DNA of 28,158 nucleotides from positions 1 through 28,158 of the IMG/VR virus record IMGVR_UViG_3300047444_000183; one strand, 5' to 3'. The notes under the pieces were generated by a model. It had not been told where the DNA came from. It searched no databases and saw only the letters and a list, made by a program, of their open reading frames with translations. A program made the position numbers and the translations under genes. Below are positions 1 through 28,158 of this stretch, piece by piece (within the stretch, counting starts at the first letter, position 1; each line of letters opens with the position of its first letter). The stretch is from a virus.

Positions 1-6
1 CTACGC

Positions 7-219
7 ATGAGCAGCGTTAAGCGCCCCTGGATCGATCCTGATAGCTACCAGTACCAGCGGAAGGCCGACAGCCTCGCCCGTGATCACGTAGATATCCACC
101 AGTGCCAGAAGTGCTGGAACCCGGTGATCAACGGCTACTGCTGCCACACCTGTGGCTCTCAGCACCCCCGCTGGACCAAGGAACAAGAGGACGAATGGAA
201 CGAGGGTTACGACCCATGA
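7..219 (+). CDS. small zinc-ribbon protein (70 aa), unknown function
   Basis: The product has two Cys pairs, CQKC at about residues 33-36 and CHTC at about 46-49 (the latter preceded by another Cys), followed by a His. This is the spacing of a small zinc ribbon. The C-terminal third is acidic. The ATG at 7 is the first start visible in the window, so a start further upstream cannot be excluded. The stop overlaps the next gene in an ATGA, indicating translational coupling and membership of the metabolism operon. The fold is inferred from the Cys pattern only. A nucleic-acid-binding or adaptor role is possible but no specific function is claimed. Confidence 0.7.
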   Translation: MSSVKRPWIDPDSYQYQRKADSLARDHVDIHQCQKCWNPVINGYCCHTCGSQHPRWTKEQEDEWNEGYDP

Positions 220-395
220 GACTGATCGTTCGATGTGTTGATCGGACGGTCTTCGAAGTGGACAGGCGGTCTTTAGAGGCCAGAAGCTGTAGTCATTACG
301 ATGCTTACTGCTTCACCGATCCTGAGCCATGCGTCGAGTACATAGAGTTCACCGATTGGTGTCGAAGGAGATTACATGACCCAGATCACTGCTGA
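216..395 (+). CDS. small hypothetical protein (59 aa)
   Basis: This 59-aa frame begins at the ATG that overlaps the stop of the preceding gene (ATGA) and runs 20 bases into thyX. The product starts MRLIVRCVDR and is rich in Cys, Arg and acidic residues, with no membrane segment. It looks like a compact beta-hairpin protein similar in style to the 57-aa product at 2116-2289, which starts MIRLILKA and has a comparable hydrophobic, then 'V-W/F-V-D' pattern. The coupling to both neighbours is the main support for it being a gene. Function unknown. Confidence 0.6.
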   Translation: MRLIVRCVDRTVFEVDRRSLEARSCSHYDAYCFTDPEPCVEYIEFTDWCRRRLHDPDHC

Positions 396-1089
396 ATACA
401 TCGACCACATGGGGGATGACCTCTCGGTGGTCCGTGCGGCCCGTGTGAGCTTTTCGGCTGACACATCCTTAGGAGGATACAGGCGCAGCGCCCAATTCGA
501 TTATGTCGATGGCACCCGCGTCCCTCGCCTTGAGTGCGGAGGGCTGGACGCGAAGGACAAGAAGCTCATCACCTACCTCGCCAAGCACCACCACTGGACA
601 CCCTTCGCTCACACGGTAATCACCCTGCGTGTCTCGGCCCCCGTGCCGATCAGGACGCAGTGCTTCAAGCACAAGCAGGGGTTCGTGGAGAACGAAGAGA
701 GCAGGCGGTACATCAAGTCCACGCCTGTTCTCTATGTGCCTGAGAGTTTCCGTAAGGCCCCTGAAGAGGGCAAGCAGAAGCAAGGGTCTGATGGTGTCCA
801 TCCCCGTAGTGATGAGTGGCTCGATGTTTACAAGCTGACCTGTCAGGCATCCATCAGCCTCTATGAGCAGATGGTTGCTAAGGGTGTCTGCCCTGAGCAG
901 GCCCGCCTCGTCCTCCCCCAGGGCTGCATCGTCAACTGGTACTGGACAGGGAGCCTCGCGGCCTTCGCTAGGTTCTACGAGCAACGCACCGATCCCCACG
1001 CCCAACAAGAAATCCAAGGCCTCGCCAAGATCATTGGTGGGCTTATCGAACCCCTATTCCCCATCTCCTGGAAAGAGCTGACCAAATGA
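376..1089 (+). CDS. thyX: flavin-dependent thymidylate synthase ThyX
   Basis: ThyX makes dTMP from dUMP using methylenetetrahydrofolate and reduced FAD. The 237-aa product carries the family signature in variant form: KHK at residues 98-100 replaces the usual RHR, and NEESRRY (106-112) matches the NExSxRY half. The C-terminal half has the typical ARLVLPQ and WTGSLAAFARFYEQRTDPHAQQEI blocks (in two pieces: WTGSLAAFARF and RTDPHAQ), which contribute to substrate binding. Length is normal for the family. The ATG at 376 follows AAGGAG at 366-371 with good spacing and lies inside the end of the preceding gene. The stop overlaps the next start (ATGA). Together with the class II RNR it supplies dNTPs for phage replication independently of a host ThyA. 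Confidence 0.95.
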   Translation: MTQITAEYIDHMGDDLSVVRAARVSFSADTSLGGYRRSAQFDYVDGTRVPRLECGGLDAKDKKLITYLAKHHHWTPFAHTVITLRVSAPVPIRTQCFKHKQGFVENEESRRYIKSTPVLYVPESFRKAPEEGKQKQGSDGVHPRSDEWLDVYKLTCQASISLYEQMVAKGVCPEQARLVLPQGCIVNWYWTGSLAAFARFYEQRTDPHAQQEIQGLAKIIGGLIEPLFPISWKELTK

Positions 1090-1301
1090 GCTTCTGGAAC
1101 CCCCGCAAGTCCGTCGAGACCCTCACGGCCTCCCTCAGCAAGATCGTGGAAGACCTCCACCTCCACGCCACGGTTCAATCGGACCACGGCGAACACAAGA
1201 CGGCCAAGGCTGACGTCCTCAATGAAGAGGCTGATCGGCATCACGCGGAAGCCTTTAAGGCCCGTGCTGTGGCTAACAAGATCAACACGCTCCTGAGCTG
1301 A
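1086..1301 (+). CDS. small helical, His-rich protein (71 aa)
   Basis: The start overlaps the thyX stop (ATGA). The product is almost wholly predicted helix, rich in His, Ala, Lys and Glu, with heptad-like spacing of Leu, Val and Ile from about residue 10 to the end, so it is probably a coiled coil. There are no Cys residues and no membrane segment. Small coiled-coil proteins of this look are common in podophage early operons but I cannot name a family. Function unknown. Confidence 0.65.
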   Translation: MSFWNPRKSVETLTASLSKIVEDLHLHATVQSDHGEHKTAKADVLNEEADRHHAEAFKARAVANKINTLLS

Positions 1302-1311
1302 GGAAATCACC

Positions 1312-1635
1312 ATGCTGACCCAAGAAAACTACACGATCTCCAGGGCTGACCTGAAGGACACCCTGCGCACCCTGGTGCAGTCCCAGAAGAAAATCAGCGC
1401 CATCCGTCTGGTGCGCTCTGTCACCGGCTGGGGCCTCAAGGAATCGAAGGACTATGTCGAGAGCGACATGGAGGACACCTATCCGGTGGGCGCGAAGGTC
1501 CAGACGACCTGGGGTGAGAAGTGTATCGTTCAGGGCGTCAACCCGCGCACCTCAGGCACCCAGTATTGGCTGGTTGATGAGCGTGGTGAAGCCTGCACGT
1601 ACTCGCAGAGTGACATCAAGAGCCTCGCGGTCTGA
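1312..1635 (+). CDS. protein with a ribosomal L7/L12 C-terminal-domain-like motif
   Basis: The 107-aa product has two parts. Residues about 24-52 contain KKISAIRLVRSVTGWGLKE followed by SKDYVES. This closely resembles the bacterial L7/L12 C-terminal domain (KVAVIKAVRxxTGLGLKEAKDLVE), whose two helices and GLGLKE turn contact elongation factors on the ribosome. Residues about 55-107 form a beta-rich tail (PVGAKVQTTWGEK..QYWLVDERG) that could be a small SH3-like barrel. The dimerisation domain and flexible hinge of real L12 are absent, so this is not a full ribosomal protein. A Shine-Dalgarno AGGAAA lies just upstream of the ATG. The stop overlaps the next gene (TGATG). The motif match is seen in sequence; a ribosomal role is inference. 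Confidence 0.8.
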   Translation: MLTQENYTISRADLKDTLRTLVQSQKKISAIRLVRSVTGWGLKESKDYVESDMEDTYPVGAKVQTTWGEKCIVQGVNPRTSGTQYWLVDERGEACTYSQSDIKSLAV

Positions 1636-1919
1636 TGTACTTCACGATCATCGCCCAGCAGGGCTGCGAGTACTGCGCCAAGGCCCGAGAGCTTCTCTTC
1701 GACCACGGCCACTCCTTCGACTACCTCACCCTCGACAACAAGCCTGAGGTCAAGGACTTCGTGAAGGCCATTGGGTTCCCCACGGTCCCGATCATCTTCG
1801 CAAGTAAGCAGGCGAAGTCTGCGTCTTCTAAGACCGAGAAGGGCTATCCGACGCTCGTTGGCACCTACGAAGACCTCAAGTCCTTCCTCGCCTTCTCCTC
1901 ATTCATGAAAGCCTACTGA
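1635..1919 (+). CDS. glutaredoxin-like protein
   Basis: This is a 94-aa thioredoxin-fold protein with a CEYC redox motif at residues 11-14 after a first beta strand (MYFTIIAQQG). The cis-proline block FPTVPIIF sits at about residues 49-56, as in glutaredoxins and NrdH-redoxins. The segment after the cis-Pro is longer and more Lys/Ser-rich than usual before the final helix. Since the same operon ends in a class II RNR whose C-terminal cysteines must be re-reduced each turnover, this is a plausible electron donor. That partnership is inferred from context. Start and stop overlap both neighbours (TGATG). Confidence 0.88.
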   Translation: MYFTIIAQQGCEYCAKARELLFDHGHSFDYLTLDNKPEVKDFVKAIGFPTVPIIFASKQAKSASSKTEKGYPTLVGTYEDLKSFLAFSSFMKAY

Positions 1920-2116
1920 TGACCACTTTGAAAACCACCGACTGCACCAAGAAGGGCGCGAACATCGTATGCCCGTCCTGTGGCCGCTCGGCCCCCGATT
2001 GGTGCGGCGAGAACCAGCCGGAGACCGTCGAGACCCCGGCGCTGATCCCCACCGGCTCCGATCTGCCGCAAGAGGACGAGGCTCAGCCTGCTCCCACCAC
2101 CAAGAAGGCCAAGTGA
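1919..2116 (+). CDS. small Cys-rich protein with acidic/Pro-rich tail (65 aa)
   Basis: The N-terminal half has a CPSCG motif at about residues 18-22 plus flanking Cys at about 9 and 29, suggesting a small zinc-binding knuckle. The C-terminal half is Pro/Glu/Thr/Ala-rich and probably disordered, ending in a Lys-rich TTKKAK. The gene is coupled to both neighbours by TGATG-type overlaps. It is the second of three proteins in this arm with a Cys-cluster zinc-finger-like pattern. Function unknown. Confidence 0.65.
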   Translation: MTTLKTTDCTKKGANIVCPSCGRSAPDWCGENQPETVETPALIPTGSDLPQEDEAQPAPTTKKAK

Positions 2117-2289
2117 TGATCCGCCTGATACTCAAGGCCACCAATCAGGCTTTCCTGCTCCGTGAAGACCTCATCCTCTCGGTCACTGAAGGCACGGATT
2201 GCCGCTTGGTGTGGATCAACCATGAGGACAAGACCGTCTACGAGGTGATCGACACCATGGACGAAATCTGGGACTTGCTGGAGCAATGA
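2116..2289 (+). CDS. small hypothetical protein (57 aa)
   Basis: This frame uses the ATG embedded in the previous stop (TGATG at 2114-2118) and ends four bases into the exonuclease gene. The product starts MIRLILKATNQAF, then has a run of acidic and hydrophobic residues consistent with two or three beta strands and one short helix (DTMDEIWDLLE). No motif is recognised. The operon position and overlap at both ends support it as a true gene. Confidence 0.65.
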   Translation: MIRLILKATNQAFLLREDLILSVTEGTDCRLVWINHEDKTVYEVIDTMDEIWDLLEQ

Positions 2290-3014
2290 GCCTCAAGCCT
2301 CTGCTCCTACTGGACGGCGACCTGATCCTGTATCGGAACGCCATCGCCTGTGAGCGGGAAGTCAAGTTTGATGCGGAAAACTGGGTTCTCTTCTGCAACG
2401 AAGAGCGCGCCTGGGATAACATCCAAGCAGCCATCGAGCATTACAAGGTCGTGCTGAAGTCCGACAATGTGGTCCTGGTGTTCTCCGAGGGGAAATCCTT
2501 CCGCTATCAAATCCATCCCGAGTATAAGGCCAATAGGCAGGAGACGAGGAAACCGCTTGGTTACTCTTCGCTAGTCGCGAGGGCGCGTGAGGCTTACGAA
2601 AGTAAGTCTTTCGCGGGCCTTGAGGCTGACGATGTGATGGGCATTATGTCCACCACGAAGGGGAAAGCTAAGCGGATCATCGTTTCTGATGACAAGGACA
2701 TGAAGACCATTCCTGGCCTTCTGTATCGTCAGGGTGAGCTTATGGAGATCACCGAGTCCCAGGCTGACTACTGGCATATGTACCAGACGCTCCTTGGGGA
2801 CACTGCGGACAACTTCAAGGGCCTCCCTGGGGTTGGCGAAAAGACCGCCGAGAAGCTCCTCGCCAAGGATCACTCCTGGGAGACCGTGGTGAAGGCCTTT
2901 GAGGCCAAGAAGCTCACCGCAGAAGACGCCCTGATCCAAGCCCGCCTCGCTCGCATCCTGCGGGCCTCCGATTGGAATGCAACCACCAAGGAACCCATCA
3001 TTTGGACACCGTAA
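2286..3014 (+). CDS. 5'-3' exonuclease / flap nuclease (T7 gp6-FEN family)
   Basis: The 242-aa product has the metal-binding acidic residues of the PIN/FEN fold: LLLLDGD at residues 6-12, GLEADD at 111-116 and VSDDKD at 133-138. The helix-hairpin-helix/H3TH block GDTADN..GLPGVGEKTAEKLL spans about 171-192 and binds duplex DNA beyond the junction. YKANR at 80-84 matches the helical-arch region. In phages this enzyme degrades host DNA to nucleotides and removes primers and flaps. Length is slightly short but complete for the T7/T5-type nucleases. The start overlaps the preceding stop (ATGA). The end overlaps the TTG-started DUF3310 gene by 13 bases. Confidence 0.92.
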   Translation: MSLKPLLLLDGDLILYRNAIACEREVKFDAENWVLFCNEERAWDNIQAAIEHYKVVLKSDNVVLVFSEGKSFRYQIHPEYKANRQETRKPLGYSSLVARAREAYESKSFAGLEADDVMGIMSTTKGKAKRIIVSDDKDMKTIPGLLYRQGELMEITESQADYWHMYQTLLGDTADNFKGLPGVGEKTAEKLLAKDHSWETVVKAFEAKKLTAEDALIQARLARILRASDWNATTKEPIIWTP

Positions 3015-3439
3015 GTAGCGCAGCTACGGCTGCTACCAACACCCTCTGCACCAAGTGCCTGACCTACTATCCTGAAGGCACTGAGCATGCCTGTGACACC
3101 GAGAAGCTGGCCGTGGTGAACATGTTCCGTGCGGACCCTTCTGAGGCCCCTCAGGAGGCCGCTGAGGCCCCTGCGACCCTTCCGGCCCCTACGGTAGCCC
3201 CTGAGGCTCCTGTGGCCCCTGTGAAGTCTGATGGCGGCTCTACGTCCTACTACGACTTCCCTGCGGGCTTCACGACCCTGATGGACATCATCGAGTTCAA
3301 GCAGATGAGCTTTGGACGCGGGAACATCTTCAAGGCCGCGATGCGCCTGGGCGCGAAGGACTCGGCCACGGAGATGTACGACCTCAACAAGATCATTTGG
3401 TTTGCCGAAAGGCGTAAAGCGGAGCTTGCGAAGATATGA
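3002..3439 (+). CDS. zinc-knuckle plus DUF3310 (T7 gp1.7-like) protein, TTG start
   Basis: I place the start at the TTG at 3002 because AAGGAA (2988-2993) sits 8 bases upstream; another in-frame TTG at 2972 lacks such a site. The 145-aa product has three parts. A putative zinc knuckle uses C16, C19, H29 and C31. A Pro/Ala/Glu-rich disordered linker covers about residues 40-78. A C-terminal DUF3310 domain covers about 81-145 (DIIEFKQMSFGRGN, KDSATEMYDLNKIIWFAE). DUF3310 is the family of T7 gp1.7, a nucleotide kinase, so a role in nucleotide metabolism fits the neighbours. The zinc-finger/linker fusion is unusual. The stop overlaps the next start (ATGA). Confidence 0.85.
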   Translation: MDTVSSAATAATNTLCTKCLTYYPEGTEHACDTEKLAVVNMFRADPSEAPQEAAEAPATLPAPTVAPEAPVAPVKSDGGSTSYYDFPAGFTTLMDIIEFKQMSFGRGNIFKAAMRLGAKDSATEMYDLNKIIWFAERRKAELAKI

Positions 3440-3852
3440 CCACTGAAGCCCCTAAGAAGACCGCCCGTGACCTCGTCCAGGAGTTCCTGACGGCGTTCAA
3501 CCACAACCCCTCCGACGAGCTGTGCCTCGATCTGATCCGCGAGGAGACCAAGGAAGTCGCTCAGGCGGCTGCTGATCTGCTCAAAGAATTCTGCGACCTG
3601 ATCTACGTGCTGGAGCAGGCGGGCCTCCGTGGTGTCGGCCTGGATAAGCTCGACGGCCAGACCCTGGCGAACATTGCCATCCTGTTCAAGAACTACGGCC
3701 ATGTGTTTGACCCGGTGTTCGAACAGGCTTTCGAGCGGGTCCATGAGAGCAACATGAGCAAGTTGGTGGGTGGCAAGCCGCTGCGCCGGGAAGACGGCAA
3801 GGTGCTTAAGGGTCCGAATTACAAAGCCCCTGACCTGATCGATCTGATCTAA
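3436..3852 (+). CDS. MazG-like / phosphoribosyl-ATP pyrophosphohydrolase-like protein
   Basis: The 138-aa product contains LIREETKEV and, about 15 residues later, LLKEFCDLIYVL. This is the ExxE...ExxD arrangement that coordinates Mg2+ in all-alpha NTP pyrophosphatases (MazG/HisE/dUTPase-2 superfamily). The C-terminal part, with RVHESNMSKL and DGKVLKGPNYKAPDL, is characteristic of the phage branch of this family. The likely reaction is hydrolysis of a nucleoside triphosphate to the monophosphate and PPi, either sanitising dNTP pools or altering host signalling nucleotides. The substrate cannot be read from sequence. It is coupled to the DUF3310 gene by ATGA. Confidence 0.88.
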   Translation: MTTEAPKKTARDLVQEFLTAFNHNPSDELCLDLIREETKEVAQAAADLLKEFCDLIYVLEQAGLRGVGLDKLDGQTLANIAILFKNYGHVFDPVFEQAFERVHESNMSKLVGGKPLRREDGKVLKGPNYKAPDLIDLI

Positions 3853-3862
3853 GGAGAACGTG

Positions 3863-4072
3863 ATGATTACCAAAGTGAAACTGAAGGTCGAACAGCCTAC
3901 CACTGAGACCCTCAATGTCTCTGATGGCGGTGAGCTGAAGTATGCCGTGACTCTAGGCATGGGCCTTGTCGTTGGGTTGTTTGCTCATCGCGACTATGCC
4001 GAGGTGTACGTGAAGGCCTTCAAGAAGACCCACCCTCACACCGACTTCAGCATCCGCGAAGTGGCTGAATAA
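3863..4072 (+). CDS. small hypothetical protein (69 aa)
   Basis: The ATG at 3863 lies 6 bases after AAGGAG (3851-3856); a GTG directly before it is too close to that site. The product is beta-rich in its first half (KVKLKVEQPTTETLNV), has a short Gly/Val-rich segment (GMGLVVGLFAH) and a basic C-terminal part. No known motif is present. It sits between the MazG-like gene and the small membrane protein, in the same operon. Function unknown. Confidence 0.65.
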   Translation: MITKVKLKVEQPTTETLNVSDGGELKYAVTLGMGLVVGLFAHRDYAEVYVKAFKKTHPHTDFSIREVAE

Positions 4073-4103
4073 CCATACCCTAATACATACAGAAGGACAT
4101 CTA

Positions 4104-4271
4104 ATGCCTTATCTCTTCATTCAATTCGTCGCCCTGGGCCTGTGGTTCACCCTGCCTGCCCTCGCGGCTATCCCCCTGTGGGTCATCCTGATCCCGCTCT
4201 TCGTGGTCCTCCTACGCATCGTGGTAGGCATTGCCTTCGTGGTTGTCTTCGCCTGGGCCTCAGCCAACTGA
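4104..4271 (+). CDS. 55-aa hydrophobic membrane protein
   Basis: This short frame starts at an ATG 6 bases after AGAAGGA (4091-4097) and ends in a TGA that shares a base with the RNR start (TGATG). Nearly the whole product is hydrophobic: two likely transmembrane helices at about residues 4-24 and 25-50, the second rich in Val, Ile, Leu and Phe (PLFVVLLRIVVGIAFVVVF), with one Arg in the middle. It could be a small inner-membrane protein with a regulatory or superinfection role, or a holin-like toxin, but nothing defines its function. The ribosome-binding site and coupling argue that it is real. Confidence 0.75.
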   Translation: MPYLFIQFVALGLWFTLPALAAIPLWVILIPLFVVLLRIVVGIAFVVVFAWASAN

Positions 4272-6253
4272 TGGCTCCCTCAGTACGCGCTGAGGTCATC
4301 ACCCGGCGAACCTATAACCGCCCTTACGAGGACGGTTCGTTTGAGACCTGGGAGCAGACCATTGACCGGGTGATCGGTCACCAGAAGTGGCTCTGGGGAC
4401 GCGCCAGGGGCGGTAAGCCTCTCAAACCAAGTCAAGCGGCTGAGCTTGCTTCCCTTCGGACCCTGATGGTAGACAGAAAAGTTCTGCCCTCAGGTAGGGC
4501 GTTATGGATGGGAGGTACAGAAGTTGGTAGACGCCGTGAATCGTCTCTCTTCAATTGCAGCTTTGGTCGAGTCGAAACCGTTCACGATCTGGTGGATGCT
4601 CTATGGTTACTCTTGCAAGGTTGCGGTGTCGGGTTTGAACCCACTGTCGGAACTCTGTCAGGATTTACAAAGCCAGTTGAGCTTGAGATCATCAGGTCCA
4701 AAAAGACAGATGGAACCCACAAAGGAGTGGAAGGAAACGAAGAGACCTTCACATTCGACACTGCTGCAAATGGATACCACTGGACAATACGAGTCGGTGA
4801 TTCAGCAGAGGCTTGGGCAAAACTCGCCGGGAAGCTTCTGGCGAACAAGAAGAACTGCTCCAAGCTCACCCTCGATTTCTCGGAGATACGTCCTGCGGGC
4901 GTTAGGCTCTCTGGCTACGGCTGGATAAGCTCCGGGGACGAACTGATTGCTGAGAGCATGGCGGCTATCGTCACGCTTCTCAACAAGCAGGCCTGCCAGC
5001 TCCTGACGAGGATGCACATCCTTGACATCCTGAACCACCTTGGTCGGATACTCAGCAGCCGCAGAAGCGCCGAAATAGCTGTGGTGCCTTATGGTGATCC
5101 CGAATGGATCGAATTTGCCAAGGCCAAGAAAGATCACCACTTGCTCAACCCTCAGAGGGCGCAGAGCAACAACAGCCTGATCTTCTACCACAAGCCCTCC
5201 ACTGAAGAACTGTCAGACATCTTCCAGCTCATGGTCGACTCGGGCGGCTCTGAGCCAGGATTCATCAATGGTCAAGCAGCCCTCAAGCGCGCCCCGTGGT
5301 TCAAGGGAGTTAACCCTTGCGCTGAAATCCTTCTGGGAAACAAGAACTTCTGCAACCTTGTTGAAGTCGATCTTCGAAAGTTTAACGGAGACTGGAACGG
5401 CCTGTGTGAGGCTATCCGTCTCGTCGCAAGGGCAAATTATCGCCAAACCTGTGTCAATCTTCGAGATGGCATCCTGCAATCCTCATGGCATGAACTGAAC
5501 GAGTTCTTGAGGTTGTGCGGCGTGGGCCTGACAGGCATCGTCTGTTGGGAGCATCAGCATAGCTCCAAGCACCGGAAGACCCTCCATGACATTGCGGCGC
5601 TCAGCGCACACCACATGGCTGACGAACTGCATCTCCCGAGGCCCAAGGCGATAACCACGCTGAAGCCGAGTGGAACCCTGAGCAAGATCATGGACACCAC
5701 TGAAGGCATCCATAAGCCCCTAGGGAGGTACATCTTCAACAATGTTCGATTTAGTGTTCACGATCCTCTCGTTGATCGTTGTGTGGCTGCTGGCTATCGT
5801 GTGTTCCCTGACCCTTATTCTGACGATGCCGCACTTGTTACATTCCCGGTTGCCTGGGAAGAGGTTGAGTTCGAAACGGTCGAGAGAGACGGCCACACCC
5901 TCTATGTCAACCTGGAGAGTGCCACTGAACAGTTGGACCGCTACAAGGCATGGATGAGCGACTATGTGGATCACAATGCATCCATCACGGTCTCTTATGA
6001 CGTGTCCGAGGTTCCGGCCATCATTGAGTGGCTGAGGACCAATTGGGACACCTATGTAGGCGTCTCGTTCCTGTTCAGGAATGACCCGACGAAGACTGCG
6101 GAAGACCTGGGGTTCCCCTACCTTCCCCAGGAAGTCGTCACCGTGGTGGAATACGATGACTATGTGTCCGGTCTGAAGCCCCTTGAGCTGGTCGACAGCT
6201 CGGTGGAGTTCGAGAACGATGCGTGTTCCACAGGAGCCTGTCCGATCAAGTAA
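4271..6253 (+). CDS. nrdJ: adenosylcobalamin-dependent class II ribonucleotide reductase (monomeric RTPR type)
   Basis: This 660-aa enzyme reduces ribonucleotides to deoxyribonucleotides using a B12-derived radical. Key residues match the Lactobacillus leichmannii type. N348, C350 and E352 lie in NPCAEILL (thiyl radical cysteine, general base and partner). C361 in NFCNLVEV lies exactly 11 residues after C350 and pairs with C96 in SLFNCSF. A C-terminal CSTGACPIK provides the cysteine pair that re-reduces the active site. TTLKPSGTLS is a substrate-phosphate-binding-type loop. The ATG at 4271 overlaps the stop of the membrane-protein gene; an upstream in-frame extension is only a shadow of that gene. 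It is somewhat shorter than the 739-aa prototype, so some peripheral insertions are reduced. Its central part uses more A/T-ending codons than the neighbours. A glutaredoxin-like gene in the operon is a candidate reductant. Confidence 0.95.
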   Translation: MAPSVRAEVITRRTYNRPYEDGSFETWEQTIDRVIGHQKWLWGRARGGKPLKPSQAAELASLRTLMVDRKVLPSGRALWMGGTEVGRRRESSLFNCSFGRVETVHDLVDALWLLLQGCGVGFEPTVGTLSGFTKPVELEIIRSKKTDGTHKGVEGNEETFTFDTAANGYHWTIRVGDSAEAWAKLAGKLLANKKNCSKLTLDFSEIRPAGVRLSGYGWISSGDELIAESMAAIVTLLNKQACQLLTRMHILDILNHLGRILSSRRSAEIAVVPYGDPEWIEFAKAKKDHHLLNPQRAQSNNSLIFYHKPSTEELSDIFQLMVDSGGSEPGFINGQAALKRAPWFKGVNPCAEILLGNKNFCNLVEVDLRKFNGDWNGLCEAIRLVARANYRQTCVNLRDGILQSSWHELNEFLRLCGVGLTGIVCWEHQHSSKHRKTLHDIAALSAHHMADELHLPRPKAITTLKPSGTLSKIMDTTEGIHKPLGRYIFNNVRFSVHDPLVDRCVAAGYRVFPDPYSDDAALVTFPVAWEEVEFETVERDGHTLYVNLESATEQLDRYKAWMSDYVDHNASITVSYDVSEVPAIIEWLRTNWDTYVGVSFLFRNDPTKTAEDLGFPYLPQEVVTVVEYDDYVSGLKPLELVDSSVEFENDACSTGACPIK

Positions 6254-6255
6254 TC

Positions 6256-6470
6256 TGCGGGAATGCTCGCGGAAACCCCTCAGCCGTGGAGAGGCTAAAT
6301 GCCACGGGTAGCTATAGGCGTGACTGAGTGGCGCTCAGATACCTGACCGGGGGAGCCGGTGACAGGCGGGGAGAGACCCGCACAAAGCTTAAAAAAGACA
6401 GATGTGATAATGGCTTAGCTTGCCTTGGGAAACCCTTAGGTTTAACACCTAGCTCGTCACACGGTGACAT
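6256..6470 (+). ncRNA. candidate structured RNA of unknown class in the 3' region of the RNR operon
   Basis: No reading frame is supported here, but complementary segments are dense. TGCGGG (6256-6261) can pair with CCCGCA (6377-6382) to close a domain. CCTC (6278-6281)/GAGG (6291-6294) crosses CCGTGG (6284-6289)/CCACGG (6302-6307), making an H-type pseudoknot with 2-, 1- and 7-base loops. GGTA (6307-6310)/TACC (6340-6343) encloses CTGAG/CTCAG (6324-6328/6334-6338). CCTG plus ACCGG (6342-6350) pairs with CCGGT..CAGG (6356-6366). CGGG/CCCG (6367-6370/6377-6380) is an alternative to the closing helix. Further hairpins are TAGGT/ACCTA (6437-6441/6447-6451) and GTCAC/GTGAC (6456-6460/6464-6468). 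It is followed by a terminator, so it would be transcribed at the end of the operon. Class and function unknown; folding was done by eye. Confidence 0.5.
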
Positions 6471-6491
6471 TTCCCCCCAACGTGCCAAACT

Positions 6492-6544
6492 AAAAACCGA
6501 TTGAAGTCCAGGGTTAATCCCAATGTCTTCAATCGGTTTTTTTT
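6492..6544. terminator. bidirectional intrinsic terminator between convergent operons
   Basis: A perfect 15-bp stem, 6492-6506 with 6527-6541, carries an inner GGG/CCC helix at 6511-6513/6519-6521. It ends in eight T on the plus strand (6537-6544), and its A-rich left arm gives a T-run on the minus strand. It lies between the RNR stop at 6253 and the stop at 6573 of the opposing late operon, so it should end transcription from both sides. Confidence 0.93.
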
Positions 6545-6572
6545 CGGTTAGGTCTCGAGAGACGGTCCCTGT

Positions 6573-6821
6573 TTAGTGACTCGGGTAGGCCTGTAGCCAC
6601 CCTGCGAGCGAGGGGGTCTTCCCCACGCCAATGACTGTCAGCGCGCCAGCGACCACCCACAAGAGGTAGCGGATCGAGCCGGTCAGGAGTGACCACCGAT
6701 CCTTGCGTCTCTGCATGTCCGTGTGAAGGTCTTCTACGAGGCCATACATACGGTCAACTTTGACTTCAAGGATCGAGATGCGGCCCTCCTGCTTCAGATC
6801 GAGAGGAGTGACCTCGTCCAT
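6573..6821 (-). CDS. small membrane protein with N-terminal coiled coil (holin/XhlA-like)
   Basis: The 82-aa product has a charged helical N-terminal part (about residues 10-42, with heptad-like I/L/V spacing) followed by one transmembrane helix at about 46-67 (YLLWVVAGALTVIGVG) and a short tail. This is the layout of XhlA-type haemolysin/holin accessory proteins. It is the last gene of the late operon, downstream of endolysin and lipoprotein, which supports a lysis role. The topology (TM near the C terminus) argues against a classical inner-membrane spanin. Family assignment is by layout only. Confidence 0.6.
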   Translation of the reverse strand: MDEVTPLDLKQEGRISILEVKVDRMYGLVEDLHTDMQRRKDRWSLLTGSIRYLLWVVAGALTVIGVGKTPSLAGWLQAYPSH

Positions 6822-6826
6822 CAGTC

Positions 6827-7198
6827 TTACTTCGCGGTAGCGGCAGCGAGAGCAGTCGCCACAGCAGCTTTGGTCTGCGTGTAGGCCTGATAGCCAACCG
6901 CAACGGTAGCAGCCGTCGACTGACCGGACTCATAGGCCTGGGCGAACTTGATGAACTCAGTGGCAGCGATAGAGGCCGCAACGACCGAGGCCGAGACCGC
7001 AGGGTTACCTGTGAGGCCCAGGGCCGCAACGATGGCCTCGACCTTCGCGAGGTCAGCCTGGATCACAGCCGAGTTACCGGCGATCCACTTGAGGGCCGCG
7101 TCGACCTTTTTCGCGAGGACAGCCTCTTCATTCTTGATGGCAACAAAGACCTTGACAACGTCAACTTCGGTCGTCTGAAAGAAAGACAATAAGCTCAT
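6827..7198 (-). CDS. Ala-rich helical protein in the lysis cassette (123 aa)
   Basis: The start overlaps the upstream stop (TAATG), so it is translationally coupled. The product is strongly alanine-rich and helical: an amphipathic N-terminal region, a weakly hydrophobic stretch at about residues 52-82 (IVAALGL, SVVAASIAATEF) and an Ala-rich tail ending in TAK. It might associate with the membrane, but no clear transmembrane helix with flanking charges is seen. Position between two small holin-like genes suggests a lysis-related or virion-accessory role. I do not recognise the family. Confidence 0.6.
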   Translation of the reverse strand: MSLLSFFQTTEVDVVKVFVAIKNEEAVLAKKVDAALKWIAGNSAVIQADLAKVEAIVAALGLTGNPAVSASVVAASIAATEFIKFAQAYESGQSTAATVAVGYQAYTQTKAAVATALAAATAK

Positions 7199-7398
7199 TA
7201 TTTGCGGAAACCTTCTTTGATAATGACTGCCGCAAGGCCACTCAGGGACAACCCCAGGTGAACGACAGCCGTCTTGAAATCGGCATTGAAATTGATGTGG
7301 GTGGCCTGCTCAACGGAGACCGTGAGGCCAGCCCAGGTGGACGCCTCAGAGAGACGCGCGACAGCCCAATCGAGGGCGGTCTTGACGAAGAAGTTCAT
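7198..7398 (-). CDS. putative holin-like small protein (66 aa)
   Basis: The start overlaps the lipoprotein stop (ATGA) and the stop overlaps the next start (TAATG). The product has a moderately hydrophobic N-terminal segment with Trp-Ala-Gly (TWAGLTVSVEQA) and a hydrophobic helix at about residues 43-60 (TAVVHLGLSLSGLAAVII), ending in a basic tail KEGFRK. Short proteins with this TWAG plus hydrophobic-helix layout next to endolysins are often holins. The assignment rests on size, hydrophobicity and neighbours, so it is tentative. Confidence 0.55.
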   Translation of the reverse strand: MNFFVKTALDWAVARLSEASTWAGLTVSVEQATHINFNADFKTAVVHLGLSLSGLAAVIIKEGFRK

Positions 7399-7523
7399 CG
7401 ATTAAGTTCCTGGCTGAGATAGGGGGCCATGCGGCCATAGATGGGGTACTGGGGGCGCGACTGAGCGCAGGCCCCGAGGGCGAGCAGCGTCAGGGCCACG
7501 AGGGTGACTTTGAGGGTCTTCAT
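7395..7523 (-). CDS. 42-aa lipoprotein, candidate outer-membrane spanin (Rz1-like)
   Basis: The ATG at 7523 begins two bases after the endolysin stop, and its own stop overlaps the next start (ATGA). The product is a lipoprotein precursor: a Lys-containing N terminus, a Leu/Ala/Val-rich core and a lipobox LGAC with the lipidated Cys at residue 19. The mature peptide would be only 24 residues, with three Pro. Short Pro-containing lipoproteins next to endolysin genes are typical of Rz1-like o-spanins. This one is unusually short and no matching i-spanin with an N-terminal membrane anchor is evident nearby, so the spanin role is provisional. Confidence 0.75.
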   Translation of the reverse strand: MKTLKVTLVALTLLALGACAQSRPQYPIYGRMAPYLSQELNR

Positions 7524-7525
7524 GA

Positions 7526-8047
7526 TCACTTCCGGTTGGAAAGCTGTAGGTGCATTGGATCGTCATCCCCCGCAGCTCCACGCCACGTAAATCCATGCCT
7601 TTCGAGAATTGCAGCGAATCGTGTATCGAGCATGCCCAGCGCGGCGTTATATTTGTGCGGAAAGGGGTTGTGTTGCGGGTCCATGTCGATAGCGCAGCCC
7701 CAAGAGTGGACTGAAAGTTTGCTTCCCCCGCGCTCGAGGCGGTAACAGAAAGTGCCACCACTAATGTTGAGGCGATGAGCCTTAATGTACTCAATGCCTA
7801 GCTCCTTGAGGACATCAGCGAAGGCTGCTTGGAAGGCCGCGAGGCACTTCTTGTGGACCATGAGGTGACTCAGGGGCTTCGCAAGGTTCCCGCTGTAGAA
7901 GATCGGATAGGGCGGAACCCACTTAACGAGGTTCGCAGCGGCCCACGCGGGCGAGGCCAGCCCATTGCGTCCGTGGGGTGACCCATAGAAGGCATTGAGC
8001 GAGGCTTCGTCCTGGTGAGGCCACTTCAGTTGTTCACTGGTAGCCAA
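7526..8047 (-). CDS. M15-family peptidase endolysin (D-Ala-D-Ala carboxypeptidase/L,D-endopeptidase fold), TTG start
   Basis: The 173-aa product has the M15 zinc site: SVHSWGCAID supplies H114 and D121, and MHLQL near the C terminus supplies H166. The intervening E149 in ILERHGF is a candidate catalytic residue. Such enzymes cut peptidoglycan cross-link peptides and act as phage endolysins. There is no signal peptide or membrane anchor, so release would depend on a holin. The start is a TTG at 8047 preceded by AAGGAA at the proper distance; no ATG fits. It lies directly upstream of the lipoprotein and holin-like genes, forming the lysis cassette. Confidence 0.88.
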   Translation of the reverse strand: MATSEQLKWPHQDEASLNAFYGSPHGRNGLASPAWAAANLVKWVPPYPIFYSGNLAKPLSHLMVHKKCLAAFQAAFADVLKELGIEYIKAHRLNISGGTFCYRLERGGSKLSVHSWGCAIDMDPQHNPFPHKYNAALGMLDTRFAAILERHGFTWRGAAGDDDPMHLQLSNRK

Positions 8048-8063
8048 TTGATTCCTTAGGTGA

Positions 8064-8501
8064 TTAGAGGGTGCTTGCCAGGGTGAACAAAGCGTCCACT
8101 TGCGCTGGCGTGAGGCCCATTGAGGCGCTCAGGGCCAGGACGAGCGGGTTCTGACGCTCGAATGTCCTGTTGCCAATGATCTGCATCTTCGTGGAGAACT
8201 GCTGGTCTGCCGGAAGGGTGCCTATGGCGACCAAGAGACTCGGAGGGATCACCCCCATGCTCATCATGTTCAGAGCGTCTGACTCAGTGATGAGGCCGAG
8301 ATGGGCCGAGGCCTGGAAGAACTGCCGGTCGGAGACTGATTGAGGCACGAGGACCGGAGGGACAGGCACAGGGGACGGTGTGTTACCCTCACTTAGCCAG
8401 TGTTGGTAAAGAGACCAATCGGTGTTCAGGGGGTCGCTGGGGATTGACGCTCCGTCCGCGTCTCGGATCACTGAGGAGCCGGAAGTCAAGGTGTAGGTCA
8501 T
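8064..8501 (-). CDS. tail-fibre-associated protein (145 aa), possible fibre chaperone
   Basis: It follows the long tail fibre gene by 3 bases. The N-terminal half contains the phrase NTDWSLYQHWLSEGNTPSP, a segment common in small proteins encoded beside tail fibres, then a Pro/Val linker. The C-terminal half (VSDRQFFQASAHLGLITE..ALPADQQ-like FSTKMQIIGNRTFERQNPL) is helical and resembles proteins annotated as tail-fibre assembly or hypothetical in many phages and prophages. The function as chaperone or fibre component is inferred from position. Confidence 0.65.
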   Translation of the reverse strand: MTYTLTSGSSVIRDADGASIPSDPLNTDWSLYQHWLSEGNTPSPVPVPPVLVPQSVSDRQFFQASAHLGLITESDALNMMSMGVIPPSLLVAIGTLPADQQFSTKMQIIGNRTFERQNPLVLALSASMGLTPAQVDALFTLASTL

Positions 8502-8504
8502 GGC

Positions 8505-10583
8505 TTAAAGCTCCGCATTTAGTGTGTAGGTGCCTGAATACTGGTAGCCGCCTGCTGCCGCACCTTGGGTGACTACAGATAAGGTGTTGGTGGAAGCCTG
8601 TACTGCCTGTCCGGTGACGTTAATCGCTGAAGTACCTGAAGTGGCTACCGTGGGGGCTGCTCTCATGACTATAGGCAGAGGCGCGGTGAAGACGTAAGCT
8701 ATACCTGTACCGGAAGCATTGCCGTTCGATTGAAAAGCGGCGGCCTGATAATAACGCTGACACATCTGATATTCAGTGACGAAGCCGCGTTGTTCAAACG
8801 GGGTTGCGTAGCTGCCAGCCTCGATCTGGACCATACCGACGCTGAAGGTCGCTGAAGCAGTCCCTACAACCGACACAGCACCAGTGGCGCTCACGAGATT
8901 GGAAGAAGCCCAAGCGCCTGCGGTGCCTGTGAACGTAGCGCCTGCCCCGAGATTAAAGACAACCTCAGCCGCATTCACGGCCCCCCAGCCTACCCACGTT
9001 CCACCAGAGGTATCCCCAGGGATCGTGATGCTGACATAAGTCCAAGTGTTCGCCACGCTGATCGTGAAGCTGAATGGATAGGACCGAGTGTTGGAGGCGC
9101 TTCTAAGAGAGCCAGCGTGAAGTCCGGTGACAGATGATTTCACCATGAACGAGAGGGTTACCGTCTGAGCCGAGGCGGTCCCGAAGTTCAAATCAGCCCA
9201 ATTGACTCCCTCGATGCGCTGAAAGACTCCAAACGCATCTGACGAGGTGACCGCATAGGCGGAAGCAACCGTGAAGGTTAGGCAATTCGCAGAGCCTATA
9301 GGGCCTGCGTTAGCGACCACTTGGCTGTTGAATTTCGAAGACAGTCCATAGTACATCCAGCGGTCAGCCGCAAAGAAGCTCGCGTTGGTACACGCAGTCG
9401 AACCCATAGCGTTCCGCTGATCGGCAATGAACTGACCATTAATGAGCCTGTTCCTGAAGCCCACAGGAGCCGTAGAGACCGTAGGGACACCCGCAGTGCT
9501 GATGCCGGTCATCATGAGGGCGTTGGTGCCTACGAGCGACTTCACGCCGCCTAGGGTCGCCGCAGCGGGGTTGGGGAGCTGTGAGGCTCCTACCGTGCCG
9601 CTGATGTCCGTGAAGGTAGGCTGGGCGAGCGTGGGAGCGCCTGCGGTGCTGATGCCTGTCATGAAGTTGGTGGCAACCGCAACTTGCGACTTGACGCCCC
9701 CAAGGGCCGCAGCGCCTGGATTAGGCAACTGAGCAGCCGCGACTGTGCCAGAGATGTTACCGAAGGCAGGCTGGGCGTAGGTCACCGCGCCAGAGGTGTT
9801 GATGCCCGTGGCGAACTGATTGGCACCATTGGTAGACGAGAAGACACCACCGAGGACCACAGTGGTCGGAGCCGTGATGGTCGGAAGCACAAGGTTCAGG
9901 TGCTGGGAGCCTGGGGAACCCGTAATGGTCGCCCCTGCGGTTCCCGTAGTGACCGTGCCAATGGTAAAGCCGGTCGCATAGTTGGAGGCCAGGGTGGCCG
10001 AAGCAGCCGCATTGGTGGCGCTGGTCGAGGCATTGGTGGCAGACGTTGAGGCCCCTGTGGCGCTCGTGGCCGCATTGGTCGCCTGGGTGCTGGCCGTGGT
10101 GGCAGACCCTGAGGCCGCAGTGGCGCTCGAGGCTGCATTGGTGGCACTGGTCGAGGCGTTGCCTGCCTGGGTGGTCGCAATGCCTGCCTGAGTTGTCGCA
10201 ATGCCTGCCTGAGTGGTGGCGGTGGTTGCAGACGCAGAGGCCGCTGAGGCGCTTGTAGCAGCCGCTGAGGCGCTAGAGGTCGCACTGGAGGCAGAGGCCG
10301 TGGCTGAGGCCTGAGAGGCACTGGCGGCGCTCTGAGAAGCCGCAGCGGCAGTCTGTGAGGCCAGGGCGGCAGCAGCCTGGGTGGTGGCCGTGGTCGCTGC
10401 GTTTTGGGCAGTCACCGAGGCCGTGGCTACGAGCGTGTCGATGGTCTCGAGGGCCACCGGGGTCGGATTGGTATCCTGAAAGAGAGACGAACAATTCCCG
10501 CTATTAGCCGTGGACTGTGTGATCGAGGGGACAGCGGGAGGGGTCGTGTTCGTGTCCTGGAAGAAGGACGAACTGTTGCCCAT
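8505..10583 (-). CDS. long tail fibre protein with Ser/Ala/Thr-rich shaft
   Basis: The 692-aa product is the likely host-recognition fibre. Its N-terminal 45 residues contain a duplicated motif, SSSFFQDTNTTP and CSSLFQDTNPTP. A long Ala/Ser/Thr-rich shaft of heptad-like repeats follows (about residues 60-205). Two and a half ~50-residue units come next, with I(S)GTV.A.QLPNP.AA.LGGVKS. The C-terminal ~330 residues begin RNRLINGQF, contain FAADRW and end with VQIEAGSYATPFEQR, a layout frequent in fibre carbohydrate-binding tips. The start overlaps the adaptor stop (TAATG), coupling head-tail and fibre genes. Receptor type cannot be told. Confidence 0.9.
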   Translation of the reverse strand: MGNSSSFFQDTNTTPPAVPSITQSTANSGNCSSLFQDTNPTPVALETIDTLVATASVTAQNAATTATTQAAAALASQTAAAASQSAASASQASATASASSATSSASAAATSASAASASATTATTQAGIATTQAGIATTQAGNASTSATNAASSATAASGSATTASTQATNAATSATGASTSATNASTSATNAAASATLASNYATGFTIGTVTTGTAGATITGSPGSQHLNLVLPTITAPTTVVLGGVFSSTNGANQFATGINTSGAVTYAQPAFGNISGTVAAAQLPNPGAAALGGVKSQVAVATNFMTGISTAGAPTLAQPTFTDISGTVGASQLPNPAAATLGGVKSLVGTNALMMTGISTAGVPTVSTAPVGFRNRLINGQFIADQRNAMGSTACTNASFFAADRWMYYGLSSKFNSQVVANAGPIGSANCLTFTVASAYAVTSSDAFGVFQRIEGVNWADLNFGTASAQTVTLSFMVKSSVTGLHAGSLRSASNTRSYPFSFTISVANTWTYVSITIPGDTSGGTWVGWGAVNAAEVVFNLGAGATFTGTAGAWASSNLVSATGAVSVVGTASATFSVGMVQIEAGSYATPFEQRGFVTEYQMCQRYYQAAAFQSNGNASGTGIAYVFTAPLPIVMRAAPTVATSGTSAINVTGQAVQASTNTLSVVTQGAAAGGYQYSGTYTLNAEL
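10159..10221 (-). repeat. three tandem 21-bp repeats inside the tail fibre gene
   Basis: Units 10159-10179, 10180-10200 and 10201-10221 share the core GCCTGCCTG and differ at a few bases. Each encodes seven residues (ATTQAGI or ATTQAGN), one turn-pair of the fibre shaft. In-frame gain or loss would change shaft length without breaking the gene. Confidence 0.85.
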
Positions 10584-11215
10584 TAGTAAGTCCCCCAGCC
10601 GAAGGGATTGTCATCGGAATAGGCCGGGGAGATCGAGGCACCCGTCAGCTCGTCCTGGATCGCCATGAGCTGCACGTCGCTGAGGATTTGATTGAAGCGG
10701 GACTCAAAGCCTGCGCTGCGCTCGTCCAGGTAGAAGTCAGCCGCATAACACAAAGCGCCGTAGATCAAGAGGTCAGGACAGGCGTCCGTGAGCCAGTTGT
10801 GATCCGTGGAGGCCGAGAGGCCCGAGGCGTCCTGATAGTAGGCAATGTAGCAGACAGTGCCTGCGGGCGGGTAAGGGCCAACCATGAAGTTGCCTCCGTC
10901 CCGGTAGAAGGACGTGGGGTTGCCTGGGGTGTTCGAAAGGCGGATGGCGCTCTGGAAGTCCGTGCGGACCAGCTTCTGTTGATAAACGGGATCATTGAAC
11001 GTGAGGGCAATCAGCTCAAGCATGTCTCCGGGGACCGGAACGAGGCCTGTGGTCCCACTCATCGTGACAGAGGTTCTGGCCTCCATCGCGGGAACTCTAA
11101 GATTACGCTGTATTCTCTGGATCGACATCCCAATAAAGGTTGACATCTGAGTGGGCGTAATGTCCCGACGATTCAGAATCGCTTGGAAGTTTGTTTGAAT
11201 ATCGGAATACAGCAT
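10583..11215 (-). CDS. head-tail adaptor/connector protein
   Basis: The 210-aa product begins with a helical region (YSDIQTNFQAILNRRDITP, then QMSTFIGMSIQRIQRNLRVP). It has a beta-rich middle with 'FYRDGGNFMVGPYPPAG' and ends in helices with 'CPDLLIYGALCYAADFY'. This pattern is shared by adaptor proteins that sit under the portal in podophages such as SU10. Its place after the capsid genes and directly before the fibre gene fits. Its stop overlaps the fibre start (TAATG). The assignment is by overall pattern and position. Confidence 0.75.
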   Translation of the reverse strand: MLYSDIQTNFQAILNRRDITPTQMSTFIGMSIQRIQRNLRVPAMEARTSVTMSGTTGLVPVPGDMLELIALTFNDPVYQQKLVRTDFQSAIRLSNTPGNPTSFYRDGGNFMVGPYPPAGTVCYIAYYQDASGLSASTDHNWLTDACPDLLIYGALCYAADFYLDERSAGFESRFNQILSDVQLMAIQDELTGASISPAYSDDNPFGWGTY

Positions 11216-11253
11216 ATCTTAAAGGAGCCTTAAGAGGCGCAGCATCGGCTGCT

Positions 11254-11538
11254 TTACGTGAAGGATACCGAGAGAACCTGAGCGGTGCCTGGGGTAATCA
11301 CAATGCCCGCGAAGACCGGGATATCGAGGAAGTAGATGCCGACAACATTCGGGATCGAGAAGATGAGGTTAGCCGCACCGTTACCAGCGGTAGACACAGC
11401 ATCCCACACAGAACCAGCAGTCGAGCCAGCAGTGTTGACCACAATGCGGACGATCCGGCCTTGGTTGGCCTTAACGACTGTCGCGCCAGTGATGTTGAGC
11501 TTGGTGTCAGTGCCTTGGTGATGAAGAGTGGAAGACAT
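11254..11538 (-). CDS. small virion protein, possibly head decoration (94 aa)
   Basis: The product is beta-rich and hydrophobic-polar alternating (TGATVVKANQGRIVRIVVNTAG..LIFSIPNVVGIYFLDIPVFAGIVITPG), ending GTAQVLSVSFT, which looks like a compact beta-sandwich. Such small proteins beside capsid genes are often decoration or head-completion proteins. The start overlaps the upstream stop (TAATG), and it lies four genes after the scaffold, before the adaptor. Exact role unknown. Confidence 0.65.
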   Translation of the reverse strand: MSSTLHHQGTDTKLNITGATVVKANQGRIVRIVVNTAGSTAGSVWDAVSTAGNGAANLIFSIPNVVGIYFLDIPVFAGIVITPGTAQVLSVSFT

Positions 11539-11837
11539 TAAAGAGCCTTGTTGGTCGTAATGAAAGAATCGAGGTCTTCACCCCTGAGCTTCGCAATGAT
11601 CGACTTCGCGGATTCTTTCATCACGTCGAAGCCTTCACGGCCCCACTTCTCGACAACTGCTGTCGGAATGGAGGCGAAGCGGTGGAAATCACCCATAGGC
11701 TTCCTTGAGCTTTCCAGACGCGCCTCACGGAGGCCGTCAAGGAACCCTTGGGGGATGTTCTGGGTGTGTTTGATGATTAGCTGGCGGTCAGCGGAGTCCC
11801 CCTCAAGGAACTCATGGGTCGGGTCAATGAGGTGCAT
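11538..11837 (-). CDS. small hypothetical head-region protein (99 aa)
   Basis: I choose the ATG at 11837 over the TTG three codons upstream (11846), because no ribosome-binding site favours the TTG and MHLIDPTHEFLEG reads as a natural start. The product is helical and charged, with SADRQLIIKHTQNIPQGFLDGLRE and a C-terminal helix. It lies just after the terminator that follows the capsid gene, so its expression depends on read-through or a local promoter. No family recognised. Confidence 0.65.
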   Translation of the reverse strand: MHLIDPTHEFLEGDSADRQLIIKHTQNIPQGFLDGLREARLESSRKPMGDFHRFASIPTAVVEKWGREGFDVMKESAKSIIAKLRGEDLDSFITTNKAL

Positions 11838-11850
11838 AATATCCAATAAT

Positions 11851-11881
11851 GAAAAAGAGGAGGAGCCGAAGCCCCTCCCCT
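11851..11881 (-). terminator. intrinsic terminator just after the major capsid gene
   Basis: Read on the minus strand, an 11-bp stem (two G-T pairs) closes a TTCG tetraloop (11870-11867) and is followed by a T-run (11856-11852). It starts 10 bases past the capsid stop codon. Placement immediately downstream of the most abundant structural gene parallels the T-phi terminator after gene 10 of T7. Confidence 0.88.
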
Positions 11882-11890
11882 GAGTATGCC

Positions 11891-12793
11891 TTACGCAGAC
11901 TTACGAACAATCGCCGAGGCGAAGTAGTTCTTGTGGCGCAGCGAGAACTCACCCACGATCATCATGCGGGTGTTATCGCCGGTCTTCGCGAGGGTCTCGC
12001 GGGACCACGGGCGCAGGACCGGACGCTTCCACATCGACGGATCGAAGATCAGGTAATCGGTGTTCACCTGGAAGCGGTTCAGTACGACCTTGACCTCACC
12101 GAAGGGCGAGACATAGAGATCGATCACGTTGACAACGCTCGACTGCGAATTGGCAGTGCCGGTATTCAACGTGCGGTAACGACCCGCAGCCGCCGCATAG
12201 TTGGCGATGGTGATGGCCTCAGCCGGGGGAATCATGAGAATCTCCGGGTCGACACCGTTGGTGTAGAGCGCCTGGAGCGTGGTCATGAGGACCGTTTCGG
12301 TCATCGTGGTGGTGGGAGCGCCCGTCTTGATCAGGAGCGACACGTCGACCTGAGCCTGATAGGAGTTCATCACGCGAGCGACACCGTTCGAGCCAGCCGC
12401 AATGGCCTGCGAGTTCAGCATCACGCCTTCGAGGTCGCGCTTGACTTCAGCCGAGTACTTGCTGAGCTGGTACGCAATTTCCTTGGCGCGACCGTAGCGG
12501 GACACGGCGTCCGTGGTTTCCGCGACGTTGACGGTCTTCGCCAGAATCTGCGTGACGTTGTTGCGCATCACGGTAGCGACCGGGGCAGCATCAGCCGCAG
12601 TGAAGCCATCGAGCTGAGCGTTCGACAGGTTCGGAGCCGCCAGGGCGTCTTCCTGCCACTGGAAAATGGTATTGTGGACCTTCTCTTCGCCCACCATCGA
12701 GGTGAACGGAGTCTTGGTCGGGGAAATCATGGTGATAACGTCGGAAATATCTTCCTTCTTACCAACCACATCATAGGACGTAAAAGCAGCCAT
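11891..12793 (-). CDS. major capsid protein (SU10-like, DUF5309 type, HK97 fold)
   Basis: The 300-aa product starts MAAFTSYDVVGKKEDISD followed by VITMISPTKTPFTSMVG and QWQEDAL. This N-terminal pattern is characteristic of the DUF5309/SU10 major head protein family. The rest is typical of an HK97-fold capsid protein, including 'MIPPAEAITIANYA' and 'VYVSPFGEVKVVLNRF'-like strands near the C terminus. It follows the scaffold gene by about 56 bases and is followed by a strong terminator, as expected for the most highly expressed virion gene. The Shine-Dalgarno before the ATG is weak by eye. Confidence 0.92.
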   Translation of the reverse strand: MAAFTSYDVVGKKEDISDVITMISPTKTPFTSMVGEEKVHNTIFQWQEDALAAPNLSNAQLDGFTAADAAPVATVMRNNVTQILAKTVNVAETTDAVSRYGRAKEIAYQLSKYSAEVKRDLEGVMLNSQAIAAGSNGVARVMNSYQAQVDVSLLIKTGAPTTTMTETVLMTTLQALYTNGVDPEILMIPPAEAITIANYAAAAGRYRTLNTGTANSQSSVVNVIDLYVSPFGEVKVVLNRFQVNTDYLIFDPSMWKRPVLRPWSRETLAKTGDNTRMMIVGEFSLRHKNYFASAIVRKSA

Positions 12794-12849
12794 AGTTCAA
12801 AAATGCCTTGTTGAGAACGAGTTTGGTTATAGAAGCGCAGCTTCGCCGC

Positions 12850-13890
12850 TTACTTCATCATGCGAGCGAGGAACAAATCCTCCGCTGCATCTTGGGAGCC
12901 GGTCTGGCGCAACTGTGCGAGGGCCTTATCACCGGCTTTGGGTTTGACTTTGCTCGTCACTTCCGCGCTTGAAGACTTCATGATCTTCTTCGGGGTCTTG
13001 ACGATTTTCGTGGTGTTGCTCAGGGCCTTCTGACCCTTGTCATAAAGCATGGCCTTATGGATCAGTTTGATGGCCTGGGGATCGGTCAGCTCATTGACGA
13101 CCGCCGCATCGAGGCCTTTGGAGACCGCATAGGTGCGAATGTCGTTGTAGAGGGTCTGATCCCATCCCTTGATGCCATTGACCGGGTCCGAGAGAACCTT
13201 GACGGCTTCCTGGGCCTGGGCGCGGAGGTTCTGGGTGCGTTGGGCTTGAGCGCCCTGAAACACCTGATCCAGCTCCTGGCCGTAGAAGTTCACGTCATCG
13301 AAAGCCCGCTGGGCCTCGACACGGAGCGCCGTGAGTTCTTCCCCGGAGATCGAGGGGTCTTTGGTCAGAGCAAGGAAGTCGATCTGGGCGTAAGGCTTGG
13401 CGCGTTCTTGGGCGCGCTCAAACATCTTCGTCAGGGCGACAGTCTGTTTGGCCCCAACGTCTTCGATCTGTTTCCTAGCGTCAGCAACTTCCTGAGACTT
13501 ACGTGTGAGAGCCTTCTCTTGTCCATAGAGGCGCTTGAGGTCTTTGACGGGAACTTCATGTTCCTTGCCGTCAACCTTGATCTTTACGATTACATCGTCT
13601 TCGGACTTGGCCTTGTCCTCTGTCGACTCCTCTTCGGATTCCTCTTCGTCACCTTCAGTGGACTCTTCGTCACCTTCAGTTTTGTCGTCGTCCTCGCTTG
13701 GAGTTTCCTCGTGCTGGTCTTCGGACTCTTCTTCGGCGTCGAGTTCACGCTCTTCTTCTTCTATTTCTTCCGGCTCGTTCTCAATGGGTAGCTCTTTAGC
13801 GCCCTTCATACGAGTGAAGAATGCGTCCTCAGCGTTAAATTCGCTGGAGACTGTTTCTATTGTTGCGCCCGTTTGGGTGGCAATCGACAT
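12850..13890 (-). CDS. capsid scaffolding protein
   Basis: The 346-aa product lies directly upstream of the capsid gene, as scaffolds do. Residues about 38-99 are almost continuous Glu/Asp/Ser with a TEGDEES duplication. Residues 100-140 (VIVKIKVDGKEHEVPV, LKRLYGQEKALTRKSQEV) match a segment common in podophage scaffolds, and the remainder is helical. The basic C-terminal part (KIVKTPKKIMK, KVKPKAGDK) would bind capsid subunits. The ATG at 13890 shares a base with the preceding stop (TGATG). It presumably guides procapsid assembly and then leaves the head. Confidence 0.85.
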   Translation of the reverse strand: MSIATQTGATIETVSSEFNAEDAFFTRMKGAKELPIENEPEEIEEEERELDAEEESEDQHEETPSEDDDKTEGDEESTEGDEEESEEESTEDKAKSEDDVIVKIKVDGKEHEVPVKDLKRLYGQEKALTRKSQEVADARKQIEDVGAKQTVALTKMFERAQERAKPYAQIDFLALTKDPSISGEELTALRVEAQRAFDDVNFYGQELDQVFQGAQAQRTQNLRAQAQEAVKVLSDPVNGIKGWDQTLYNDIRTYAVSKGLDAAVVNELTDPQAIKLIHKAMLYDKGQKALSNTTKIVKTPKKIMKSSSAEVTSKVKPKAGDKALAQLRQTGSQDAAEDLFLARMMK

Positions 13891-14156
13891 CAATCGTCTT
13901 CTTTCAGTTCTTCAGCGTCAAGCGCCGAGATAATGTTGGAGGCCGCAGTTTTGTAGGCCTCAAGGATTTGGATAAATTCTGTGACACCACGGTGCCTGTA
14001 GTAGAGCAAATTGCGCTCCTTACTATCGTCAGGCACCGTGTTGAACAGAGAAGTCTGAATGTCCTGAAGCTGCTCAGCGAAGAAGCTCATAATGCTCTCG
14101 CTCTCAAGAATTTGAGCAGCCCTCAGTCCACGTTCAATTGTTTCTTCTTGTGTCAA
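13890..14156 (-). CDS. small conserved phage protein between portal and scaffold (88 aa), TTG start
   Basis: The product (about MTQEETIERGLRAAQIL then a FFAEQLQDIQ helix, and DDSKERNLLYYRHRG) is helical and acidic at its end. Proteins with this TIERG-L-A..L start are commonly encoded near podophage portal and scaffold genes. The only start near the frame's beginning is TTG at 14156; an in-frame stop lies 18 bases upstream, and an ATG occurs only 22 codons in, which would remove the conserved start. No strong ribosome-binding site is seen. Its stop overlaps the scaffold start. Function unknown. Confidence 0.7.
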   Translation of the reverse strand: MTQEETIERGLRAAQILESESIMSFFAEQLQDIQTSLFNTVPDDSKERNLLYYRHRGVTEFIQILEAYKTAASNIISALDAEELKEDD

Positions 14157-14171
14157 GTGTTTTCTTGTTGT

Positions 14172-14960
14172 TTAGGCGCCGCCGCCGTTAAAGAAGCCCA
14201 GGATGCCGTGGTCGAGAGACCCACCGGGGAAGGAGGTGTCATCCCCTAGGCCATCAGGCCGTCTCGGCGGCAAGGGAGGAGATACCGGGAGTTGAGCCGG
14301 GGGCTGAGGGGCCGCAGAGGCCTGGAGCTGACGCGGATCGACCTGGGGAGCAGCCTGGGCGTGATTGACACCAAAGATGCTGTCGAGACCATGGCCGATA
14401 TCCTGGCCGAGATGACCGATACCGTTCCCAATACCCCCAATGACACCCCCAAGGCCCTGATTGGCTCCGAAGAGCTTCAGGACGCGGCTAATCAGGTCAT
14501 TGCCCTGGCCGTGGCCCAGCGCGGAGTTGATGCTCGGGGCCGGGGCCGACTGAGGCTGCTGATTGAGGGGCTTCGGGATACCCCCGGCATTCGCCTGGAA
14601 GTTGTTGTAACCCTGCCCCGCGTTGGTCTGGCCTAGGTTGGCCGGTCGCCGGGGAGGCAGAGGGTTGCTGAAGGGCTGAAGGGTCGGGTTGAACCCTGAG
14701 GTGGCCTGGGGAGGCCCACTGTAGGAGCTGACCGCAGGCCCAACCGTTCCAGGACCATTCGGAGACATGAAGGGCGGGATAGGCTGTTCGGCCCCCTGGG
14801 GCTGAGACGCCTGGGCCTGATTAGGGCCAAGGACGTTAGGGAGGCTCACAGCGTTGCCCAAGGTTCCCAGGGTGGATAGACCCTGGGGGACTTCGGGAAC
14901 ATGCTGTCCAAGGTAGCGTGTCGCCGGGTTAACGGCGCTCAGTAGATCAAGAATGTTCAT
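14172..14960 (-). CDS. Pro/Gly-rich protein with duplicated LPPRRP motif (262 aa)
   Basis: The gene begins three bases after the portal stop. The product is rich in Pro, Gly, Gln and Asn and is probably largely disordered. A Gly-rich region (about residues 165-195, GLGGVIGGIGNGIGHLGQDIG) could be membrane-active. A LPPRRP hexamer followed by a short spacer and LG occurs twice, NPLPPRRPANLG at about residue 100 and PPLPPRRPDGLG at about 229. Such motifs suggest a binding peptide. It lies between portal and scaffold genes, so a head or ejection role is likely. No family recognised. Confidence 0.7.
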   Translation of the reverse strand: MNILDLLSAVNPATRYLGQHVPEVPQGLSTLGTLGNAVSLPNVLGPNQAQASQPQGAEQPIPPFMSPNGPGTVGPAVSSYSGPPQATSGFNPTLQPFSNPLPPRRPANLGQTNAGQGYNNFQANAGGIPKPLNQQPQSAPAPSINSALGHGQGNDLISRVLKLFGANQGLGGVIGGIGNGIGHLGQDIGHGLDSIFGVNHAQAAPQVDPRQLQASAAPQPPAQLPVSPPLPPRRPDGLGDDTSFPGGSLDHGILGFFNGGGA

Positions 14961-14963
14961 CGA

Positions 14964-16997
14964 TTATCCGTGCGGTGCGATAATGGTTTGGTCGGCTGCG
15001 GGGGTCATTTCCGCGATGTGCATTTCGCGCTGCGAGATGTCGATCTTGTTGGCTTCCGCGTGATCCTTGCGTCTGGCGTCACGGCCAGCAAGGTGGTTCT
15101 TGAACCGATCCTGCATCTGCTGGAGCGACAGCTTGGCGTGTTCAAACTGGCCCTGCTGAGTGACCTTGGCTTGATGGACCTGAGCGGTCATCATCGCGGC
15201 CTGGGCCTTCGTCGTCTCGTTCTGCACTTCCTGCATCTTGATCGGATCGGGCTGCTGCGGAGGAATCTTCTCGGGAGGCGTCAGGTAATCGTTGAAGTTA
15301 GCGATACCCTTCAGCTTGAAGATGTCACAGACGTACTTGAAGCGGCCTGGAGCCTGGAAGAACTCCGAGGACTGCGGGTCTTGAGCAATCATGCCCGCAA
15401 GTTGAACACGCTTCATAGCCTCACGGTCCTGCTCACCGTAACCAAGGTGGAAGGACACAGTGGCGTTCTTGCGCTCTTTCCACTGCTGAGGATCAATCGG
15501 AACCCAGTTGCCTGAAAGCTCCACAATGTTCTGCTTCTTCTCGTTCTCCAGCACGAGCTGGTAGATTTCGAGATACAGCGGAATGAGGAAGTTGTTGGCG
15601 AAGTTGCGCGCGATGACCTTCTGACGGGTCTGCGACAGGTTCACGAGGTCTTGCACCATTCCCTGAGAGTTCTGGGAGCTGATGGCGTCCTTGTTGAGAC
15701 CCTGAGCCAGCGACGAGATACCAGTGGTCTTCTCGTTGTTCGCCTCGATCATCTGAAGGCTCTGGAACACGAAGGGGTTCAGGCCATACTGAGGCATTGG
15801 GGTGACAGCGTCAGGGCGCGTCACGTTCACCAAGCCGCCCAGGCGGTTGTCGAGCAGCTCACGAGGGTTCGTGACGCCGCCCCTGACTACCATGTAGCGG
15901 GGGTTATTGGTGTGGTTGCCGTGATCGATGATCTGCCGGGTCATCGTCGTGCGGACGTTCTGGGCCGGGATCACCTTCTTGGCGAAGTTATTGCCATAGA
16001 ACGAATGCGGAATAGGCAGAGGCACGAAGGCGATGAAGGGCAGTCTGTCGACCTCTTCAATGTCAAGCGTGTTGTTGCCCACGCGGACGATCTTGTAGAG
16101 CTTCTCGCGTCCATCATTGCCTTCACGCACGAGGCGCATGTAGCACTCGTGGACGAGGACATGACGCATCTCATCCTGGGTGTCGTCAGGCTTCATTGCG
16201 ACGCCTGATTCGAAGTCCTTGAAGCGCGCGAGGCGCTCAGGGAGATACTCCAGGGACGTATCGTCAGCTATATTGTAATCCTTGAGCTTCTTCTTGTCGT
16301 AGCCCATGCGGATCAGCTCAGCGAGGGTCTTGATCGTCCGGTGACAGATGAAATACTCGCTGGAGAGCGCCTTGGCTTCGGACTCGATGGAGAACTCTTC
16401 GGGGTTGATAGCCTCGAGGCGTACTTGACTCGTGCAGACCTTGCGGCTGAGCTTCCCATGGAAGAACCCAGGGTTGTCTTCATGCTCCGTGGCGTCGAGG
16501 TCATGGACTTCATCGAGGTCAGCCAGGGCCGAGACATCCTCGTGATGCATGCTCTCAAACTCTTCGTCTTCGAACTTGTGATCCTCGTCCCAATAGACCT
16601 TGACGATGCCCACGCGAGCCGTGAGGCCATCATGGATCACATCGTTGAACAGCTCGTAGCCCTTGTTCTGCCGGAACACCACGTAATCGGTGTACTGGGT
16701 GGCAATTCGGCTGGACTCAACGTCCTGGGCATTCTGGGGGTCGAACTTAACGATCTCGAAGCCCGAGGCGAAGGTTTCGAGCAGTTGCCCTTTCATTCCC
16801 TCGACCGAGTCATAGACATCATTGGAGACGTAAGAGCTTGAGCCTTCCTTTTGGCGCTTAGGGAGTTCCCCATTGTAATACTGGGTGACCTTTTCGCGCT
16901 CCAGGCTCAGCTTGGAGTTGTACCACGCGACTGAAGACTTGATTTTGGAGTCTACCAGCACACCAATGGTATCATCATTTAACTGTTTTGCGTCCAT
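14964..16997 (-). CDS. portal protein (P22-like)
   Basis: The 677-aa product resembles the P22-type portal: an N-terminal helical region (SSVAWYNSKLSLEREKVTQYY), a YVSNDVYDSVEGMKGQLLETF block and an acidic insertion at about residues 140-170. A central region has GYDKKKLKD and 'PFIAFVPLPIPHSFYGNNFAKKVIPAQ' (in two parts), and the C-terminal half is a long Gln/Met/Ala-rich helix. Its place directly after the large terminase gene fits its role as the dodecameric DNA gate for packaging and ejection. The start ATG at 16997 is 7 bases from the TerL stop. Confidence 0.9.
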   Translation of the reverse strand: MDAKQLNDDTIGVLVDSKIKSSVAWYNSKLSLEREKVTQYYNGELPKRQKEGSSSYVSNDVYDSVEGMKGQLLETFASGFEIVKFDPQNAQDVESSRIATQYTDYVVFRQNKGYELFNDVIHDGLTARVGIVKVYWDEDHKFEDEEFESMHHEDVSALADLDEVHDLDATEHEDNPGFFHGKLSRKVCTSQVRLEAINPEEFSIESEAKALSSEYFICHRTIKTLAELIRMGYDKKKLKDYNIADDTSLEYLPERLARFKDFESGVAMKPDDTQDEMRHVLVHECYMRLVREGNDGREKLYKIVRVGNNTLDIEEVDRLPFIAFVPLPIPHSFYGNNFAKKVIPAQNVRTTMTRQIIDHGNHTNNPRYMVVRGGVTNPRELLDNRLGGLVNVTRPDAVTPMPQYGLNPFVFQSLQMIEANNEKTTGISSLAQGLNKDAISSQNSQGMVQDLVNLSQTRQKVIARNFANNFLIPLYLEIYQLVLENEKKQNIVELSGNWVPIDPQQWKERKNATVSFHLGYGEQDREAMKRVQLAGMIAQDPQSSEFFQAPGRFKYVCDIFKLKGIANFNDYLTPPEKIPPQQPDPIKMQEVQNETTKAQAAMMTAQVHQAKVTQQGQFEHAKLSLQQMQDRFKNHLAGRDARRKDHAEANKIDISQREMHIAEMTPAADQTIIAPHG

Positions 16998-17004
16998 ATG
17001 TGTA

Positions 17005-18585
17005 CTAAATAGCCTTTATATAGAAATCAGACGTGACTTCAATAGGGGAGAACTTGCCGTCATGAATATGATTACAGATGGCGAGGCTCATCACACAATC
17101 GTCGTGACAGCCCTCTTCTGCTTCCATCTTGCCGCTCTCAGTCACAATGTACTGGAGCATTTCCCTAAGCGTTTCCTTGTCGTTGATCTCCAGCTCGTCC
17201 TCACGTAGAGAGCCGCGCAGTCGGTCGATGATTAGGGGCTTGGTTTTGGCGTTGGTCTGGAAGCCAATGGTAATCGAGTCTCGATCATTGAGTTGACCTT
17301 CGGAAATGTCAGTGAAGACATTAGGGTACGAAAGGTCTCGCCCTAAGCGGACAGCCGTTAGGATGCCGTGGTTGTTGTTTTCGACAGCAATGCGCGCCTC
17401 ATAGAAGTGCATTCCTAGCCAGTAAAGCTCATCAGCGAAGGCATCTGGGTGGATGTGTCCACGCCAAACGGCCACCTGACGCTTCTGACTGTCCAGCACC
17501 TGGGCCACACTGTAGTCGCCATTGCGCTGGCCCATCGCCACGTCTGCGCCAATATAGTACAGCTCTTTGGGGTCTCTCTCGATGTAGACCGACAGCTCCC
17601 CTCTGACATTCTTCTCGAATGCCGTGGTGCCTGGGAGGCGGGCGAGCTTGTGGAGAGGCTCGGGGGCCTTCGCCAGGAGCGCATGGATTTGCTCGGGGTT
17701 GAACACCGGACGGCCAGACGAAAGGAAAGCTTCATCGGCGCAGGAGGGGTATTCCTGCATGAATGCTTCACGTCCATTGACGGCAATCTTTCTACGCCTG
17801 AACATGAGCTGGGCGTCATCGAGACCATATTGCTTGGCGAGGTCTTCTTCCTCATAGGTGCGCTCGAATGCCTCTGGGACTTCCTCACGGTATTCGTCGG
17901 AGTCGAACCAGGGGCTGAAGAACGCGATGTAACCATTGGTTCCGTTTACGGCGTTTCGCCACAGATCGAAGAATGGACCGGACATGCCGTTCGCCGTGCT
18001 TTCCACAAAGACCGCCGTGTCGGGGGTGTTCGGGATGGCTTGGCTGAGGGCGTTCAGGTTGTCTGCTGCCGTAGATTTGGGCCAGAATGCCACCTCAGAG
18101 AGATGAGCATGCGTGATGGTTTCGCCGCGAGCAATCGAGTCGCCGCCTGCGGTAGCCACCATGAGACCAGTGTCCAGCAAGTCGAACGTCAGTTCTCGAC
18201 GCGAGGAGTACTTGGTGGAGGGCCTCAGGAGCGCAGGCATTGCCTCATGGGTTCGCTTGTACATATCGAACAGGGCGCGCGTGGAGTCAGCCACATGGGC
18301 GACAACAAGTCCTTTCTTGGCGCTGTGCTGGCTGAGGAACCAGTAGAGCCAAGCGTGAACAAAGGTGGAGAGACCCTGTTGGCGGGCCTTGAGGATGACT
18401 ACACGGACCTTGCCGGTCCTCGTGTACTGCTCAATGAGCTGCTTCAGTAGTTTCTTCTGGACACGGTTGAGAGTGAAGTTAATAACCTCACCCTCTTTTG
18501 TTCTGATTTTTACCGCGTTCTTCGAATAGAAAGCAAAATCCTCTAGGAGCCGCTTACGTAGCTCCTTCGGTGTCGTCTTCGTCAT
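17005..18585 (-). CDS. terL: terminase large subunit
   Basis: The 526-aa packaging motor has an N-terminal ATPase and a C-terminal RuvC-type nuclease. The P-loop-type motif KARQQGLST is at residues 66-74, a form frequent in phage terminases. A Walker-B-like segment around HLSEVAFW has E164. The nuclease acidic residues are D348 in YYIGADVAMG, D357 in NGDYSV, E402 in IAVENNNHG and D495-D496 in CHDDCVMSLAI. It docks on the portal and cuts concatemers. The start lies inside terS, a 32-base overlap, indicating coupling. Length is typical. Confidence 0.95.
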   Translation of the reverse strand: MTKTTPKELRKRLLEDFAFYSKNAVKIRTKEGEVINFTLNRVQKKLLKQLIEQYTRTGKVRVVILKARQQGLSTFVHAWLYWFLSQHSAKKGLVVAHVADSTRALFDMYKRTHEAMPALLRPSTKYSSRRELTFDLLDTGLMVATAGGDSIARGETITHAHLSEVAFWPKSTAADNLNALSQAIPNTPDTAVFVESTANGMSGPFFDLWRNAVNGTNGYIAFFSPWFDSDEYREEVPEAFERTYEEEDLAKQYGLDDAQLMFRRRKIAVNGREAFMQEYPSCADEAFLSSGRPVFNPEQIHALLAKAPEPLHKLARLPGTTAFEKNVRGELSVYIERDPKELYYIGADVAMGQRNGDYSVAQVLDSQKRQVAVWRGHIHPDAFADELYWLGMHFYEARIAVENNNHGILTAVRLGRDLSYPNVFTDISEGQLNDRDSITIGFQTNAKTKPLIIDRLRGSLREDELEINDKETLREMLQYIVTESGKMEAEEGCHDDCVMSLAICNHIHDGKFSPIEVTSDFYIKAI

Positions 18586-19141
18586 TATCGTCCGTTGCGA
18601 GGCTGGAGAGCCAATCCTCTGCGGCGTTGACTGTCAGGTTGGAGGAGCTTGCGGGTTTAGCCTTTGTCCACTCAAGGACTTGGCGGGCTGCGGAGAGCTT
18701 GAAGCGAGCATCGCCTGCTTCCCGCATGATCGTGATGGTTTCTTTGAGCGCCTCTTCGGCTGCTTCACTCAGGTCAACACCTGATTTCTTAATGTTCGCC
18801 ATGTCTTTTTCTACCTGTTTGCGGGCTATTTCGCGCAAGCGAAGGGTTTCCACTTTGGTAACCCCAGGCTGCTGCCCGGTAATTCGCCCCATTTCGCCGG
18901 ATAGACCATAGGTTTGGCGCTTCCTAAGACCTAACCACTCTTTGTAGCCAGGAATCTCCGCGACCTTCTTCTTCAGGCCTCCGTTGGCCGCGTAGGCCGG
19001 TTCTTTCTTGGGAACCTTGCCGGTGGCAAAGCGAGGGTAGCGAGAGGCGCGCTTCTGCTTAATCTCGGGAGGGGGTTTTCTAAGTTCCCCCTCCGTGATC
19101 TCTATGTGTCTACCATCCCCAATATGGATGATACGTTTCAT
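18554..19141 (-). CDS. terS: terminase small subunit-like protein
   Basis: The 195-aa product precedes and overlaps terL by 32 bases and is itself coupled to the upstream gene (ATGA at 19138-19141). It has a basic N-terminal part (PPPEIKQKRASRYPRF, KVPKKEPAY), a central helical region (ETLRLREIARKQVEKDMANIKK) and an acidic C-terminal tail (DDNDEDDTEGA). The order basic region, helices, acidic tail and the position next to terL suggest the DNA-recognition subunit. No helix-turn-helix is certain by eye, so this is a positional call. Confidence 0.75.
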   Translation of the reverse strand: MKRIIHIGDGRHIEITEGELRKPPPEIKQKRASRYPRFATGKVPKKEPAYAANGGLKKKVAEIPGYKEWLGLRKRQTYGLSGEMGRITGQQPGVTKVETLRLREIARKQVEKDMANIKKSGVDLSEAAEEALKETITIMREAGDARFKLSAARQVLEWTKAKPASSSNLTVNAAEDWLSSLATDDNDEDDTEGAT

Positions 19142-22044
19142 TCTGCTGCCTGTACCTTCTTCAGCTTCGTTACATTGGCCTTGTGGGTCGACTCGTTCTT
19201 ACCTCTGGCCTTCTCAGCCGCCTCAGGTGTCTCGTGTCGCCACGAGTCACGGAAGGTCATGCCGTTATGCTGCGCTGTCGTGAGGTGAGCCTCCAGGCGA
19301 GCGCGGTCCTTACCTTCGAAGTGGCTGAGGTACTTCTGCGCCACCTTGTCGCCAGCCTGCCGGTTGTTCGTGCCGGTTGAGTTCGCATCCGACAGGGTCG
19401 ATCCCACCAGACCTTTAGCCTTGAGCTTTCCAGCCTTCGACAATCCAGAGAGACCGGAGGCCTGCTCGAGGATAGCGCGACGAGCGCCTCTACGAGACTC
19501 GACGCCTACACCAAGAGCCTTACCGCCATCCTGTTTACGGATTTGGGACTTCTCTTGGACCTTGGTGCCTTCCTTGGTGTGGATGGTCACCGAGTCCGTG
19601 TGGACGTGTTCGCTTGAGTGACCGGAGCCGCCAGTGGTCTTTTCAGCCTTGGGAGCCTTGGCGGCTTTCGCCGTGCCTCCACCCTTAGCAGCCTTGGCGC
19701 GCTGGGCATGCTCATGAGCCGCCAGTTTCGCCATTGCGCGCTGCCTTTGGAGACCAAGGTTAGCCGCAGCGGAAGACTGCTGGGTGTCAGTGAGACCGAG
19801 AGGCCCTGAGGTCGGAACGGGTTCCTGCTCGGGGTTCATACGCTGGGCGTACTCTTCAGCCGCCATGCGGGTCATTCCAGCCTGACGTTGCTTAGCCAGG
19901 GCCAGCTTCGCCATCTCGACCTGTCTTTGGTTCAGACCGAGGGGGCCGACTGTGGGTTCAGGCTCAGGGGCCGGGACTTGGTGCTGCTCGGCTAGACGCT
20001 GAGCATGCTCCTGGGCCGCAATCTGACCCATGGCGCGTTGCTTCTGGAGAGCCAGAGCAGCCATGTTGGTCTGCTGCTGGGCCTGGGTGAGACCAGAGAT
20101 AGCGTCTGGAGCCTCAGGGGCTTGCTCAGGGGGAGCATTGCGAGCGTTGAACTCGTCCTCAGCCATCTTGGCATGAGCGCGGGTGCGCATAGCAGCCAAT
20201 TGAGCCGCAGCGGCCTGCTGTTGCCCAGGGTTCAACCCAGACACAGGATCAGCGTCACGACCGGCAGCTTCCTGCTGAGCGAGAACACCCATTTCCTTTT
20301 GCTTCTGCTTAGCCAGGGCGCTTGCCGCAGCCAACTGGGTTCTCAGGGGCAGAGCCATCGAGTCGAGCGAAGGCTGCGTGGGGGGGGCCGATTGATCAGG
20401 AGGAGGTGCTACGGAACCAGGAGGAGCCGTAGGCATGCCACCATCAGCATTGTTGCCAAATCGCTTGGCGTACTGGCTGATGAAGTCTCGATCACCCACA
20501 ATACCAGCTTTAAGCCTGGAGGCGATGGAGGCGAGGACCGGGATACCGTAGAGGGCCGCGCCGAGGGCGTAATGGCCTGTAGCAGCCCCTGCGAGACCAG
20601 CAGCACCCATGGCGTTCTTGGAGTATTTCGCAAGGTGAAGGAGGTCGAAGGCCGAGGGGGTCGGAGCGCCGCCTTCATGCACCTTACCCTGCTCAGCAAG
20701 GTTGTGCAGCTCGTTGAGCTTCAGGAGGGCTTTCTGTAGCTCAGGGTGATCCCCAAGCTCATCGTGGATTTTTGAGACCTGTTCAGGATCGAGCTTGCCG
20801 GTCTTGAGGTTGGTCAGAAGATTTTCAGCGGTATCGACAGCATCCGTGAGGTGTCCGGTAGGCTGATTGGTGTGAGGCGTTCCGAGGTCTGCGGAGTCTT
20901 TGGCTCCAGCCTTGTTCGCTTTCTCAATCTCGGAGACTTGGCTCTGGATGTCGCTGATATGATCCCGCGCGTCCTGGCCGATTACCGCCTTGCCGTTCTG
21001 GAGGAGACGCTGGTAATCCTTGGGATCATTGGGGTTACCGGAGATGCGGTCCCCGTTGAAGTCGTCTGCCAGCTCGTTGCGGATATGGGGGTCCGTGTTC
21101 GTCTGGCGGATGTTCATGATTGATTCAGGAACCGACATGACACCTTTGGTGCCTGCGCCCACGAGACCGCCTGCCAGGGCCGATTCGCCGATCTGCTGGA
21201 GGTCTGGACGATAGCCAGCCTTGGTGCCGATCTCCGTGCCAGCCTGCTCGAGCGCCGTGCTTGCGCCACCAGCTATTGCATTGGCTGCGCCTGCCTTGGC
21301 TACGTTGAGGCCGGTCTGCTTCATGGCCTGGAGGCCTGCGCCCACCACAGGGGCTTCCCCGAGGATGGCGTTGCCTGCCAGATAGCGAGAACCAGCAGCG
21401 TCCACCAAGGCCTGCGCGGCAGAGCCAGGGAGAGCATGTAGCACGTCACCCGAGGTCGCCGTTTCGCGCCCATCGTTCTTAGCGCGTTCCTGGGCGTTCG
21501 TGCCGAGGTAGCGGGAGAGGCCATAAGCGCCAGCTCCAATAAGACCAGCGCCAGCCACTTCAGGAGCCGCAGCCGCAGCCGCAGCGCCACCGAGAAGGTA
21601 ACCGCCTGTAGCGCCTGCGCCTTCAAGAAGCGCCCTGGGGAGATACGAAAGCTCGCCTTTGCCCACATGAGCCATCGCTGGGTCATAGGAAGGGTCGCTC
21701 AGAGAGTCCGCAATGGCTCCCATGGTCTTGCCATCAGTGCCGAAGACGTTCTTACCTGTCGCAGCCATACGGGCCGCTTCGCCAGCGATGCCATACTTGA
21801 TAGCAGCGCCAGCCTTCGACAGGCCATCCATGAGGGTGCCGCCAGCAGGCCTTTCGGGGGCGTCGGGGAACTGCTGGTGATACTGGGTGTACTTGTCCAG
21901 AATATCACCAGACTTCATTCCGCCTTTTTGAAGCTGTTCGATATCCTTAGCATCATCAGGAGCGTAGTCCTTTAGTTTACCGAGGATATCATCATCGGAC
22001 ATACTCTTGCGGAGAGTGTCAATCTCGTCCGACGTTACAGCCAT
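19138..22044 (-). CDS. large internal virion (ejection) protein with a five-unit repeat domain
   Basis: The 968-aa product has an acidic helical N terminus, long Ala/Gly-rich hydrophobic segments (about residues 143-175 and 480-510, the latter GLAGAATGHYALGAALYG), then five repeats at about 564-784 and a basic, Lys/Arg/Ala-rich end. Large Ala/Gly-rich proteins between tail and terminase genes are ejected with podophage DNA, and the hydrophobic segments could cross the cell envelope. It starts at ATG 22044 after AGGAAA and is followed by terS (ATGA). No enzymatic motif is visible. Role is inferred. Confidence 0.75.
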   Translation of the reverse strand: MAVTSDEIDTLRKSMSDDDILGKLKDYAPDDAKDIEQLQKGGMKSGDILDKYTQYHQQFPDAPERPAGGTLMDGLSKAGAAIKYGIAGEAARMAATGKNVFGTDGKTMGAIADSLSDPSYDPAMAHVGKGELSYLPRALLEGAGATGGYLLGGAAAAAAAPEVAGAGLIGAGAYGLSRYLGTNAQERAKNDGRETATSGDVLHALPGSAAQALVDAAGSRYLAGNAILGEAPVVGAGLQAMKQTGLNVAKAGAANAIAGGASTALEQAGTEIGTKAGYRPDLQQIGESALAGGLVGAGTKGVMSVPESIMNIRQTNTDPHIRNELADDFNGDRISGNPNDPKDYQRLLQNGKAVIGQDARDHISDIQSQVSEIEKANKAGAKDSADLGTPHTNQPTGHLTDAVDTAENLLTNLKTGKLDPEQVSKIHDELGDHPELQKALLKLNELHNLAEQGKVHEGGAPTPSAFDLLHLAKYSKNAMGAAGLAGAATGHYALGAALYGIPVLASIASRLKAGIVGDRDFISQYAKRFGNNADGGMPTAPPGSVAPPPDQSAPPTQPSLDSMALPLRTQLAAASALAKQKQKEMGVLAQQEAAGRDADPVSGLNPGQQQAAAAQLAAMRTRAHAKMAEDEFNARNAPPEQAPEAPDAISGLTQAQQQTNMAALALQKQRAMGQIAAQEHAQRLAEQHQVPAPEPEPTVGPLGLNQRQVEMAKLALAKQRQAGMTRMAAEEYAQRMNPEQEPVPTSGPLGLTDTQQSSAAANLGLQRQRAMAKLAAHEHAQRAKAAKGGGTAKAAKAPKAEKTTGGSGHSSEHVHTDSVTIHTKEGTKVQEKSQIRKQDGGKALGVGVESRRGARRAILEQASGLSGLSKAGKLKAKGLVGSTLSDANSTGTNNRQAGDKVAQKYLSHFEGKDRARLEAHLTTAQHNGMTFRDSWRHETPEAAEKARGKNESTHKANVTKLKKVQAAE
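19693..20355 (-). repeat. five ~46-50-residue coding repeats in the 968-aa ejection protein
   Basis: Units start at about residues 564, 601, 649, 700 and 748. Each runs (P)LGL-x-Q-Q or SGL-x-Q-Q, then about 10 Ala/Leu-rich residues, then a K/R-Q-(R/K)-A-M-x-x-(L/I)-A-x-(H/E)-E-x-A-x-R helix. Units 2-5 are separated by Pro/Glu-rich linkers (APEPEPTVG, QEPVPTSG). The pattern suggests repeated amphipathic helices joined by flexible linkers. Confidence 0.85.
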
Positions 22045-22054
22045 TATTCATTTC

Positions 22055-23686
22055 CTATTGAGTTGGATTAGCGAACTGCAAGAAGGATGGCTTCTTTGTC
22101 TCGCCCGTCCTGATCTTATGGTTCGGCACCAGGATGTTATCGTAAGCATCCCCGTTCTCATCATCCGCACTGTCCCAACGCTTCATGTTAGCCGCGTGGT
22201 AAGCCGAAGGTGTCGAGAGGTTACCGGACCACGGGTCAATGAATTGCATCTTCTTGCCGTATTGAGACTCCATGTTGTGAAGCCCCGACATATTAGAAGT
22301 GTAGACTTGGCGAGCGCGGTCTTGTAGGCGATCCAGTACACTCATGGTCGTCAAGGGATCGTTCAGTGATCCATTGGGAGCCAGAGCGTTCATTTCCATC
22401 TTCTGAAGCGGAATGTTCGTCTTACCACCAACCTGTTGGATGATGCCGAGAACACCACCATTGACATTCGCGTTGAGGTCTTTGACGAAGTTGGATGTGG
22501 CGGTCGATTTACCCTGAGAGTTGTCGATGTAAGCCTTAATATCCGCGTCCCATCCAAGATTTGAGGCGATTTCCGGGTTCTGCGTCAGGCGCTGTTGAAG
22601 CTCCTGCGCCCGGTCGACCGTGTCCTGGTTCTGTGATGCGCCGAGGGTGAACTTGGCGTAATTCGTCCGATCCTTCGCAGCGATACCGTCTGCCTCTTCG
22701 TCAGGTTTCTCCTGATGTTGATCGAGGCCTGCCACAGTCTGGGTGTAGGTCGTGCCATCAGGACGCTGCATGATGCGCCCAAGCTTGTCAGGTGTCGCGC
22801 CGAGATCGGTTGGAGCCTCAGGCGTGTTGAGCTTCTTGAGGGCCTGCATGGCTGCAAGCTTCTTGAGGGTCTGCTCAGCGGGGCTGAGGTTGCTCTTCTG
22901 CTGCTTGTCGACCAGGGCCTGGAGGGCCGAGGCCTGCGAGGGGCTGCTGATCGAGGCGAGCGCCGCGCCAGCTCGTGTGAGCCTGTCGCCAAACGAGGGC
23001 TGCTGCGTAGGGGTGTTAAAGTCCAGGTTGCTCATATCGAGAGCGCCGGAACCACCTGTCAGGTTGTTGGCCGACAGCGCCCCATTGGCCTGGAAGGACC
23101 GGGCGTTGGGCATGTTCTGCTGACCACCATCGAACGAGCCTACCTTGGAGAGGTCCAGGGTGCCTTGAGCCGCGCCTTGGGCGAGAGCATCGGCGTGAGC
23201 CTGACGCAGGCGCACCTGGGCGTCCACATTGGCCGGGACTTCATACTGGCGGGTCCAGATGTTGTTACCATCGGCAGTCGTCTGGCCGTTCTTAAGGGCC
23301 GCGAGGACGTGTCCGTAGTTACCGGAGGAGTACTTCCCATCAAGCTCATTGAACAGATGGGCCACACCCGCCTGACCACTGTAGGGATCGAGGCCCATAG
23401 ACGCTGCGGTGGCTTGAAGGTTCCTTGCGCGCCCTGCGTTCCACTGACCGAAGTTCATGGAGGTGGAGCCATCGGCCCCATCACCAGGATTGCTGGCGTG
23501 GGAGTTCAAGGAGCGGCCCGACTCGCCCATCAGGGAGCCGAGAGCGCCGTAGGCAACCTGGGGGTTGACGCCGCGCTGCGTCAGGCCGTCAAAGATTGCC
23601 TGTGCTGTGCTGGGTGACCTACCGCTAGGAGCAGCAGTCTGTGCGGAGCCAGAGCCGCTGTCTTCGTCTTCGGTATCGTCAGCCAT
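22055..23686 (-). CDS. virion protein with phage tail lysozyme domain
   Basis: The 543-aa product has an N-terminal domain at about residues 25-175 with AQAIFDGLTQRGVNPQVAYG, GSLMGESGRSL (E55 as candidate catalytic Glu), SMNFGQWNAGRARNLQ and NGNNIWTRQYE-like segments, matching the phage tail lysozyme family. The rest is Gln/Asn/Leu-rich and helical. It presumably opens peptidoglycan locally during DNA ejection. The gene has a good AAGGA site before ATG 23686 and lies 10 bases upstream of the 968-aa ejection gene, so they likely form one ejection module. Confidence 0.85.
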   Translation of the reverse strand: MADDTEDEDSGSGSAQTAAPSGRSPSTAQAIFDGLTQRGVNPQVAYGALGSLMGESGRSLNSHASNPGDGADGSTSMNFGQWNAGRARNLQATAASMGLDPYSGQAGVAHLFNELDGKYSSGNYGHVLAALKNGQTTADGNNIWTRQYEVPANVDAQVRLRQAHADALAQGAAQGTLDLSKVGSFDGGQQNMPNARSFQANGALSANNLTGGSGALDMSNLDFNTPTQQPSFGDRLTRAGAALASISSPSQASALQALVDKQQKSNLSPAEQTLKKLAAMQALKKLNTPEAPTDLGATPDKLGRIMQRPDGTTYTQTVAGLDQHQEKPDEEADGIAAKDRTNYAKFTLGASQNQDTVDRAQELQQRLTQNPEIASNLGWDADIKAYIDNSQGKSTATSNFVKDLNANVNGGVLGIIQQVGGKTNIPLQKMEMNALAPNGSLNDPLTTMSVLDRLQDRARQVYTSNMSGLHNMESQYGKKMQFIDPWSGNLSTPSAYHAANMKRWDSADDENGDAYDNILVPNHKIRTGETKKPSFLQFANPTQ

Positions 23687-23695
23687 TATTGGTCC

Positions 23696-24649
23696 TTATT
23701 TCGGCAGGAACGAGCCAACAGCGCCCATAATGCCACCAATAGTCGAGAGGGTACTCGGGGTGGTCGTAGAGGTGCCTTGGGTCTGAGAACCCCAGTTCTG
23801 ACCGCCGACCACACCCATGTAATTCTGGAGGGCCTGCCACGGGAACTGTTGGTTCTGCTGATACTGCTGGATGCTGTTGTTGAGGTTGGATTGATCGAGC
23901 GCCTGCGTGGTGCTTGCGCCCTGCTGGGCCTGATTGGCGATGGTGCCGGAATTGTTGATGCTCGTGCTGAGCGCGTTGAGGCCCGACTGCCCAATGTTGG
24001 AACCAAGGGAGCCGAGGGCGTTATAGCCGCTCATGTTCTGGTTCGTGAGGTTCTGGGCGGTTGAGAGGCCGGTCTGGGTGTTCTGCGCCTGGAGCTGGCC
24101 CGCCATGTTAGCAGCGGTCTGCTGGAGGCCCCTGTCGACCACGCCCTGAGCCACTGCGGTTCGGTCGGAGTTCAGGTTGCCTGCGCCAGCAGCGGAGCGA
24201 TAGAGGTTAGGGAGGGTGTTCTCAGCGGCATTCTGGTTCGCAGCCTGCATGGCCGCGTTGACCTGACCCTGGACACCAGTGTTGAGCTGGTTCGTGATGC
24301 CCTGCCCTGTGTTGACGAGGTTCTGCCCGGTGTTATTGGCTACGAGAGACCCTAGGCCACCTAAAGCACCATTGGCCGCACCGAAACCGGAGGCCAGATT
24401 GCCATACCCAGCGCCCAGAATGCCTTGATTGGCCTGAGTGCTTTGGCCCATCGCCGTGTTGTACTGGCTGCTGGCCGCATCATACTGGTTCTGGTTCGTA
24501 GGGGCGACGTAATTACCCTGGTAAGGGCCTTGGGCCATCTGGTTGGTGAAATTGTTCTGGGCTTGGTTGAAAGCTCCCGCCAGATACGGCTCCTGGACGG
24601 ACCAGGGTTCGGATTTAGAGTCTGTTTTGGTTACTGCGGGAGCGCCCAT
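23696..24649 (-). CDS. Gln/Asn/Gly-rich virion protein, likely ejection or tail component
   Basis: The 317-aa product is dominated by Gln, Asn, Gly and Ala. It starts MGAPAVTKTDSKSEPW with VQEPYLAGAFNQAQNN, a phrase (W..QxPYLxxxFxxA) common in podophage internal or tail proteins, and ends with a hydrophobic Gly-rich SFLPK tail. It has helical segments but no enzymatic motif. Start ATG at 24649 follows TAGGAA. Placed directly before the lysozyme-like gene, it is probably part of the ejected set. Exact role unknown. Confidence 0.7.
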   Translation of the reverse strand: MGAPAVTKTDSKSEPWSVQEPYLAGAFNQAQNNFTNQMAQGPYQGNYVAPTNQNQYDAASSQYNTAMGQSTQANQGILGAGYGNLASGFGAANGALGGLGSLVANNTGQNLVNTGQGITNQLNTGVQGQVNAAMQAANQNAAENTLPNLYRSAAGAGNLNSDRTAVAQGVVDRGLQQTAANMAGQLQAQNTQTGLSTAQNLTNQNMSGYNALGSLGSNIGQSGLNALSTSINNSGTIANQAQQGASTTQALDQSNLNNSIQQYQQNQQFPWQALQNYMGVVGGQNWGSQTQGTSTTTPSTLSTIGGIMGAVGSFLPK

Positions 24650-24657
24650 CGGGTTTC

Positions 24658-24975
24658 CTAAATGTAATTAACGAAAATTCGACGGTTCAGCCCGTCCGAA
24701 CAAAAGCAGTCGTTGAGGAATTGCCAGCCGAAGCGGGAGACAAACTTCTCGAATAGAGGACTGTCATTCGCCGGTTGAGTGAAGATAATTGGTGGAAAAG
24801 AAGGCCTATGGTAATCCACAGCCTCTTTAATGCGCTTCATGACTGATTTACTGAAATGGGTGACATCGAGGTGGATCATCAACATCTGACGATCATCCCC
24901 GAGGTCAAACACATCGTAACTTAAGGAGAAAGAAGGGTCCGTATGGAACACAACACGATCAGAGCGCGTAACCAC
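24658..24975 (-). CDS. conserved small phage protein, GNAT-like fragment? (105 aa), GTG start
   Basis: The GTG at 24975 shares a base with the preceding TAG (TAGTG), so translational coupling decides this start. The product has MLMIHLDVTHFSKSVMKRIKEAVD, then PPIIFTQPANDSPLFEKFVSRFGWQFLND and ends RRIFVNYI. The central part (hydrophobic strand, helix, FEKFVSRFGW) resembles half of a GNAT-acetyltransferase-like fold seen in some podophage genes near the internal proteins, but acetyl-CoA-binding residues are not evident. No firm family. Confidence 0.65.
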   Translation of the reverse strand: MVTRSDRVVFHTDPSFSLSYDVFDLGDDRQMLMIHLDVTHFSKSVMKRIKEAVDYHRPSFPPIIFTQPANDSPLFEKFVSRFGWQFLNDCFCSDGLNRRIFVNYI

Positions 24976-25142
24976 TACACACCCGTGAATGTCTGTAGCT
25001 GCTTTACGGCTGCAATGAGGTCATTCAAGGTGTTCTGGATGCGCTGGATTTCCATCTCCATCCACTGTCTGAAGCTGGCGTCGTCTGTCGGTTGCTTCTG
25101 GTGCTTGAAGGCGCGAATGGCCTGAGGAACAGGAGCTGTCAT
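24975..25142 (-). CDS. small coiled-coil protein (55 aa)
   Basis: The ATG at 25142 overlaps the nozzle gene stop (ATGA) and the TAG at the other end overlaps the GTG of the next gene. The product has a short Pro-containing N terminus, then a helix with heptad spacing (FRQWMEMEIQRIQNTLND, LIAAVKQLQ), probably a coiled coil. Coupling at both ends supports it as a gene. Possible small virion or assembly protein; function unknown. Confidence 0.7.
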   Translation of the reverse strand: MTAPVPQAIRAFKHQKQPTDDASFRQWMEMEIQRIQNTLNDLIAAVKQLQTFTGV

Positions 25143-26764
25143 CGATTGCCTGTGATTTCAAAGTCAGCATCAAGACCGCTCAGGGTGAAATTCCTGTAGT
25201 CGTTGAAGGTGACCTTCATGGAGAGGAAACGACCCGCCGCCATGTAGTCGAGCTTGTAGAGAGACGAGCCGTCGAAGGACATCGCGGTGCCATCCATCGG
25301 CTTGGGATCATTGGTGTAGTCGGACGATCCGAAGTTGAACATCAGCGGAGGCGCTCCGGGATCGATGCGGCCCTCAGGGTAGATGCTCTTCAGAACCTTG
25401 TAGCCCCGAAGTTTCGCCCCCAGCTCGTCCAGGTTGACCTGACTGATCTGAAGGGACACGGGGGCCGTGCGGGGGGCGTCAATGAGACCCGAGGCGTACA
25501 CCGAGTTGGGCAGCTCATAGGAGTCGATGGCCGCAGCGCCTGAGGTGCCATTGATCGTCATGTAGAGACAGAGCTTTGAGGCATCCCCGTAGGTGCTGTA
25601 GGAGCCGCCTATGGAGGCGAAGGAGGTCGAGGACTCGTCCAGGTAGGTCGCGCCCGGCTGAGGGCTGGAGAAGCCCGCGCTGGTCACATAGGGGAGGTCG
25701 TAGAAGTACCACGCCTCGCTGCGATAGTTGAACACAGCGGCCCGGTTACAGCCCTGGTAGTTGTTCGTCCCCTGGATCGGAAAGTAGCAAAAGGGATCGG
25801 TCGAGCGGTAGCAGAACATCACCTCATTGTTTCGCGGCTGGTGAACCGTAAAGAACTGCGAGGCGTCTGCCTTGACCATGTTGTTGTAGATGAATGACTT
25901 CACGCGGCCTGAGCAGATATCCTGCGGGGTGAAGCCATCATGCTTCCACACCTTGTCAAGGCCCAACACATAGTGCTGGTTGTTGACCTCAGCGCCACAG
26001 TTCTGGGAGATCATGCCCCAGCCGTTGTCGAAGAGCCGCTGGAAGGAGAACACCGAGTTGTCGCCCGTGGGGGTCATGCCCCAGGTCTCCATCTGGCTGT
26101 ACAGCATGAAGTTGTTACGCAGGGCCATCCCATCGATCAGAGGGTCAGCCATATCCGAGAGGACGTTGGAGCCTGCTGAATTGGTGGGAGCCGCCGTCCA
26201 ATAGCCAGGGGTGGCGTTCCAGACCGTGAAGTCGGACCATGCCACCATCGTCGGGTACTGGATGCCTGCCTGGGTGACGTTCAGGGCCACGATCTGACCA
26301 TTGAAGGACCGCATGGCCTGACAGCGCCAGGAGGAGGTCCACACAGGAAGCACAGCGAACGCTGCGCCGCCCTTCTGCATGAACCAGGGTTGCCTGTCAG
26401 GACGATTAAGGTAGACGAGATTGTTGACCACACAGCCGGTCACAGGCTGATTGTAGGTCGCAGGGGTCCACCCAGGGGCCGTCAGAGTGGTCTGGGCGCT
26501 GCCTGGGGTCCAGGACTGAATGGTCCCGTCGAGATTGCAAATGATGAAGGAATTGGTTCCGCCGAGAACCTTGTAGCTCACGGCGTACTGCGGGCTGGTG
26601 TTGCTCAGCGCGCCCCCTGAGTTGAACACAGGGCCACGGGAGATGCGGCTGTCCTCAAAGCGGGCGTTGAGGGACATGGTAAAGGTGCCAAGGGGAAGAT
26701 CAAAAGGGTCGACATCGGTGATTACACCAAACTGCCCTAGTTTCCTGAGGGAAGCTATGGTCAT
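25139..26764 (-). CDS. putative tail nozzle/hub protein (P22 gp10 / podophage nozzle-like)
   Basis: The ATG at 26764 follows AGGA by 7 bases; a TTG directly before it is ignored. The 541-aa product starts with LRKLGQFGVITDVDPFDLP and ARFEDSRISRGP, an N-terminal pattern shared by nozzle and hub proteins. Repeating beta-strand segments with Trp/Asn/Asp-Gly turns follow (IICNLDGTIQSWTPG, FQRLFDNGWGMISQN, VLGLDKVWKHDGFTP), consistent with a beta-propeller-like fold. It ends MKVTFNDYRNFTLSGLDADFEI. It opens the row of tail and ejection genes and begins just after the AT-rich inverted repeat, so it may be the first gene of a late transcript. Confidence 0.7.
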   Translation of the reverse strand: MTIASLRKLGQFGVITDVDPFDLPLGTFTMSLNARFEDSRISRGPVFNSGGALSNTSPQYAVSYKVLGGTNSFIICNLDGTIQSWTPGSAQTTLTAPGWTPATYNQPVTGCVVNNLVYLNRPDRQPWFMQKGGAAFAVLPVWTSSWRCQAMRSFNGQIVALNVTQAGIQYPTMVAWSDFTVWNATPGYWTAAPTNSAGSNVLSDMADPLIDGMALRNNFMLYSQMETWGMTPTGDNSVFSFQRLFDNGWGMISQNCGAEVNNQHYVLGLDKVWKHDGFTPQDICSGRVKSFIYNNMVKADASQFFTVHQPRNNEVMFCYRSTDPFCYFPIQGTNNYQGCNRAAVFNYRSEAWYFYDLPYVTSAGFSSPQPGATYLDESSTSFASIGGSYSTYGDASKLCLYMTINGTSGAAAIDSYELPNSVYASGLIDAPRTAPVSLQISQVNLDELGAKLRGYKVLKSIYPEGRIDPGAPPLMFNFGSSDYTNDPKPMDGTAMSFDGSSLYKLDYMAAGRFLSMKVTFNDYRNFTLSGLDADFEITGNR

Positions 26765-26816
26765 CAAAGAGTCCTGGGGAAAGAGAAAGAATACACATAC
26801 AAATGAGGAAGGGTCT

Positions 26817-26919
26817 TACGTATACGTAGGGTAAGACTTAAAGTGAGACTTAAGGTATTATATTACAATGTTATAATTACCATATAATCTTACTTTAGGT
26901 CTTACCCTAAGTATACTTA
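26817..26919. promoter_or_regulatory. AT-rich extended inverted repeat, candidate promoter/operator or replication element
   Basis: Outer arms 26817-26847 and 26889-26919 are 31 bases each with 4 mismatches. Each contains a 12-bp palindrome (TACGTATACGTA, TAAGTATACTTA) followed by GGGTAAGAC. Inner arms GGTATTATA (26854-26862) and TATAATTACC (26872-26881) continue the symmetry, leaving a 9-base loop. TATAAT occurs on the plus strand (26872-26877 and 26883-26888) and on the minus strand (26862-26857); no good -35 is seen. This is the only strongly AT-rich stretch of the window, and it lies upstream of the nozzle gene. Confidence 0.6.
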
Positions 26920-26979
26920 GAGTCCCCCCTTACCCCCCAGAGCAGGCTTAATGTGCCTGTTGGGAGCCAAGGGAAACCT

Positions 26980-27720
26980 TTAGAGCTTCATGATGAAGGC
27001 CAGGGCGATATAGGGAGGGATGTTTGACTGGACATCCATCGCCGCCGCATGGGTATGGACTTGCCCCGTGCCGCCACCGGTTGCCGAGGTGTAGGCCGTG
27101 ATGCCAGTGGCTGACGCACTCAAGTAGACGCCCGTGAGAGACGCTGCGTCCCGCCCGCCTGCTGACGCTAGGTTGACCGAGCCGCCACCGCCCGCAGCCC
27201 CATAGGTGCCTGCTGAGTTGGTGACGTGGTTATGTCCTGGGTCATTGACGGCGTGGCTATGCCCTGGGTCGCTGACCACAATGGCGAGGTTCGGAATCTG
27301 GGCCTGGGTGAGGCCTGTGCCCCCGGTCCACACATTGTGGATGTGGGTGGGTGATCCACCCCCAGTGTCATGGGTGTACGAGAGGCCCGCCCCTACGATG
27401 AACCTATCGCGGAGGTCAGGGGAACCAATGGGACCAGAGCCGTCCTGCTTGGAGTAGACCGTGCCATCACAGAGGCCCCATCCGGTCGGAATAGCCCCGG
27501 ATGCGTTCTGGGACCACATAATGATGGCACCCGTAGGCACAAGGCTGTTGTTGAGCCTCTGAGGGGTGGCCGTGAGGGGCGTGGTGCCGAGCGAGGGGAA
27601 GGTGGTCTGAAGGACAGCCTTGATGAGCCTCAGGTGATCCGCAGCGTTAGCCACAGGGTCACCGGCAGGCGGGTTAGCCGAGTTGAGCTGGCTGATATAC
27701 GAAGCGGATTCGAGGGACAT
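26980..27720 (-). CDS. tail fibre/collar protein (phage tail collar domain) with metal-binding His pairs
   Basis: The 246-aa product carries the tail-collar signature at about residues 68-110 (GAIIMWSQ, PTGWGLCDGTVY, PDLRDRFIVGAG). It then has His-x-His pairs: THIH, DPGHSH, DPGHNH and HTH. In phage fibres such pairs bind metal ions along the trimer. It ends IPPYIALAFIMKL, a typical fibre terminus. The ATG at 27720 follows AGGAAC. A longer in-frame opening upstream reads as Pro/His/Leu-rich noise and lacks a site. The gene stands alone, upstream of the AT-rich repeat, and may be transcribed separately from the nozzle operon. Confidence 0.85.
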   Translation of the reverse strand: MSLESASYISQLNSANPPAGDPVANAADHLRLIKAVLQTTFPSLGTTPLTATPQRLNNSLVPTGAIIMWSQNASGAIPTGWGLCDGTVYSKQDGSGPIGSPDLRDRFIVGAGLSYTHDTGGGSPTHIHNVWTGGTGLTQAQIPNLAIVVSDPGHSHAVNDPGHNHVTNSAGTYGAAGGGGSVNLASAGGRDAASLTGVYLSASATGITAYTSATGGGTGQVHTHAAAMDVQSNIPPYIALAFIMKL

Positions 27721-28158
27721 AAGGTTCCTGAAATGGGAAAGGGTTAGGTGAATGAATTGTGGCGGTAATGTGTGTTGAACATCGAGGTTCCAAGAGAGCC
27801 ACAGAGGGTGAAAATGGGTCATCAAAACGGACGTTCCCTCATAAGGGGGCACTTTTGGGTGTTTTTTCGCGTAACCCATTGATATAGCAGCGTTAATCGG
27901 CCCCAAGTCCCCTTTTGCAGCGAGGGGTGATTTTGGGTCTCCCCCGGCTCCCCTGGGTGGGTACTTTGTGGCGACAATGAGGCAAGGCTATGTGGACCCC
28001 CGGCCCCCTGGGCCACTTTCGTCTTCACTGCACGGCAAAGACGAACAACGCGGTCGAGGCTTTACCGGGATTTTTGAAGAGGGGGGGGGATGGTCTCTAG
28101 GGGGAATTCTTAGGGCTGAGTCCCCCCGGCCCCCCCCCCCGCGCGTGGCCCCGCGGGG
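27721..28158. other. non-coding window end with G/C homopolymers
   Basis: No convincing gene is seen. A minus-strand open frame (27822-28028) has Pro/Gly/Thr-rich composition without a ribosome-binding site. The sequence shows a run of nine G (28081-28089), eleven C (28130-28140) and a palindromic CCCCGCGGGG at the very end (28149-28158). The first bases of the window do not match it, so no direct terminal repeat is visible within the window. It may be a leader for the collar gene or a poorly assembled contig end. Confidence 0.5.

Follow-up and report, generated by a model that had tools for sequence, protein, structure and literature searches.

The stretch of viral DNA studied here (28,158 nt; hereafter the window) raises the question of what lies between an RNR gene and the terminator that follows it. 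The gene, of the B12-dependent (class II type), occupies 4271..6253 on the + strand, was assigned from its ORF and 37 related loci, and is read in the same direction as the RNA described below. The RNR operon is closed by an intrinsic terminator at 6492..6543 (+), a perfect 15-bp inverted repeat (arms 6492-6506 and 6527-6541) with a T run, beyond which lie convergent genes. The first-pass annotation had described about 240 untranslated bases in between; the gap is real, at about 237 bases, and holds no convincing gene. Two overlapping ORFs, 6328-6504 (+) and 6312-6488 (-), were judged spurious, the downstream sequences of the RNA family's members being unrelated. No tRNA was found in the 237-base gap, and a search for a promoter of the sigma-70 type also found none.

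An RNA family found from a short match

The window encodes, at 6278-6384 on the + strand, a compact structured RNA of about 110 nt (about 107 nt conserved), narrower than the 6254-6490 first proposed. Folding energy alone could not decide whether the gap is structured, since the full 237 nt outperforms its shuffles by a small margin (z -1.48; 14 of 200 shuffles). A 63-nt three-hairpin domain within it performs better (z -2.68; 2 of 500 shuffles).

The clue to the family came from BLAST, in which 29 nt (6359-6387) were 96.6% identical to a stretch directly 5' of tRNA-Cys in Rhizobium phage B1VFA, the only phage record retrieved; two rhizobial plasmids carry 25-26 identical nt. An exact-sequence search with a version too long at its 3' end gave no match and led to a shorter pattern. 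This strict motif, GACANNNGGGGAGAGACCCNNAC, derived from the BLAST clue, occurs in 75 viral contigs versus four sites across 257 Gb of bacterial genome sequence; two of the four appear to be fortuitous matches inside coding sequence. The reversed pattern, used as a control, gave no match. A second pattern, anchored on P1 and leaving the P3 stem free, added 32 further contigs. Most members of the family come from uncultivated phages. Upstream of the element, B1VFA and the Sinorhizobium plasmid pLM21S1 share another motif, GGAGCCCTGGCCG..GTGACAAC..CGGATATCACTGG, at about 200-250 in L040 and 1100-1160 in L042; this is possibly another small RNA.

Against all 4227 families of Rfam 15, including tRNA, tmRNA, GOLLD, ROOL and the known ribozymes, 6278-6384 stays below the gathering thresholds, its best scores (14-18 bits) being unrelated chance matches, and the homologues likewise find no family. 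The label "unassigned" given at first reading therefore holds. Group I intron, tRNA remnant, RNase P RNA, twister and pistol were also considered from the sequence, and model support for them is absent. As far as the libraries searched show, we are nearly certain that the window RNA belongs to an undescribed phage RNA family with the fold set out below.

Fold and covariation

The RNA begins with an H-type pseudoknot (6278-6307), continues through the linker GTAGCTATAGGCG and ends in three hairpins, arranged P1-P2-GACAG-P3 and followed by ACA (6322-6384). In the window, P1 is CTGAG-TGGCG-CTCAG at 6324..6338 (+), with a pentaloop of the U-N-G-Y-K type, and P2 is ACCGG-GGGAG-CCGGT at 6346..6360 (+). 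The joint GACAG (6361..6365, +) leads into P3, GCGGG-GAGAGA-CCCGC at 6366..6381 (+), and ACA (6382..6384, +) lies directly 3' of it. Across the family, P1 has 5-8 bp and a pentaloop U[C/A/G]GC[G/U] before a short linker; P2 has 4-5 bp, closed by A-U and C-G, before GACAR; and P3 has 5 bp and the loop GAGAGA before ACA or a variant.

We find P1-P2-P3 to be a new RNA family, and its three helices covary very strongly. The seed alignment A3, comprising 14 sequences and excluding the window, is the basis of model R2. In it 98.7% of cells are paired, 11 of 17 pairs show two-sided changes, GACA is invariant, and the covariation score is 0.59 compared to 0.16 for shuffled alignments, with no slid structure comparable. 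In alignment A6, where 68 distinct members were fitted to the model, 96.6% of cells are paired and two-sided changes are seen at 15 of 17 pairs, including all five of P3; none of 500 shuffles equaled this, and slid versions were 26-48% paired. Compensatory changes are present in P1, P2 and P3 alike. R2 matches the window, absent from its seed, at 6322-6384 with 61.5 bits (E 6.8e-12). The GAGAGA loop is found in 57 of 57 parsed members, a conservation that is overstated because the patterns used for searching already specified parts of P3, and ACA, CCA, GCA or GCCA follows P3 in nearly all of the 57. Within the helices, G-T cells far outnumber A-C cells (69 vs 14), which indicates that the folded molecule is the + strand as RNA, neither DNA nor the opposite strand. 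The first-pass suggestion of a structured RNA that could be a stable phage sRNA is thus supported by compensatory substitutions in homologues, the very observation on which it had been staked.

The 5' domain defines a subfamily. Helix S1 pairs CCTC (6278..6281, +) with GAGG (6291..6294, +), and helix S2 pairs CCGTGG (6284..6289, +) with CCACGG (6302..6307, +). A pattern for this pseudoknot, CCGTGGAGA-N(1-9)-AATGCCACGG, matches seven contigs, of which L207 and L210 look like chance, in coding sequence; a search with the window's own exact pseudoknot gave no match. The complete domain occurs in L076, L206/L209, L208 and L211, where it is followed by GT(AG/CA)CTATAGGCG and P1. The window shares with L076, L206, L208 and L211 the order S1/S2 and then GTAGCTATAGGCG, which lies at 6308..6320 (+) and is invariant at 11 of 13 positions across the five sequences. 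S1 shows two-sided changes at two of its four pairs (CCTC/GAGG, TGTC/GACA and ATC/GAT among five distinct sequences), and S2 is invariant and so gives no covariation information. The pseudoknot, noticed by eye at first reading and now seen again in four further phage contigs, where its first helix shows compensatory changes, is supported by the comparison of these five sequences. Sequence 5' of 6278 is unconserved among relatives.

Other elements of the original reading fare differently. A long-range closing helix, TGCGGG (6256-6261) with CCCGCA (6377-6382), has to be rejected because 6377-6381 is the 3' arm of P3 throughout the family and the 5' strand lies outside the conserved part. At least five local hairpins had been proposed as well; P1, P2 and P3 (6324-6381) are real, and 6385-6490 has no detected homologue. 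Two small hairpins, TAGGTTTAACACCTA and GTCACACGGTGAC, lie within 6426-6470, between RNA and terminator, again with no homologue found.

Variants of the fold, read by eye and partly tested, were also seen. In L206 and L211 the 3' domain carries a GCGGG(G) strand within the P2 hairpin loop; pairing of this strand with the final CCCGC, 5' of ACA, would create a second pseudoknot. In a third variant (L099, L110, L091, L115) the loop of the first hairpin pairs with the strand just 5' of GACA.

Distribution and genomic neighbors

The family is spread over more than a hundred very different bacterial viruses, once per genome. When R2 was run across whole records, 83 of 85 (4.6-330 kb) had one copy and the other two had a pair of neighboring copies; 298 genomes from the bacterial order of one carrier yielded only the copy already known. 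The two-copy phages are L109 (10384-10539), whose first copy has a variant P3 (GTGG-AGAGAGAG-CCAC), and L155 (2463-2864).

The neighbors vary, from DNA polymerase (L049, L055, L056) to a membrane protein (L045), a head gene and others. In L058 the neighbor is an RNR gene, itself preceded by a MazG-like gene. Several members lie 20-25 nt 5' of the next gene's start codon. In the window and in L211 the next feature is a terminator and no gene, at 108 nt and 10 nt from the RNA, respectively.

tRNA genes are the recurrent companions. Fifteen of the 87 distinct elements are followed by a tRNA no more than 60 nt away, at no more than 10 nt in 14 of these, and 12 are preceded by one; in all 27 cases element and tRNA share a strand. 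For random positions in these loci the corresponding figures are 2.7% downstream and 6.1% on either side. Copies in tRNA arrays usually stand 1-10 nt before a tRNA, and some lie within arrays of 20-38 tRNAs (e.g. mid-array in L155 and L167). About three quarters of members have no adjacent detected tRNA.

Some related loci deserve mention in their own right. In Otagovirus-like Pseudomonas phages (vB_PF_Y1-MI, Pyxpy01, Kassivere), GACCGAGGGAGAGACCCACCA or a close variant of it stands immediately 5' of tRNA-Thr, preceded by AAGC..GCTT (L185 334-418; L204/L205 near 200-247). They probably represent a diverged lineage of this family, though R2 gives them only 8 bits. In Pseudomonas prophages the element precedes a gene that resembles tRNA-Gly, has a short D arm and escaped ARAGORN in L093 (2969-3040); about 480 phage records (FelixO1-, rV5- and T5-like) contain similar DNA, in many cases without annotation.

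For the locus that opened the question, the neighbor proves to be incidental. None of the 37 RNR relatives fetched carries the RNA, which was therefore gained or lost independently of RNR. The closest of them, L003, lacks the RNA, and its terminator arm AAAAAGACAGATG persists at 6391-6404 of the window. There AAAAAAGACAGATG (6391..6404, +), the same arm as in the intact terminator of L003, is probably a relic left arm of an ancestral terminator. The arrangement hints that the segment containing the RNA was inserted upstream of this arm. The roles first tied to RNR, a sensor or a protector of the mRNA 3' end, lose their footing here, as homologues sit beside many other genes or within tRNA arrays. 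An RNR-linked regulatory RNA is ruled out by its absence from the 37 relatives, and we consider it unlikely that the element senses B12 or nucleotides on behalf of RNR or serves as a 3'-end protector specific to it.

Possible function and comparison with known RNAs

The properties demonstrated here, namely a family with its secondary structure, strand, single copy and tRNA-array association, are best explained, at a probability of roughly 60%, by a phage small-RNA gene that is cotranscribed with its neighbors, freed by processing and active in trans. It is from the single copy, the lack of a fixed neighbor, the placement among tRNA genes and the invariant unpaired bases together that we infer trans action; a discrete stable transcript and a processing route are likewise presumed. 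We propose a model in which the RNA, transcribed from the + strand, forms the final part of the RNR operon and folds into the 5' pseudoknot and three hairpins (P1-P2-GACAG-P3-ACA). RNA processing would then release or stabilize it. In phages with tRNA arrays, the RNA would be excised by RNase P together with tRNA 3'-end maturation, and the window copy would need RNase E or another nuclease. Once released, its unpaired invariant pieces (the P1 pentaloop, the GACA joint, the GAGAGA loop and the 3' NCA) would act in trans by binding a conserved host component, and our best guess is that such binding would serve host takeover or counter-defense.

A cis-acting leader or regulator of the next gene, such as a riboswitch, a translational control element or an antiterminator of the HK022 put type, would account for the many copies that occupy the gap from one gene's stop codon to the following start (L045, L054, L058, L049), and a cis role is possible for the members just before start codons. 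The size and hairpin make-up also resemble the ~70-nt putRNA with its two stem-loops (PMC9378689). However, the genes downstream are unrelated to each other, the copies among up to 38 tRNAs (L155, L167) are in mid-array rather than at operon starts, and the element is followed by a terminator and then convergent genes in the window and by a terminator at 10 nt in L211, so we consider this reading unlikely for the family. Somewhat harder to sustain is an element that processes or protects only its own transcript, self-cleaving ribozymes included. A compact fold that is in part pseudoknotted, whose invariant core adjoins tRNA 5' ends and here lies at an mRNA end, would suit such a task, but the Rfam models, with the known self-cleaving families among them, give no match, and a general signal would not be expected as one copy per genome amid flanking transcripts that vary between phages.

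The single copy, often close to replication genes, could also point to a single-site replication or packaging element, working as RNA or single-stranded DNA (a primer RNA or an origin hairpin). The roughly five to one excess of G-T over A-C argues that selection sees this strand as RNA, and an origin would not be expected inside tRNA arrays or at the ends of operons, which makes this explanation highly improbable. That the structure is a functionless chance fold or repeat is hardly credible: the unremarkable folding energy of the 237 nt (z -1.48) speaks for it, but it is contradicted by covariation across unrelated phages and by 75 matches against none for the control pattern.

The family has implications beyond this locus. 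An RNA that is kept once per genome in small to giant phages, in several bacterial groups and with strong covariation, must benefit phages generally, and this one is absent from the RNA libraries despite its spread. It is a short, defined object for pull-down and deletion work, and discovery of its target could expose a new RNA-based route of host manipulation or evasion.

In habitat, the nearest described kind is GOLLD and ROOL, structured phage and prophage RNAs often near tRNA islands and without an explained function (PMC12286853). Both are far larger than the window RNA, GOLLD often exceeding 800 nt, and both are among the Rfam families that gave no match. The HK022 putRNA is, like our family, a phage RNA made of hairpins, at ~70 nt, but the hairpins themselves differ. 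The put site is located behind early promoters and exerts its effect at terminators downstream of it (PMC9378689); the window copy does not stand after an early promoter and before a long early operon but at an operon 3' end. Proteo-phage-1 RNA (RF03044), also from phages, lies ~60 nt upstream of the family member in L093; it is a separate stretch and was not found near the other members tested.

PAK_P3 sRNA2 is a phage small RNA encoded between two tRNAs, detected by RNA-seq and abundant late in infection (PMC4933390). R2 finds no match in the PAK_P3 genome, and by eye sRNA2 is tRNA-like, with acceptor strands, a T arm and a long insertion, closer to T4 RNA C; the PAK_P3 sRNAs are thus unsupported as homologues. 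The same tRNA-like make-up is seen in L202 12308-12428 (PAK_P3 sRNA2), L041 1526-1652 and T4 RNA C (L217), and it could account for the 11-nt match to host tRNA T-loops published for PAK_P3 sRNA2. In L041 the tRNA-like RNA follows the family element, and the order in T4 is likewise RNA D and then RNA C.

T4 RNA D (species 2, or the band D stable RNA) offers a further parallel. What the T4 band C and D RNAs do has gone unexplained since the 1970s (PMC4933390). Like the window family, RNA D, at ~119 nt, comes from a single locus; it lies directly 3' of tRNA-Arg on the same strand, comparable to the family's place in tRNA arrays. Near its 5' end is a P1 hairpin with a UNGYK pentaloop, CCGG-G[UCGCU]A-CCGG, invariant in five other T-even versions read, whose pentaloop and flanking G.A are those of P1 in L102; P1 of L053 and L206 has the flanking G.A too, with UCGCG or UAGCG as its loop. 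The last helix of RNA D ends GGCGCACC, compared with CCCGCAC(A/C) in the window family. Unlike the family, RNA D lacks GACA and the GAGAGA hairpin, and its middle part is unrelated. Since R2 does not recognize RNA D even with filters off (6.6 bits, E 2.1), and P1-like hairpins arise by chance in 0.2-0.7% of 119-nt windows, we list RNA D as a lead and not as a member. We nevertheless entertain, tentatively, the possibility that the family is part of a wide phage class including T4 RNA D and acting in trans against a conserved host component in many tailed phages. Such a class, about which we are equally tentative, would consist of single-copy, tRNA-array-borne RNAs with a P1 UNGYK pentaloop, a variable middle and a 3' helix with NCA at its end. 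The family may then hold a key to T4's stable RNAs, and if the kinship is true, a puzzle of the 1970s becomes testable in many systems.
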